Shown here: positions 1 to 52,067 of the stretch, in pieces
Numbering within the stretch: position 1 is the stretch's first letter
Layout: each line of letters opens with the position of its first letter
DNA from: a virus
Virus record (IMG/VR): IMGVR_UViG_3300008450_000054
Location: 1-52,067 of that record
DNA: 52,067 nt
Strand: one strand, 5' to 3'
Translations under genes and position numbers: made by a program
Notes under the pieces: generated by a model
Database searches by the model: none
What the model saw: the letters and a program-made list of their open reading frames with translations, nothing else
What the model was told of the DNA's origin: nothing

Positions 1-986
1 TCAAATTTAGCACCTTCCCAAGCAAATAGGTCAATACCAGTTTGTTGTTTACCCCAACCCTGTAAGATAAGATTTGACATCCTAATTTTACGTTGAGTAT
101 ATTGTCCCTCAGCCTCTGCGGTACTCGCTGGTACTGGAGAAGAGAAGAAGGTCCATGGATTTTGGTTAATAGCTTGTAATTTAGCCCAACCTTCTATATT
201 AACAAATAAGTGATCTTTAGCAATTACTAATCCACTAGATAATTTATATGTACCAGCTAACTCAATTTTTTTACCAGTAGTTCTTTGTTCATTTAAAGCC
301 GCCTGAAGATTAGCTGTATCATCTACTCCATTAGGTATTACATATATTCTAGTAGGACTTACTCCTATAGTACCACCACCTGTTCCAGAGGGTCCTTGTG
401 GACCAGTCGCTCCTTGAGGTATAGCAAATGTAAAATTAAGTGTAGCATCTGAAGATGATGTATTAACATCAACTACTTGTACACTAGCTTGAGAACCAGC
501 TGGTAATGTTGTAGTAGTTACAGTTCCTATATTAACTGTTGCATCTTTACCAGGTGCGCCTGAGCCAGAACCTGCTGGACCTGCGGGGCCCATGGGACCA
601 GCGGGACCCTGTTCACCTTGATCTCCCTTCTCTCCCTTAGGTATAGAGAAAGAAAAGTTTAATGTAGCATCTGATGTAGAAGGATTAGCATCTACAATCT
701 GTACACTTGCGGGTGTAGTAGATGGTACAGTTGCTGTAGTTATAGTACCAACTTGTACAGTAGCATCTTTACCAGCTGTACCAGTACCTGTACCACCACC
801 TGTAATACTTAAATGTCCAAAAGGATTTAAGTCAAAAGTTGAACCATTAAATGTATAAACTTTACCACTTAATTTATCTTCAAATAAATCATTCTTTGAA
901 AGTCCTGAAAACCCTCCCCAATCTGAACGAACTGGTATCCCTTCACCAGTCCAATATCTATTTACTCTTACTATTTTTGTCGCCAT
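1..986 (-). CDS. Tail fibre/spike protein with collagen-like repeats, 3' end outside window
   Basis: The gene begins at the ATG at 986 and runs off the left edge, so only about 328 N-terminal residues are visible. After a short N-terminal domain come two tandem modules of about 50 residues, each starting GKDATV and ending in a Gly-X-Y collagen-like run (GEKGDQGEQGPAG; GATGPQGPSG). The text then reads GVDDTANLQAALN, the usual opening of a pectate-lyase-type right-handed beta-helix in phage tail spikes. It is most likely a trimeric receptor-binding or depolymerase fibre. It is the most downstream visible gene of the leftward structural block. Fibre identity is inferred; the enzymatic part, if any, is not visible. 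Confidence 0.75.
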   Translation of the reverse strand, partial: MATKIVRVNRYWTGEGIPVRSDWGGFSGLSKNDLFEDKLSGKVYTFNGSTFDLNPFGHLSITGGGTGTGTAGKDATVQVGTITTATVPSTTPASVQIVDANPSTSDATLNFSFSIPKGEKGDQGEQGPAGPMGPAGPAGSGSGAPGKDATVNIGTVTTTTLPAGSQASVQVVDVNTSSSDATLNFTFAIPQGATGPQGPSGTGGGTIGVSPTRIYVIPNGVDDTANLQAALNEQRTTGKKIELAGTYKLSSGLVIAKDHLFVNIEGWAKLQAINQNPWTFFSSPVPASTAEAEGQYTQRKIRMSNLILQGWGKQQTGIDLFAWEGAKF

Positions 987-1014
987 TTTATATTTTTTTA
1001 TTTATTTTTAGTTA

Positions 1015-1998
1015 TTAACAAGGTACTTCTGTAAGAATTGGTTCATCAAATGTATCACCAGCTCCAGCAGTAACTTCTGTTACAAATGTCATACTTATTA
1101 AATTAGGTATTGTAGTATTTATTCTAGTCAATCCTGAAACTTGTATATCAACTGATCCACCACTATCCCTTATAGTAACTACAGGTGTACCACCATATAT
1201 GGATCTTAGAAATACAGCTAATTCATCCTCTACAGTAAGAGATGTATATGCTATAGATATTTCGTTATTAGCAGGACTGTATGAATTGTTATTATAAGCA
1301 AAGAAATTAGCAGTTGGATCTGCAGCTAAATCAAGTACAACAGTTCCTTCCCAACAAGTCTGTTCAGAGGTAGCGCATTCTACTAATGTCCATTCTAATG
1401 GTCCATAATTACCAAATCCATCATTTATTTCCCAAGCTGCAGTCTCAGCTTCTGTACCATATAAGTAAATCTTCTCCTTATTTTGGAATGATTGTGCCTG
1501 TGAACTATTTGTACCGTTCATAAAGTATGGGAATACATCTTGAATTACTCCAACAGATGTATAATCTGATATAGTTACTGGACCGCCTAATACATCTGGA
1601 TGTTGTATAGTAAAGGATGTTACTGGTGCGCCATAATAAGCTGTTACATCAAACTCATATAAACAATACTCATCGGAAGGTCCACAAGCATTTTCTGCAG
1701 ATTCTACTAAACATTTTATATCTATACCAGTTAATATAAATTCATTTTTCGCTCCATATCTACTTTTATTTTTTACAATGTTTATGCAGTCTTTAGGACA
1801 ATCTAAACTATTTACTAAAATTTTAATATCCTCTCCAGATAGATTTACATATTTATTCCCACTCTTAGCGCTTTTTACATATAGTGACTTCAATTCATCT
1901 GGTTTTCTTATCCTGTCTAGTAAGATCTTTAGATCATTACCAGTTAGGTTAAATGCAATATCAGAGTTATATCTCTTATTATTTTTTATTATGTTCAT
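1015..1998 (-). CDS. Putative tail protein with N-terminal tandem repeats
   Basis: A 327-residue protein of unknown function within the tail gene block. Its first 100 residues contain three copies of a roughly 35-residue repeat with the core (N/I)L(T/S)GxD(L/I)K.L(L/V), each ending in a predicted helix. The remaining 220 residues are rich in Thr, Ser, Val and Gly and look all-beta, with several cysteines. The small repeated units could be a docking or oligomerisation region. It lies 11 bases downstream of the propeller-like gene. No enzyme motif is seen. A virion role is inferred from position only. Confidence 0.6.
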   Translation of the reverse strand: MNIIKNNKRYNSDIAFNLTGNDLKILLDRIRKPDELKSLYVKSAKSGNKYVNLSGEDIKILVNSLDCPKDCINIVKNKSRYGAKNEFILTGIDIKCLVESAENACGPSDEYCLYEFDVTAYYGAPVTSFTIQHPDVLGGPVTISDYTSVGVIQDVFPYFMNGTNSSQAQSFQNKEKIYLYGTEAETAAWEINDGFGNYGPLEWTLVECATSEQTCWEGTVVLDLAADPTANFFAYNNNSYSPANNEISIAYTSLTVEDELAVFLRSIYGGTPVVTIRDSGGSVDIQVSGLTRINTTIPNLISMTFVTEVTAGAGDTFDEPILTEVPC

Positions 1999-2008
1999 TG
2001 ATTTAAAA

Positions 2009-4237
2009 TTAAGGTGATGTTATTACATCGCTTTCTATTACACAATCTGTAGATGTATTAATCTTCAACTTTATTGAGAAAGCTCCTACTGGAGTAGTAT
2101 AAACCCTACCAGCCGCCCAATCAGCTATGTTTGCATATAATGTATATGAAGTATCACTATATGTTTCATATGTTATACCACCATCAGTTGAAATCATTAA
2201 ACAAGCCGATATTACATCTGGATGTAATGTAGATGTTACTGTAAATTCTCCAACAGTCGGTGTGTCTAATGCTAACGCTATTGTAGCCATACTATCCCAT
2301 TCTGAATTAACAGAATCCCATTTATAAGGACCACTGTTAGATATAAACATCTCTACAAGACCATCTTCACACTCTACAGCATTATCTGTATCTAATCCTA
2401 CAAATATTACATTATCTGTATCTGTATATCTATGAAATACAATTTGATTAAAATCAGTTAATTCTGTTGGACGTGAGGCATTATTACCAGATAGTGTGAC
2501 TACTCCATATGTATCTGTAGAATCTTCTGGATTATATATTGTAACTGAAGTTCCTTTAATCCACAACAGTTTATTAAATAGTTTAGTATAGTAAATATTA
2601 GGTTGAGCTGCTGGTGCAGCGGATATAAATAAAGTCTCAGTATAAGGAGCATTAGCATCATAACTATACATAGAACCATCTACATATTGAACAAAGAATC
2701 TATCACTACCTATTGTACCATCGCCATCATAATATGTTATACTCCTAACAGTACCATTAGGTCCATTTGTAAATGGGTAAGATCCACTAACTGAGTTTAT
2801 AGTAGTTGTTAGTGTATATGTTACAGGATCTATTATTAATAAATCATTACCAGCTCCTTCAGAAGTTTTCTTCATGATAAGCCATACATCACCATTTACC
2901 TTATTAAATTCTATAAATGATGGTCCATATGTATTACCATACCACACGGCAGTATCTGATAACGAAGTATGTGTAATAGTTGTTAATACTGCGGGTGTAC
3001 CAGTTAAATTAACAACATGTATTAAATTATTATAAACTGATGATCCATCTACTATAATATAAGCTTCGTTTGTTATAGGATTTATGAAGATCTCTCTTAA
3101 TAGTCCACCGCCTGATCCCAGTGTACTTAATACTCCATAGTTAACAGCGTATGTAACTGGATCTAGTGTATTTAATGTGTTTGCAGAGTAAGCACTTACA
3201 AAATAGATTAACCCGTCATTTGGATTATAAGCCATAGCCCTACAGTACACTCCAGTAGTTAAGGTTATTGTACTAAGTAATGTTGGGGTAAGCCCACCAT
3301 CATATACATCTATTACTCCACTTGTAGTTACCTGATTTGTAGCTTTAAATACTTTACCAGCTGTAGAGATCATGTTTGTATTATAGTTATTACCTCCAGC
3401 ACATAAGCAATTTGATGATTCTATAGAATCTTCCTGTAATATAGAGTTAAACACTCCACCTGATCTTGTATACAAAAATTTACTATTATCATCAACATAT
3501 ATACCATCTGCACCAGGATTACTAACAAAATCAATAGCATCGCCACAATTCTCACAAGTTAATGCATAACTTCCTATATCTACCATATTGTAGAAACAGT
3601 CATCAGGAGATTGGAAATAAGAAGTTACTATACCTAACCCACCTGGGAATTCTATAACATCACCAGAATTATAGTTAACTCCGTTTACATTAAGGATATA
3701 ACTTTCTAATGATGTATATTCTATACCTGTTACAGATTCTGTACCTGGAGAAAATGTAAATATAGCTTGTGCTATAACAACCCAACCATCAGTTTCATCA
3801 TACTTATATAATGCATAAGTATAACTATTACCAGGATCGTTAGAACTTAGTAATGCATAACTACATCCACCTACAGGGTCTGGTAATTCAGCTGGATCAG
3901 AAACAGTTAAACAAAGTTCAAAACATATCTCCTCACCAGATGCTGTAGTAACACATCTAGATTCACATATTTCATCAAATCTAATTAAACCACAACACTT
4001 ACTTCTTGAAATTTCTATAATATTCATAACCTCATCCTCAGTAAGACAATTATCTTCTGAGTCTGGGTCATACTCACTTAATATCTTTATAGCACGTCTT
4101 AGATATAAAATATCGAATACACTATAACTCTTCAAAGGATTAAAAACACTTTTGTTTAAAATCTTCTCAGCTTGTTCAGCCATGCAACATTGTAATTCAG
4201 CTGCAAGTAATAATAAATCTTCTCTAGTATATCTCAT
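2009..4237 (-). CDS. Large putative tail protein, beta-propeller-like
   Basis: The ATG at 4237 overlaps the TGA of the upstream gene (ATGA), so this start is preferred over an in-frame TTG 12 bases upstream; the product is 742 residues. The first 90 residues are helical and cysteine-containing (LQCCMAEQ, SRSKCCGL). The middle (about 250-620) repeats units such as YNPNDGLIYFVSAYS and DPVTYTLTTTINSV that resemble YVTN/WD-type propeller blades. The C-terminus is beta-rich. It sits between collagen-like fibre genes, suggesting a tail-tip or adhesin component. The function is inferred; no catalytic motif was recognised. Confidence 0.6.
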   Translation of the reverse strand: MRYTREDLLLLAAELQCCMAEQAEKILNKSVFNPLKSYSVFDILYLRRAIKILSEYDPDSEDNCLTEDEVMNIIEISRSKCCGLIRFDEICESRCVTTASGEEICFELCLTVSDPAELPDPVGGCSYALLSSNDPGNSYTYALYKYDETDGWVVIAQAIFTFSPGTESVTGIEYTSLESYILNVNGVNYNSGDVIEFPGGLGIVTSYFQSPDDCFYNMVDIGSYALTCENCGDAIDFVSNPGADGIYVDDNSKFLYTRSGGVFNSILQEDSIESSNCLCAGGNNYNTNMISTAGKVFKATNQVTTSGVIDVYDGGLTPTLLSTITLTTGVYCRAMAYNPNDGLIYFVSAYSANTLNTLDPVTYAVNYGVLSTLGSGGGLLREIFINPITNEAYIIVDGSSVYNNLIHVVNLTGTPAVLTTITHTSLSDTAVWYGNTYGPSFIEFNKVNGDVWLIMKKTSEGAGNDLLIIDPVTYTLTTTINSVSGSYPFTNGPNGTVRSITYYDGDGTIGSDRFFVQYVDGSMYSYDANAPYTETLFISAAPAAQPNIYYTKLFNKLLWIKGTSVTIYNPEDSTDTYGVVTLSGNNASRPTELTDFNQIVFHRYTDTDNVIFVGLDTDNAVECEDGLVEMFISNSGPYKWDSVNSEWDSMATIALALDTPTVGEFTVTSTLHPDVISACLMISTDGGITYETYSDTSYTLYANIADWAAGRVYTTPVGAFSIKLKINTSTDCVIESDVITSP

Positions 4238-6813
4238 AATGCTAACCAATTTGCTGGGCTACTAGTCCCAAAAGCTACATAAACTGTTTGAGGTGAAGAT
4301 GTTTTTACATAGATCTGTCCTATATAAGTAGGAGTTAAACCAGCTGCTGTTGGATTTGTTGTACCATATATAGATGCAACCTGCGGAAAATCATTCACGT
4401 CAGGTATTTCCTGATCTACAGAATTTATATAAAAATCATTTAAATCAGTAAATAATGGCCTATATCTTACATGTGTTCTATCAGGTATTACAGCATTTTC
4501 TGTTACACCGTCCCAAACTGCAGGTCCAGTTGATACCCAGTTAGATGCATCAAATATATCTTCTTGTGTAGTAGGTGTTACATTTTCTATAACCCAATTG
4601 TATTGATATCCCCTACCATTAGTAAGGTTAGCAGCAGTAACTACACTTGATAAAGGTGCTACAGCAGGTCCTTCACAATCACGTAAAATGATTGTAGGAT
4701 GTTGTGAACCACCTTTATTATGCCCTTCTACAAAAGCTCTGCATGTACCTGATACATAACCATGTATATAATCAAATACAAACAGCCCTCTAGGGCTATA
4801 CGCTCTAACACATGCTGTATCTACATCACCTGTTATTTCAAAGTTTAAACCTGTTATTTTCAAGCAATTCTCTACTGGATCACCAGCTGAATCATACAAT
4901 ACAAGACTTTGTATAGTGCCACCCATATTTTCAACATTACAGTTTTGTAAAACGTGTCCATAGCCACCCTTATGATAAAAGGCTGATATCATAGTAATAT
5001 CCCCACCAGGCTGACATCTTACATTATTATATTGAATATGGTTACATTGTGAGTTTGAGTTACTAGCACCAGACCATGAAGCACCTAACGTATTAGAAGA
5101 TGCTGAGGCATCTGATGTAGCTATACTATATAGCCCACAACCAGTAAATTGACAATTTGTAAGAGTTACACAAAGATTAAAATACAATGCCATATTACAG
5201 GCTGCACTTTCACTAATTATATTAGTGTAGGAACCTTTAATATTTGCCGCAACTCTAATACCTATATTAGAAGTATTGGTATTAACGCCATTACCTTCTA
5301 TAGTTAAATTACTTATGTGTAATGGATTACTAGCCCAAACTCCTAAGGCTGTAGCCTGATCTGGAGCAAATCTATCCAATACAATTAAGTTAGTACCAGA
5401 TACATTAGCAACCTTAGCCCCCATAAAATCTATATTTAATGCTGTACCAGCACCCGCTCCATTGTATCTAGGTAATTTTATAGAGTGGTTTACTCTATAT
5501 CTACGAGAGCCGTTGGGAGAAATAAAATAAGATCTTTGACCAGTCTCCATTGTAAGGAAAGCCTCTTGAATTGCAATCCAGTCAATGGTCATAGTAGTTA
5601 CATCAATTGCACCCACCCAAGCTGCATTAGCAGCAACTAGTGGCCATATAAGAGCAGCTGAGACATTTGTATATCCTAATGATGTAAGAGTTGTTGTAGT
5701 ATTATTACCTATCGTCTCACCATTGGCAAACTCATCTGGAGTTACAGCGTAAGTTATACCTATTGCAACCAAATCAGATATAGTAGCAAATGGATTACCA
5801 GCATTAGGACTATTAGCATTTAGCATTGCATCTTTCTCATTTGCATCTGCAGCAAAACGAGTAGCTGTATCTGCAATATCGTCTAAATCTAAAGTAACTG
5901 TTGGTCCAGTGTAACCATTTACATCTGATATACCTCCAGTAAAGACAGCTCCTACTTCCCAAGTTGCACCGTTATATGCTACAATTTGATTCACTATAGT
6001 AACATTTACAGGTGCATAAGCATTACCTGTAACATTAGCTATATAAAAATCTCCAGCTGTTCCTACACCATTTAGTATAGCAGGTGTATTTGTAGTAGCA
6101 TTATATAATCCTTGATATGCATTGGGACTAGTTGTTAAATAGGCCAGGGGTATTGTACCACCAACTAAGGGTGCATATCCATTTGTAGCACCTTTATTTG
6201 CAGTATCTTCCTTAGCCGCTAAATCAGTTGCTAGATCTACTATTGTGGACTGGCTTTGTGTTCCAGTATGATTGTTTCTATTTAAATAATATGCTGGTAA
6301 TTGACCACTTAGTCTTTCAGAGTTATCTACTACATTATCATTATCTGTATCATAGATAGATTTAAACATATCTCCCTTAGCAGCTAAGTCTGTAACTAAA
6401 TCAGTTATAGTAGACTGATCTTGAGTACCAGTATGATTTGACCTATCTAAAAGATATTGACCGTGTACACCTAATGTTACTTGCCAAGAACTGAGGTTTC
6501 CTACACCTGTTACACTTATAACTTCTAAATCAAGTTGTCCAGTAACAGGATCATATGAAACTACTTTACCATAAAATAGGTTAGATGTATCATTAAATAC
6601 TAAAACAATTTGTTCTGGTATATAAGCTAAATCTAAACCTACTGTTAAAGTAATAGGATCACCTTCAGAATATGAGAAAAGATTGATGGTATCAGTAGAG
6701 GATGTTAAAAATATATCTCCACTTGTACCATCCGCACCAGGTTCCCCTTGAGGACCTTGTGGACCTTGAGGTCCTATTGGGATTTCTATCCCATTACAGT
6801 TTGAACAACTCAT
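4234..6813 (-). CDS. Collagen-like tail fibre with right-handed beta-helix
   Basis: An 859-residue fibre. The N-terminus MSCSNCNGIEIPIGP leads into a Gly-X-Y stretch (GPQGPQGPQGEPGADG). Two copies of a DRSNHTGTQ/NRNNHTGTQ unit, each followed by ...TDLAAK, are a known phage tail-fibre repeat and probably form trimeric stalk. From about residue 400 to 720 the sequence looks like a parallel beta-helix (repeated short N-rich turns), as in pectate-lyase-like spikes. The start codon overlaps the upstream TAA (TAATG) and the stop overlaps the next ATG (ATGA), which suggests translational coupling. It is probably a receptor-binding or depolymerase spike; no catalytic residues are assigned. Confidence 0.75.
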   Translation of the reverse strand: MSCSNCNGIEIPIGPQGPQGPQGEPGADGTSGDIFLTSSTDTINLFSYSEGDPITLTVGLDLAYIPEQIVLVFNDTSNLFYGKVVSYDPVTGQLDLEVISVTGVGNLSSWQVTLGVHGQYLLDRSNHTGTQDQSTITDLVTDLAAKGDMFKSIYDTDNDNVVDNSERLSGQLPAYYLNRNNHTGTQSQSTIVDLATDLAAKEDTANKGATNGYAPLVGGTIPLAYLTTSPNAYQGLYNATTNTPAILNGVGTAGDFYIANVTGNAYAPVNVTIVNQIVAYNGATWEVGAVFTGGISDVNGYTGPTVTLDLDDIADTATRFAADANEKDAMLNANSPNAGNPFATISDLVAIGITYAVTPDEFANGETIGNNTTTTLTSLGYTNVSAALIWPLVAANAAWVGAIDVTTMTIDWIAIQEAFLTMETGQRSYFISPNGSRRYRVNHSIKLPRYNGAGAGTALNIDFMGAKVANVSGTNLIVLDRFAPDQATALGVWASNPLHISNLTIEGNGVNTNTSNIGIRVAANIKGSYTNIISESAACNMALYFNLCVTLTNCQFTGCGLYSIATSDASASSNTLGASWSGASNSNSQCNHIQYNNVRCQPGGDITMISAFYHKGGYGHVLQNCNVENMGGTIQSLVLYDSAGDPVENCLKITGLNFEITGDVDTACVRAYSPRGLFVFDYIHGYVSGTCRAFVEGHNKGGSQHPTIILRDCEGPAVAPLSSVVTAANLTNGRGYQYNWVIENVTPTTQEDIFDASNWVSTGPAVWDGVTENAVIPDRTHVRYRPLFTDLNDFYINSVDQEIPDVNDFPQVASIYGTTNPTAAGLTPTYIGQIYVKTSSPQTVYVAFGTSSPANWLAL

Positions 6814-7406
6814 TATGTAAAGTCTATTATAAACGAAATTATTGTTATAGTTTCACCTGGAGTTACGCCATCTACTTGAATTCTTATTAGTGCTTCAGTA
6901 GTAGATATGTTTGAAGGTACGCCTAAATCCACTATAGCTACACCAGTTCCAGGTGTAATTAATACTGATGATATCCAATCTGCAAAATTAGTATCATCAC
7001 TTATAGTTATTCTAGCCTGATTAGCACCATCACTACCATAAGCTACAACCTTTATTCTGGATGGAGTTCTATGAGTTAGTGATCCTGGATAAACAAAACT
7101 AAATATATTTGCAACAGATACTGCACCTGTTACAGAGCAAAATCTTGAAACTGTACCACCTGGAGAGGCTAATCCTGGTATGCTTATTATCTGGTATAAA
7201 ATACCATCTTCCCCATCAGTACCATTAGTTCCATTAGTTCCATTAGTACCATCTACTCCAGGAATACCTGCTGGACCTTCTGGTCCAACATCTCCTTGAG
7301 GTCCCTGAGGTCCTACTGGTCCTTGCGGTCCTGTATCGCCTGTATCACCTTTATCCCCTTTTGGGCCTATAGGTAATTCTAAACCGTGACAATTAGAGCA
7401 ACTCAT
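6813..7406 (-). CDS. Short collagen-like tail protein
   Basis: The ATG at 7406 overlaps the TGA of the upstream gene (ATGA) and gives a 197-residue protein. It opens MSCSNCHGLELPIGP, almost the same leader as the larger fibre next door, followed by a collagen-like Gly-X-Y run of about 55 residues ending in GTNGTNGTNGTDGEDG. The C-terminal 120 residues are beta-rich and may form a trimeric head domain. The shared Cys-x-x-Cys leader suggests that both fibres attach to the virion through the same socket. A structural role is inferred from composition and position. Confidence 0.7.
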   Translation of the reverse strand: MSCSNCHGLELPIGPKGDKGDTGDTGPQGPVGPQGPQGDVGPEGPAGIPGVDGTNGTNGTNGTDGEDGILYQIISIPGLASPGGTVSRFCSVTGAVSVANIFSFVYPGSLTHRTPSRIKVVAYGSDGANQARITISDDTNFADWISSVLITPGTGVAIVDLGVPSNISTTEALIRIQVDGVTPGETITIISFIIDFT

Positions 7407-7960
7407 GAGCAATTACAGTTATTAAAATTACATAAATATTGAACCTTCTTTAACAATTTTGTGGCTCTGGTTCTATTACCACATCTTGCAGCAGCTTTAG
7501 CTGAGCATAGAAATGCATCAGCTTCTGTAGCTAATTGTAATGCTGACTTATTACAATCTGCACAACTGTCATCTGTAACTCTTGCATACAATCTATCTAT
7601 ACAACAATCTACTTGACATGTAAAGAATAGATAAACTGTTTTAGTATAAGTAACATCCTCCGAGTTGTCTACAACAGTATAAGTTGCAGTATATATACCA
7701 TCAGTTAATTCACTGCCTAAACTGATAGTATAGGAGTATGAAGTATCTGATGACGGGAAATTCACTCCTATATTTAAGGTCGTGACATTACCGCTAGAAT
7801 CTTCCAATGTTAATGTTGGTGCAGCCATGTCAGTAGTTTCTGCATTAGGCGCACCGTACCCAGTTGGATTGGATACTGCATCATAAGCACCTGTGGTTTC
7901 TGTGAATATCAGTTCATCACAAGCGTCTTGACATAAATTAAAATCTATTTCTAGTGCCAT
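7403..7960 (-). CDS. Putative virion protein, Cys-rich C-terminus
   Basis: A 185-residue protein of unknown function. Residues 1-115 look all-beta, like an immunoglobulin-type domain (SYSYTISLGSEL, TYTKTVYLFF). The C-terminal third is helical and cysteine-rich (QVDCCIDRLYAR, DSCADCNKSALQ, LCNFNNCNCS). Cys-rich ends of this kind recur in Bacteroidota phage tail genes next to collagen-like fibres. It is followed by an ATGA-coupled fibre gene, and a G-run/C-run hairpin lies just upstream. Role inferred from context. Confidence 0.55.
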   Translation of the reverse strand: MALEIDFNLCQDACDELIFTETTGAYDAVSNPTGYGAPNAETTDMAAPTLTLEDSSGNVTTLNIGVNFPSSDTSYSYTISLGSELTDGIYTATYTVVDNSEDVTYTKTVYLFFTCQVDCCIDRLYARVTDDSCADCNKSALQLATEADAFLCSAKAAARCGNRTRATKLLKKVQYLCNFNNCNCS

Positions 7961-7975
7961 AGTGTATTAATAAAT

Positions 7976-8003
7976 GGGGGGACCCTGAAAACAGAGACCC
8001 CCC
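7976..8003 (-). terminator. Strong G/C hairpin between virion genes
   Basis: Six G (7976-7981) can pair with six C (7998-8003), with an inner CTG/CAG pairing. On the transcribed leftward strand the hairpin is followed by ATTTATTA and not by a clear U-run, so it could be a weak terminator, an RNA-processing site or an mRNA-stabilising end between the 441-residue virion gene and the tail block. Confidence 0.4.
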
Positions 8004-8050
8004 GATTTAAAGGAAAAAATATAAATAGAGGATCAGGAAAAGTCCATTTA

Positions 8051-9376
8051 TTACAGAGATACGTTAGGTAACGCTTGTGGAGTAGTTAACATGTATGCGT
8101 TAAGCACTGTTAATACACCATTAGTAGCGTCAGTAACCTGTGTAGCTGCACCACTAACAAATGCTATCATAACTTCCTGTTCTGCTGGTTTAGTGCCATC
8201 AATTGGGGAAGTATCAGTAGTATCGTAGAATGACAGACTAATTACATCGTAATTAGCTACACTAGTATCTGCGTCTTGCTTAAGGCTAGTTAACGGAACA
8301 ACTGTTCTGTTAAGATTACCCCTGAAACCTTCAGCATATTGCTCAAGTTCAGCAATCTGTACTCCAGAACTTACAGGACGTGTAGGAGCTGTAGTAGATA
8401 AGGTAGTTGTACCAAATCCTTGTTTAAGATGTGCTGAGAAGTTTACTTGTAAATATTTAAACTCACCTTGTGGGTGGAACTGACTCTTCAAAGCCTGTCC
8501 AACAAGTTTAACACCGAAGGCAGCTGTTGCTGCGTTTGCAGCGGTGATAAACTCTGCAGTATTACCTACTAAACTCACGTTAGCTTGTAAAGGCATATCA
8601 AGAGTAAGTACACCACCTGCTGTACTAGTAGCAGTAGAGGCAATTACCTTATATACAGGATCTGTTACAGCAGTTCCAGCTCTGAAATAGTCTCCTACAG
8701 CAATAGCAAAACATGTGTTATTAGAACCAGTATCGGTAATAGTCACTTTATTAGAACCAGCATATCCTACTACAGTATCTGCAGCAGCACCGACGGCTGA
8801 ACCAGCATCATTACATAAGATAGTAGCCTTCACAAGTGGGCCTTCTCCAGTAATAGAGAACTGATAACCATTAGTCATCTGCATATTAATTTGCTTAGCA
8901 AGACTAGATGCAACAGCAGCTTCAGTAATACCAGTAGTAAACTTTACTATGAATGGGTAGTTATTCAGTTGTTCAGACCACATTGACTCATCAAACTTGA
9001 AAGTAAGATTAAGTATAAAGTCTTCTGTATTACCATTATCAATAGCAGATCCTGCAGTAACACCATCATAACCAATATAGGTTATTTGCTCTACAGCAGT
9101 TACACCAGCTTGACCACGATAGCTCTTTATATTAGCACCGTGGATAAGGGGTGTATAAATTAAACGATTCCCAGAGCGTTGTACAATACGAAAACGTGGT
9201 GCAGTTCCAACGGTTGAAGCGTTAGTAAGTATAGCACCAGTTTCATTTACAACGAGAACCTCGCCATCAGCAAGATAACTGGCAGCGTTAGGATCAGTAT
9301 ATTGGACAGTAGCTGTTCGAGCTATGTTCTTTCCAATGATTACTGACAAATTATTTTTTGAAGTTGAAACACTCAT
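8051..9376 (-). CDS. Virion structural protein of unknown role
   Basis: A 441-residue Ala/Thr/Val-rich protein without enzyme motifs. It is low in cysteine and charge, with many predicted beta strands, as expected for an abundant virion component such as a tail-tube, sheath-like or capsid-decoration protein. It is the third gene after the major capsid gene in the leftward block and is bounded downstream by a strong hairpin. The product class is inferred from position and composition; profile comparison with tail-tube and head-fibre families would decide. Confidence 0.55.
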   Translation of the reverse strand: MSVSTSKNNLSVIIGKNIARTATVQYTDPNAASYLADGEVLVVNETGAILTNASTVGTAPRFRIVQRSGNRLIYTPLIHGANIKSYRGQAGVTAVEQITYIGYDGVTAGSAIDNGNTEDFILNLTFKFDESMWSEQLNNYPFIVKFTTGITEAAVASSLAKQINMQMTNGYQFSITGEGPLVKATILCNDAGSAVGAAADTVVGYAGSNKVTITDTGSNNTCFAIAVGDYFRAGTAVTDPVYKVIASTATSTAGGVLTLDMPLQANVSLVGNTAEFITAANAATAAFGVKLVGQALKSQFHPQGEFKYLQVNFSAHLKQGFGTTTLSTTAPTRPVSSGVQIAELEQYAEGFRGNLNRTVVPLTSLKQDADTSVANYDVISLSFYDTTDTSPIDGTKPAEQEVMIAFVSGAATQVTDATNGVLTVLNAYMLTTPQALPNVSL

Positions 9377-9403
9377 TTTTTTTGTTTATTAATTAATTGT
9401 TTG

Positions 9404-10087
9404 TTATTTATCTATTTGTTTTAAAAGTTGAACTTTTTGTAACTGGTTAGTAGCTTTAAACGCTTCTAATGCAGCACGTTTTATTATCCAGTTTTGAGCC
9501 TCTGTATTTAGTTCACAATCAGTTGGTGCGTTAAAATTCATTTGTACAGGGTTCTTAATGTACCTCAGATGATAAGAAGTTATAGTAAAGGAGCCATCAG
9601 TAATTAATTCTATTGTCTGTTCTTCTGGGTTTGCACCTAGATATTTGTAGGGTACACCTAAAACTCTTTCGTGTTTATTAGGTTTTTTAAAGGGATTCCT
9701 AACATCATAATTTAACTTATCATGTGTAGTTGGTACTACGGGTATCCTTTTAGTTGACTCTACATCATTACAATCGTCATAAGTTACGGTAACACTTTCT
9801 TTTAATGCTGTTCTATAACCATCTGGAAGTACTACAAATACACCATTAGGCTCATTATTGGCATTAGTAATGAATGTTGAAGTAGAGAAGTTAACAGTTA
9901 TGTTGGATAACATATCTCTTAAAGTTTGATTCCTCTCTACCCCAACTTGCTTAGCTTCAAGAATCAAATCATCTTGTGCTGAATTTAGGAAATGGTCCAC
10001 CTCTTCAGGAGTATATCCTGGATTAGAGAATGAATCAATAGCATCATACTCTATCCTAAATTCATCGTGCATTTCAGCAATAGTCAT
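9404..10087 (-). CDS. Head-tail connector/adaptor-like protein
   Basis: A 227-residue protein opening with MTIAEMHDEF and, near residue 24, GYTPEEVDHFLNSAQ. This helix-turn-helix-like opening is recognised from head-completion/adaptor proteins common next to capsid genes in Bacteroidota and crAss-like phages. The middle is beta-rich and the C-terminus helical. It overlaps the upstream gene by one base (TAATG), which suggests coupled translation. Adaptor function is inferred from family resemblance and from its location two genes after the capsid gene. Confidence 0.6.
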   Translation of the reverse strand: MTIAEMHDEFRIEYDAIDSFSNPGYTPEEVDHFLNSAQDDLILEAKQVGVERNQTLRDMLSNITVNFSTSTFITNANNEPNGVFVVLPDGYRTALKESVTVTYDDCNDVESTKRIPVVPTTHDKLNYDVRNPFKKPNKHERVLGVPYKYLGANPEEQTIELITDGSFTITSYHLRYIKNPVQMNFNAPTDCELNTEAQNWIIKRAALEAFKATNQLQKVQLLKQIDK

Positions 10088-10959
10088 TATTTACTTTCCA
10101 ATTTTGATATGAGACTTATCTTTATTCCTTGATAATCCTCTGATTGTAGATTTAAAACAGCCTCTAAAAGTGTATTACCTATAATATCACCTCCAGCAGC
10201 CAACAGATATTTAGAACCTTGTTTATATACCAACTGGGCATTTAAACATTTGAATAAGAAGATCATTGTTTTGTAGTAATCACTTTCTACAGTATCAAGG
10301 AACTTCTCAGGTTCTTTATCAACGATTTTACCAACTTCAGCCTCAATAAAGTCAGTTGTAGCACTTTTACTAACCTTATGCTTACCTTCATCATAGACAG
10401 ATAAGAAATCTATCATATCTTCAAGTGACATAGTAGCAAACTTTGCGTATGCTTTCTTTTTGAGTGACTGTTGTTGTTTTACTATCTTCGCTTCATCTTC
10501 AGTAGATGTCAGAAGTAGCTCATAGATGGAAGGCTTAAGGGAAAGCTCTAGGGTAGAAGTTGCTACCCTAGAACCTGCCATAAGCACTTTTAACATAAGT
10601 TTTTCTTTTGCAGAGTTGTCAGCATTAATAACTAACCCCTCTTTTGGTATTTTAATGGAGTATGTACCCCAACTGAAATCACCAGAATCTTTAGCTGGTA
10701 TTTTAAAATTATATGGGGATAAGGAACCAACCTTATATCCCATCTCTAGTTCTAATTCTCTAGCTTCTTGATCTGTTAATCCAGTCACAACTAAGCCAGT
10801 ACTAGGATCTCTCTCCACTGCGTATGAGAATACAGCCCTATCAAACATGACAGCACCATTATGGTTCTTATCATATTGACTAAGATATGTACTCCTAACT
10901 GGTTTTACTAAATAAATTCCAGTTATTTTATCAATCGCTTTTTCCTTCACACTTTCCAT
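10087..10959 (-). CDS. Putative virion protein downstream of capsid gene
   Basis: A 290-residue protein of mixed alpha/beta character with a charged, Lys/Glu-rich second half. No catalytic or transmembrane motif is visible. It lies directly after the major capsid gene and is translationally coupled to the adaptor-like gene. It may be a connector, a decoration protein or an assembly factor. Unrecognised family; the structural role is inferred from position only. Confidence 0.5.
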   Translation of the reverse strand: MESVKEKAIDKITGIYLVKPVRSTYLSQYDKNHNGAVMFDRAVFSYAVERDPSTGLVVTGLTDQEARELELEMGYKVGSLSPYNFKIPAKDSGDFSWGTYSIKIPKEGLVINADNSAKEKLMLKVLMAGSRVATSTLELSLKPSIYELLLTSTEDEAKIVKQQQSLKKKAYAKFATMSLEDMIDFLSVYDEGKHKVSKSATTDFIEAEVGKIVDKEPEKFLDTVESDYYKTMIFLFKCLNAQLVYKQGSKYLLAAGGDIIGNTLLEAVLNLQSEDYQGIKISLISKLESK

Positions 10960-10980
10960 AACTAGTCTGATTTATTGTTT

Positions 10981-12438
10981 TTAGTATTGTATAGCAACAG
11001 ATGGAATAAGTTCAGCTGCAGCTAATGGGTTACACATTTTAATAGATTGAGTAGTCATACGATACATTTCGTAACCATCAACCTTTGAAGCTCCCATACC
11101 ACCACTTTGAGGACCAAAGGGAGTAGTTGAGCCAGGTACATACCACTTAAGTTCGGTACGTCCTTTAACTCCATATTTAACGATGTTAGGCTCTCCTTTA
11201 GAAGTACCAACATTCATAATAGTCATACGATAGTTTTCAGTTTGTCCACCATCTGGGTGATCTAAACGGTTATCTACCACATCATCATACTCAGGCATGT
11301 GCATAACGGTAAACTTAATACCATTATAAGCACGGTATTGTCTGTACTGACCACCCCATCCGAGGTTATCAACACCGCTACCAACACCAAGTCTACGCTC
11401 ATCTCCCAGAGGTTGGAAAATAGCTACTTTATCTTCAACAGCCTTAGAGAATTGGTACATACCACGCTCACCAGTCAAGATTAAGAATTCACGCTGATCT
11501 TCAGGAAGGATGTTAATAGAAAGAGTTTGACCTACTTCAAACAGATAATCCAAGTTGAAAGTAGTGTAGTAGAATTTGTGGGATGGGGAAATTTGTTGTC
11601 TCAGACCAGCACCAGACTTAATGGTGAAACCATTAGATCCACGCATGTCATAAGTACCATCAGCATTTTTGTTTGACTTAGCAAACATCAATGCGTTGTT
11701 CAACATTTTCTTCCACTGGAACTCGGCAACCATTTCTTGCCACCTTGTCCATACTGTTACAGGCTTTCCATCAGGAGTCTTCATCTTAATTAAGAGAGGA
11801 CGATCATGCATGTTACCTGGAACAACGAATGTTTGAGAATGTGTAGAGAAGTCATTACGCATCTCGAATTGAGAGGTAAATTCTACTCCAGAGTACTCTT
11901 TATTAAGAGTATTAGTTACGATATTATACTGACGAGAAACCTTACGTCCAGCAGTCAACAGCCCAGGTGGGATGAAGAAAGCATCTGAAGGGTCCATGTG
12001 ACGAACAGTATACACCCAGTTTGTACCAACTGCAGTACCGTCATCCATGATACGTACACCGTATTCTTTATCGTCAAATACAATAAAGTCTGATTGCTGG
12101 AACCACCGTTCTGAAACAGTAAGTTCAAAGCTTGTTTTATTCAAACCAGGACGATTTGAATCAGATGCAGAGTAGCCTATAATAGGAATAGCTTTCCTAT
12201 CATCGCCCTTGAGGAACCAACGATACTCAGCATCTTGCTCCATCATTTGCATCGGGTATTTAGATAAGAAGTTATCTAATCCTACATACTGCATCATACC
12301 AAACACTTCCGTTACGATATTAGATGCCAGTTGAGGCTCTAACTGATGAATCGCATACAAGTGATTTTCAGTAGTAAGTCCAGCCCATGATTGAGCGTAG
12401 CTCACCTGTAGGGGACTGATTTTTTGTGAAATTGCCAT
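10981..12438 (-). CDS. Major capsid protein
   Basis: A 485-residue protein with balanced alpha/beta character and no membrane or enzyme motifs. It lies in the canonical place: TerL, portal, acidic coiled-coil scaffold-like protein, then this gene. Size and features (MQYVGLDNFLSKYPMQ, VSERWFQQSDFIVFDD, TVWTRWQEMVAEFQWKK) fit the HK97-fold capsid proteins of crAss-like phages as I remember them. Capsid subunits of this fold assemble on the portal with the scaffold and mature during packaging. The gene starts 26 bases after the scaffold gene with no promoter-like element in between, so both are probably co-transcribed from the promoter at 13.6 kb. The assignment is from context and recognition. 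Confidence 0.75.
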   Translation of the reverse strand: MAISQKISPLQVSYAQSWAGLTTENHLYAIHQLEPQLASNIVTEVFGMMQYVGLDNFLSKYPMQMMEQDAEYRWFLKGDDRKAIPIIGYSASDSNRPGLNKTSFELTVSERWFQQSDFIVFDDKEYGVRIMDDGTAVGTNWVYTVRHMDPSDAFFIPPGLLTAGRKVSRQYNIVTNTLNKEYSGVEFTSQFEMRNDFSTHSQTFVVPGNMHDRPLLIKMKTPDGKPVTVWTRWQEMVAEFQWKKMLNNALMFAKSNKNADGTYDMRGSNGFTIKSGAGLRQQISPSHKFYYTTFNLDYLFEVGQTLSINILPEDQREFLILTGERGMYQFSKAVEDKVAIFQPLGDERRLGVGSGVDNLGWGGQYRQYRAYNGIKFTVMHMPEYDDVVDNRLDHPDGGQTENYRMTIMNVGTSKGEPNIVKYGVKGRTELKWYVPGSTTPFGPQSGGMGASKVDGYEMYRMTTQSIKMCNPLAAAELIPSVAIQY

Positions 12439-12464
12439 TTTAATTTAAATTAATTTTTGTTTGT

Positions 12465-13574
12465 TTACTTAAACAACTGATTGTTACTAATTTTTATTGC
12501 CTTACGAATTGTTTTTAAATCAAGTTTTGAAAGAGGAGATTTTCCACCTTCTGCGTATGTATCTACATCTTTTCTAACTTGGCGAGATGCTTTCGTAGTA
12601 GCTTTTCTCTCAATAGATGATAAATCCCAGTTTAAGACTCCAGCAATATAAGCTATCTTAGTCATAAAATTAGGATCTTCCATCTCCATTTTTTTAAGTG
12701 CCGAGATGGGCATACCATTCTTTAAAACAGCTACTGGCTTAGTTGTAAGTTTTACAATAGCCTCACGCTGTTCCTTAGTTGTAGGTATTCCAGGTATAAT
12801 CTCTTCCATACCCATTACAGTATCAGAATACTCTTTTAACCTTTTCTCGTACTCAACTTTTTGTTTCTTTGTATTTTCCTCAGCCTCCTTTAAAGCCTGA
12901 GCTTTATATTTCTCCTCATACTTGATTAACTTCTTCAATGCTGAAGCAGACTCATCTTCAAGGAGCATATTATCTTCGTATTTTTCAATTTTACGCTCTA
13001 TCTCATCATCTTCAAAATCCTGAGATTTAAAGAATTCACGTAATATATTCTTTTGAAGTTCTGTATTATCTTTAAGTTTATCAGTATCAATTGAGGAATA
13101 CTCCATTATCCTAGCCTCAGATTCAAGTAAATCTTCAATAGATAAACCCTTTTCATGGGCATCTATAAGCTCCTGAAGAGTCTCAGGTAATGATTTTTTG
13201 TACTCCTTAAAAACATTCTCTACCTTCTTATTAAACTTCTCAATAAGAAAATCTTCTGAATCTCCTATATCTTCACCATCTTCAAGGTCTATCAAACCAC
13301 GTTCAGCTGCGAACTGTGCCCAAACCTTAATTGGGGAATCTTCTACATTTTCTAATGGTTCATCTTGTATGAACTCATCACCCTCAATATCTGTATCAGT
13401 ATCTACACCATCTGTATCACCTGAATCAGTTATTGGTGCATCATCTGTTTTTGCGAATTCTTCAATAGAATTCACGGTTTTAATTGGCGCATCCCCTCCA
13501 CCAGTACTCATAGCCGCTGGTAGCGTTAAGCTATCCAACAAGCTGAGATCTAATTTTCCTAACTCTTCTGCCAT
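12465..13574 (-). CDS. Scaffolding-like protein, acidic and coiled coil
   Basis: A 369-residue, very acidic protein. Residues 45-110 are rich in Asp/Glu and probably disordered. Residues 110-260 are long charged helices with coiled-coil character (KKLIKYEEKYKAQALKEAEE), and the C-terminus is basic (RKATTKASRQVRKD), as in scaffolds that touch the capsid shell through a basic helix. The position between portal and capsid genes is that of a scaffold. It has its own promoter element directly upstream (13.59-13.66 kb). The function is inferred from charge pattern and position. Confidence 0.6.
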   Translation of the reverse strand: MAEELGKLDLSLLDSLTLPAAMSTGGGDAPIKTVNSIEEFAKTDDAPITDSGDTDGVDTDTDIEGDEFIQDEPLENVEDSPIKVWAQFAAERGLIDLEDGEDIGDSEDFLIEKFNKKVENVFKEYKKSLPETLQELIDAHEKGLSIEDLLESEARIMEYSSIDTDKLKDNTELQKNILREFFKSQDFEDDEIERKIEKYEDNMLLEDESASALKKLIKYEEKYKAQALKEAEENTKKQKVEYEKRLKEYSDTVMGMEEIIPGIPTTKEQREAIVKLTTKPVAVLKNGMPISALKKMEMEDPNFMTKIAYIAGVLNWDLSSIERKATTKASRQVRKDVDTYAEGGKSPLSKLDLKTIRKAIKISNNQLFK

Positions 13575-13590
13575 TTTTTTTAAGTAATTT

Positions 13591-13656
13591 GCAAATATAA
13601 TAAATTAAACATTGTTTGTCAAGGGGTAACGCAAAATATCACTATACCTAGTATAG
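13591..13656 (-). promoter_or_regulatory. Leftward promoter with upstream palindrome, before scaffold gene
   Basis: On the minus strand TTGA (13622-13619), a 19-base spacer and TATATTTGC (13599-13591) match the Bacteroidota housekeeping promoter pattern. Upstream lies the palindrome CTATAC-CTA-GTATAG (13642-13656). The AGGTA part of the palindrome lies 27 bases before the -33 box, exactly as in the promoters at 16.1 and 22.05 kb. It drives the scaffold, capsid and tail genes. The palindrome is a candidate binding site for a phage regulator. Confidence 0.75.
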
Positions 13657-13672
13657 CTATTCTTGAATTACC

Positions 13673-16102
13673 TTATGACGATTTTGGTTTCCTTCTAGCC
13701 TTTATTTTCTCTATTTTCTCCTTAACCTTAAGTTCCTTCTCTTTAAGCTCTATCTGCTTTCTTTGCATAGCCTCCTGAGATTTATTCTGAACATCGGTCT
13801 GTTGTATCTTAAGTTTCTCTATGTTCTCCTTAGAACGTATCTCCATTTCCTTAAGACGTATATTAGCAACCTCAGTAGGATCTATGATACCATCATCATC
13901 CTGATCTAAGTCTTGCTGCATTTTAAATGCTCCAATCTCTGCAACAGCTATCTTAGTTTCATTATCAGTATCTATTTTATACTGCTGCATAGCAAGTTCT
14001 CTTTCAAACTGTTCTTGTAATAGTAACATCTCCTGAGCTTGTAACTGCTGATTCTGCTCTTCTGCAGCCTGAGCCTGTTGAGCCCTCTCAGCCTCACTCT
14101 GTTTAAGTTTAGCCTTAAGAGTACCTATAGAATTACTATTAATAACATCCACAATCTCAGACATACTAATCTTATCAGATTGTAATGCTGTATTAAGTAA
14201 ACTCTTCAATGTTGCAAGAGCCTCTTGTTCCTTAGAACCATTATTAGTAAATACTCCATAATCCCAATCATTTAACTCTTCCTGATCTAATTGGAATAAA
14301 ATTGGGCCTAAGTCATCAGTAATATACTGTAAAACTTTAGAACCCTTTAAAGATTTAGCTACAGCTATAATAGCATCACATACTCTTAATTTGGTGTGGT
14401 TATGTACTCTAAACCACTCTTCAGTAATATGTGAAGATTGTACAACAGATCTCTCAGTATTACCAACAAGTTCAGATGCTGATATAGCACCTAACCTTTG
14501 ATCTGTAATACCAGCAGTATCTTTCATCTTCTGCTCGATATAACCGAGTAATTGTATATTATATTGTATAGAGTTACCAGTCTCAAGATCTACCGCTCTA
14601 TTCTGAGTAGATTGATTTACTCTACCAATTCTCTCACCCTTCTGACCTTCGTTATAACTATTAACAAAACCAATCTTCATAGATTGTGCATAGTATAACC
14701 ACTTCTCCATTTCCCAACCATCTGGTATAAGAGAGACATCCACAAAGGCTAATTTATTAAGGTTAGCAGCCATTAACAGTTCAGTTCTATACCAAACTAT
14801 TAAATACATACATAACCATGGATAAACTCTATCCATAAGAGATACAGATTGAGAGTTCAATGAGTTGTAGATAGTTCCTACATACCCAGACTTACACTCT
14901 GATAAATTGTCTACAGATCTGAATTGTTGTTTCCTAGGTCTTACATTAAGATATAAGTCCTGACCAATTCTAGTACCTTCCCAGTACTCATTAACCCAAA
15001 ACCACTCAACCCACTCATTAACTCCATCAAGTTTAATATTGAAAAACTCATCTACCAGAACTTCTTGTTCTTCCTGAGTTTGTGGATCTATATAATGATA
15101 GGTTCCAAGTTTTCTTTTAGATTTCCATCTTACACGGTGTACATCAATTCCATATTGTTGTGTAGACTCATCAAAGTCGAATATAGAGTTAACCGTAGGG
15201 AATCCAGATTGTCCAAAGTATACATCAACACTGGGACCGCCCAGGGAGTAGTTGTATATAGTTGATACTCCAGATTTATAATTTTCAAGATCATCGATTT
15301 GTGCGGGGGTTAATACCTCATAAAACTCATCGATAATTTGAGATATTGACATTCTATTTCTTTCATAGATTTTATCAGCATCATCAATTATATCAGAATT
15401 TGGAGGTAAGATAAAGTGAACATCAAGAGGATTAACTCTCCTGAACCTAACAGCGTTAGCTGCTTCATCTATACTATAAATTTCCTCCCCAGCAATTAAG
15501 GCATCTTTCCAACCCATTTGGAACTTATTAGGGACATCCAACCTCTTTAAATAGTAATTTAAAAGATGTTGGGATGTAACCTCACGCATGTCCCGCTCAC
15601 TCATTTGAGCATATTTCAAAACTTGTTCTGGGGTAGGAGGCTGCTCTTCAGAGTTAGGATCTATTGGTCCTATCAGCATTTCCTGTAACATTGATAAGAC
15701 AGACTCCTTCTTCTGCTCAAGTTTCTGGCTAACTGCATCAGCATTTACAGCCATAACTATCGGGTCAAAAGGTCTCTTAGACTCCTCACCAAACAATAGC
15801 ATGAAAATTGGGGAAACTACATCATAAGGTTGTAAGGATGCTGGAAACTGGTATGCATTTAAAACCTCCTTAGAAAGGTTAAACGGGTTTAAAACATACT
15901 CAAAATCAGCCTTATCAATCTTATTATTGAAAAGATTGTAGTTACGTATCTTAGTTCTGGCATCACTTCTACGTGTTCTGCCATAAGTATTACATTCACT
16001 TATAACAGAGTCAACACATGCATGTTGCCAATCAGAACTTTGTTTAGCCCTGTAAGATATCTTTTGTCTTGGAAATTCCTTTAATTCTGAGGTACTTAGC
16101 AT
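13673..16102 (-). CDS. Portal protein
   Basis: An 809-residue protein directly downstream of TerL, where portals are found. The body is mixed alpha/beta. From about residue 690 to the end it is a very long charged, Gln/Lys-rich helical region (EEQNQQLQAQEMLLLQEQ; KEKELKVKEKIEKIKAR), as in the C-terminal barrel and coiled-coil region of crAss-like portals. A dodecamer of this protein would form the DNA entry channel and motor dock. It has its own promoter (16.11-16.18 kb). The call rests on size, order and C-terminal architecture. Confidence 0.75.
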   Translation of the reverse strand: MLSTSELKEFPRQKISYRAKQSSDWQHACVDSVISECNTYGRTRRSDARTKIRNYNLFNNKIDKADFEYVLNPFNLSKEVLNAYQFPASLQPYDVVSPIFMLLFGEESKRPFDPIVMAVNADAVSQKLEQKKESVLSMLQEMLIGPIDPNSEEQPPTPEQVLKYAQMSERDMREVTSQHLLNYYLKRLDVPNKFQMGWKDALIAGEEIYSIDEAANAVRFRRVNPLDVHFILPPNSDIIDDADKIYERNRMSISQIIDEFYEVLTPAQIDDLENYKSGVSTIYNYSLGGPSVDVYFGQSGFPTVNSIFDFDESTQQYGIDVHRVRWKSKRKLGTYHYIDPQTQEEQEVLVDEFFNIKLDGVNEWVEWFWVNEYWEGTRIGQDLYLNVRPRKQQFRSVDNLSECKSGYVGTIYNSLNSQSVSLMDRVYPWLCMYLIVWYRTELLMAANLNKLAFVDVSLIPDGWEMEKWLYYAQSMKIGFVNSYNEGQKGERIGRVNQSTQNRAVDLETGNSIQYNIQLLGYIEQKMKDTAGITDQRLGAISASELVGNTERSVVQSSHITEEWFRVHNHTKLRVCDAIIAVAKSLKGSKVLQYITDDLGPILFQLDQEELNDWDYGVFTNNGSKEQEALATLKSLLNTALQSDKISMSEIVDVINSNSIGTLKAKLKQSEAERAQQAQAAEEQNQQLQAQEMLLLQEQFERELAMQQYKIDTDNETKIAVAEIGAFKMQQDLDQDDDGIIDPTEVANIRLKEMEIRSKENIEKLKIQQTDVQNKSQEAMQRKQIELKEKELKVKEKIEKIKARRKPKSS

Positions 16103-16111
16103 AATAAATTA

Positions 16112-16175
16112 CAAATATAATAAATAATATCTTAAAAATCAAGGGGTAGCCTAAAATTTTAGTATACCTGGTATA
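16112..16175 (-). promoter_or_regulatory. Leftward promoter with upstream palindrome, before portal gene
   Basis: TTGA (16142-16139), a 19-base spacer and TATATTTG (16119-16112) precede the portal ATG at 16102. The upstream palindrome TATACCTGGTATA (16163-16175) lies inside the 3' end of the terL coding region, with the same 27-base distance from its AGGTA to TTGA as at 13.6 kb. Confidence 0.75.
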
Positions 16176-18355
16176 GCCTTTTTGTTAAATTTAGTCCTGT
16201 TAAAAAAGTCAGAATTGTGTAATGGTTTATAAGAAGCCGCATGGTCAACCAGCATTCTAGCCCTCTCTCGTGTAGCATACATACACATCATAAATGCCAT
16301 CACCCTATCGTAGTTACCTTCCCTGTTATAACGGATTAACTCTTTAAGAAGAGGAACCGATCTAATCTTAGTAAGATTAAGTTTACCTGGTGCATACTCG
16401 TCCTCCAGCCAGTCCTTTATGAGTAACTCGCCGTGAGTCTTTAGGGCATTATTCATGTGCATACCCTTGTTTCTCTGTACTTTAGATTCTGGTAATACGT
16501 CTTTTATATAACCAGGTTGTTCCATCAGTAGATAGTCATACCCCTTCAATTCTGCAAATTGGTGTAGACCCTTTTTCTCGTTCTCGTATAAACACCTAGC
16601 ATTGTAATACAATAATAGGTTTATCAATTTTTTATAGTAATTCTCAGCTTTTGGCCTTCCAGTATATTCAGCGACAGGTAATTCATACCACTCATCCAGA
16701 TAATTAAACCTCTTATATATAAAGGTAGAACCTAAAGAAGGGGTACCAGACTCGTCATGATCGTAGGGGTCAGTTCCAGCTATATAGAGCCCGTATGGGA
16801 CCTCTCCGTCCTCTCCCCTTATGGGGTGTTCCCAAATAACTATTGCGCCTTCTATATCGTCCTTTTTGGTGTCTACGGGGAATTCTACTATTGGGTTAAT
16901 GGAATAGTCAAATTCATGGGCTGGTTTCCATTGTACCTTACCATCTTCGTCCATTACTATATCACCTATATAGGCTGAATTCTCATATTTAGGATTATTC
17001 TCTATAATAGCTAACCAATCAGACAGTTCCTTTTTTGGGAAGATGTTACCAGTCTTGGTTAAGAATACCTCGGAAGGTACTAGCGGGTTATACTGAATGT
17101 GGGCATCTAGAGCTGAGGAAGCGTTCTTACCTTTACGTTTACTCTCCCTCAAATCCAATTCAGCCTTCATAGCATACTCTTCACGAGTATTACCATTTTT
17201 ATCCTTATACTGACGTTTACCATGTGTAGAAGGTGTGAAATATCCTATCTTACCTTTACCCTCCCAAATATCATCAAAAGCAAGACACTGGTAGGTACCA
17301 GGTGCATAAAACATTTTATGAGCTGCCAATGTACCACCCTCCATATCACCACCTGTACCCATCATCATAGTAGAACCGAATTTCCTGGTTCCATCCATCT
17401 GTGTTTCCACGTCAGCTTCTACAGATTGCTCTAAGGTATCAAACATACCAATCTCTTCTTTAACTGCTACGGCTGGACGTGTACCCTGACCAGCAAATGG
17501 ATTATCCTTATAAGTAACATGCTTAATAAATGAACCAGTACCACAATCGTGTTTCCACGTTCCACCTATCTTCTTGCTGTACTTGTGCTGAAGTACATTA
17601 CCAGGATTAAGTAATGCACCAGTAGATTGTTTGTAGAATGGTGATGGGTAAAATTTACCATTTATCTCAACAGAGCCAGGTAAACTCTCTAATCCCAATA
17701 CTACCTTTTTAAGTAAGTCTTTAGAGTACTTAGCGTCTCCAGCACCTACTAATATCTCGGTATGTGGTATATCTTTTAATGCCTCAGGATTATACTCCTT
17801 AAGCCCATCGAAAAGATACTCATGTGCAATAATAGCACCAGCTGTGAAATAAGATTTACCACATCCTCGGTTAGCCATCCATATTAAATTGGAGGCATCA
17901 TTTAAAAATTTAGGAGCCCCTAAACTACGATCACTGTTTCTAAGAAGGTCTCGTATATTAGGGACTGCTTTTCTTGAGTTTGATATCTCTTCGAGTGATA
18001 TTAACTCGGAGTCAATGTCAAGTAAATTAAGATTATTCTCAAGTGTTATAATCTCTGGCTGTTCAGAAAATCCAGCCAATCCCCTAGCCTCTGCCCAGTT
18101 ATAAGCTGTCTCCCAAAAGATATCCCATAACAATGGTTTACCCTTTTGTTTAGCAGTTGAGGCAGAAGTCTTATTTAAAAGGATAGTCCAAAAGTTAACG
18201 TAGAAGTATAGATTACCAGGCATCCATTTACCGCCTACCCAGTGACCCTCTATACATCTACGTTTCTGCTCCTTCCAGTATTCCTTATAATCTAAGGATG
18301 CTGGGTGAAGTTTTGGAATTTCCTTTTCTAGAAATAACTCTTGATTAATCCACAT
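16151..18355 (-). CDS. terL: Terminase large subunit
   Basis: A 734-residue DNA-packaging motor protein. An ATPase domain shows a Walker A-type motif ANRGCGKSY at about 161-169 and a Walker B-like segment ending in acidic residues, PAVAVKEEIG, at about 294-303. The C-terminal RNase H-like nuclease shows IAGTDPYDHDESG (about 525-537) and a later acidic cluster, YENEKKG. The length fits crAss-like large terminases. It docks on the portal encoded next, cuts concatemers and translocates DNA into the prohead using ATP. No small terminase subunit is recognised. The gene ends with TAG inside the upstream element of the portal promoter. Confidence 0.9.
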   Translation of the reverse strand: MWINQELFLEKEIPKLHPASLDYKEYWKEQKRRCIEGHWVGGKWMPGNLYFYVNFWTILLNKTSASTAKQKGKPLLWDIFWETAYNWAEARGLAGFSEQPEIITLENNLNLLDIDSELISLEEISNSRKAVPNIRDLLRNSDRSLGAPKFLNDASNLIWMANRGCGKSYFTAGAIIAHEYLFDGLKEYNPEALKDIPHTEILVGAGDAKYSKDLLKKVVLGLESLPGSVEINGKFYPSPFYKQSTGALLNPGNVLQHKYSKKIGGTWKHDCGTGSFIKHVTYKDNPFAGQGTRPAVAVKEEIGMFDTLEQSVEADVETQMDGTRKFGSTMMMGTGGDMEGGTLAAHKMFYAPGTYQCLAFDDIWEGKGKIGYFTPSTHGKRQYKDKNGNTREEYAMKAELDLRESKRKGKNASSALDAHIQYNPLVPSEVFLTKTGNIFPKKELSDWLAIIENNPKYENSAYIGDIVMDEDGKVQWKPAHEFDYSINPIVEFPVDTKKDDIEGAIVIWEHPIRGEDGEVPYGLYIAGTDPYDHDESGTPSLGSTFIYKRFNYLDEWYELPVAEYTGRPKAENYYKKLINLLLYYNARCLYENEKKGLHQFAELKGYDYLLMEQPGYIKDVLPESKVQRNKGMHMNNALKTHGELLIKDWLEDEYAPGKLNLTKIRSVPLLKELIRYNREGNYDRVMAFMMCMYATRERARMLVDHAASYKPLHNSDFFNRTKFNKKAIPGILKF

Positions 18356-18364
18356 AATAATTTA

Positions 18365-18841
18365 TTAATCACACACACCAGAAAACGGTATGGCTGTTGG
18401 CGTGGATCTATATTCATTCCACTTACCTTTACTAAACTCATAGTATACAATTATACAATTGTATGTAGTTCTAGGTTGTAACCCACATATCTGTCCAGTT
18501 AGCAATGCTCTGGAATTCTCCTCAGCAAATACCCATGGGTAATAATAGGTAACACCATCTCTAACTATGGTATAAGAACATGAACCATTTCCAGGCCCCT
18601 CAAATAGGAAGTAGTATTTACTAGATCCCTGGTCATTCCAATTAACAAGTACTTGTCCACAATTCCAAGTAGTATCCCACTGAACATTCCAATTTTCAGC
18701 TGGTTTAACAACTACCTCAGCAGTAGAACCGTTAATAGGATCTGGCCTTCTAGATAACTCATCATTATCAACACTGTCTACTTTACTACAAGACATAAGT
18801 GTGAACAAGGTAACTAATCCTAAAAATAATAATTTTTTCAT
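18365..18841 (-). CDS. Phage-encoded lipoprotein
   Basis: A 158-residue protein with a signal peptide MKKLLFLGLVTLFTLMSC: a positively charged start, a hydrophobic core and a lipobox with Cys18, so it is predicted to be lipidated and membrane-anchored. The mature part has four further cysteines and a beta-rich, Trp-containing sequence. It lies just upstream of terL in the leftward block. A surface lipoprotein made by a phage could act in superinfection exclusion or lysis; neither is proven. Unrecognised family. Confidence 0.7.
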   Translation of the reverse strand: MKKLLFLGLVTLFTLMSCSKVDSVDNDELSRRPDPINGSTAEVVVKPAENWNVQWDTTWNCGQVLVNWNDQGSSKYYFLFEGPGNGSCSYTIVRDGVTYYYPWVFAEENSRALLTGQICGLQPRTTYNCIIVYYEFSKGKWNEYRSTPTAIPFSGVCD

Positions 18842-18862
18842 TTTAATTTTTTTTTATTTTTT

Positions 18863-19057
18863 TTATTCAGAGTACCATTTAGCACCAACCAGCCTCTTAG
18901 CTAAGATCTTGGCTGAGTTGGTTAGTACACTGACCATTCCTTTGATGGCCATAGCCCTACTGGTATAACCCTCAGACTGTACTATAATTTCATTGTTTGC
19001 AGACTTCATACTGAAGTACCACATATTATCTTTTTCAGATTTTTCTAATTTGAACAT
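18863..19057 (-). CDS. YegP/DUF1508-like small protein
   Basis: A 64-residue protein that matches the YegP/DUF1508 unit: a FxLxKSxxxxWYF opening (FKLEKSEKDNMWYFSMK), then ANNEIIVQSEGYTSRAMAIKGMVSV. Family members are small dimeric alpha/beta proteins with one or two such units and no firm biochemical function. This is a single-unit form. It is preceded by a gene ending at the adjacent base, so it is part of the same leftward operon. Confidence 0.75.
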   Translation of the reverse strand: MFKLEKSEKDNMWYFSMKSANNEIIVQSEGYTSRAMAIKGMVSVLTNSAKILAKRLVGAKWYSE

Positions 19058-19567
19058 TTAAATTTCTCCTTTTTCACTTAATGATTCTACAGCTCCACCC
19101 TTAACCATACCTTCAGATTCTTCCTCAGCTATTAAGTTCTCAAGTCTCTTCAACTCTTCAAAGAGTGTAGAATTAGATTTTAACCTTTTTTCTATCTCAT
19201 CCCCATTTTCAGCATAGTTCAGAGTTTGCATATATTCATTCTTTTCATCCATAAACTTATTCCAAAGTAATAACTGGCGTTCAGCTGGTGATAAGAATGA
19301 TTTCCACTTATCAATGATATCTTTACAATCCTTAACAGAAAATTTGGTATTATAATCCCTTTGGATGAGATGCTCACGCTCATGTTCTGCCAGATCTCTA
19401 AACTTAGATTTGTTATCTATAAATAAGGCAACAGCCCACATTAATCGTGAGCTTGTTTCCTTATTCTTAGATTTATCAGCTGAGTAAACAGATTTAAATG
19501 CCAATTTAAGTTGTGGATTCAAATCCCAGAAGTTTCCCTCTATCTCCCAAATATCTATTAATTTCAT
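19058..19567 (-). CDS. Hypothetical helical protein upstream of terL
   Basis: A 169-residue, largely alpha-helical, charged protein. The segment NKETSSRLMWAVALFIDN resembles a conserved phage protein family found near packaging genes in Bacteroidota phages, function unknown. The C-terminal 50 residues are acidic and coiled-coil-like. The location two to three genes before terL leaves open a packaging role such as a small terminase-like function, but nothing in the sequence proves it. Its start overlaps the stop of the previous gene by one base. Confidence 0.5.
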   Translation of the reverse strand: MKLIDIWEIEGNFWDLNPQLKLAFKSVYSADKSKNKETSSRLMWAVALFIDNKSKFRDLAEHEREHLIQRDYNTKFSVKDCKDIIDKWKSFLSPAERQLLLWNKFMDEKNEYMQTLNYAENGDEIEKRLKSNSTLFEELKRLENLIAEEESEGMVKGGAVESLSEKGEI

Positions 19568-20019
19568 TAATCTTTAGCTCCTAGTATACTATTAAAGGTC
19601 TTAACATTTAATACAGCAGCATGACGTTCATCAGCCTCCTTATTAAGTTTATAGTTAAGTTCATCAGCCTCTGTAGATAAGTTAGCCATGATGTAGTAAT
19701 CATATGTTACCATATAATCATCACCAAACAACTTCATCTTAAAAAACTGCGATCCTGGTAAAAGACACACTACATTATTAACTGCAGTCCTCTTTACCTC
19801 ATCACCAATGGCTACTACCTTAAACCCAAATTTATCTGCCATCTCATTAATGTCATGCGGAACGTCAGACTCTGGTGTACTAGATTTAAAATCTCCCCTT
19901 GCAATTAATATACCACTTTCCGTGATATCTCCTGATTTGTAGTTCTTCTCTGGTTGTAAAATAACCAAATTAGCTACTGGTTTAAAATGATCCTCAAATT
20001 TAAATTCACTATTTTCCAT
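19567..20019 (-). CDS. GroES-like co-chaperonin candidate
   Basis: The ATG at 20019 lies just inside the preceding gene's end and gives a 150-residue protein; an upstream in-frame start at 20043 is possible but less likely. PVANLVILQPEKNYKSGDITESGILI resembles the start of the GroES fold (KPLxDRVLVxP...GGIILP), and GDEVK...VCLLPGSQF and LFGDDYMVTYDYYIMA resemble its later strands. A phage co-chaperonin could adapt host GroEL for capsid folding, like T4 gp31. Low-similarity recognition; structure prediction would settle it. Confidence 0.5.
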   Translation of the reverse strand: MENSEFKFEDHFKPVANLVILQPEKNYKSGDITESGILIARGDFKSSTPESDVPHDINEMADKFGFKVVAIGDEVKRTAVNNVVCLLPGSQFFKMKLFGDDYMVTYDYYIMANLSTEADELNYKLNKEADERHAAVLNVKTFNSILGAKD

Positions 20020-20314
20020 TCTTCTTATTTTTATACTGCACAAACCCTTTCACCACAAACCTATGATCTCTTACATAAGAAGCGATTAACTCGAAGGGTG
20101 ATTCCACTATTATTGTCCCTAATGTCCTGTGATTTACCTCACATCTAGTTTTGCTCTTTTTACCTTTCTTATCGTGGTACTCTGAAACCATATCTAAATC
20201 TTCGGTCTCTATTATTGCCCTCTTTAACTTGTTCCTGAAAAGTAGTTTATTCTTTTCAGAATCTTCTGGATCTGGCCCATAAATAGATACCTTATATTTA
20301 ATATCTATTTTCAT
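20009..20314 (-). CDS. Hypothetical small basic protein
   Basis: A 101-residue lysine-rich protein ending in a basic tail (VQYKNKKNGK). It looks alpha/beta, with no recognised motif. The stop overlaps the ATG of the GroES-like gene and its own start overlaps the stop of the zinc-finger-like gene, so it is part of a tightly coupled run of small genes. Confidence 0.5.
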   Translation of the reverse strand: MKIDIKYKVSIYGPDPEDSEKNKLLFRNKLKRAIIETEDLDMVSEYHDKKGKKSKTRCEVNHRTLGTIIVESPFELIASYVRDHRFVVKGFVQYKNKKNGK

Positions 20315-20502
20315 TCCTTCCAGAGCTTCTTAGGACAATTGTTACTCTCTGAGTATATTTTTACTGATATTAAACACCCACATCCAGTACATATACCAGC
20401 CTTACTTAGTGGGCATCCATCACAAATTTCTTTACGCTGTTTCGCCCTCTCTTCGTTCTTCCCCTGTATTTTGTTCTTGACGGCCTTTGCTATTTCTTTC
20501 AT
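20311..20502 (-). CDS. Small zinc-binding protein (DUF6171-like)
   Basis: A 63-residue protein with the Cys pattern ICDGCPLS...ICTGCGCLISVKI...NCPKKLW, a layout seen in many phage-encoded small zinc-binding proteins of unknown function. The N-terminus is basic. Its first 71 coding bases overlap the end of the next gene upstream in another frame, an unusually long overlap that is probably real because both frames look coding. Confidence 0.65.
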   Translation of the reverse strand: MKEIAKAVKNKIQGKNEERAKQRKEICDGCPLSKAGICTGCGCLISVKIYSESNNCPKKLWKE

Positions 20503-20707
20503 TTAAGTATTTTGTCATATATTCCTTAGTTTTAGGCGGTACTATAAACTTACCTAAATAAGGCAACATTAAACCTTCAAATTCTTTCTTTTCCATTGTA
20601 CCCTTTAAAAATCTAAAAGGTGACATAACTATCTCCTTAACGACAAACTCTGGTAATCCATGCATTATCGCTAACTCCTTTATATATTCATCCGTCGTTT
20701 TTATCAT
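20432..20707 (-). CDS. Hypothetical conserved phage protein
   Basis: A 91-residue protein. The segment LPEFVVKEIVMSPFRFLKGTM resembles a small protein family that I recall from crAss-like phages, function unknown. The C-terminus is highly charged (NTGEERREGETA) because it is read through a region that also encodes the zinc-binding protein in another frame. It starts 20 bases before the end of its upstream neighbour. Confidence 0.55.
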   Translation of the reverse strand: MIKTTDEYIKELAIMHGLPEFVVKEIVMSPFRFLKGTMEKKEFEGLMLPYLGKFIVPPKTKEYMTKYLNERNSKGRQEQNTGEERREGETA

Positions 20708-20870
20708 AAATAGTTATTTCTATACTATAAATCCTATTACCTTCGTGATCTTCTCCAATATTCATATCACGCTCTATATCAAATTCTGGATATTCAGATA
20801 GTGCAGTCTCCCAGGTTTCCCCGTTATATGCATCAAGCATTTCATCCAAACTATCAAAATCAAAGGCCAT
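20688..20870 (-). CDS. Hypothetical small acidic protein
   Basis: The ATG at 20870 (MAFDFDSLDEML) is preferred, giving 60 residues; an upstream in-frame ATG at 20903 would overlap the preceding gene more. The product is acidic and contains no known motif. It overlaps neighbours at both ends, in keeping with coupled translation. Confidence 0.45.
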   Translation of the reverse strand: MAFDFDSLDEMLDAYNGETWETALSEYPEFDIERDMNIGEDHEGNRIYSIEITIYDKNDG

Positions 20871-21264
20871 TATTAACTTCGGCTCTCTCTCCCTCATAAT
20901 CAAATTTTATATTTAGTACAAAATCCTTAGGAATTACACTATCCCTTAATCTGTCTGGATGTATAATACCATCCTCAACCTTACCAGGGATAATCAATCC
21001 TTTTTCAACCAGTGCTGCCACAGACTTGTTAAAGCTCCTTTCAGAAACTCCCAATCTATCACGAATAGACCGCTTAGTATCATCAGAGAATAATAAAGAA
21101 TTAAGTACAGAAGGGTCATAATCCCTATAGTTGTAAGCTAATAATATAAATGATGCAAGGACTGGTATTTCAGTCTCTTCTCTTAACTGTAATATAGGAT
21201 TTAAAAAGCTTAACCACCTTTTAAACAGTTCTAACTGACTCCTTACTGGTATTCTTATTTCCAT
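20860..21264 (-). CDS. Winged-helix-like regulator or replication-associated protein
   Basis: A 134-residue protein. Residues about 60-95 (TKRSIRDRLGVSERSFNKSVAALVEKGLI) have the spacing of a helix-turn-helix with recognition helix, followed by a beta-wing-like segment. It resembles winged-helix domains of phage replication or regulatory proteins. It could bind DNA, for example the palindromic promoter elements, but that is only a guess. It overlaps the HExxH gene by 44 bases. Confidence 0.5.
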   Translation of the reverse strand: MEIRIPVRSQLELFKRWLSFLNPILQLREETEIPVLASFILLAYNYRDYDPSVLNSLLFSDDTKRSIRDRLGVSERSFNKSVAALVEKGLIIPGKVEDGIIHPDRLRDSVIPKDFVLNIKFDYEGERAEVNNGL

Positions 21265-21658
21265 ATTTATCTATCTCCTCTAAACACTTCTCAAACATAT
21301 GGTCATGTAAATAACAGAACGGTTCTTGTGTCTGTAGATTTACCTCACTACCTATAAAATCAAAAACATCTAAACATAGATGGTTAACCTCATGACTAAG
21401 GGTAATCATGGTTTTACGGTTCTTCAGGTCAATATTACTATTAATCCATATTAACCCAAATCCATGGACACCTAAATTAAGGTAATAACCTAAGTTATCT
21501 TTCGTGGAGGCTAACTTAATCTCATTTTTAACATGATCGTCTAACCCCAACTTAGACTTCTTTAACCTTCTATTTATCTGCGATATGACCTTTTCAGGCT
21601 CATCCCCTATACATATAAATATCTTAAAACCATATAAAGGTGTCTTTATTACATTCAT
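21221..21658 (-). CDS. Putative zinc metallopeptidase-like protein
   Basis: A 145-residue protein. MITLSHEVNHLCLDVFDFIG contains HExxH (HEVNH, about residues 88-92) in a helix, with a following conserved acidic segment, as in minimal zinc metallopeptidases (ImmA/SprT type). Its target is unknown. It is expressed from a long structured leader that contains a tRNA and a pseudoknot (21.66-22.04 kb). Confidence 0.6.
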   Translation of the reverse strand: MNVIKTPLYGFKIFICIGDEPEKVISQINRRLKKSKLGLDDHVKNEIKLASTKDNLGYYLNLGVHGFGLIWINSNIDLKNRKTMITLSHEVNHLCLDVFDFIGSEVNLQTQEPFCYLHDHMFEKCLEEIDKYGNKNTSKESVRTV

Positions 21659-21698
21659 GTACTTTAATTTTTATACTTGCGAAGCAAGTAAGAATAAA

Positions 21699-21745
21699 CC
21701 CCTGATAAACTATAGAACCTCTTGAGCCAGGGGCCAATCTCAAGA
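21699..21745 (-). ncRNA. H-type pseudoknot in the leader of the HExxH gene
   Basis: Read on the minus strand: TCTTGAG (21745-21739) pairs with CTCAAGA (21726-21720), and CCCCTG (21733-21728), lying between them, pairs with CAGGGG (21704-21699) beyond. The two helices cross, which defines a pseudoknot with 7 and 6 base pairs. It lies 41 bases before the ATG at 21658. It could be a cis-regulatory element or the 3' protective end of a stable RNA. No known riboswitch was recognised. Confidence 0.55.
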
Positions 21746-21840
21746 TATTGACGGTTTAGCTACTACCGAAAAGCATGATTACCTGAACCAACAATCTTCC
21801 AACTTTATTAGGTGATTGAAGTTTTTAACAGATTATTTTT

Positions 21841-21917
21841 TGGAGCCCTAGGAGGGATTCGAACCCCCGACATGTAGTTTACAAAACTACCGCTCTACCA
21901 ACTGAGCTACTAAAGGC
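21841..21917 (-). tRNA. tRNA-Thr (anticodon TGT)
   Basis: Full cloverleaf on the minus strand: D-arm GCTC/GAGC with AGTTGGTA loop, anticodon arm GTAGT-TTTGTAA-ACTAC with anticodon TGT, T-arm GGGGG-TTCGAAT-CCCTC, discriminator T and an encoded CCA. The acceptor pairs over 7 bp with one bulged T (GCCTTTAG against CTAGGGC). It is the only tRNA in the leftward block, lying in the transcript started at 22.04 kb, and must be processed from it. Confidence 0.9.
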
Positions 21918-22040
21918 TAATCGAGGGTTTTGTTTAACCTGGCTAACCCTCCTTCCCAGCCCGTACATCTTGGTATCCTATACCAAATTGGGTGTACAGT
22001 CCCTATTACTAACTATCCTCTATCGGGGTTCAAGTAATTT
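21918..22040 (-). ncRNA. Structured leader RNA upstream of tRNA-Thr
   Basis: No gene is seen here. On the minus strand it folds into at least two hairpins: GTACA...TGTAC enclosing TTGGTAT/ATACCAA, and GAGGGTT/AACCCTC close to the tRNA. It begins at the likely start site of the promoter at 22.04-22.07 kb, so it is the transcribed 5' end of the tRNA-Thr transcript. The role is unknown. Confidence 0.5.
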
Positions 22041-22042
22041 AT

Positions 22043-22108
22043 GCAAATATACAAAATAAAAAGTCATTTGTCAAGGGTTTAGTGAAAATAATTATCTACC
22101 TACTATAG
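22043..22108 (-). promoter_or_regulatory. Leftward promoter with upstream element, before tRNA-Thr leader
   Basis: TTGA (22074-22071), a 19-base spacer and TATATTTGC (22051-22043). The upstream element CTATAGTAGGTAG (22108-22096) has AGGTA 27 bases before TTGA, as in the promoters at 13.6 and 16.1 kb, though the palindrome is less perfect. It drives the structured leader, tRNA-Thr and the small-gene operon down to at least terL. Confidence 0.75.
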
Positions 22109-22354
22109 CTTTTTTAGTTCCTCTACCTCTTTTATATACTGTTCCTCAGCTTTTTCTAGAACTTCTACTTCTATTTCTAACTCTTCAATATCCTTTAATC
22201 TACTATGTATGAGATTTCTATACTCCTTTATTTCCTCACTCTTCAATTTCAATGTATTTCTTATCCACTTTAACTTTAAACTTTTGCTATTAATAAAGCC
22301 ACTTACTATAATATCATGTAATCTAGAACTATCTATATTCCCGTTACTGTCCAT
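22103..22354 (-). CDS. Small coiled-coil protein
   Basis: An 83-residue protein whose second half is a heptad-like charged helix (RLKDIEELEIEVEVLEKAEEQY), predicted to be coiled coil. No other motif is seen. It overlaps the preceding membrane protein by 11 bases, and its 3' end overlaps the upstream element of the next promoter. Confidence 0.55.
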   Translation of the reverse strand: MDSNGNIDSSRLHDIIVSGFINSKSLKLKWIRNTLKLKSEEIKEYRNLIHSRLKDIEELEIEVEVLEKAEEQYIKEVEELKKL

Positions 22355-22664
22355 TATTTGTATGAAATTCTACTATTAATGTATCTCCTTCAGCATGGGT
22401 ACCCATCATCGTACACTCCTCTATAGATCTAAATTCTGCGTATTTACCAGAATTCTCAAATTTACATATAGTTTTGTTATTAACCCTGAGTTCTACCTCT
22501 TTTGGCCAATCTCTAATTTTTAACTCTTCCACCATCTCTGGTACCTGATTATCCATTTTGTTTAATTTATATAGCTTTTCTAGCCTATCTACCCTAAATA
22601 ATAGTAATATTTGACCACTGTATATTATAAGAAATAGTACTATTAATAAGCTAGTTACCTCCAT
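22344..22664 (-). CDS. Single-pass membrane protein
   Basis: A 106-residue protein with an N-terminal transmembrane helix (SLLIVLFLIIYSGQILLLF) and a soluble domain predicted to be beta-rich. Its start overlaps the end of another small membrane protein. The pair of adjacent small membrane genes could be a lysis or membrane-remodelling module, but no holin or spanin signature is firm. Confidence 0.55.
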   Translation of the reverse strand: MEVTSLLIVLFLIIYSGQILLLFRVDRLEKLYKLNKMDNQVPEMVEELKIRDWPKEVELRVNNKTICKFENSGKYAEFRSIEECTMMGTHAEGDTLIVEFHTNNGQ

Positions 22665-22786
22665 TTAAATAATTTCCTTAATAATATCTTTAATCCATAA
22701 AGTATGTTAAATCCCCATACCATTATAAGAATTCCCACTATAGTTAAAAACATCCAATTTTCTGCAAATTCTTTAAAATTATCCAT
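22655..22786 (-). CDS. Very small membrane protein (43 residues)
   Basis: A 43-residue reading frame, MDNFKEFAENWMFLTIVGIL..., with one long hydrophobic helix (about 12-33) and a basic C-terminus. Its ATG shares a base with the stop of the preceding gene (TAATG) and its stop overlaps the ATG of the next, so the operon layout supports it as a real gene. It could be a small holin-like or membrane-targeting peptide. Confidence 0.5.
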   Translation of the reverse strand: MDNFKEFAENWMFLTIVGILIMVWGFNILYGLKILLRKLFKWR

Positions 22787-22989
22787 TACCCATTAGATTT
22801 TGTAGTATTTAGATAATATTGGTATAAATGATTTTCAGTAGTTACCTTCTTCCAATCCTCAGCTAATTTCTGAAGTAACATTTCATCATAAAGTTTATCT
22901 AACTCAAGAAATGTCTTGATATCTATCGTACCATTTTGTACCGCTTGAAGTAATAGATTCCTAGGATTTACAAGTTCATCATATTTCAT
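22786..22989 (-). CDS. First gene of the leftward block, hypothetical
   Basis: A 67-residue helical protein starting at the ATG at 22989, four bases after the -7 box of the promoter at 22993; the transcript is expected to have almost no leader. An in-frame start at 23007 would lie upstream of that -7 box, so it is rejected. No motif recognised. Confidence 0.55.
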   Translation of the reverse strand: MKYDELVNPRNLLLQAVQNGTIDIKTFLELDKLYDEMLLQKLAEDWKKVTTENHLYQYYLNTTKSNG

Positions 22990-22992
22990 AAT

Positions 22993-23024
22993 GCAAATAT
23001 ACAACATTTTACCCTAAAAAGCAA
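22993..23024 (-). promoter_or_regulatory. Leftward promoter at the divergent switch point
   Basis: TTGC (23024-23021), a 19-base spacer and TATATTTGC (23001-22993) fit the Bacteroidota promoter pattern. AGGTTAGA lies 17 bases upstream of TTGC, ten bases closer than in the three other leftward promoters, so this one may be regulated differently. It starts the leftward block. Confidence 0.7.
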
Positions 23025-23184
23025 GGATTATTTTCTAACCTATTAATTATCAATTCAATAATTTTTTTTATTTTTTAAATTTTTTTTTCTAAATTTTTTT
23101 TCATGAGGGATTATTTGAGGGTTGACCACCTCCCAAAACCACCCCTACCTATCTTTGGCGAATCAAACCCCGCCACCCAACGCT
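23025..23184. promoter_or_regulatory. Divergent intergenic control region, AT-rich
   Basis: Leftward genes end their control region here and rightward genes begin. Positions 23057-23101 are almost pure A/T with long T-runs, followed by a C-rich stretch. A TATCTTTG at 23150-23157 fits a Bacteroidota -7 box for the rightward gene at 23185, but no -33 box stands at the right distance, so this promoter is weakly supported. The homopolymer tract could favour unwinding, and a replication origin is possible but unproven. Confidence 0.45.
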
Positions 23185-23391
23185 ATGAATGAAATCATTG
23201 TGAGCCGTAAAGGCATAGACAAAAGCGGTAACGCTTGGATCCAATTGCAGCGGGATGCTGTGGTTGAAGGACTTGGTGTTGCGAAGCTTCGCTGCTTCGT
23301 AGCAATCAATCAAGAGACTTATGAAGCAAGAACAGAGGGCGAAGTACTTCGTCTTCCTGAGTCCTTCGTGAGGTCTCTGCGCTGGTCATAA
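23185..23391 (+). CDS. First rightward (early) gene, hypothetical, GC-richer
   Basis: A 68-residue protein starting MNEIIVSRKGIDKSGNAWIQ; an upstream in-frame ATG at 23122 is less likely because it lies in the control region. Two beta-rich segments are seen, with no known motif. The gene uses far more G/C in third positions than its neighbours (for example TCGCTGCTTCG), a sign of recent transfer or of selection. It is the first gene transcribed rightwards and is therefore a candidate early host-takeover protein. Confidence 0.6.
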   Translation: MNEIIVSRKGIDKSGNAWIQLQRDAVVEGLGVAKLRCFVAINQETYEARTEGEVLRLPESFVRSLRWS

Positions 23392-23400
23392 GACCAGTGT

Positions 23401-23905
23401 GATGGGTTGGTAGTATTACACAGTAACTTGTGTAGTACTATCTAACTCATTGGTTGCTTGTGTGTTGGTAGGAACACTCTGATTTGTTGGTGCTACAGAA
23501 CAACCAACTAGTTTTGTGGGGATAAGACTTAAACCCACTGGCCGCTGCATTGGGTCGTAACTTGTAGGTAGTCTAGAGCAGGAATCTCAAATAGCTCATT
23601 ATCAATTAGTTGGATGGTTAGAATGGGTTGTAGAACACTTACCCACACTTTAACCATTTCTTAACCAAGGCTTTTGATGTATTGATTTACATTATATAGC
23701 CTTTTATCACATGTAAAATGAAAACTCTTTAAGATTTGCACACTTAGGGAATAACCTGTTTGGGGGTCAATAGATCTCCAAATAGAAAAAGTCAGACGAG
23801 TTAATGTGCAATAACCGTGGTTAACCTAGTGGATGAAATTTCCACCTTAATTGGCTCTCGTAACAGATAGTTAGGTATGCTGACAATCGAACCCTATTGA
23901 TCCCC
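23401..23905 (+). ncRNA. Large structured non-coding RNA (module A)
   Basis: About 505 bases without a credible reading frame but full of strong inverted repeats. Hairpin 1 (23401-23451) has 22 pairs with a single bulge. Others are GTGTT/AACAC (23462-23477), GTTGGT/ACCAAC (23486-23508), GTGGG/CCCAC (23516-23538), GATGGTTA/TAACCATT enclosing TGGGT/ACCCA (23613-23658) and AAGGCT/AGCCTT (23667-23703). A 12-pair helix joins 23762-23773 to 23894-23905 and closes a 144-base domain. Size and phage context recall the ornate RNA classes GOLLD and ROOL, but membership cannot be judged from sequence reading alone. Confidence 0.65.
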
Positions 23906-23953
23906 TATTTTTATCCATAAATTGTAAACCCTTAAAACCAATCATACAATACA

Positions 23954-24154
23954 ATGAAAAACATTACATATTTATTAATATTTGTGTTGTCCACACTTGT
24001 TACATACTTATTATGTAATATATTTTGGTCATTCTTGGCTGATGTACCATATGTAGTATCATTACGTCATCCATCTAATATGTTTGGATTGTTAATGATT
24101 TATATTTGGCCAGGTATTGCTATTATCTCTGATTTGGAAGATAAATATACCTAA
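23954..24154 (+). CDS. Small two-pass membrane protein
   Basis: A 66-residue protein with two hydrophobic helices (about 4-28 and 44-60) separated by a short loop. It sits between structured RNA modules A and B. The leader ATTGTAAACC...TTAAAA (from 23921) recurs before the next gene. Function unknown; an early membrane effector is possible. Confidence 0.55.
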   Translation: MKNITYLLIFVLSTLVTYLLCNIFWSFLADVPYVVSLRHPSNMFGLLMIYIWPGIAIISDLEDKYT

Positions 24155-24162
24155 ATATATCT

Positions 24163-24299
24163 AAATACACTCAATTGAGGTTGATTACATCTATGCTAGA
24201 TCGATGTAATCTGTAAACCTACTGTCACTTGATTTTTAATCATATTGATGACAGCTCTAAGAAATCCAACGAAGGACGGGGCTTCAATTGGGTGTATTT
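24163..24299 (+). ncRNA. Structured non-coding RNA (module B)
   Basis: A near-perfect 18-pair helix joins 24163-24180 to 24282-24299 and encloses two hairpins: GATTACATC/GATGTAATC (24183-24211, 9 perfect pairs) and CTGTCA/TGACAG (24222-24254), plus a single-stranded segment at about 24255-24281. There is no credible reading frame. The layout is that of a compact multi-branched RNA, either free or a 5' leader of the gene at 24341. Confidence 0.65.
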
Positions 24300-24340
24300 T
24301 ATAACTTTCTTATTGTAAACCATTAAAATCCAATTATATC

Positions 24341-24547
24341 ATGATTAAATTAACCATCAAAAAGATTTCCATGAATATATTTATGGAAACTATCACAGTT
24401 GAGGTTCAAAATGAAGAACCAATAACTGTAATTGAACCTATCACAACTTCTGAAATTGATGTAGTTAATACCTTGAAAAATAATTGGGGTATTGATGTAC
24501 ACAAGATCCCGACAGGTCATACTATCGAGGTTATTAAATTAACCTAA
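24341..24547 (+). CDS. Hypothetical small acidic protein
   Basis: A 68-residue protein with a short basic start followed by an acidic, beta-rich body (VEVQNEEPITVIEPITT). No motif recognised. The upstream leader repeats the ATTGTAAACC element seen before the gene at 23954. It ends one base before structured RNA module C begins. Confidence 0.5.
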   Translation: MIKLTIKKISMNIFMETITVEVQNEEPITVIEPITTSEIDVVNTLKNNWGIDVHKIPTGHTIEVIKLT

Positions 24548-24826
24548 TGCGCTATAACCCATGGGGTGGATATAAAGACTTCTTAGACTTCTCATAAGGG
24601 CTTCCTGCGGTTAAACAAAGGCGGAGATATAAGATGTGAAACCACACTGATTAATATTACGCTCCAGGTATAGTCTGGCTGGATAACCTCTACAGTTGTA
24701 AGGAAGGGGTAATATATAATCAGCTCCCAAGAATGGGCAGTTGTAATAGGATAGCAAAGACTTTAACAAATATTAAGGTTAGTCGCCTAAAACATAAGAA
24801 AGCTATGCCTATTACAACTGAGCGCA
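24548..24826 (+). ncRNA. Structured non-coding RNA (module C)
   Basis: A 279-base non-coding stretch closed by TGCGCT (24548-24553) with AGCGCA (24821-24826). Inside, GATTAATATTAC (24649-24660) pairs with GTAATATATAATC (24709-24721, one bulge), and CAGTTGTAATAGG (24738-24750) pairs perfectly over 13 bases with 24808-24820, with an ATAGC/GCTAT extension. The last helix abuts the closing helix, which is what a real multi-branch junction looks like. No known class recognised. Confidence 0.65.
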
Positions 24827-24867
24827 GAGGGTAATTAATTGATTACTAACTTAAAACAAAAATAAAC

Positions 24868-25341
24868 ATGAAAAACCTATTATTAATTTTAACATTAATG
24901 TTTGTAACTATTCAGGTATCTGCAGATAGTACACAAACCAAATTTCAGGACCTTAAAGAGGTAGTAGACACATCCTCTACATTTAAGATGATTTACAATG
25001 ATGTGAAAGATGGTATTACAGCTCTTGGGTCAGCCTTAAAAGTAGGTGCTGAGCATGTTTATACTGTGTTAGTAAGACAAGCTATTGTTGAGGCTATTAC
25101 CTTTCTCATTATTGGTATTATTGGTTTGATATTATGCACAAAATTTGTTAATCATTATAAAAGTGATGAGAAATGGCATGAGAATGATAATCCTACAGGA
25201 TTAGGTGTATTAAGAGTTTTTCAAGTTATACTTGGTTCTATCCTATTCCTTATTAGTATATTAACTATTGATGTCATTATAACAGGGTTTGTCAATCCTG
25301 AATATGCAGCTATTAAGGAAATACTTAATATTCTAAAATAG
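24868..25341 (+). CDS. Membrane protein with signal peptide
   Basis: A 157-residue protein with a cleavable signal (MKNLLLILTLMFVTIQVSA, cut before DST), a 55-residue helical extracytoplasmic part, and two transmembrane helices (about 72-95 and 115-140) flanking a charged loop. This could be an early inner-membrane effector or a holin-like protein, but no family was recognised. Confidence 0.6.
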   Translation: MKNLLLILTLMFVTIQVSADSTQTKFQDLKEVVDTSSTFKMIYNDVKDGITALGSALKVGAEHVYTVLVRQAIVEAITFLIIGIIGLILCTKFVNHYKSDEKWHENDNPTGLGVLRVFQVILGSILFLISILTIDVIITGFVNPEYAAIKEILNILK

Positions 25342-25370
25342 ATCCCGGAAAGGCTAAACATTGATCCTTT

Positions 25371-25735
25371 GTGAATAATAGGATGTGTGTACGTTGTGTG
25401 TTTCTCTTATGTCACAGTCCAAAAACACTCTATTCACATAAAGATATTAACCCTGAATTGACAGAGTATTAAGTAGAAGAAGTTGGCTTACATCTGTAGA
25501 TATACAGAAGCGAAACAGTATTCATTAATGGAGTAATCCTAAATGTGTTATTCCCTTGAGAAAGGAGTGTAAAGTGCAAATGAGGTAAACATTGTGATAC
25601 TCGTATATTGTAACCTCACAACACAAATGAGTTCTCAGCGCAAAGGTCTGGCGACTAAACCAGGTGCCTTTTGACCCTACTCTTATGTCATTGCTCATAA
25701 GACAAGAGGGTGCTAAACAATTACAAGATGAGCTA
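25371..25735 (+). ncRNA. Structured non-coding region (module D)
   Basis: The 496-base gap between two small genes holds no supported gene; a minus-strand frame here is antisense to the hairpins. Visible helices: CTTTGTGAATA (from 25371) with TATTCAC-AT-AAAG (to about 25444) enclosing GTGTTT/AAACAC; CTGT/ACAG near 25495; TGAGGT/ACCTCA (about 25582-25618); CTTATG/CATAAG (about 25681-25700); ATTACAA/TTGTAAT near 25720. The hairpins look like a chain of independently folded domains. Confidence 0.55.
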
Positions 25736-25751
25736 TTGTAATCATGAAGAG

Positions 25752-25808
25752 TACACAAATATCCCCATAAAACTATGGATACAGTACGGGGACCATAGTA
25801 TTTGTGTA
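25752..25808 (+). ncRNA. Pseudoknot enclosed in a 10-pair helix, upstream of gene at 25838
   Basis: TACACAAATA (25752-25761) pairs perfectly with TATTTGTGTA (25799-25808). Inside, CTATGG (25773-25778) pairs with CCATAG (25793-25798), and CCCC (25763-25766) can pair with GGGG (25788-25791) in the loop of that hairpin, so the helices cross. The element lies 29 bases before the ATG at 25838 and may be a cis-regulator of it or the 3' domain of the RNA in module D. Confidence 0.6.
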
Positions 25809-25837
25809 TTTAATTTAACGGTTTAAATTATTTCATT

Positions 25838-26032
25838 ATGAATAACCAAACATTTTGTAATGGATTTGACTGTCCATTAAAAGATTCTTGTTATAGATTT
25901 ACATCTAAATACAGGAAACCAACTGAATATCATTTTATTACAGCTCCATATGATAATGGTAGTTGTGATTATTATACAACAAGAACTCATACCAAATACT
26001 ATGTCAAAGAAAGACTTCAAAAATCTATGTAA
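25838..26032 (+). CDS. Small Cys-containing protein
   Basis: A 64-residue protein with four cysteines (TFCNGFDCPLKDSCYRF, GSCDYY), a spacing that could bind a metal. It is basic and aromatic-rich. It overlaps the next gene by 32 bases. Function unknown. Confidence 0.5.
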   Translation: MNNQTFCNGFDCPLKDSCYRFTSKYRKPTEYHFITAPYDNGSCDYYTTRTHTKYYVKERLQKSM

Positions 26033-26171
26033 TCGTGCTGGAATAGATTGTCACTATTCTGGTAATGAAAAAACTATGTACTTAGCAGGTACAGAAAAAT
26101 ATTACCTTGAAAACTTCATCAAAAGAGTTTCTCAAGGGGAGAGACCTAATTTTAACATTAAAATTGATTAA
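26001..26171 (+). CDS. Hypothetical small basic protein
   Basis: A 56-residue protein starting at the ATG at 26001 (MSKKDFKNLCNRAG). An in-frame ATG 51 bases upstream would add a hydrophobic stretch that is only the shadow of the neighbouring gene. Alpha/beta character, no motif. It precedes another small gene by two bases. Confidence 0.5.
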   Translation: MSKKDFKNLCNRAGIDCHYSGNEKTMYLAGTEKYYLENFIKRVSQGERPNFNIKID

Positions 26172-26173
26172 TT

Positions 26174-26332
26174 ATGGCTGAAGAAATTCAAATCTTTGAA
26201 TACACAAAGAATGGTATTAAAATGGTATCACCCTCAAAAATGTGGGCTAGATGGTCACACAGAAACAGACGGTATACCAGACCAATGGATACTCCCCACA
26301 ATATTTTTAAGGGGAAAATAAAATTGCCTTGA
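26174..26332 (+). CDS. Small Trp/Arg-rich protein (52 residues)
   Basis: A 52-residue reading frame starting MAEEIQIFEYTKNG, two bases after the preceding stop. The second half is strongly basic and aromatic (MWARWSHRNRRYTRPMD), which suggests nucleic-acid binding. The tight spacing supports it as a real gene. Confidence 0.5.
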   Translation: MAEEIQIFEYTKNGIKMVSPSKMWARWSHRNRRYTRPMDTPHNIFKGKIKLP

Positions 26333-26482
26333 ATTGCTATAATAGTTAGCAGTTAGGTGAAATTTGAGTAGCTATGATATATTCAAAAACCCACGTTCAT
26401 TATAATATACTCAGAATTACTCTATTACTTTAATTAATTTAATTATTAACAAGTAATTTTATTTAAACGGGTGTTGTGTGGG

Positions 26483-26510
26483 GGTAGGTTATGGGTTCCT
26501 ACCTTTTTTA
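26483..26510 (+). terminator. Rho-independent terminator
   Basis: GGTAGG (26483-26488) pairs with CCTACC (26498-26503) over a 9-base loop and is followed by six T. It ends the early transcript carrying the small genes from 25.8 to 26.3 kb. The remaining stretch 26333-26480 shows no gene. Confidence 0.85.
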
Positions 26511-26540
26511 TTTGATTATTAACTTTAAATCTTTATAAAC

Positions 26541-26861
26541 ATGAAAAAAATCTTCGGATTAATGTTTGTACTATTATGTGCATTAAATACAAATGCTCAG
26601 GTAGTAAAAGCATCTCCTGTACATGGTTTTGATGAGCCAGTATATGGAGTAATGTATGAGGTTGTACCTCATTACATTTGTAGCGATAATATCAATACAA
26701 TCATCTTTGAAGTGCCTGTTACAGAGGATTATTACCATTCAGTAACAGAGGGTCAAGTTGTAACTAGTTGGTTTAGAACACTTGATAATCAAGTGTATAC
26801 AGCTAGTGTACCGCATCATTGGAAACTTAAAATAATACGAAAAAGGATATGGAGCAAATAA
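26541..26861 (+). CDS. Secreted protein, hypothetical
   Basis: A 106-residue protein with a signal peptide (MKKIFGLMFVLLCALNTNA, cut before QVV, a typical Bacteroidota site). The mature part of about 87 residues is beta-rich with one cysteine. It is the first gene after a terminator. A periplasmic role such as superinfection exclusion or envelope change is possible; family not recognised. Confidence 0.6.
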   Translation: MKKIFGLMFVLLCALNTNAQVVKASPVHGFDEPVYGVMYEVVPHYICSDNINTIIFEVPVTEDYYHSVTEGQVVTSWFRTLDNQVYTASVPHHWKLKIIRKRIWSK

Positions 26862-27034
26862 ATGGCCAAATAATAGATATGGTTATATTAGCCATAACTT
26901 TCTTGTTCCTAACACTTTGGTTATTAATAATAGTGTTTGCACACCATTATTATATCAGAGAAAAAGGTTTCCAAATGTTTGAATTGGAAGAGTATAAAGA
27001 AAAAACTAAAAACCAATTAAATCGAGATGCGTAA
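26849..27034 (+). CDS. Small single-pass membrane protein
   Basis: A 61-residue protein with one strong transmembrane helix (MVILAITFLFLTLWLLIIVF) and a charged cytoplasmic tail. It overlaps the secreted-protein gene by 13 bases and the next gene by 8 bases. Function unknown. Confidence 0.5.
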   Translation: MEQINGQIIDMVILAITFLFLTLWLLIIVFAHHYYIREKGFQMFELEEYKEKTKNQLNRDA

Positions 27035-27299
27035 AACAAGACATATTCAATTACCTGGATCAAATAGTCACAAAGGCTATTTTACTAACAAGGATGTTAG
27101 AAAAATTCAAGGGAACTATAACAAACATATTGAGATATTTTCTGAAAAGACTTTATCTGAATTGGAGGTTATAGAAGAATCTAAAGTATATGAAGGTAAG
27201 AAATTATCTTCATCATCATTTCAAGCGTTAACAGATAGTATATTCTTTAAAAAATATAAAACTCAAAAAGATGAGAAAGAACAACAACCAACAGAATAG
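27027..27299 (+). CDS. Hypothetical small basic protein
   Basis: A 90-residue, Lys-rich, soluble protein with no recognised motif. It shares 29 bases with the next gene in another frame. Its basic N-terminus (MRKTRHIQLPGSNSHKGYF) suggests nucleic-acid or ribosome contact, but that is speculative. Confidence 0.45.
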   Translation: MRKTRHIQLPGSNSHKGYFTNKDVRKIQGNYNKHIEIFSEKTLSELEVIEESKVYEGKKLSSSSFQALTDSIFFKKYKTQKDEKEQQPTE

Positions 27300-27498
27300 G
27301 TTCCAATTCCTTGCTAAGGAAGGAACTTCTAAAGCTGTTACTAGTGATGATAATTTCATGGTAGCAGAGAGGTTAAGAATGCCTAAACAGGTCAAAAAAA
27401 TTCAAACAAGCCGTTCTAATGAAGAGCGTAAAATGTTTAGAAAATTATCTAAACAACATTTGTTGGAAAATAAAACTGTTTTGAAATTCTCAGAATAA
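27271..27498 (+). CDS. Hypothetical small basic protein
   Basis: A 75-residue, very basic helical protein (KKIQTSRSNEERKMFRKLSK). No motif recognised. It is the last protein gene before the tmRNA and could share its transcript, since no terminator is seen between them. Confidence 0.45.
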   Translation: MRKNNNQQNRFQFLAKEGTSKAVTSDDNFMVAERLRMPKQVKKIQTSRSNEERKMFRKLSKQHLLENKTVLKFSE

Positions 27499-27571
27499 CA
27501 TATAACTAAGGTAAAAAATCAAAGTGGTGTAAACCTCCCGACTATAGCGGGATAAGCACGTGGTTATTATC

Positions 27572-27896
27572 GGGCCTAACGGGTATCGATTGCATATAGT
27601 AAGTAATTAAATCAGCCGTGTATTTGCAAATACTACACGTTAATACAGATTTGTAACAATTTAGACGGAAACTCAAATGTTCCCTTTACTTTTGAAGATG
27701 CTATGTCATTAGTAGAAAGTAACGAAGCTTCTCTTGTAGAAGTAGCTGCGTAAAAGCTAACCACAATTCCGATTTTCTTATTTAAGGGTTAAAACAAATA
27801 AGATGGTGGAGTGTCTCTGAATCTGAGGCCCTATTAAGCTGTATAAATTTAATTATTTGCATGTGTAAGACGGGAGTTCGACTCTCCCTAGGTCCA
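27572..27896 (+). ncRNA. ssrA: Phage-encoded tmRNA with long tag
   Basis: The ends form the tRNA-like domain: GGGCCTA (27572-27578) pairs with TAGGTCC (27889-27895), with T-arm GGGAG-TTCGACT-CTCCC. P2 is visible: TTGCATA with TGTGTAA, then AAGTAATTAAAT with ATTTAATTATTT (12 pairs). Between them the tag frame starts at GGA (27667) in the Bacteroidota position (after TTTAGAC) and stops at TAA (27751-27753). It encodes 28 residues, beginning G-N-S-N-V-P and ending L-V-E-V-A-A. Cellular Bacteroidota tags are about 9 residues (GENNYALAA). tmRNA with SmpB rescues stalled ribosomes and tags the product for proteolysis. CCA is not encoded. Confidence 0.9.
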
Positions 27897-27917
27897 CAAA
27901 TTTAAAACTACATTATT

Positions 27918-28184
27918 ATGAATAAACAAACAGAATATTATAAATTAGCTGAAAAGATAGACAATAATATTGATGGTATATGGTATTGTTGCGATGACTT
28001 ACCTGAAATTGAAAGTAGGAAGTTTCATAATATGTTTTGTCCACATTTAGATGGTAGTCAGTTTTTTAAACCACTTATATATGCTTGGATGGGTCAACCA
28101 TTCCATTTAAGTACAACTAAAGAGGATAACGAACATAGAATAATTGCATTATTATTAATGCATGAAATGGAAATAAATCCATAA
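27918..28184 (+). CDS. Hypothetical protein between tmRNA and tRNA-Leu
   Basis: An 88-residue soluble protein with four cysteines and several histidines (WYCCDDLPEI, MFCPHLDG). It might bind a metal, but the spacing matches no family I know. It lies 21 bases after the tmRNA and six before a tRNA, so the transcript must be processed on both sides. Confidence 0.5.
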   Translation: MNKQTEYYKLAEKIDNNIDGIWYCCDDLPEIESRKFHNMFCPHLDGSQFFKPLIYAWMGQPFHLSTTKEDNEHRIIALLLMHEMEINP

Positions 28185-28190
28185 ATTAAT

Positions 28191-28275
28191 GCCTCAGTGG
28201 TGAAACTGGTATACACGAGACACTTAAAATGTCTTAACCCAAAAGGTTGTGGAGGTTCAAATCCTCTCTGAGGTA
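28191..28275 (+). tRNA. tRNA-Leu (anticodon TAA)
   Basis: Class II cloverleaf: acceptor GCCTCAG with CTGAGGT, D-loop AAACTGGTA, anticodon arm AGACA-CTTAAAA-TGTCT with anticodon TAA, variable arm AACC-CAAAA-GGTT, T-arm GGAGG-TTCAAAT-CCTCT. All canonical. CCA is not fully encoded. It reads UUA, a frequent codon in this AT-rich genome. Confidence 0.9.
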
Positions 28276-28276
28276 C

Positions 28277-28546
28277 ATGGAAGTAAATTATTATAATAGA
28301 TACAATGATAAACTTGTATTTAAACAAACTGATGAAGAAACTGTAGTACTTGAGGGTGCAAAATATTTTAGAGTAGGATACGATACAGATGATAAAACTA
28401 TAGAATTTGTAGATCCTAGTGGAGGACCTTATTTAAATGTAGGTACAAATCTAAGATTTATATTTCAAAACTTTAAAGATATCTATATTACCAAAATAGA
28501 TATTAATAAAGATGTTATAATATTTACAGTTAAAACTGATAGCTAG
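28277..28546 (+). CDS. Hypothetical protein, beta-rich
   Basis: The first ATG after the tRNA-Leu (28277) is taken as the start; an upstream frame would run through the tRNA. The 89-residue product is predicted all-beta (VFKQTDEETVVLEGAKYFRV). No motif recognised. Confidence 0.5.
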   Translation: MEVNYYNRYNDKLVFKQTDEETVVLEGAKYFRVGYDTDDKTIEFVDPSGGPYLNVGTNLRFIFQNFKDIYITKIDINKDVIIFTVKTDS

Positions 28547-28558
28547 ACTGTTAAATAT

Positions 28559-28632
28559 GGGCTTTTAGCTCAATTGGTTAGAGCAACAGACTCATAATCT
28601 GTAGGTCATTGGTTCGATTCCAATAAGGCCCA
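28559..28632 (+). tRNA. tRNA with CAT anticodon (Met or lysidine-modified Ile)
   Basis: Canonical cloverleaf: acceptor GGGCTTT/AAGGCCC, D-arm with AATTGGTTA loop, anticodon arm ACAGA-CTCATAA-TCTGT, T-arm ATTGG-TTCGATT-CCAAT, discriminator A. Anticodon CAT may mean elongator Met, or Ile(AUA) if the C is modified to lysidine; the AUA-rich genome makes the latter attractive. Initiator features (1-72 mismatch) are absent. Confidence 0.88.
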
Positions 28633-28658
28633 CTAGTAACAATTTAATCTTTAATAAT

Positions 28659-28844
28659 ATGGTATCAAGAACTGTTGAAGTAAATGTATCATTAGCAAGA
28701 AAATTGTTAAAATATAAGATACAAATTAAAGTAAATAACAAATGGTATGACTTTAAAGTTCATAAAGTTGTTAAACTATTTGATAACAAATACCATGCTA
28801 ATAATTATGGTAAACAATTAAATCCAAATCACATAGAACTATGA
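28659..28844 (+). CDS. Hypothetical small basic protein
   Basis: A 61-residue, Lys-rich protein, beta-rich in the middle (YKIQIKVNNKWYDFKVHK). No motif. It overlaps the next gene by four bases (ATGA), indicating coupled translation of the run 28.66-29.48 kb. Confidence 0.5.
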   Translation: MVSRTVEVNVSLARKLLKYKIQIKVNNKWYDFKVHKVVKLFDNKYHANNYGKQLNPNHIEL

Positions 28845-29149
28845 CAATTGCTGAACAAATTAAAACAGATTATCCTAAATCATGGGAAAAATTTAGAAAT
28901 TATCTAAGAACATCTTATGAATTTTGGGAAAACGAAACTTCTGATAAAACATTATGGTTTTGTGAGAGAGATTTTAAAATACAATTAGGTTTCTATCTTG
29001 ATTACTTTGATAATATAGGTATATTAAAAAAGCAAATTAAAGATAAAGATTTTCCTAAAGAATGCGATGATGCATCAACATCAATTGAGTATTTCTACCA
29101 TTTTGTGATATTTGTATTTACAGTACTAGAAAAAGAATTTGAATCATGA
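28841..29149 (+). CDS. Hypothetical helical protein
   Basis: A 102-residue protein, helical and aromatic-rich (YPKSWEKFRNYLRTSYEFWENE). It is coupled by ATGA overlaps to genes on both sides. Function unknown. Confidence 0.5.
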   Translation: MTIAEQIKTDYPKSWEKFRNYLRTSYEFWENETSDKTLWFCERDFKIQLGFYLDYFDNIGILKKQIKDKDFPKECDDASTSIEYFYHFVIFVFTVLEKEFES

Positions 29150-29478
29150 ATACCTACAAAGGAAAATTACTAACTTCAATGTCTTATAAAGAGATTTTAC
29201 AAGGCATTAATGAATTAAATTTCAGAAAAAATGAAAGACCTTTAACTAACGACGAGAAGAAAGAACATTACAATCTCGTATCAGAGATGAACATTAGATC
29301 TTATGAGGCTAAGCTTTATAAGAAAAATTTGAAAAATCTTGGAAACATATCAAGACCTAAATATAATAGAATTGTACAATTATGTGATTTTATTATTGGT
29401 GATATGTTTAAATTGAAAAATGACCAAGAATTCGCATTGAACAGTAAACCATTTGAAAAAATTAAACAAATTATCTAA
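29146..29478 (+). CDS. Hypothetical helical basic protein
   Basis: A 110-residue basic helical protein with no recognised motif. It is the last of three overlapping small genes and precedes the larger protein at 29.49 kb by 12 bases. Confidence 0.5.
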   Translation: MNTYKGKLLTSMSYKEILQGINELNFRKNERPLTNDEKKEHYNLVSEMNIRSYEAKLYKKNLKNLGNISRPKYNRIVQLCDFIIGDMFKLKNDQEFALNSKPFEKIKQII

Positions 29479-29490
29479 AACAAAATTATC

Positions 29491-30108
29491 ATGAACACAG
29501 TAAATTCAGGAAATGCGCAAACCATGAACATGGGAGATTCTATTCTTACAATTGTAAGAAAAATTAACAAAGATCGTAAAGATCCTTCTAAAGGATTTAA
29601 CTTTCAAATTGAAGTAAGGGAGAAAGTTGCTGAAACATCTCTTTTAGCATTGTTTAATCCTACTGATGATCGTATCATCAAACCTAAAGCACAACCAGCT
29701 TGGGCTATGATTGAACCTGAAACATTTAAACAACTGTTTAATATTGATGATGCTACATTTGAAAGGGTAAATAACTTACCTGTTTCTACTGGCGTTAAAG
29801 AATTGAAAGAAAATGTACATTTTGTTACATTAAATATCCTCAATCCAACTGTAAATGGTAACAGGTTGAGAGTACAAATTACTGAGTCTACTGAGAAATC
29901 AAGTGAGGATCAGAAGTCTAAGGTTAACCCTGCTACTGGTGTAGTTCTTACTCACCAAGGTAAACCTATCTATAGGACTACTACAATTGTATTGTACAAT
30001 CCTAAACCATTTGCTCCATTGGCAGCAGATAAGGTAGAGTTACCTCTTGAAGTTGTAGGTGCAGCTCCAGCTATGACTCCTAATGTAGCAGCTGCGGCAG
30101 CTCGTTAA
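29491..30108 (+). CDS. Conserved-looking phage protein, possibly DNA-binding
   Basis: A 205-residue soluble protein. The body is beta-rich (IEVREKVAETSLLAL, FVTLNILNPT, RLRVQITEST), suggesting an OB-like or similar fold, and the C-terminus is Ala-rich and flexible (VAAAAAR). Its size, own terminator and clean A-rich leader suggest high expression. It could be an ssDNA- or RNA-binding protein, but unlike the SSB at 50.1 kb it has no acidic C-terminal tip. Assignment open. Confidence 0.5.
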   Translation: MNTVNSGNAQTMNMGDSILTIVRKINKDRKDPSKGFNFQIEVREKVAETSLLALFNPTDDRIIKPKAQPAWAMIEPETFKQLFNIDDATFERVNNLPVSTGVKELKENVHFVTLNILNPTVNGNRLRVQITESTEKSSEDQKSKVNPATGVVLTHQGKPIYRTTTIVLYNPKPFAPLAADKVELPLEVVGAAPAMTPNVAAAAAR

Positions 30109-30134
30109 GTTAAATTCAATTAGCGTTGCTTTTC

Positions 30135-30167
30135 GGGTAGTACATCAATCGGTGTACTACCCTTTTT
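30135..30167 (+). terminator. Rho-independent terminator abutting tRNA-Gln
   Basis: GGGTAGTACA (30135-30144) pairs perfectly with TGTACTACCC (30153-30162), followed by TTTTT. The tRNA-Gln begins at the very next base after the T-run, so either the tRNA is made by read-through or it has its own start. Confidence 0.9.
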
Positions 30168-30238
30168 AGTCCAATGATGTAATGGTAGCATCGCAGATTT
30201 TGAGTCTGCTTGTTTAGGTTCGAATCCTAATTGGACAA
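30168..30238 (+). tRNA. tRNA-Gln (anticodon TTG)
   Basis: Cloverleaf with anticodon arm GCAGA-TTTTGAG-TCTGC (anticodon TTG), D-arm ATGT/GCAT, T-arm TTAGG-TTCGAAT-CCTAA, and acceptor GTCCAA/TTGGAC. The terminal pair is A-A, and a weak first pair is typical of tRNA-Gln. CCA is not encoded. Confidence 0.85.
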
Positions 30239-30241
30239 CTA

Positions 30242-30331
30242 AAAACACAGGCTAGAGTACCCACACAGCGGTGAGGTGGGCTAAGTAAGATACAATTTCT
30301 CGGAGCTGGAAGTAGAATGCTTTAGAATGTG
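30242..30331 (+). ncRNA. Small structured RNA after tRNA-Gln
   Basis: A 90-base non-coding element closed by AAACAC with GTGTTT, containing CCCAC/GTGGG. No T-loop motif, so it is not a tRNA. It lies between tRNA-Gln and the gene at 30355. Confidence 0.35.
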
Positions 30332-30354
30332 TTTAATAACAAAATATTAATTAT

Positions 30355-30579
30355 ATGAAATCAAATTATAGAATTAAAGTAGTAAAAAAGGGTAATTTAA
30401 CTTTATATTACCCCCAAATAAAAAAGTGGTATGGTTGGTGTTATCTTTATAAAAGAAAATATGGTTTGAATCTTGAAATTTATTTTATAACTGAACAAGA
30501 AGCTGAAAGATATATTATAAAAGATATATACTTTAAAAAGAAACCTGAAGTAAGTTATATTAACTACCCAAAATCATAA
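30355..30579 (+). CDS. Hypothetical small basic protein
   Basis: A 74-residue, very basic, Tyr-rich protein (YYPQIKKWYGWCYLYKRKYG), possibly nucleic-acid binding. It lies between two groups of tRNA genes. No family recognised. Confidence 0.5.
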   Translation: MKSNYRIKVVKKGNLTLYYPQIKKWYGWCYLYKRKYGLNLEIYFITEQEAERYIIKDIYFKKKPEVSYINYPKS

Positions 30580-30797
30580 AAACAGCTACTGATTAATACT
30601 AAACAATAACAAATACGTGGATTAAGTTACCTAATGGGTCTTTAAAAAGATGGTTTGTTATCTCACAGTCTAAGATGTGAGTGGTTTAGGTTAGTTATAT
30701 ATAATTCAAAATTGCCGTGTAGAGCTATCACTTTACAGGGAAGATGATTTGTATTACCACTTAGAGGGCAGTAGTTGTTTTTTATTAATAATTAAAA
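30580..30797 (+). other. Non-coding gap before tRNA-like cluster
   Basis: No supported gene. A clear hairpin CTCACA/TGTGAG (30662-30681) and a longer-range TTAGGT/ACCTAA pairing are seen, so the stretch may be a transcribed leader of the tRNA-like cluster. Frames crossing it on either strand continue through tRNA sequences and are rejected. Confidence 0.4.
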
Positions 30798-30876
30798 AGG
30801 GAAGGTCGAAGTACAAGACGCATGGTAAAGTAGGGCGGAAAATCCTACGAGATAGTTTGAATCTATCACTTCCCTC
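30798..30876 (+). tRNA. tRNA-like element, degenerate
   Basis: A 7-pair end helix AGGGAAG (30798-30804) with CTTCCCT (30869-30875), a T-arm-like GATAG-TTTGAAT-CTATC and an anticodon-like hairpin GTAGGG-CGGAAAA-TCCTAC. If the loop is read as an anticodon loop, GAA (Phe) would be preceded by G and not by the universal U33. The D-arm is poor. It shares AAGACGCA and GGGCGGAAA with the next tRNA, so it may be a decayed or specialised paralogue. Confidence 0.5.
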
Positions 30877-30886
30877 TTTAAAACAA

Positions 30887-30987
30887 GGTCGGGTGGCGGA
30901 ATTGGTAAGACGCAGCTCTATAAACGGGCGGAAAGCAATAACATTGAAAATCGCTTCCAAATACAGGTTCGATTCCTGTCCCGACCA
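30887..30987 (+). tRNA. tRNA-Leu-like with abnormal anticodon loop and very long variable arm
   Basis: Acceptor GGTCGGG/CCCGACC, the Leu-type D-arm GCGGAATTGGTAAGACGC and T-arm ACAGG-TTCGATT-CCTGT are canonical. The anticodon arm is not: GCTC-TATAAAC-GGGC gives TAA at the anticodon position (Leu) but A where U33 is universal, and only four pairs. The variable arm (GGAAAGC...GCTTCC) spans about 29 bases, longer than usual for class II tRNAs. Possibly a tRNA changed to escape anticodon nucleases, or a decoy. Confidence 0.65.
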
Positions 30988-30992
30988 CGGCA

Positions 30993-31067
30993 ACCGAGTT
31001 GGTGTAATTGGTAACATGGTAGCTTCCGGTACGCTATCAGATGCGGGTTCGACTCCCGCACTCGGTT
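30993..31067 (+). tRNA. tRNA with expanded 9-base anticodon loop, Gly(TCC)-like
   Basis: Perfect acceptor ACCGAGT/ACTCGGT, D-arm GTGT/ACAT, T-arm GCGGG-TTCGACT-CCCGC, discriminator T. The anticodon stem GTAGC/GCTAT encloses nine bases, TTCCGGTAC, instead of seven. U73 and TTCC point to Gly (TCC); Arg (CCG) is an alternative reading. Loops of 8-9 bases are known from frameshift-suppressor tRNAs. Confidence 0.65.
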
Positions 31068-31091
31068 CAGAAACAACTAAAACTAAACAAC

Positions 31092-31598
31092 ATGGAACAA
31101 CAAGAATGGCAACCACAGTTCGGTGATCATGTGCATCACAGAGATAAAGGAGATGGTATAATTGATAAAGTTGATTTAAACGGTGATATACCATATAGAA
31201 TCAAACTTATTAACGGGAATCATTGGTGGTGTTTTGCATCAACACTCCGCCTCATCAGCCGAGCCGAGAATCCCACCGACACATGGACTCCGAAGTGGGG
31301 CGAGGAGGTTGAGGCAATGTGTTATACCGGAATCAAAAAAGTTGCATATTATATAGGTAATAATCCTGATCCGAGAACAAAGGATAAATATCCTCATATC
31401 TGCATCAGCAGTCAATCCTTAGCTTGTGAAGTTGGTGCGTACCAACACATCCGCCCCATCCCAAAGCCCAAGACGCTGAGGGAGGAGGTGCTTGAATGGG
31501 CAAAAGAGAACGGATGTTCTTTGACTTGCGATTCAAAAATAAAATTACGCATTATCCTCGACCGTCACGAGAAAGGAGACAGCAATGAATTTGTCTAA
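31092..31598 (+). CDS. Hypothetical cassette protein, mosaic base composition
   Basis: Start at the ATG at 31092, after the last tRNA; an upstream frame would run through it. The 168-residue protein has two similar beta-rich halves (WQPQFGDHVHHRD; WTPKWGEEVEAMC), like short SH3- or KOW-like units, and a helical end (LREEVLEWAKENG). GC-rich stretches (31231-31320, 31441-31500) alternate with AT-rich ones within the gene. First gene of the foreign-looking cassette. Confidence 0.6.
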   Translation: MEQQEWQPQFGDHVHHRDKGDGIIDKVDLNGDIPYRIKLINGNHWWCFASTLRLISRAENPTDTWTPKWGEEVEAMCYTGIKKVAYYIGNNPDPRTKDKYPHICISSQSLACEVGAYQHIRPIPKPKTLREEVLEWAKENGCSLTCDSKIKLRIILDRHEKGDSNEFV

Positions 31599-31755
31599 TA
31601 TAATTTGTTTATTACTTGCTATTTTACTGCTACTAAAAGTATTTGTGTATTTTGTAGCGTATGAAACACAGCCTACTAATATTGAGGTATTAATCATTTT
31701 ATTTAGTGCAATTATGTCAACAACTAATGATAAGAAAGGATGTCAAGATGAGTAA
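31585..31755 (+). CDS. Small membrane protein (56 residues)
   Basis: MNLSNIICLLLAILLLLKVF... has one strong and one weaker hydrophobic helix. The preceding AAAGGAGACAGCA is a proper Shine-Dalgarno, rare in this phage. Its ends overlap the neighbouring genes. Unknown function; cassette member. Confidence 0.5.
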   Translation: MNLSNIICLLLAILLLLKVFVYFVAYETQPTNIEVLIILFSAIMSTTNDKKGCQDE

Positions 31756-32095
31756 GTTAATCAAAGCCAACCTCGACCGAATGGTGGAGGCGGTAGTCGC
31801 TAATAGTACAAAGTATGATTTTATGCCAACTACAATATGCATAAAAGAAGAACACATCCGCACCGCCCTTGAGCAGTTTGTGGTGGAGGAGGATGTAGAA
31901 TTAACACCTGAAAAAGCCCGTCAACTTACAGTATCAGAAGCGGAAGGGTTGATGCAGATGTACAATAAGATGCTAAGAGAAAAGCATGAAGCCGTTAATG
32001 AAGCGGAAGAAGTAAAAATGAAATTAAGAAAAATAACCGATTTCCTGCATTCGATATTAGTACCCACCCCAACGAAAGGAGGCTCAAATGGATAG
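31748..32095 (+). CDS. Hypothetical helical cassette protein
   Basis: The ATG at 31748 (MSKLIKANLDRMVEAVV) is chosen because it follows an AAAGGATGTC ribosome-binding site and overlaps the preceding stop. The 115-residue product is helical and acidic, with a coiled-coil-like middle (LMQMYNKMLREKHEAVNEAEEV). GC-rich ends and AT-rich centre, as in its neighbours. Confidence 0.55.
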   Translation: MSKLIKANLDRMVEAVVANSTKYDFMPTTICIKEEHIRTALEQFVVEEDVELTPEKARQLTVSEAEGLMQMYNKMLREKHEAVNEAEEVKMKLRKITDFLHSILVPTPTKGGSNG

Positions 32096-32243
32096 CCTTG
32101 ACAAAGTGATTAAGGATATGGAGGAAGAGATGAAATCTTTGAATATAAAATTAAGGATACCGTCTATTAGGGTTCTATACAAATACCTCACCCGCCTCAA
32201 AGCGTTGCGGGAAATGTCGAACGATAAACAAGAAACAAAATGA
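32088..32243 (+). CDS. Very small helical protein (51 residues)
   Basis: MDSLDKVIKDMEEEMKSLNI... is preceded by a textbook AAAGGAGG ribosome-binding site seven bases before the ATG. Amphipathic helices, basic C-terminal half. It overlaps both neighbours (eight bases upstream; ATGA downstream). Confidence 0.55.
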   Translation: MDSLDKVIKDMEEEMKSLNIKLRIPSIRVLYKYLTRLKALREMSNDKQETK

Positions 32244-32815
32244 ACTCTAACCAATCCAACCCCCGCCTGATAGAGATACTGGCGGAGGAATTTATCAAAA
32301 AGTATAGTATTCGACAATCCACCATTGAGTCTTGTATCGAGGATATGAGTACGGATGAGTCGTTCAGATTAAGCCACCATGTAGCCCTCTCCGCCATGCA
32401 GAGGGCGGTGGAGGAACGGGATGTCGAGTGGAAAAGGCGTTATGAAGCCGTTAATATTGAACTTGATTACATCAGAAATAAATTTTCTGATATGAAGTTT
32501 AATGAGTGTGATATAAAAAAAGCAATGGAGTATAGTGCGACTGCACAAAGAGAACAGATTAGATATGGAACAACTAATAAAACACACAAAAAATATATCC
32601 AATCTATCTCTGAAAATAAAAATAACGAAAGCAAATTATATGTATCTAAGTCAGACGAGTCAAATGAATGTCTGATCGCAGAGATTCGTCACCTTCGCAC
32701 CGAGTTGGAGAGGGTGAAGAGGTATGCCGTACATACATTAGATTGCGGTATCATTGGCGGAAAAGATGACTGCACCTGCGGACTAAAAACGGAAGGAGGC
32801 GGAGATGGGAAATAG
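32240..32815 (+). CDS. Hypothetical cassette protein, C-terminal Cys motif
   Basis: A 191-residue helical protein. LIAEIRHLRTELERVKR is a coiled coil, followed by HTLDCGIIGGKDDCTCGL, a Cys pattern found at the end of many short phage proteins and possibly metal-binding. Both ends are GC-rich and the middle AT-rich, suggesting that conserved end modules were joined to a variable centre. Confidence 0.6.
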   Translation: MNSNQSNPRLIEILAEEFIKKYSIRQSTIESCIEDMSTDESFRLSHHVALSAMQRAVEERDVEWKRRYEAVNIELDYIRNKFSDMKFNECDIKKAMEYSATAQREQIRYGTTNKTHKKYIQSISENKNNESKLYVSKSDESNECLIAEIRHLRTELERVKRYAVHTLDCGIIGGKDDCTCGLKTEGGGDGK

Positions 32816-33011
32816 ATTACGAAGATTAACTAAGAGGATTTTAGGGTGGTTATTAATGTTTCATGTACCGTCTATAATAGGGATAATTCAAGCTAATTTT
32901 AGTGGCATACCATTAGTAGAAGGTTATATAGCTGGTATAATTGTATCATCATTTATATTTGGAATGGTACTTACAGCATTTGGTGTTTTTTGGTTACTAA
33001 CCTCGGATTAA
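32805..33011 (+). CDS. Small two-pass membrane protein
   Basis: A 68-residue protein: basic start (MGNRLRRLTKR), then two hydrophobic segments (about 13-30 and 41-64). Preceded by GGAAGGAGGCGG, a strong Shine-Dalgarno. It may be the last member of the cassette. Confidence 0.5.
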   Translation: MGNRLRRLTKRILGWLLMFHVPSIIGIIQANFSGIPLVEGYIAGIIVSSFIFGMVLTAFGVFWLLTSD

Positions 33012-33036
33012 TCACTACGATAAACTAAGGAATAAT

Positions 33037-33207
33037 ATGGAAGTATTTGCTAAATTAATTGTATTTGGAGCAATATCATTCTCTGTTTATTATATAATTT
33101 CACACTATACCAAAACATCGGTACAGGTTAAAAAGACATTATATGATAAATATAGGTATAATATTGAGAACAACAAATTTAAACCCAAAGTCGATGAAAA
33201 TGCTTAA
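33037..33207 (+). CDS. Small membrane protein (56 residues)
   Basis: MEVFAKLIVFGAISFSVYYIISHY... has one transmembrane helix near the start and a basic tail. It has no strong Shine-Dalgarno and is AT-rich like most of the phage, so it lies outside the foreign cassette. It overlaps the next gene by 14 bases. Confidence 0.45.
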   Translation: MEVFAKLIVFGAISFSVYYIISHYTKTSVQVKKTLYDKYRYNIENNKFKPKVDENA

Positions 33208-33541
33208 AGAGAGACTAAAAGTAGCTTATGCTGCTTACAAGAGAGGTTCATTATTACCTGAAAATAACTCACCTTGTATAATTCAACATGATGATTCTGA
33301 CGGATCATTTGCAGAATGTTTATTCATTACAAATAGTAGGAGAGAGGTTTTATCTAAAATGGTTGCAGAAAAATTTTCTCAACCAACTCCTTATACTCAA
33401 TGGGCTAGATTATACAATGAAATAAGTGTAAATCTCTATCATCCTAACGAGTTATTGTATGTATCGCATGTAGGCTCTTTATGGTGTTTAAAACATCAAT
33501 TAGCTCAAATAGGTGTTATAATTGACATAACGAAAGCTTGA
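33194..33541 (+). CDS. Hypothetical protein before DNA polymerase
   Basis: The ATG at 33194 (MKMLKERLKVAYAAYKRG) is favoured, giving 115 residues; an in-frame start at 33143 would overlap the preceding gene more. Alpha/beta, no motif. Its stop overlaps the TTG start of the polymerase gene, suggesting coupled translation. Confidence 0.5.
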   Translation: MKMLKERLKVAYAAYKRGSLLPENNSPCIIQHDDSDGSFAECLFITNSRREVLSKMVAEKFSQPTPYTQWARLYNEISVNLYHPNELLYVSHVGSLWCLKHQLAQIGVIIDITKA

Positions 33542-34843
33542 TTTATTTTGTAGGTCAAAAAAGTCTGATAGATACTTATCCATCAGCAACGGTACAAGAG
33601 TGTATTGAATATTTTTCAAGCAAAAAATCAATTGCCTTAGATACTGAGACTCAAGGACGTAATCCACATAGTAAGAAAATACTTTCTTTACAACTAGGTG
33701 ATTCAGAACGTCAATATGTTATAGATTGTAGACATATTGATATACTACAATTTAAAGATCTTATAGAATCTAAACTAATATTAATACATAACGCTAAATT
33801 TGACTATAAATTTCTAAAACATGCTGGAATAGTTGTAGAAAATATATGGGATACAATGTTAGCAGAATGTGTTTTGTATTGTGGTTATGAATCTTATGGT
33901 TATGGATTGGCTGAATTAACTAGACGTTACGAAAATTATGTAATGTCTAAAGATACAAGAGGTGAATTCTTTAAACTAAGTGATGAGCCCTTTAGTGATG
34001 AGCAAATAAGGTATGCAGCTACTGATGTTATGTATTTACATAAGATAGCTGCAAAACAACACAACAAATTATCTGAGTATGGGTTATTGTATGCAGCTAA
34101 TTTGGAATTTAACGCAGTAAAAGCTTTATCTGATATAGAATATAATGGTATTCTATTAGATAAGGATTTATGGTTAAGTAATACACGTAAGTATGAAGAG
34201 GATTTAAGACTCACAATAAAGAAACTAGACGAGATTGTTCTAAATGATCCTACATTAAAGGTTCATTACAGGGCATTAGGCATTTTAAACTTGTTTGACT
34301 ATGAAGAAAGACAGTTAGATATAAACTATTCTTCACCAATACAAGTTATGTCTTTACTTAATAAATTGGATATGTATCCACCTAATACAAATTCAAGAGA
34401 ACTTATTAAGTTAAAAGGCAAACATCCTATAGTAGAAACACTTGAAGAATATAGAGAGTATGCAAAAGTTATTTCTACATATGGTAAATCATTTCTTACT
34501 AATATTAATAAGGTTACAGGACGTATACATACAGATTTTTGGCAAGTCTTAAATACATATCGTATATCTTCTAATAATCCAAATTTACAAAATATACCAG
34601 CTACAAAAGAATTTAGAAATTGTTTTACTCCACGTAAGGGATATAAATGGGTTTCTATTGATTATAGTAGTCAAGAATTACGTTTAATGGCCGATTATTC
34701 TGAAGAACCTGGATTTATTGATGTGTTAAATAGAGGAGAGGATTTACATTGTTTTGCTGGTTCAATGATGTTTAAAAAACCAGTTACCAAACAAGATAAA
34801 GAGCTTAGAAATAAGGCTAAAACCATTAACTTCGGTAAACCGT
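33538..34843 (+). CDS. DNA polymerase family A, exon 1
   Basis: Starts at a TTG that overlaps the previous stop. Exonuclease domain: ALDTET (residues 33-38, Exo I), HNAKFDYKFL (Exo II), YAATDVMYLH (Exo III). Polymerase motif A is DYSSQELR at about 375. The exon ends inside motif B after INFGKP plus a single T at 34843. Joined to 36213-36745 it gives a 612-residue enzyme with INFGKPYGMGPPKLA restored. It is the phage replicative polymerase with proofreading. Without splicing the frame stops at 34893, in the middle of the O-helix, so splicing is needed for activity. Confidence 0.92.
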
Positions 34844-35107
34844 TGACAATCAATCAATTAGATTGTAAAAATGCGGCCTCATTACGTAAGTAATGTTGAA
34901 TAACTCAGAATATCGGTGAAACTCTAAAATAATATTTGAAGAAGGTGGTGGTTCGATTCCACATGTATAAATGCGGTGGGTAAGTTCGATTCTTACAAGG
35001 CGAGTGGGTACTGGGTATCAGCCAAAAAATTATTTGGTGTAGCCGTATTTATACTATTTTATATATTATGTAGACAATACCGAGGGATAGATTAATTAAT
35101 TTAAAAT

Positions 35108-35365
35108 ATGCAAATAGATAAGGAAGATTATGAATTTTTAAAATCAGCTTTACAAAGATTTCAAGAAATGATGTCTGATGATGAAAATGATGAACAAGAT
35201 AATAGTAAAGAAATTAATGTTTGTAAAAAATATATTTCTTTAATTAATAAGCCCGTAACGACTACCAATGAGCAACCTATAATAAAATGTAACCATTGTG
35301 GAACACGATATGTACAAGTAGCAGCTTGTTATTGTCATGGAACACCTTCTAAAAATGGATGGTAG
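35108..35365 (+). CDS. Intron-encoded small protein with CxxC and Cys/His motif
   Basis: An 85-residue protein in the P8 loop region of the intron. The first half is acidic and helical; the end has KCNHCGTRYVQVAACYCHG, a Cys/His-rich segment that could bind zinc. Homing endonucleases such as HNH or GIY-YIG are larger and no such signature is visible. It could be an intron-associated DNA-binding remnant. Confidence 0.55.
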   Translation: MQIDKEDYEFLKSALQRFQEMMSDDENDEQDNSKEINVCKKYISLINKPVTTTNEQPIIKCNHCGTRYVQVAACYCHGTPSKNGW

Positions 35366-35404
35366 GTTGATAGTATAGTCTGAACTGTAAATATAAAAAA
35401 AATA

Positions 35405-35986
35405 ATGAAATTAGAAACTTTACAACTTGATAAAGATAAAGTATTTTTTACATCTGATACACATTTCTACCACACAAATATTATAAAATATTGTGATAGA
35501 CCATTTAAAGATTCAGATGAGATGAATAAAGTACTGGTAGAAAATTGGAATAGGGTAGTACCTAAAGATGGTATAGTGTTTCATCTTGGTGACGTATCCT
35601 TAAATGGTACAAATTCTTTACATGATTTATTATTTTCATTAAATGGTGATATACATTTAATTAAGGGTAATCATGAAAGAGATGCCTTACGTAAAGGAAA
35701 AATACGAGAAAGGTGGGCAACTGTCTCAGATATTTTAGAAATATTTATTCCAGATGATGAAGTTACTTACAATAATCAACATTTAGTTTTATGTCATTAC
35801 CCAATGATAACTTGGAACGCTTCTCATAGAGGTTCTTGGCAATTATTTGGGCATGTACATGGTAAATTAACTGGGCATCATAAGTGTCAATTAGATGTAG
35901 GTGTTGATTTGCATAATTTTACTCCACTATCTTATCAAGAAGTAAAAGATATAGTTACATTACAAAATATGAAATTACAGAATTAA
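35405..35986 (+). CDS. Calcineurin-like metallophosphoesterase inside the intron
   Basis: A 193-residue phosphoesterase with all dimetal motifs: FTSDTHFYH (D-x-H), HLGDVS (GD), KGNHERD (GNHE), LCHYPM (H) and FGHVHG (GHxH). Such small phage phosphoesterases hydrolyse nucleotides, cyclic nucleotides or nucleic-acid phosphates; the substrate here is unknown. It lies after the P7 3' strand and before the 3' splice site, an unusual cargo for a group I intron. Confidence 0.85.
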   Translation: MKLETLQLDKDKVFFTSDTHFYHTNIIKYCDRPFKDSDEMNKVLVENWNRVVPKDGIVFHLGDVSLNGTNSLHDLLFSLNGDIHLIKGNHERDALRKGKIRERWATVSDILEIFIPDDEVTYNNQHLVLCHYPMITWNASHRGSWQLFGHVHGKLTGHHKCQLDVGVDLHNFTPLSYQEVKDIVTLQNMKLQN

Positions 35987-36018
35987 GCAGAAATGACTTA
36001 ATCTTAAATAAAAAATCC

Positions 36019-36192
36019 ATGGAAATTTTAAAAGTATATGAATATGAAGATACCCTTTATTCCTATAAAAAATTTGTTGTAGCTTCAAGTAAAGAGAAGG
36101 CTGACAAAATAGTTAAGGAAGATGAGTTAACATTTGTAAAAGTATACGACATAGTTGAAGGATTATCCTTTGAAGGTGGTGGGAATGGATAA
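36019..36192 (+). CDS. Intron-encoded small protein (57 residues)
   Basis: MEILKVYEYEDTLYSYKKFV... is a short alpha/beta protein starting 32 bases after the phosphoesterase gene and ending 20 bases before the 3' splice site. Its FVVASSKEKADKIVKE segment resembles small phage proteins of unknown function. No nuclease motif. Confidence 0.5.
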   Translation: MEILKVYEYEDTLYSYKKFVVASSKEKADKIVKEDELTFVKVYDIVEGLSFEGGGNG

Positions 36193-36212
36193 TTTATTTA
36201 AGTAACAAATTG

Positions 36213-36745
36213 ATGGAATGGGTCCTCCTAAACTAGCTGATACTCTTCAAATACCACTTGAAGAGGCTGAAGCCTTGTTTAAAGAGTACGCCCAAGCCTT
36301 TCCGAAGTTAAATGAATGGCTTTCAAAACAAGCTAGGTTTGGTAAAACTAATGGTTATATAAGATTACCTTCTCCACATAATGGTATAAGATGGTTTCCA
36401 CAATTGCCTGACGCAAAGAAAATGAGGGAATCAGATGATCCAAGTTGGAGAGATATCTTTATAATTGAAGGTAAAATAGAGCGAGATTCTATGAATACTG
36501 GCATACAAGGTGGTGGTGCAGTAATTTGTAAAGAGGCTCTAGTAGAAACAAGAGAATTGTTAAAAAACTATGATGGTTTAATGTTGCCACCAGTACATGA
36601 TGAACTTAACTTTGAAATAAGGGAAGATCAAGCAGAAGAATTTACACAGAAAGCCTGTAAAATAATGACAGAATGTGGAAATAAGTATGTTAAACATGTT
36701 AAAATGGAAGTTGAGGCAACAATAACCGATTATTGGACAAAATGA
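36213..36745 (+). CDS. DNA polymerase family A, exon 2
   Basis: Continues motif B with (TA)T-GGA-ATG-GGT: Y-G-M-G-P-P-K-L-A. It carries the rest of the fingers and palm; motif C is PPVHDELNFEI (HDE at about residue 564 of the spliced protein). The internal ATG at 36218 could give a 175-residue fragment but not an active enzyme. The stop overlaps the ATG of the kinase gene. Confidence 0.92.
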
Positions 36746-37236
36746 CAGAAAAACAAATTGTTATCCTATGTGGTATACCATGTAGTGGTAAAACACATTC
36801 TATAGGAGAGATAGTATCAAAATATCTCTCCTTAGTATGTGGAAACAAAGAATTAAAAGTATTATCTAAGGATCATATTAGAGATAGGTTTAGTTTAAAA
36901 TCATATGATTTTGAGTCTGAATCTAAGGTTACACAAATCTATGAAAGATTCTTAAATGAGGCTCTAGAAGATAAGAATGTATGTTCTATTATCTTAGATA
37001 ATACACATTGTTCTACAAAACAACTACGAAAACTAGTTAACAATTTTGAAAGGGATGGACACTATGTTAAAATTGTTTTCTATGATTGCTCACTAATTAA
37101 AGCTTATTATAGAAATATAGTAAGATTTATAGAAACTAAGGTTTGGACTCCTGTATCATTCATAAATAGAATGCATAAGAATTACAAATCTATAGAACAG
37201 GAAGAATTTGGTACATATATACTTGAATTAAAATAA
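36742..37236 (+). CDS. P-loop nucleotide/polynucleotide kinase
   Basis: The ATG at 36742 overlaps the polymerase stop (ATGA), so the product has 164 residues. Walker A is GIPCSGKTH near residue 11. VLSKDHIRDRF and IILDNTHCSTKQLRKLV match the acceptor-binding and Walker B regions of the T4 PseT-type 5' polynucleotide kinases and related AAA_33 proteins. No phosphatase domain. Likely role: end-healing of RNA or DNA, possibly repair of nuclease-cut tRNAs. No RNA ligase is seen nearby. Confidence 0.7.
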   Translation: MTEKQIVILCGIPCSGKTHSIGEIVSKYLSLVCGNKELKVLSKDHIRDRFSLKSYDFESESKVTQIYERFLNEALEDKNVCSIILDNTHCSTKQLRKLVNNFERDGHYVKIVFYDCSLIKAYYRNIVRFIETKVWTPVSFINRMHKNYKSIEQEEFGTYILELK

Positions 37237-37237
37237 A

Positions 37238-37675
37238 ATGGAATTAAATTCAAAATCTAATATTGCAAAATGGTATACTTATGTATATTCAACATACTTT
37301 CTCCCAGATAATTTTTGCGAATTTTTCTGGAAGTTGGTGTTAACAATTCCAATTGGGATATTGATGTTTCCATCAGGTTATTTTATTAAACGTGAATACC
37401 AAATTCCCTGTATAATAAAAGTTATTTTTAATATAGCTCTCCTATCGTTTACATTTGGATTAGTAGCACTTCCTATATATTTTAGTATAATAGATAGGAC
37501 AATAGAACCACTTATCCCACTTTTTATTTTTATACTTTTACTGTCTTCGATTTATATATTAATTAAAAATAAGGAAAGCCTTCAAAAAGAGTCAGAATTG
37601 AGTAAAATTTTAAAAGCTAAAATACATTCAATTAAACACAATTATTGTCCTAAAATCACTTGGAAAAATGATTAG
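37238..37675 (+). CDS. Multi-pass membrane protein
   Basis: A 145-residue protein with about three transmembrane helices (FFWKLVLTIPIGILMF, IKVIFNIALLSFTFGLVAL, LFIFILLLSSIYILI) and a basic C-terminal tail. It begins one base after the kinase stop. Unknown function. Confidence 0.55.
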   Translation: MELNSKSNIAKWYTYVYSTYFLPDNFCEFFWKLVLTIPIGILMFPSGYFIKREYQIPCIIKVIFNIALLSFTFGLVALPIYFSIIDRTIEPLIPLFIFILLLSSIYILIKNKESLQKESELSKILKAKIHSIKHNYCPKITWKND

Positions 37676-38009
37676 AACTGTAGATCCTGTAAGTGGAAAA
37701 AAGGTGGTTGTAAGATTTCAACATCTTATCAACTATAACTTCGGTAAACCAAAATCTGAAGAAATCGTAGATCGTAAAACTCCTGGCAAAACTGTCTGCA
37801 AAATCTATGTAGATGGAGTAGAGGAAACTATTGGCTATGGAGAGGCTGTACAATCAAAACATGACTTACAATTCAACCGTAAAGTTGGAGTAAGGATAGC
37901 TTTTGAAAGAGCTTTGAGTCATGCTAAAAAGTATGGTGAGTTAACTAACAAATCTACACGTCAGAGACTTTGGCAAGAATTCTTTGAAATGCGTGGAGGT
38001 AAATTTTAA
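37668..38009 (+). CDS. Basic, possibly nucleic-acid-binding protein
   Basis: A 113-residue basic protein, beta-rich first half (VVVRFQHLINYNFG, CKIYVDGVEETIG), helical basic second half (RALSHAKKYGELTNKSTRQRLW). Part of the overlapping gene run before the glutamine-amidotransferase-like gene. Family not recognised. Confidence 0.5.
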   Translation: MIRTVDPVSGKKVVVRFQHLINYNFGKPKSEEIVDRKTPGKTVCKIYVDGVEETIGYGEAVQSKHDLQFNRKVGVRIAFERALSHAKKYGELTNKSTRQRLWQEFFEMRGGKF

Positions 38010-38014
38010 AACCT

Positions 38015-38827
38015 ATGTCTAGAAAAATGAAACGTATTGGTATAGTAGGTTGGTCTACAGGTGATAATTCATTTGGAGTAACTAAAACTTACCTCGAATT
38101 TATAAATAAATTTGGTGAAGTAGTAATGCTTATGCCAAAACACGATCCAAAAGAGCAAAATCTAGATCTTCTTATCTTACCAGGTGGTGCTGATTTGAAT
38201 CCAAGTTCTAATAGACAGTTACCAGGATTTTATACTAGTAGTACAGATGTATTTAAACAAAGTTTCTATGATAACTTCTTACCTACATACATAGAAATGG
38301 GTACACCTATATTTGGTATATGTCTTGGTTTTCAAATGATCTGTTCATATTATGAGGAGTATTTGGATCAACACCTCCTCTATCACCCAGATTCACCTGG
38401 TAGGTGGGAAAAAGGTCATACTATTGTACCTATTACTGAGTATATAGATTCTAAAGTGGCTAGGGATATATTTGCTAAATATCCTACAATATTGTCAAAT
38501 TACAATGATGGTATGACTGTAAAAGGTACTGGTAAAAACGCTGAAAAGAACTATTTTGTCAATTCCCACCATCATCAAGGTGTACCAATTGACTCATTCC
38601 ATTCTAGATCTTTAGCACCACTATTTATATCTGATGATGGTACTGTTGAAATGGTAATGCATAAAAAACTACCTATTATAGGTGTTCAATGGCATCCTGA
38701 GGAATGGTATGATTCAGTAGCTCTAGAAGCTATAAAACTTCTTTTAAACTTTAAAAATGACACCAAAGAAGAGGGACGCTCTGTTTCTGAAGCAATGCCA
38801 GAAAGAGCTGAAAGTGTTGCGGGTTAA
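38015..38827 (+). CDS. Class I glutamine amidotransferase-like / gamma-glutamyl hydrolase (C26)
   Basis: A 270-residue triad hydrolase. LLILPGGADLNPSS, GICLGFQMIC (nucleophile Cys in the G-x-C-L-G elbow), FVNSHHHQG and GVQWHPEEW (catalytic His-Glu) match the C26/PuuD branch, which hydrolyses gamma-glutamyl bonds. In a phage it could act on gamma-glutamyl compounds such as folate polyglutamates, glutathione or gamma-glutamyl-putrescine. A gamma-glutamylcyclotransferase-like gene lies 1.3 kb downstream. Confidence 0.85.
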   Translation: MSRKMKRIGIVGWSTGDNSFGVTKTYLEFINKFGEVVMLMPKHDPKEQNLDLLILPGGADLNPSSNRQLPGFYTSSTDVFKQSFYDNFLPTYIEMGTPIFGICLGFQMICSYYEEYLDQHLLYHPDSPGRWEKGHTIVPITEYIDSKVARDIFAKYPTILSNYNDGMTVKGTGKNAEKNYFVNSHHHQGVPIDSFHSRSLAPLFISDDGTVEMVMHKKLPIIGVQWHPEEWYDSVALEAIKLLLNFKNDTKEEGRSVSEAMPERAESVAG

Positions 38828-39065
38828 ATCTCACGATTATGCAACAAATGAGGATGTACTATCTACATTTAAATTAGCCTCAAAATTAGGAAAAACATCA
38901 GCTAAAAAAGTACTACTTTTAGAAGTATCTAAAAAAGTTCTAAGACTTAGTGAATTATTAGATGGTAAAAAGCCTAAAAATGAGTCAATTGAAGATAGTA
39001 TTCAGGATTGTAGAAACTACTTATTCTTATTACAATGTGTCTTAAACGAAGATAAAAATGTTTAA
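38757..39065 (+). CDS. Nucleotide-modification-associated-like small protein
   Basis: A 102-residue helical protein. VKSHDYATNEDVLSTFKLA resembles the conserved core of small phage proteins grouped as nucleotide-modification-associated domain 1/DUF1599, probably MazG-like all-alpha folds. It shares 71 bases with the hydrolase gene in another frame. A role in nucleotide metabolism is inferred. Confidence 0.55.
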   Translation: MTPKKRDALFLKQCQKELKVLRVKSHDYATNEDVLSTFKLASKLGKTSAKKVLLLEVSKKVLRLSELLDGKKPKNESIEDSIQDCRNYLFLLQCVLNEDKNV

Positions 39066-39846
39066 AATTGATCTATTAAAAGAAATCTCCAAAAAAAGTG
39101 AGGAGTTAAAAAATAACAATGAATCTACTATTGTTAATCAGGTACAGTTACTACTGGAATCTGAAAACCAAAAAGACAAAGAACTGTTAAAAGCTGTTGG
39201 GTTAGGGCATCATATCATCGAGGCTGAAAATACTAAATCAGTAAATATTGAAAGAAAAACATTCTTTGATAAGTATGGAGATTTCCTTACAGAATCTCAG
39301 GTAGAAGATATAGCCTCAAAATACGGTCTTAAATGTTTACCTATTCATATGTATAAAGGTAATATATCTCCTACAGTTGCTGCAGATATAAAAGAATTTA
39401 TCAAAAAACACAATATCAATGAAGGTATGATAAATTCTGGTAATTTTAAAAATTGCCTATCTATATTAGCCCCAGCTAGTAACTTTACATTAAAAGTTAT
39501 ACCAAAAGATCTTGTCTTATTTTACAACCCCAATAAGTATAATAAGGATTTGGAAGATATATTTATCCCAGTTGCTAAATGGGGTAATGATTTTACATAC
39601 TTCAGAAGATTAGTAGGATTATTGTATAATTATCCATTTCCACTGTCTCTATTTTCTATATCTCTAGTAAGTGGAATTATAGCTTCTATCTTTGGTAATG
39701 TAGGAGTAAATGTATTTATTTTCATATTTTTAACAGCTTTCTTTATACTTAATTTCGTATCATTGGGAGACTCTCGTGGTGGAATGTACAATCATAAAGA
39801 TTCTGGAATTAATGATCCATTTGAACAGTTTAAAAAATACGCATAA
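39058..39846 (+). CDS. Membrane protein with cytoplasmic domain
   Basis: A 262-residue protein: the first 175 residues are soluble and charged, then come two adjacent transmembrane helices (FPLSLFSISLVSGIIASIF, VFIFIFLTAFFILNFV) and a short Gly-rich tail. No motif recognised. It overlaps its upstream neighbour by eight bases. Confidence 0.55.
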   Translation: MFKIDLLKEISKKSEELKNNNESTIVNQVQLLLESENQKDKELLKAVGLGHHIIEAENTKSVNIERKTFFDKYGDFLTESQVEDIASKYGLKCLPIHMYKGNISPTVAADIKEFIKKHNINEGMINSGNFKNCLSILAPASNFTLKVIPKDLVLFYNPNKYNKDLEDIFIPVAKWGNDFTYFRRLVGLLYNYPFPLSLFSISLVSGIIASIFGNVGVNVFIFIFLTAFFILNFVSLGDSRGGMYNHKDSGINDPFEQFKKYA

Positions 39847-40146
39847 ATGAAACAACTTAAAGCTTATATTATCGTATTTATTGTAGGTATGTTACTTATG
39901 AAATCTTTAGATTGGGTAACTCATGAAGATTATGTTAAACCTAACCATGAAGAATTACCTATTGATTTAAAAGAAAAGGAATATGTTCTTACTAGAGTAT
40001 TCCCAGAATTAAAAGGTACCTTAATTACCTACGATGTTGAAAAATTCTCAGAAAGTATTGATACAGTAAAAAGAGGATTTTTTCCATTTAAGGAAAGTTT
40101 TAAGGGGGAAGAAACTGTTAAGTATAGAGCTATTAAAAATAAATGA
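39847..40146 (+). CDS. Single-pass membrane protein
   Basis: A 99-residue protein with an N-terminal transmembrane helix (AYIIVFIVGMLLMKSLDWV) and a soluble 75-residue domain. It starts directly after the preceding stop, so the two membrane proteins are probably made together. Unknown function. Confidence 0.55.
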   Translation: MKQLKAYIIVFIVGMLLMKSLDWVTHEDYVKPNHEELPIDLKEKEYVLTRVFPELKGTLITYDVEKFSESIDTVKRGFFPFKESFKGEETVKYRAIKNK

Positions 40147-40514
40147 AATACATTGCAGTTTATGGTTCATTAAGGCCTGGTCATTATAACTTCAAAAGAT
40201 TTAATGATGTTTTTCCAGGCTTTATAAACCATATTGAAACACATAAAATTAACGGTTACAAACTCTACAATCTTGGAGCGTATCCAGCAGCTGTGGAATC
40301 AGGAGATTTAGATGATACTATTGAGGTAGACATCCTAGAAATCACTGATCCATATATATACAGTTCTATAAAAAATATGGAACTTGGGGCTGGTTACTAT
40401 GTTGAAGAAATTGATATATCCAATCATACATGTGAAATATTTCTAAAATATGAGGAAGATGTAAAACAAATAGGTGGAGAACTAGTAAAAAGCGGTAATT
40501 GGAACAATCTCTAA
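40143..40514 (+). CDS. Gamma-glutamylcyclotransferase-like protein (GGCT/AIG2 fold)
   Basis: A 123-residue protein opening with IAVYGSLRPGHYN, the YGSL substrate-loop signature of the GGCT fold, followed by DVFPGFINHIETHKINGYKLY and a conserved ...E.DILEITD. The fold releases 5-oxoproline from gamma-glutamyl amines. The usual catalytic Glu seems to lie in NMELGAGYY. With the C26 hydrolase upstream, the phage has two gamma-glutamyl enzymes. Confidence 0.8.
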   Translation: MKYIAVYGSLRPGHYNFKRFNDVFPGFINHIETHKINGYKLYNLGAYPAAVESGDLDDTIEVDILEITDPYIYSSIKNMELGAGYYVEEIDISNHTCEIFLKYEEDVKQIGGELVKSGNWNNL

Positions 40515-41083
40515 GAGATATTCAACTTAAACAATTTGAGGGTTATAGAAAGATGATGTTAAGTATAGCAATAAAAAATACTATGCTTACATCATCTAAC
40601 TATAATACAAAAACTAATAAACTTGGTGTAATACGACACCATAGAGTTCAAGATGCTAAGGATATAGTTCAAAATACTTTTTTTAGATTATTTAATTCAA
40701 AGGAATTAGGTGAAATAGAAAATATGGAGAAATTCTTAGCTACAAATGTCTATCGTGAGACATTAAATTTTCACGATACATCAGCTGTTCGTAAAACTTA
40801 TAGAACTGGATTACACCACATGGATCTAACTACCTTACCTGAAGAATTTCACCCAACTTCCGATATAAATCTGGAAGAATCATTAACTGTAAAAGAAATT
40901 TTAAAGTTAATTAATAATTATTCTGGATCTAGATCTAAAGATCTATCAAAAACCTGTCTGTTATTAAAGATAGAAGGATATTCTAACGCTGAAATTGCTA
41001 AAAAAATAGGTGTTACAAGAAGAAGTGTGTACACATATATAAGTAGAATACAAAACTACTTAAAAAAATGTTTGAAAAAATGA
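40499..41083 (+). CDS. RNA polymerase sigma-70-like factor
   Basis: A 194-residue protein with a TTG start overlapping the preceding gene. The region 2-like part DAKDIVQNTFFRLFNS and the region 4 helix-turn-helix GYSNAEIAKKIGVTRRSVYTYISRIQNYLKK match ECF-type sigma factors, with a linker between. It could redirect host RNA polymerase to phage promoters, and the TTGA-N19-TATATTTG leftward promoters are candidate targets. Some phage ECF-like proteins act only as helix-turn-helix regulators. Confidence 0.75.
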   Translation: MEQSLRDIQLKQFEGYRKMMLSIAIKNTMLTSSNYNTKTNKLGVIRHHRVQDAKDIVQNTFFRLFNSKELGEIENMEKFLATNVYRETLNFHDTSAVRKTYRTGLHHMDLTTLPEEFHPTSDINLEESLTVKEILKLINNYSGSRSKDLSKTCLLLKIEGYSNAEIAKKIGVTRRSVYTYISRIQNYLKKCLKK

Positions 41084-41985
41084 ATTTCCATAATTATATA
41101 ACTATAGATCTTACTAAACCAGATCATATCTCTGGTGTAACAATCTCTAGATTCCCAGATGGGCAGCAAAATGTAAAAATCACACGACATTTAAGTGGTT
41201 CTTATCCAGTATTAATTAAATCACGATTTACCTCATTTAAAGACTTAGAACTAATCATATGCACAGTAAAATCATTAAGACGTTTAGAAGTAGAAAAGAT
41301 ATGTCTATACATACCATACCTCCTAGGAGCCCGATCAGATCGTCAATTCTCTCTAAACGAGAACTCGTATTTGGTAGACGTTATAGCGCCTATCCTAAAC
41401 GCACAAAACTTTCATAAAGTATTTACATTAGATGTACATTCTCATGTAGCAGCGGCTTGTATCAATAACTTAACTAATCTAGATAATACCACATTTGTAA
41501 AAAATGTATCTTATAGTATTTACGGTGATAGGTTTAAAATAAATACAAGTTCAATTTTGATATCCCCAGATGCTGGAGCAAGTCATAAAATCTATAACCT
41601 GGCTAAACAGATAGAATATACAGGAGATATCATTACTTGTAGTAAGGAGAGAGATACTGAAGGTAATTTAACTAAGGTTAATGTTCCCTATCAAAATACT
41701 GATTTTAGGGAAAAAGATTTTATTATAATAGATGATATTTGTGATGGTGGAGCTACATTTATTAACATAGCAAAACATCTAAATAACGGTGATTTCTCGA
41801 CAAAACCTAAAGTTTACTTAATAGTAACTCATGGTATATTCTCAAAAGGATTTTCAGAGCTATCTAAATATTTTGATGGTATCTATTGTACTAATAGTTA
41901 CAGAGATATAATTGTATCTACAAATAATGAGACATCACCTATGATCTGTCCTGGTAAAACATTCAAACAGTTTAACATATTTTAA
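41080..41985 (+). CDS. Ribose-phosphate pyrophosphokinase-like (Prs or Adps)
   Basis: The ATG at 41080 overlaps the sigma-gene stop (ATGA) and gives 301 residues. Features of PRPP synthetases: RFPDGQQNVKI, IPYLLGARSDRQF (ATP-binding loop), FTLDVHSH and the PRPP-binding loop FIIIDDICDGGATF. Cellular Prs makes PRPP from ribose-5-phosphate and ATP. Phage homologues paired with a nicotinamide phosphoribosyltransferase homologue can instead form ADP-ribose-pyrophosphate (Adps of the NARP1 pathway). The Nampt-like gene follows after two small genes. Confidence 0.85.
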   Translation: MNFHNYITIDLTKPDHISGVTISRFPDGQQNVKITRHLSGSYPVLIKSRFTSFKDLELIICTVKSLRRLEVEKICLYIPYLLGARSDRQFSLNENSYLVDVIAPILNAQNFHKVFTLDVHSHVAAACINNLTNLDNTTFVKNVSYSIYGDRFKINTSSILISPDAGASHKIYNLAKQIEYTGDIITCSKERDTEGNLTKVNVPYQNTDFREKDFIIIDDICDGGATFINIAKHLNNGDFSTKPKVYLIVTHGIFSKGFSELSKYFDGIYCTNSYRDIIVSTNNETSPMICPGKTFKQFNIF

Positions 41986-41987
41986 CT

Positions 41988-42305
41988 ATGAAACATCCAA
42001 ATTATAAAGTATTAAAGAATGAGGCATTTTCTTCAATAAGTGGAATGCCTGGAGTATGTTCTTCTATAACCTTACATGGGTTATTTGAGGATTCACTACG
42101 AAAATTAAGTAAATCTGATTTACAATTACTTATTATAAAGTATTTAGAGGAAAAACCAGTTAGAATTGTAAGTACTGTAAAAACAGTTCAGATATCTTTA
42201 AATGTATCTAGATGGTGGAGTCTATTTACACCTTGGAGATTTGCATATTCCTACAGAGGGCATAATGATAAGATTGTATCTGTCTTTTATATAAACTTTG
42301 ATTAA
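41988..42305 (+). CDS. Hypothetical protein in NAD block
   Basis: A 105-residue alpha/beta basic protein starting two bases after the Prs-like gene. No motif recognised. Given the layout it may belong to the same operon and accompany the NAD-related enzymes. Confidence 0.5.
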   Translation: MKHPNYKVLKNEAFSSISGMPGVCSSITLHGLFEDSLRKLSKSDLQLLIIKYLEEKPVRIVSTVKTVQISLNVSRWWSLFTPWRFAYSYRGHNDKIVSVFYINFD

Positions 42306-42341
42306 TTATTAACACATAAAATTTTAAAAAAACTTATATCT

Positions 42342-42746
42342 ATGAAAGCATTAGCAACCTTTAGAGGGTTAAAACCTGGTACAAAATTAAAAGTTATAGC
42401 CTGTTCTAATAGTCATAATTATCCTGTTGGAAAGGTATTTACACTTAAAAAAACGTGTCCACATAATTCTGGTACAGACTTAGCTATAGAATTCTGTGGA
42501 AATAATATAGCAGCCTATGATTGTGTGTTGGTAGGTAATACATTAGAATCTCTAAAAAAAGAGAGGGATCAATTAAGAACAGATATTAAAGAAATTGATG
42601 ATAAAATTTCTATGTGTGAATCATTAGGATTGGAGGAATATTCTGATGATATACTTAAAGTTGCAACAATATTAGATGCTTTAGATAACAAAAAGATATC
42701 TAAAGAAAAAAAGATTAAAACGATAGTAGAAATTCTAAATAAGTAA
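42342..42746 (+). CDS. Hypothetical protein with KOW/SH3-like start
   Basis: A 134-residue protein. The N-terminal 60 residues look like a small beta-barrel (FRGLKPGTKLKVIACSNSHNYPVGKVFTL), the remainder is coiled-coil (LESLKKERDQLRTDIKEIDDK) and charged helix. Two bases separate it from the Nampt-like gene. Function unknown. Confidence 0.5.
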   Translation: MKALATFRGLKPGTKLKVIACSNSHNYPVGKVFTLKKTCPHNSGTDLAIEFCGNNIAAYDCVLVGNTLESLKKERDQLRTDIKEIDDKISMCESLGLEEYSDDILKVATILDALDNKKISKEKKIKTIVEILNK

Positions 42747-42748
42747 TT

Positions 42749-44290
42749 ATGAATACATTACTATTAACAGATTTTTACAAGATACATCACACTCGTATGT
42801 ATCCTGATAATATGACCAAATTATACTCTAATTTTACACCCCGTAAATCACGTATGAACGGTGTAGATAAAGTAGTTGTTTTTGGTATACAGCATTTTAT
42901 AGTAGAGTACCTCATTAAGAAATTTAATGATGAATTCTTCTATAAAGATAGGGCAATTTTAGGAGTAAAAAATATGATACTTAATCAGTATCAACGTCAT
43001 TGTCCTGTAGATACTAAGCATATTGAAGCTTTATGGGATTTAGGTTATCTACCTATTGAAATTAAGGCTTTAGATGAAGGTACACTATGTCCTATAGGAG
43101 TTCCTATGTTGACTATTACTAATACTCACCCTGATTTTGCTTGGCTTGTTAACTATCTTGAAACTTTATTGAGTTGCATGTTGTGGCAACCTATAACTAG
43201 TGCAACTATAGCACATGAATACAAAAAGATATTAACAAAATATGCATTAGAAACAGATGAAAAAAACATCGAATTTGTTAACTGGCAAGGCCATGACTTT
43301 AGTATGCGTGGTATGTCAAGTGTTGAATCTGCTATTCTCAGTGGTATGGGCCATCTTACTTCTTTTACTGGTACTGATACTATACCTGCCATTTATCAAC
43401 TTGAAACGTCTTATAACGCAGAAGGTTTAATAGGAGCAAGTGTTCCTGCAACTGAACATTCTGTTATGTGTATGGGTACTAAAGAGGCTGAGATAGATAC
43501 ATTTAGGAGGCTTTTAAAGCTTTATCCTGAAGGTATTCTATCAGTAGTATCTGATACTTGGAATCTTTGGGATGTACTTACAGTTTATCTACCTCATATA
43601 AAAGATGAAGTTTTAGCAAGAAATGGTAAGTTGGTAATTAGACCTGATTCAGGTGATCCTGTAGATATTATCTGCGGTATACATTTGAAAAGAATTATAT
43701 CCTCCACATTACCTAAAGATAAACTTGCACCAAGAAAAGGTGTAATAGAATTACTGTGGGATATCTTTGGAGGTACTGTAAATGAACAAGGTTATAAAGT
43801 ACTTGATCCTCATATTGGAGCTATTTATGGTGATTCAATTACTATAGAGAGGGCTACTCAAATATGTGAAAGACTTAAATCTAAAGGATTCGCATCTACT
43901 AATATTGTATTTGGTATAGGTAGTTATACTTATCAATATAATACCAGAGATACCTTCGGTTTTGCTATGAAAGCTACTTATGGAGAGATTACCCACATAA
44001 AAAATACATCTTTGACAGGTACTGGTGCATCAGATATAACAGTAGAACCGAGAGAAATCTTTAAAGATCCTATTACATCAGATGGTGAGAAGAAATCTAA
44101 AAAAGGTTTACTTAAAGTTATAGAAGGTGCTGGTGTGAACAATAGAAATCCTTTTGTGGATACTATAGGTGTTGAAGATCAACAAACATGGGAAGAGGAA
44201 AAAACTGGGTTGCTCACTACTGTATTCAAAGATGGATATCTAGTAAAGAAAACTACTTTGGATGAAATACGTAAAAAATTAAATACTTAG
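42749..44290 (+). CDS. nadV: Nicotinamide phosphoribosyltransferase-like (NadV/Nampt or Namat)
   Basis: A 513-residue protein of the Nampt family: FTPRKSR near residue 29, the GHDFSMRGMSS region (residues about 180-190), TGTDTIPA, SYNAEGLIGASVPATEHSVMCMG, VSDTWNLWDVL and RPDSGDPVDI are family hallmarks covering the PRPP and nicotinamide pockets. It makes NMN from nicotinamide and PRPP. In phages the same fold occurs as Namat, which joins nicotinamide to ADP-ribose-pyrophosphate to give NAD+ in one step. Pairing with the Prs-like gene suggests NAD+ rebuilding against NAD+-depleting defences. Confidence 0.92.
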   Translation: MNTLLLTDFYKIHHTRMYPDNMTKLYSNFTPRKSRMNGVDKVVVFGIQHFIVEYLIKKFNDEFFYKDRAILGVKNMILNQYQRHCPVDTKHIEALWDLGYLPIEIKALDEGTLCPIGVPMLTITNTHPDFAWLVNYLETLLSCMLWQPITSATIAHEYKKILTKYALETDEKNIEFVNWQGHDFSMRGMSSVESAILSGMGHLTSFTGTDTIPAIYQLETSYNAEGLIGASVPATEHSVMCMGTKEAEIDTFRRLLKLYPEGILSVVSDTWNLWDVLTVYLPHIKDEVLARNGKLVIRPDSGDPVDIICGIHLKRIISSTLPKDKLAPRKGVIELLWDIFGGTVNEQGYKVLDPHIGAIYGDSITIERATQICERLKSKGFASTNIVFGIGSYTYQYNTRDTFGFAMKATYGEITHIKNTSLTGTGASDITVEPREIFKDPITSDGEKKSKKGLLKVIEGAGVNNRNPFVDTIGVEDQQTWEEEKTGLLTTVFKDGYLVKKTTLDEIRKKLNT

Positions 44291-44293
44291 AAA

Positions 44294-44728
44294 ATGAAAG
44301 TTACGTCAGAATATGTTGATAGGCTAGTGAATAACTGGCGTCAACATGGTAAAATTATCATAGGTGTAGATTTTGATGATACTATAGCTCCTTATATGTT
44401 TAATGAGCAATCTACTTGTAACGAAGTTATCAACCTAGTTAGGGAGGCTATTAAAACAGGTGCATATATAGTAATTCATACAGCCTGTAATCCTGATAGA
44501 CATAGGGAAATATTAGAGTACTGCTCTTCAGTTGGTATTATAGTCTCCTCTATAAATAAAAATCCTATAAGCTTACCTTACGGAGAAAAAGGTAAACCAC
44601 TATGTAACATCTATTTAGATGACAGAGCTGGACTGAATGAGGCTTGTAATATACTTCAACAAGCTATCTATGTAATACGTGGTGAAAGAGAATCTAGTAA
44701 ACTAACAAATCAAAATACAGAATTTTAA
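44294..44728 (+). CDS. HAD-family phosphatase-like protein
   Basis: A 144-residue minimal HAD fold: GVDFDDTIAPY (nucleophile Asp and acid/base Asp), VIHTACNPDR (motif II Thr), KPLCNIYLDDRAG (motif IV Asp pair). Three bases after the Nampt-like gene. Phage HAD proteins of this size dephosphorylate nucleotides or 5' ends; a role in NAD or nucleotide processing is inferred from context. Confidence 0.8.
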   Translation: MKVTSEYVDRLVNNWRQHGKIIIGVDFDDTIAPYMFNEQSTCNEVINLVREAIKTGAYIVIHTACNPDRHREILEYCSSVGIIVSSINKNPISLPYGEKGKPLCNIYLDDRAGLNEACNILQQAIYVIRGERESSKLTNQNTEF

Positions 44729-45252
44729 TGAAAAATGTAATTTTAGATAATATAAAAAAATGTGATAAAGTAATTGTCGGCTCTTCTGGTATTTTCGTAG
44801 TTTCTAAAAGTCCCGCTCAATTTGGAAATGGTGATTTTAGTATTATATACAATACAGCGTCTACTGGTAATTGTCAATTAGCTGTATTTGGATATATAAA
44901 TGCACTTCTATATAGATATAATGCAGAAGAAATTGCTATATTTTTCGGTGAGTTTGATTCATTTATACAATTTCTTTCTACTAAGTTAACAACTATGATC
45001 CCTCCTTTATCTACAGTGGGAATGCAACCTTTAATACTATTTGATGTAAAAGAGGCTAATGCAACTCAAGAAACTTTTAAAAGTGTATTTACCTCTAAAT
45101 ATATTCTTAGTAATACTAGTTATGTAAGTACTAATGGATCTATGATGAATCTTATACTATTTAAAGCATTAGTTTTTATGCAGGATTATAAAACTAATAA
45201 TCTAGAAATAGTCAAAAAAGTAGCTAAATCTACTGCAGACTTACCATTTTAA
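44728..45252 (+). CDS. Hypothetical protein with SSB-like C-terminal tip
   Basis: A 174-residue alpha/beta protein that ends in STADLPF, the same D-L-P-F tip as the SSB at 50.1 kb. This tip in SSBs recruits repair and replication partners, so this protein may bind ssDNA or compete for SSB partners. It starts at the stop of the HAD gene (TAATG). No other motif. Confidence 0.55.
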   Translation: MKNVILDNIKKCDKVIVGSSGIFVVSKSPAQFGNGDFSIIYNTASTGNCQLAVFGYINALLYRYNAEEIAIFFGEFDSFIQFLSTKLTTMIPPLSTVGMQPLILFDVKEANATQETFKSVFTSKYILSNTSYVSTNGSMMNLILFKALVFMQDYKTNNLEIVKKVAKSTADLPF

Positions 45253-45254
45253 CC

Positions 45255-45575
45255 ATGGATACATTATTTAAAAAGTTATTAACAGAAGATTTACTAACTA
45301 AAACTGAAACTATATTTCTCCATTCTAAAGATAATCAGTCTTTAAGAGATATGCTAATGTTAAAATTAGCTGAAGAATGTAGTGAATTGTCTGCAGAACT
45401 TATACAGAAATTCCTACATCCAACTCATGAAACTGATGAAAAGATAGAAAATGAAATTGGTGATGTTTTAACTAGATTACTTTTAGTTGTAGATTTGTAT
45501 AATCATGAAAATATACTAAATCGTGTTAACTTTAAGATGTCTAAATTACATTACAAATTATTTAAAACAGCTTAA
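45255..45575 (+). CDS. MazG-like nucleotide pyrophosphohydrolase
   Basis: A 106-residue all-alpha protein. KLAEECSELSAELIQKF and ENEIGDVLTRLLLVV give the E-E-x-x-E and E-x-x-D metal-binding sites of MazG-type enzymes. It would hydrolyse (d)NTPs, or (p)ppGpp as proposed for some phage MazG proteins, to adjust the nucleotide pool. Confidence 0.8.
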   Translation: MDTLFKKLLTEDLLTKTETIFLHSKDNQSLRDMLMLKLAEECSELSAELIQKFLHPTHETDEKIENEIGDVLTRLLLVVDLYNHENILNRVNFKMSKLHYKLFKTA

Positions 45576-45577
45576 CT

Positions 45578-46036
45578 ATGTCTGTTACTCAAAAAAGTCC
45601 AAAAATCTTAAAACCAACTGTTTCTGAGTATAAATATGACCACAAACTAGATGGAAATAAATTTTCTATGAGTACTAACTCTCGTAATGGAGTAAGATTA
45701 ACTCCATTTAGTTTCTCTTTTAAGGAAATGGAAGGTTTTTGTGGTGGGTATTACTTATATGATTTTTATTACCACTCTGTTATCCCAATGGAAGATGTAA
45801 TTAAGTATATTACACATAATAGTATACTAGATCAAATCATTGATATGGATACAAGAAATATTCTTATTACCATTCATATAGAGTGTAATCAAGTATCTAG
45901 AATTTTAGAAGGTATTGGATTTAAATCTGTTACCCAAGTTACTAATCCAAAAACAGATAATCGTGTAAATCTTTTTATGTATGAGGGTGACTTAACTTAC
46001 TCTGATATACATGGTGAGGACGATGACGATTATTAA
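45578..46036 (+). CDS. Hypothetical protein, acidic C-terminus
   Basis: A 152-residue alpha/beta protein. FYYHSVIPMEDVIKYI and ILITIHIECNQVSRILEGIGF recall acyltransferase-like (GNAT) folds in small phage proteins, but the acetyl-CoA loop is not clear. It ends in GEDDDDY. It starts two bases after the MazG-like gene. Confidence 0.5.
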   Translation: MSVTQKSPKILKPTVSEYKYDHKLDGNKFSMSTNSRNGVRLTPFSFSFKEMEGFCGGYYLYDFYYHSVIPMEDVIKYITHNSILDQIIDMDTRNILITIHIECNQVSRILEGIGFKSVTQVTNPKTDNRVNLFMYEGDLTYSDIHGEDDDDY

Positions 46037-46073
46037 TATACTAAATCATAATTAGTCAAATACACAAAAAATC

Positions 46074-46418
46074 ATGAATATTTTAACAAGTTCACAAGTA
46101 GAGCGTTTGAAAGAAATGACTACATTTGCATTACCAAAAATTAAATCTATGTTCCTATCTACTGGTAGTGCATGTAGAGTACATATATTTGAAGGTGATA
46201 AATTGGTCTACAGTACTGACTATTATTATTTCTGTTTAGAAATTCTAGTAGATAAATTAGTTAATAATAATTTTGAAGATGCCAATAAGTTAATCCACAC
46301 CTATTTTGAATTGAAGAGGAAACATGGTTTAAATGTTATTGACTTTCTTTATGATTATTACTCTACATCTAAGAAAGATAGTGGAGTAAAAGAAGATTCA
46401 CCTGCTATACCAGTATAA
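46074..46418 (+). CDS. Hypothetical helical protein
   Basis: A 114-residue mostly helical protein with no recognised motif. It lies 37 bases after the preceding gene, just ahead of a cluster of very small genes. Confidence 0.5.
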   Translation: MNILTSSQVERLKEMTTFALPKIKSMFLSTGSACRVHIFEGDKLVYSTDYYYFCLEILVDKLVNNNFEDANKLIHTYFELKRKHGLNVIDFLYDYYSTSKKDSGVKEDSPAIPV

Positions 46419-46429
46419 TTTCTATCATT

Positions 46430-46573
46430 ATGCCAAGTCAAGTTAAAAAATGTAAATGTACTCATGAATCTCAGGATAGACTTCATGGTAAAAATAACAG
46501 GGTTTTCAATAGCCTTGACAAACAACGCCCTATAAAGTACAAATGTACTGTTTGTGGAGCTGTAACAGATTGA
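46430..46573 (+). CDS. Small zinc-ribbon-like protein (47 residues)
   Basis: MPSQVKKCKCTH... and YKCTVCGAVTD give two C-x-C/C-x-x-C knuckles with a His, a minimal zinc ribbon. Eleven bases after the preceding gene and six before the next. Possible nucleic-acid- or polymerase-binding peptide. Confidence 0.55.
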   Translation: MPSQVKKCKCTHESQDRLHGKNNRVFNSLDKQRPIKYKCTVCGAVTD

Positions 46574-46579
46574 TATTCA

Positions 46580-46765
46580 ATGAGAAAAAATATTTCAATA
46601 CTATTGCTTTTTACCTTCATATGTTGTATCTTTGCATCATGTGTGGTAAATAATACACCTTTAAGAGAGGGAGATGCAAAAAAAAGAATCAATCAGAGAA
46701 AACGTGAGCTTAACAGAGACTTCACGATCCATTATCACAAACCGCAGAGGCAAGAAACCTACTAA
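46580..46765 (+). CDS. Small lipoprotein
   Basis: A 61-residue protein with signal peptide MRKNISILLLFTFICCIFAS and a lipobox cysteine (FASC), followed by a basic 40-residue mature part (KKRINQRKRELNRDF). This is the size and type of outer-membrane spanin subunits or exclusion lipoproteins, but no partner is identified. A promoter-like sequence lies within its coding region. Confidence 0.6.
   Translation: MRKNISILLLFTFICCIFASCVVNNTPLREGDAKKRINQRKRELNRDFTIHYHKPQRQETY
46604..46634 (+). promoter_or_regulatory. Rightward promoter-like sequence inside lipoprotein gene
   Basis: TTGC (46604-46607), a 19-base spacer and TATCTTTG (46627-46634) match the pattern of the leftward promoters; the spacer even shares TTTTTA and ATGTTG with the promoter at 23.0 kb. 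It would start transcription toward the zinc-ribbon and helicase genes. The match may be fortuitous because it lies in a coding region. Confidence 0.4.
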
Positions 46766-46844
46766 AACTAGGTTATTTTGTGAAGAAGTTGATGCACTAA
46801 TTCAACAAAGAACATTAGGATTTTATGGCTATAAAAACAGGTAA
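46674..46844 (+). CDS. Small basic protein (56 residues)
   Basis: MQKKESIRENVSLTETSRSI... overlaps the lipoprotein gene by 92 bases in another frame and the next gene by 20. Basic with RRGKKPTKTR. Its position just after the promoter-like element and its coding-like composition support it, but the long overlaps lower confidence. Confidence 0.4.
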   Translation: MQKKESIRENVSLTETSRSIITNRRGKKPTKTRLFCEEVDALIQQRTLGFYGYKNR

Positions 46845-47025
46845 TTTTATATGTCCAAATTGTGAGAATTCTCGACAATTGTGGAATGGTGAGGAGTTTG
46901 AAGAATGTCCTTACTGTGAATCAGTTGAAGCTGAGTTAGATTCAATTGTGGATATACAAGATGTTGATTTTCGGGAAATAGATCCTGATGATGAAGATTT
47001 TGAATTTGGAGGGTTAGGAAAATAA
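46825..47025 (+). CDS. Zinc-ribbon protein with acidic tail
   Basis: A 66-residue protein with FICPNCENSRQLWNGEEFEECPYCES, a C-x-x-C...C-x-x-C ribbon, and a strongly acidic C-terminal half (EIDPDDEDFEFGG). It could bind RNA polymerase or mimic DNA charge. It lies directly before the helicase operon. Confidence 0.6.
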   Translation: MAIKTGNFICPNCENSRQLWNGEEFEECPYCESVEAELDSIVDIQDVDFREIDPDDEDFEFGGLGK

Positions 47026-47026
47026 A

Positions 47027-47602
47027 TTGATTATAACCATTAATTTAGACAATCTTAGAGATTTGAGTGCAACTCAGTATTTATATCTATGGGCTAACAC
47101 AATGTTGGCACCAGAAGAGGTAGATAGAGTTGTAGGAGTAGTAGATAAAACACAACTAGAAGATCTGTCAAATAAAGGGTATCTATCATTTGGAACATTA
47201 AACTTAACTGATAAATTTGTAAAAGAATTCAATCCATTAAATGATCTGTTTAAACCTGAAAAGAATATTGATAAATTTGTAGATGATTATAGAAGAATAT
47301 TTCCTGCTGGGAATAACTCTGCTAACTATCCATTTCGTGGTGATAAACAAAGTTGTACTAGAAAAATGAGAAAATTCCTAAAGGATAATCCAAGTTTTTC
47401 ATATGAACTAATTTTAAATGCCACTAGAGAATATGTAAATTATCACTTCTTTCAAGGTTATAAATTTATGCAAACAGCTGCATATTTAATAGAGAAGAAT
47501 GGTGTAAGTAACTTATCTGCCTTATGTGAAAGTTTTAAAAATCGTACATCTAATAGTAGGCCTGGTAACAAATCTACTGGGATGGAGGAGGATTTAAACT
47601 AA
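47027..47602 (+). CDS. Replication-associated protein before helicase, possible loader
   Basis: A 191-residue helical protein with a TTG start one base after the preceding stop. The helical C-terminal half (SCTRKMRKFLKDNPSFSYELIL...YKFMQTAAYLIEKNG) resembles phage proteins found just before DnaB-type helicases. A helicase-loader or primase-helicase adaptor role is inferred from position, not motif. Confidence 0.5.
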   Translation: MIITINLDNLRDLSATQYLYLWANTMLAPEEVDRVVGVVDKTQLEDLSNKGYLSFGTLNLTDKFVKEFNPLNDLFKPEKNIDKFVDDYRRIFPAGNNSANYPFRGDKQSCTRKMRKFLKDNPSFSYELILNATREYVNYHFFQGYKFMQTAAYLIEKNGVSNLSALCESFKNRTSNSRPGNKSTGMEEDLN

Positions 47603-48733
47603 TTGAGTTTATTTAATAGAATAATACATCAAGCCAAGGAGAACAAGCAAATTAGATTGTCTGGGGGATATACTTGTATCCCCTGGACATTTGAAAGATT
47701 TAGCACTGTTATACCAGGTATACAAAAAGGTAGATATATAATATGTACTGCAAATAGTAAGGTTGGTAAGACACAATTAGCTGATTTTCTTTATTTATAC
47801 GAACCGTATGAATTTATAAATTCACCTGCTAATAAACATATGTCTCTCAAGATATTCTACTTTTCGTTAGAAATGAGTGCTGAAGAAAAGCTTAAACAAG
47901 CTATAACTCATAGAATATTTAGAGATACCAATCACGTAATTGATCCCCAAGATATAGATTCTGTCTTTAAAGGTAGGATATTATCTGATGAACATGAAAA
48001 ATTGATAGAATCTTATGAAGGTTACTTTGATAAGTTTCTAACAACTGTACACTATATAGATAACATACGTAATCCATATGGAATATATAGATTTGTAAGA
48101 GAGTATGCTGAAAAAAATGGTGTTTACTATGATAAAAATGGTGGTATAGTCTCCTATGACTATATAAACCATCCCAATGTGGAAGTCAGGGAAAAGGCAC
48201 TTTTAAGTATATCTCATTATGTACCTAATAATCCTAATGAATATGTAATAGTTATTACAGATCACGTTAGTTTGTTAACTCCTGAAAAGGGTGAAACACT
48301 ACATCAAACAATGAGTAGATTTTCATCTTCTTATTGTCTTAGAATGCGTGATAGATGGAATTATACTGTAGTTAATGTTCAACAACAGGCTGCAGACCAA
48401 GAAAAACAACAATTTACTACCTCTGGTAAGAGTATTATCGATAAACTTAGACCATCTCCAGATGGTTTAGGTGATAATAAACTTACAGGTAGAGATTGTG
48501 ATATTATGCTTGGATTGTTTGCACCTCATAGATATGGTATTGAGACTTACCCACAACGATTAAATTCTCCTGGTTATGATATAACCAAATTGAGAGATAA
48601 CTACAGAGAATTATCTGTATTGCTTAATAGGAGAGGTTCTGGTTTTATTAATACACATCTTTATTTTAATGGTGCAGTAAATTACTTTAAAGAATTACCA
48701 AACGTAAATACGATAAATTATGAATCTATCTAA
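47603..48733 (+). CDS. DnaB-type (SF4) replicative helicase
   Basis: A 376-residue RecA-fold ATPase with a TTG start directly after the previous stop. Walker A is ANSKVGKTQ near residue 50; IFYFSLEMSAEEK is the typical DnaB segment after it; Walker B lies in YVIVITDHVSLL (about 212-223); VVNVQQQAADQEK is the sensor/H4-like motif. It lacks the N-terminal DnaB domain, as in many phage helicases. It would unwind DNA ahead of the polymerase together with the primase at 50.8 kb. Confidence 0.82.
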   Translation: MSLFNRIIHQAKENKQIRLSGGYTCIPWTFERFSTVIPGIQKGRYIICTANSKVGKTQLADFLYLYEPYEFINSPANKHMSLKIFYFSLEMSAEEKLKQAITHRIFRDTNHVIDPQDIDSVFKGRILSDEHEKLIESYEGYFDKFLTTVHYIDNIRNPYGIYRFVREYAEKNGVYYDKNGGIVSYDYINHPNVEVREKALLSISHYVPNNPNEYVIVITDHVSLLTPEKGETLHQTMSRFSSSYCLRMRDRWNYTVVNVQQQAADQEKQQFTTSGKSIIDKLRPSPDGLGDNKLTGRDCDIMLGLFAPHRYGIETYPQRLNSPGYDITKLRDNYRELSVLLNRRGSGFINTHLYFNGAVNYFKELPNVNTINYESI

Positions 48734-49166
48734 GGAAGAAGGAAAAGCATTAAAAGAATGTCTGGATGAAGAAGGTTTTAGAGATGAAGATGAGTTTATA
48801 GAAGAACTTTCAGAAATTGTAAGTCCAGATAGTTTATCATCTACATGTTCTATGTGGGAATTAAGTATGGATAAAGTTAACGATCACACTGATTGTGGAA
48901 ACGATAATTTAAGAAAATACTTAAAAACTAAAGTTATTACTAAAATTATTGATGATATTACAAATGTTTCTATAATTTCTAATCTTAATAATACTAATGA
49001 TAAAGATATTTTATTATTGATATCATTAGGATTTAAGATTGTAAATATATACAGAGGGAACATTCCTGGTAGGATAGTATATACCTTACTCTACTCGAAA
49101 CCATTGAGAAAATCAGATACAAGGCTCAAAAATTATCAACAATTACAAGAGTACGTAGGAAAATAA
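48720..49166 (+). CDS. Hypothetical acidic protein in replication block
   Basis: A 148-residue protein with an acidic helical first half (KEEGKALKECLDEEGFRDEDEF) and an alpha/beta second half. It overlaps the helicase gene by 14 bases. No motif; a replication accessory is possible. Confidence 0.5.
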   Translation: MNLSKEEGKALKECLDEEGFRDEDEFIEELSEIVSPDSLSSTCSMWELSMDKVNDHTDCGNDNLRKYLKTKVITKIIDDITNVSIISNLNNTNDKDILLLISLGFKIVNIYRGNIPGRIVYTLLYSKPLRKSDTRLKNYQQLQEYVGK

Positions 49167-49176
49167 TTAAAATAGT

Positions 49177-49449
49177 ATGGTTATAAAGGATAAGGAATTA
49201 TTCGATACATTCTTTGTGAATGTAAAAATGGAACACTTTGAGGTGTGCGAGCCTAATGATACGGGTGGTCATACAGTATTGATTAAATGTAAAAATTTAG
49301 TAGAATGTTTTGATTATATCTTAAGATCTAGGATGGTCAGAACAGACAAAGAGTTAACAGTTAATGAGTACAATAAACTTGTTGAAGAAATTCAAGACAA
49401 GGTTAGGAGTATTACAACTAGGCCACAAGCTGCTTCACCACAAAGTTAA
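49177..49449 (+). CDS. Hypothetical small protein before Sak4-like gene
   Basis: A 90-residue alpha/beta protein with no recognised motif. It lies five bases before the Sak4-like ATPase gene and probably belongs to the recombination module. Confidence 0.5.
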   Translation: MVIKDKELFDTFFVNVKMEHFEVCEPNDTGGHTVLIKCKNLVECFDYILRSRMVRTDKELTVNEYNKLVEEIQDKVRSITTRPQAASPQS

Positions 49450-49454
49450 GTTAA

Positions 49455-50123
49455 TTGAATAGAGATTTTTATAAAATACTTATTCTAAGCCAATCGGGAA
49501 AAGGAAAAACTTACTCTTTTAGAAATATGAATCCTGAAACTACAGGATTTATAAATGTAGAGAATAAGCCGTTACCTTTTAAGAATACTTTTAAACATCA
49601 TTTTAGACCTAGTGGTAAAAATCTTGCAGAGGCACAAGATTTAGCTGCAATTGAGAAGGTATTAATAGAATATGCTACTAATCCTGAGATTAATTGTATA
49701 GTAATAGATAGTATATCCGCTTATATGGATATATTAATGCGACTAGCTAGGAGAACAAAGAGAGGTTTTGATATCTTTTCATTTTACAATGAGGAGATTG
49801 ATAAATTTATCAATTTAATTAAACGTATACCTAAAGAAGTATTTGTGACTGGACATTACGAAATCTTAGGTATAGAGGGGATTATGGAAAAACGTGCTAA
49901 GGTCATGGGTAAACAATGGGAAGGGGTTCTGGAAAAAGAGTTCACCGTTGTTTTATATGGTACTAGCAAACAAAGGGAAAATGGGCGTCCTGAGTATTTC
50001 TTTAATCTCTATGAGCAAGACTCATCATCCAAGTGTCCACCTGACATTTTTGGGGAGGATGTAATAAGTGTCCCCAATGACTCAAATGTAGTTTTTAACC
50101 AGATTTTAAATTATTTAAATTAA
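49455..50123 (+). CDS. Sak4-like AAA ATPase (RecA-type single-strand annealing)
   Basis: A 222-residue P-loop protein with a TTG start. Walker A is SQSGKGKTY at about 10-18; Walker B is INCIVIDSIS near 80; VTGHYEIL is a sensor-like strand. Size and order (ATPase followed at once by an SSB) fit the AAA_24/Sak4 family, which anneals ssDNA with its cognate SSB in phage recombination and occurs in crAss-like phages. Confidence 0.75.
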   Translation: MNRDFYKILILSQSGKGKTYSFRNMNPETTGFINVENKPLPFKNTFKHHFRPSGKNLAEAQDLAAIEKVLIEYATNPEINCIVIDSISAYMDILMRLARRTKRGFDIFSFYNEEIDKFINLIKRIPKEVFVTGHYEILGIEGIMEKRAKVMGKQWEGVLEKEFTVVLYGTSKQRENGRPEYFFNLYEQDSSSKCPPDIFGEDVISVPNDSNVVFNQILNYLN

Positions 50124-50124
50124 G

Positions 50125-50787
50125 ATGTACGGAACAGCAGAAGTAAAAGCAGATAGCGGGAGGCCAATGTTTATGGCAGGAATTTCAGATAATACAGAAT
50201 TATCAAACATAGCGTTTGAGAACTCTAAAACTGATGGTAGTGGAAAGGATGTATTAACTTTTACTTTTAGTTCTAGTAATGGTGGGACTTTTAGGAAAAT
50301 TTTCTGGGAAGTAGATCCTTCAAAGGTAATCGAAATGAACCAGAAATATCCTAGAAATCACACAAGAGATAACCAAACTATTAAAGCCAAGAAGGGTGAG
50401 CCTATCAGCGATGACCAGGCTGTACAAATGGCTTTTGATGAGTTTAATCGCCAAATTAAGCATATTATGACTAAATATATGTCTGATGATGAAGCTATCA
50501 TTAGTAATGTAAATAGTTATAGGGATTTTGCTATGGCTGTTATCTCTAAAATGAAAGGTAAGTATGAAGGCAAGAAAATGCGTATGAAAACTGTTTATAC
50601 TAAGAATGATTATTTAGATATTCCACGATTTGGTAATTTTATCGAGTCTATGGATGTACCTAAGGAAAAATCTTCTATAGTTTTAAACATTTCATATGAT
50701 AAGATCACTAGATCTACACCTTCATCTGAAGAATCTGTTTCAGCAGCAGTATCAATGCCTGATACTACTAATGACTTACCGTTTTAA
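50125..50787 (+). CDS. Single-stranded DNA-binding protein
   Basis: A 220-residue protein starting two bases after the Sak4-like gene. Beta-rich core (VLTFTFSSSNGGTFRKIFWEV), a flexible Ser-rich linker (TPSSEESVSAAVSMP) and the acidic aromatic tip TTNDLPF typical of SSBs. It would coat ssDNA and recruit partners through the tip. Followed by a strong terminator. Confidence 0.75.
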   Translation: MYGTAEVKADSGRPMFMAGISDNTELSNIAFENSKTDGSGKDVLTFTFSSSNGGTFRKIFWEVDPSKVIEMNQKYPRNHTRDNQTIKAKKGEPISDDQAVQMAFDEFNRQIKHIMTKYMSDDEAIISNVNSYRDFAMAVISKMKGKYEGKKMRMKTVYTKNDYLDIPRFGNFIESMDVPKEKSSIVLNISYDKITRSTPSSEESVSAAVSMPDTTNDLPF

Positions 50788-50812
50788 ACTTATAACATAT
50801 TAAATAAACCAC

Positions 50813-50842
50813 GGGGATAGGTTAATAGCCTATCCCCTTTTT
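50813..50842 (+). terminator. Rho-independent terminator after SSB
   Basis: GGGGATAGG (50813-50821) pairs perfectly with CCTATCCCC (50829-50837) over a 7-base loop and is followed by TTTTT. It separates the helicase-SSB operon from the primase gene, which starts only three bases later. Confidence 0.9.
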
Positions 50843-50845
50843 ATT

Positions 50846-51790
50846 ATGTATGAAATAAAACCAGATGTAATAACTCCAGAGTTTATAACTTCTAAAATAC
50901 CACAGGAAGAAATTTGGTATTATTACCTTGGATTTGAGGTAAGACCTGGAGAACTATTCATTTCACCACTTAGAGATGAGGGTAATCCTTCTGCTAATTT
51001 ATTCTTTTCTAGAAATGGAGATTTACTGCTAAAGGATTTCGGTTATAAAACTATTAATGTTTGGCAATTTATTCAATACAGATATGGTATAACTTTTAAA
51101 GAGGCAGTAGATAAGGTTTATAATGACCTTTATATAAAGAATGCTAGTAGAGATAAAATACCAACTAAAAGTTTAAAACGTCGAGATGTAACACAAATAA
51201 GTATAAGATATCTATCTTGGAACGATCTTACATTAAAGTATTGGGAACAGTACTTTATAACAAAAGATATTCTTAAGAAATATAAGGTATTACCTATATC
51301 CCATTTGTTTGTTAATAATCGACAAATAAGAGTAAAACAACCAGCTTTTTCCTATGAGTTTGGTAGAGGTTACAGAAAAATATATTGCCCTGAAAGTGAA
51401 GATCTTAAGTTTATATCCAATGTTCCAGGATACATGTATTCTGGCTATGAACAATTACCTTGGATTGGCGATATTCTTATTATTACAAAAAGCCATAAAG
51501 ATGTTATGGTATTTGATGTTTTAGGATATAATTCTATAGCTAGTCAGGGAGAAGGTCACAAAATAGAGGAAGAGTTTCTAAATTTATTAAAACGTAGATT
51601 TAAACATGTTATACTAAATTTTGATAACGATAGAGCTGGTAAATACCATGCTGAAAAAATTAATTTAACTAAACTATTTATACCAGATAATGATTATGAT
51701 CTAAAAGATATAAGTGATTATATAAAATATTATGGTGTAGATAGAACAATAACTGATTTAAATGAATGGGTAAGAAATCTTATTCAATAG
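50846..51790 (+). CDS. DNA primase, TOPRIM type
   Basis: A 314-residue protein. The N-terminal part (YYYLGFEVRPGELFISPLRDEGNPSANLF, then LLLKDFG) is like the DnaG zinc-domain region but without the Cys/His ligands. The TOPRIM core is visible: ILIITKSHKDVMVFDVLGY with SQGEG, then VILNFDNDRAG (DxD). It would make RNA primers for the polymerase and pair with the DnaB-type helicase. Confidence 0.78.
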   Translation: MYEIKPDVITPEFITSKIPQEEIWYYYLGFEVRPGELFISPLRDEGNPSANLFFSRNGDLLLKDFGYKTINVWQFIQYRYGITFKEAVDKVYNDLYIKNASRDKIPTKSLKRRDVTQISIRYLSWNDLTLKYWEQYFITKDILKKYKVLPISHLFVNNRQIRVKQPAFSYEFGRGYRKIYCPESEDLKFISNVPGYMYSGYEQLPWIGDILIITKSHKDVMVFDVLGYNSIASQGEGHKIEEEFLNLLKRRFKHVILNFDNDRAGKYHAEKINLTKLFIPDNDYDLKDISDYIKYYGVDRTITDLNEWVRNLIQ

Positions 51791-51957
51791 TTAAAACAAA
51801 GGATAAAACATACAAACTCAAAAAGGGGGGTGTAGTTACTATTAAGAATCAATCTACATACGATATTTTGGATGAAGATGGTAATGTTATAGCAATTATA
51901 CCTAGTTATGTATCAAATAAAAGAATAACTAAATTGGAAAAACAATTAACCAAATGA
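51766..51957 (+). CDS. Hypothetical small basic protein
   Basis: A 63-residue basic, beta-rich protein (YSIVKTKDKTYKLKKGGVVTIK) overlapping the primase end by 25 bases in another frame. Function unknown. Confidence 0.5.
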   Translation: MGKKSYSIVKTKDKTYKLKKGGVVTIKNQSTYDILDEDGNVIAIIPSYVSNKRITKLEKQLTK

Positions 51958-52067
51958 GTAATGAAAATAAAGATGAAATGTTGCCTGGAGATCCTTATGA
52001 ATCTTTATACAACACTCCCACTTATACTCCTAGAGAGTTAGACGAGTCTATAGCTAAATTTCTTACT
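51954..52067 (+). CDS. Start of a gene cut by the right window edge
   Basis: The ATG at 51954 overlaps the preceding stop (ATGA). Only 38 residues are visible (MSNENKDEMLPGDPYESLY...), too few to recognise. Acidic and probably disordered N-terminus. Confidence 0.5.
   Translation, partial: MSNENKDEMLPGDPYESLYNTPTYTPRELDESIAKFLT

Follow-up and report, generated by a model that had tools for sequence, protein, structure and literature searches.

The usual view of the tags appended during trans-translation is that they are degrons of about 10 residues, short and interchangeable. In a tmRNA database of 97,179 sequences, tags of 10 aa are the commonest (PMC11915505); the 2025 tmRNA database holds 79 bacteriophage sequences (PMC11915505), and one survey found tmRNAs in 402 of 18,146 phage genomes (PMC9004378). 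The tmRNA of phage Wildcat is strongly expressed during lytic growth (PMC7474061). Long tags have also been described. The ssrA tag of Mesoplasma florum measures about 27 aa (PMC9097571) but, unlike the tag analyzed here, it is cellular, is read by M. florum Lon and ends in NYAFA. Mycobacteriophage Momo (Bxz1 group) carries an already annotated phage tmRNA with a long tag of 25 aa, ATDTDATVTDAEIEAFFAEEAAALV, although its host is actinobacterial and its tag is unrelated in sequence and has no -AA end.

The window studied here is the whole 52,067-base stretch of an IMG/VR virus record, which belongs to a crAss-like phage. At positions 27572-27896 of its plus strand it carries a complete phage-encoded tmRNA gene (ssrA) of the one-piece form. 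A tmRNA in a Bacteroidota phage had been proposed in a preliminary description of this DNA, and the covariance-model check bears this out: Rfam model RF00023 matches the gene with 71.9 bits (gathering score 47, E = 4.4e-26), and ARAGORN agrees, calling 27572-27897 with the tag GNSNVPFTFEDAMSLVESNEASLVEVAA*. The match is collinear with model positions 1-374, indicating that the gene is not of the permuted, two-piece RF04321 form in which the 3' half comes first. The acceptor, T-arm, P2, PK1 and tag frame of one-piece RF00023 tmRNAs are recognisable in the window gene, which differs from them by its 28-codon tag.

The 5' acceptor strand GGGCCUA (27572-27578) pairs with UAGGUCC (27889-27895) at seven of seven positions, including the G3-U70 alanine identity pair; the discriminator A is at 27896 and no CCA is encoded. 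The T-arm GGGAG-UUCGACU-CUCCC (27872-27888) forms all five T-stem pairs, and both elements are therefore as first described. The P2 helix is likewise present, with its 5' strand at 27590-27612 and the partner strand at 27847-27868 in the MFE and centroid folds, but the 7 plus 12 pairs originally counted become 8+14 pairs plus CAGC/GCUG when the RNA is folded. The fold has an MFE of -84.6 kcal/mol and is more stable than shuffled sequences (z = -3.5). Direct reading of the sequence places PK1 at 27617-27653, where an H-type pseudoknot can be drawn with stems S1 (CGUGUA/UACACG, 27617-27622/27634-27639) and S2 (CAAAU/AUUUG, 27627-27631/27649-27653), leaving 13 nt up to the resume codon. In the PK2-PK4 region, the covariance-model alignment is of low confidence and the MFE fold displays hairpins only. 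Upstream of the gene, a promoter scan that does not cover Bacteroidota promoters found no recognisable promoter.

The resume context AATTTAGAC/GGAAAC (27658-27672, plus strand; the slash precedes the first resume codon) opens a reading frame at the GGA at 27667, which continues for 28 codons (27667-27750), encodes GNSNVPFTFEDAMSLVESNEASLVEVAA with a C-terminal V-A-A according to both ARAGORN and the sequence, and closes with a TAA stop at 27751-27753. In this AT-rich window, an open run of 24-49 codons with a stop at its end begins at 12.7% of all positions, so that openness alone is weak evidence; only 0.03% (about 3e-4) begin such a run with Ala-Ala-stop at its end, and an open frame that starts at the resume site and ends in -AA is thus strong evidence. 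The tag is far longer than those of potential hosts, as had been pointed out: of the tags of 59 Bacteroidota tmRNAs sampled, 52 have exactly 9 aa, and most of these read GENNYALAA or nearly so. Cellular Bacteroidota tags measure 8-10 aa, and the window tag is three times longer; three odd cellular tags in the sample (10-15 aa, no -AA end) look like mispredictions. The overall plan and the resume context, TTTAAAT/GG.. in the cellular tmRNAs, are common to both, but the cellular tmRNAs carry the signatures AAGCATGT/GCATGTAG and fall outside the phage clade discussed below. The window lacks these signatures, AAGCATGT included.

The large terminase gene (16151-18355, minus strand; PHROG 6681) has the marine Cellulophaga phage phi14:2 as its best named relative (36% amino acid identity over 98%), and the portal gene (13673-16102, minus strand; PHROG 6547) has counterparts such that the family occurs in 32 of the 33 genomes searched, window included. 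A portal tree places the window beside Steigviridae with moderate support (81/89); phi38:1 was left out of this reading owing to its very long branch (6.12), which probably reflects a wrong reading frame. The tmRNA gene sits between small unassigned ORFs, just upstream of plus-strand tRNA genes for Leu, Met, Gln and Pro called by ARAGORN (28191-31068). Directly before tRNA-Pro, a 101-nt Rfam tRNA match (30887-30987, 39.9 bits), absent from the ARAGORN output, is possibly an intron-bearing or otherwise odd tRNA. Further along, genes for a ribose-phosphate pyrophosphokinase (41068-41985) and a nicotinamide phosphoribosyltransferase (42749-44290) are near neighbours; as an NAD+ salvage pair, they could restore NAD+ against NAD-depleting defences. 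The nearest relatives by DNA polymerase (L013, L014 and L015; 49-55% amino acid identity) show no tmRNA in the stretches examined, and in L013 and L014 a tRNA-Arg is present instead, upstream of the polymerase. Terminase and DNA-polymerase relatives in IMG/VR were either short fragments that do not include the tmRNA region or had no such gene.

A covariance-model search of whole phage records detected a tmRNA in phi14:2 itself (Crassvirales, Steigviridae; 4031-4500, corresponding to L023 1501-1970) with 46 bits, one bit below the cut-off, and E = 1.8e-18. It is syntenic with the window gene, lying where the early module begins, about 5 kb before the DNA polymerase, and the two share the resume context TTTA[GA]AC/GGAAAC, the signatures TCAGC and AAGCTGTA, and a long tag. 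From TTTAAAC/GGAAAC, the phi14:2 equivalent of the window's resume context, the frame runs for 38 codons and encodes GNDTDNTQLKANMTVVHNILNGSDALIGSSVQKLAMVA; this tag contains an ANM core and the RNA has the PK1 motif AGAGAGATAACT, both in distinction to the window. The 11-residue tag given by ARAGORN for phi14:2 was rejected, since the shared resume context opens the 38 codons in the same phase. In the phi14:2 record the tmRNA is unannotated; ORF annotations that once covered the locus were later withdrawn.

The same resume position yields tags of 30 aa in the Cellulophaga phages phi38:1 and Calle_1 (Pervagoviridae) and of 35 aa in Flavobacterium phage Fpv1, whose tmRNA lies at L042 2959-3371. 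These three tmRNAs have long tags, as in the window, but retain the core motif. ARAGORN truncates or misses all three despite RF00023 scores above the cut-off; for Calle, its tag was rejected in favour of the frame taken from the shared resume context. Since the standard predictor truncates tags or misses genes, the trait is under-reported in public annotations. The Calle tmRNA has already been annotated (PMC8776804). That of Fpv1 is unannotated in its GenBank/RefSeq record and was missed by ARAGORN.

A PK1 search pattern was built from the tmRNAs of the cultured phages. At least 120 IMG/VR contigs were matched in this search, and the exact PK1 pattern had no match in 84,980 bacterial and archaeal species genomes. 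Among the matches listed, all 123 phage loci have an uninterrupted frame starting at the resume codon. The same listed matches yield 82 distinct complete tags of 24-49 aa (median 35), nearly all of them ending in -AA (mostly VAA, LAA, IAA or MAA). A Q-x-x-A-N-M core is present in most lineage tags, not all. The longest tag, GNIDNDAQEVVDINYTFSTPMMVVHKGERKSVSPSQDLSWGTRQVAIAA (49 codons, L076 2559-2705), is one of those that do not carry the ANM core.

We also performed a second scan using the 3' signature only, and hence blind to PK1 and the tag. It returned 110 loci, 26 of which have no PK1 pattern upstream; in these, the tag measures 23-44 aa wherever the resume site falls inside the stretch. 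Members recovered in this manner include tmRNAs with other PK1s and tags without the usual core. No short tag was found within the lineage, either among the listed matches of the PK1 scan or by the 3'-signature scan. Integrity of the tRNA-like part is the rule, with G3-U70 in 70 of 72 tmRNAs checked, a full T-stem in 72/72 and a 7/7 acceptor in nearly all, and RF00023 scores lie above the cut-off in 23 of 29 larger records. DNA similarity searches with the window tmRNA retrieved no related phage tmRNA, because sequence change is rapid beyond the tRNA-like domain; an exact tag-start pattern gave no matches, and a TCAGCC-resume pattern recovered only phi14:2 as an ARAGORN-accepted tmRNA.

Two short signatures distinguish phage from cellular tmRNAs. 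The 5' signature TCAGC (window 27612-27616, plus strand), whose CAGC pairs with GCUG at 27838-27841 in the fold, occurs in 38 of 40 phages and in none of 56 cells; at the 3' side, the window carries AAGCTGTATAAA (27836-27847, plus strand), which includes the signature AAGCTGTA employed in the scan and found in 37/40 phages and 1/56 cells. A tree built from the conserved 5' and 3' portions of the RNA splits the 40 phages and the window from all 56 cellular tmRNAs (SH-aLRT 99.8, bootstrap 100). Judged from their sequences, the long-tag tmRNAs form a phage-specific lineage, whose members have tags of at least 23 codons that nearly always end in -AA or -VA; the window, with 28 codons and VAA, conforms. 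The impression that so long a tag was peculiar to this phage therefore does not hold, since tags of 24-49 aa also occur in relatives that have this portal family and the 25-aa tag of Momo was already annotated.

The window counts as a divergent member of this lineage on the strength of its RNA signatures, its place in the tree, the gene position, the portal and the length of the tag. Its PK1 differs from the motif AGAGAGATAACT..AACTAAGGTGAA present in most members, as does that of L378, and three members (L142, L378 and L401) depart like the window in tag core or PK1; the 5' end of L409, GGGCCCAACAGGTATCGATTGC, is nearly identical to that of the window. An HMM built from the 82 tags of its relatives does not recognise the window tag, from which the Q-x-x-A-N-M core is absent, and our searches found no close relative bearing the same tag. 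Peptide homology between the window tag and the lineage tags was dropped after this HMM test failed. Long tags as such are already known, and it is the lineage that appears to be new: no report of it or of its conserved long tags was found among the open-access papers searched.

Peptide-level constraint was assessed in disjoint pairs of tags of the same length, in which 94 of 670 synonymous and 106 of 2,294 nonsynonymous sites differ. The pooled dN/dS is about 0.31 (chi-square p = 3e-17), a figure that RNA-structure constraints could bias and for which the pairs are not fully independent. A ratio of about 0.3 points to selection on the tag peptide, and the codon comparison thus indicates that the long tag is kept by peptide-level selection in the relatives of the window. 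When 33 diverse tags are aligned, residues Q15, A18, N19 and M20 do not vary, and an AlphaFold tag model predicts a helix over residues 10-34 (mean pLDDT 77). A tag query against the named-phage collection returned only the tmRNA loci of Flavobacterium phages.

Charging by AlaRS, SmpB, ribosome rescue and the C-terminal -AA degron are established tmRNA biology, and it is from these that we infer how an RNA with this architecture, frame, lineage and, in its relatives, peptide-level selection would act. In an infected Bacteroidota cell, host AlaRS would charge the phage tmRNA with alanine, and the charged RNA would bind host SmpB and enter ribosomes stalled on broken mRNAs. The rescued product would receive Ala and the 28-residue tag, and its V-A-A end makes it most likely that the product is still directed to a host protease of the ClpXP type. 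The preliminary description had suggested that the changed tag could re-route tagged proteins to another protease or render them stable or inhibitory. The near-universal -AA end in the lineage speaks for retention of the ordinary C-terminal degron, and the additional segment conserved in relatives points to a further function. In most members, this segment would be a helix, predicted as Q-x-x-A-N-M...V..LL, and probably supplies a second contact, whether to the protease, to a chaperone or to an adaptor. Through this contact, the phage could steer how tagged proteins are rescued and turned over in a way that the 9-residue host tag does not. As the tag HMM does not match the window, the second-contact idea is backed for the relatives and not for the window tag. 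To the joint reading, that of a working phage tmRNA using host AlaRS and SmpB, keeping a ClpXP-type degron and belonging to a long-tag lineage with a second-contact helix, we assign a probability of roughly 0.78. More tentatively, Bacteroidota phages may have evolved a dedicated tmRNA whose long, selected tag bears a phage-specific helical recognition element, with products of rescued ribosomes handled during infection in a way other than, or beyond, host GENNYALAA degradation.

A different possibility is that the phage tmRNA serves diversion, taking over host SmpB and ribosomes while the long tag gives stable products or a phage-specific fate instead of ClpXP. No SmpB was found in the 33 phage genomes searched, the phage record included, so that phage and host would draw on the same host SmpB. 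Host tags have no counterpart of the conserved helical segment, and inhibition of host tmRNA is reported for the TLD-only tmRNA of phage DS6A (PMC4131195, PMC11915505). We nevertheless regard this as unlikely, since nearly all tags retain the canonical -AA C-terminus, suggesting that proteases continue to recognise this end.

It is likewise unlikely that the gene is an ordinary spare, a host-like tmRNA for translation upkeep, with selection acting on the final -AA alone and neutral drift accounting for the additional length of the tag. The spread of lengths from 24 to 49 among the matches listed, the different middle portions in different subgroups and the missing Q-x-x-A-N-M core of some members, the window included, are what such drift would give, but the four invariant residues in the 33 aligned tags, the disjoint-pair dN/dS and the lack of any short lineage tag in either scan (for the PK1 scan, among the matches listed) argue against it. 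Temperate phages commonly integrate next to tmRNA genes and the tag HMM detected no peptide-level homologue of the window tag, yet a relic or misprediction, in the form of a captured attachment-site copy or a decaying host tmRNA, its frame open by chance, is very improbable in view of the complete TLD with G3-U70, the P2 helix, the resume site and -AA stop, the chance of about 3e-4 for an -AA-ended frame of that length, and the grouping of the window with phage and not host tmRNAs.

A phage-only lineage represented by more than 100 contigs and by cultured Cellulophaga and Flavobacterium phages keeps peptide-selected tags of 24-49 residues. Why phages carry tmRNA, and what the length and sequence of a tag do beyond its last residues, are directly testable in existing phage-host pairs.

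Three gut crAss-like phages, cr50_1, cr10_1 and cr125_1, resemble the window in belonging to Crassvirales and sharing its portal family, but their tmRNAs are permuted (L164 1476-1844, L165 1471-1734 and L024 1540-1989, respectively) and have tags of 13-14 aa. These tags start with GN (GNNFVTDYTAIGA, GNNFVTDYTQLAVA and GNFYVTDYTRIAA). RF04321 scores above its cut-off in cr50_1 and cr10_1, both of which are annotated as SsrA. Matches to the Hatchet ribozyme and to RAGATH-9 and RAGATH-22 RNAs lie near the three permuted genes (L024 26-154 and 1385-1553; L164 854-1020; L165 123-301), and the RAGATH-9 match in cr125_1 runs into the first part of the tmRNA call. The portal gene of cr125_1 (L308, 70015-72426) contains 16 in-frame TAG codons, against none in the window portal, which makes TAG recoding likely in cr125_1.
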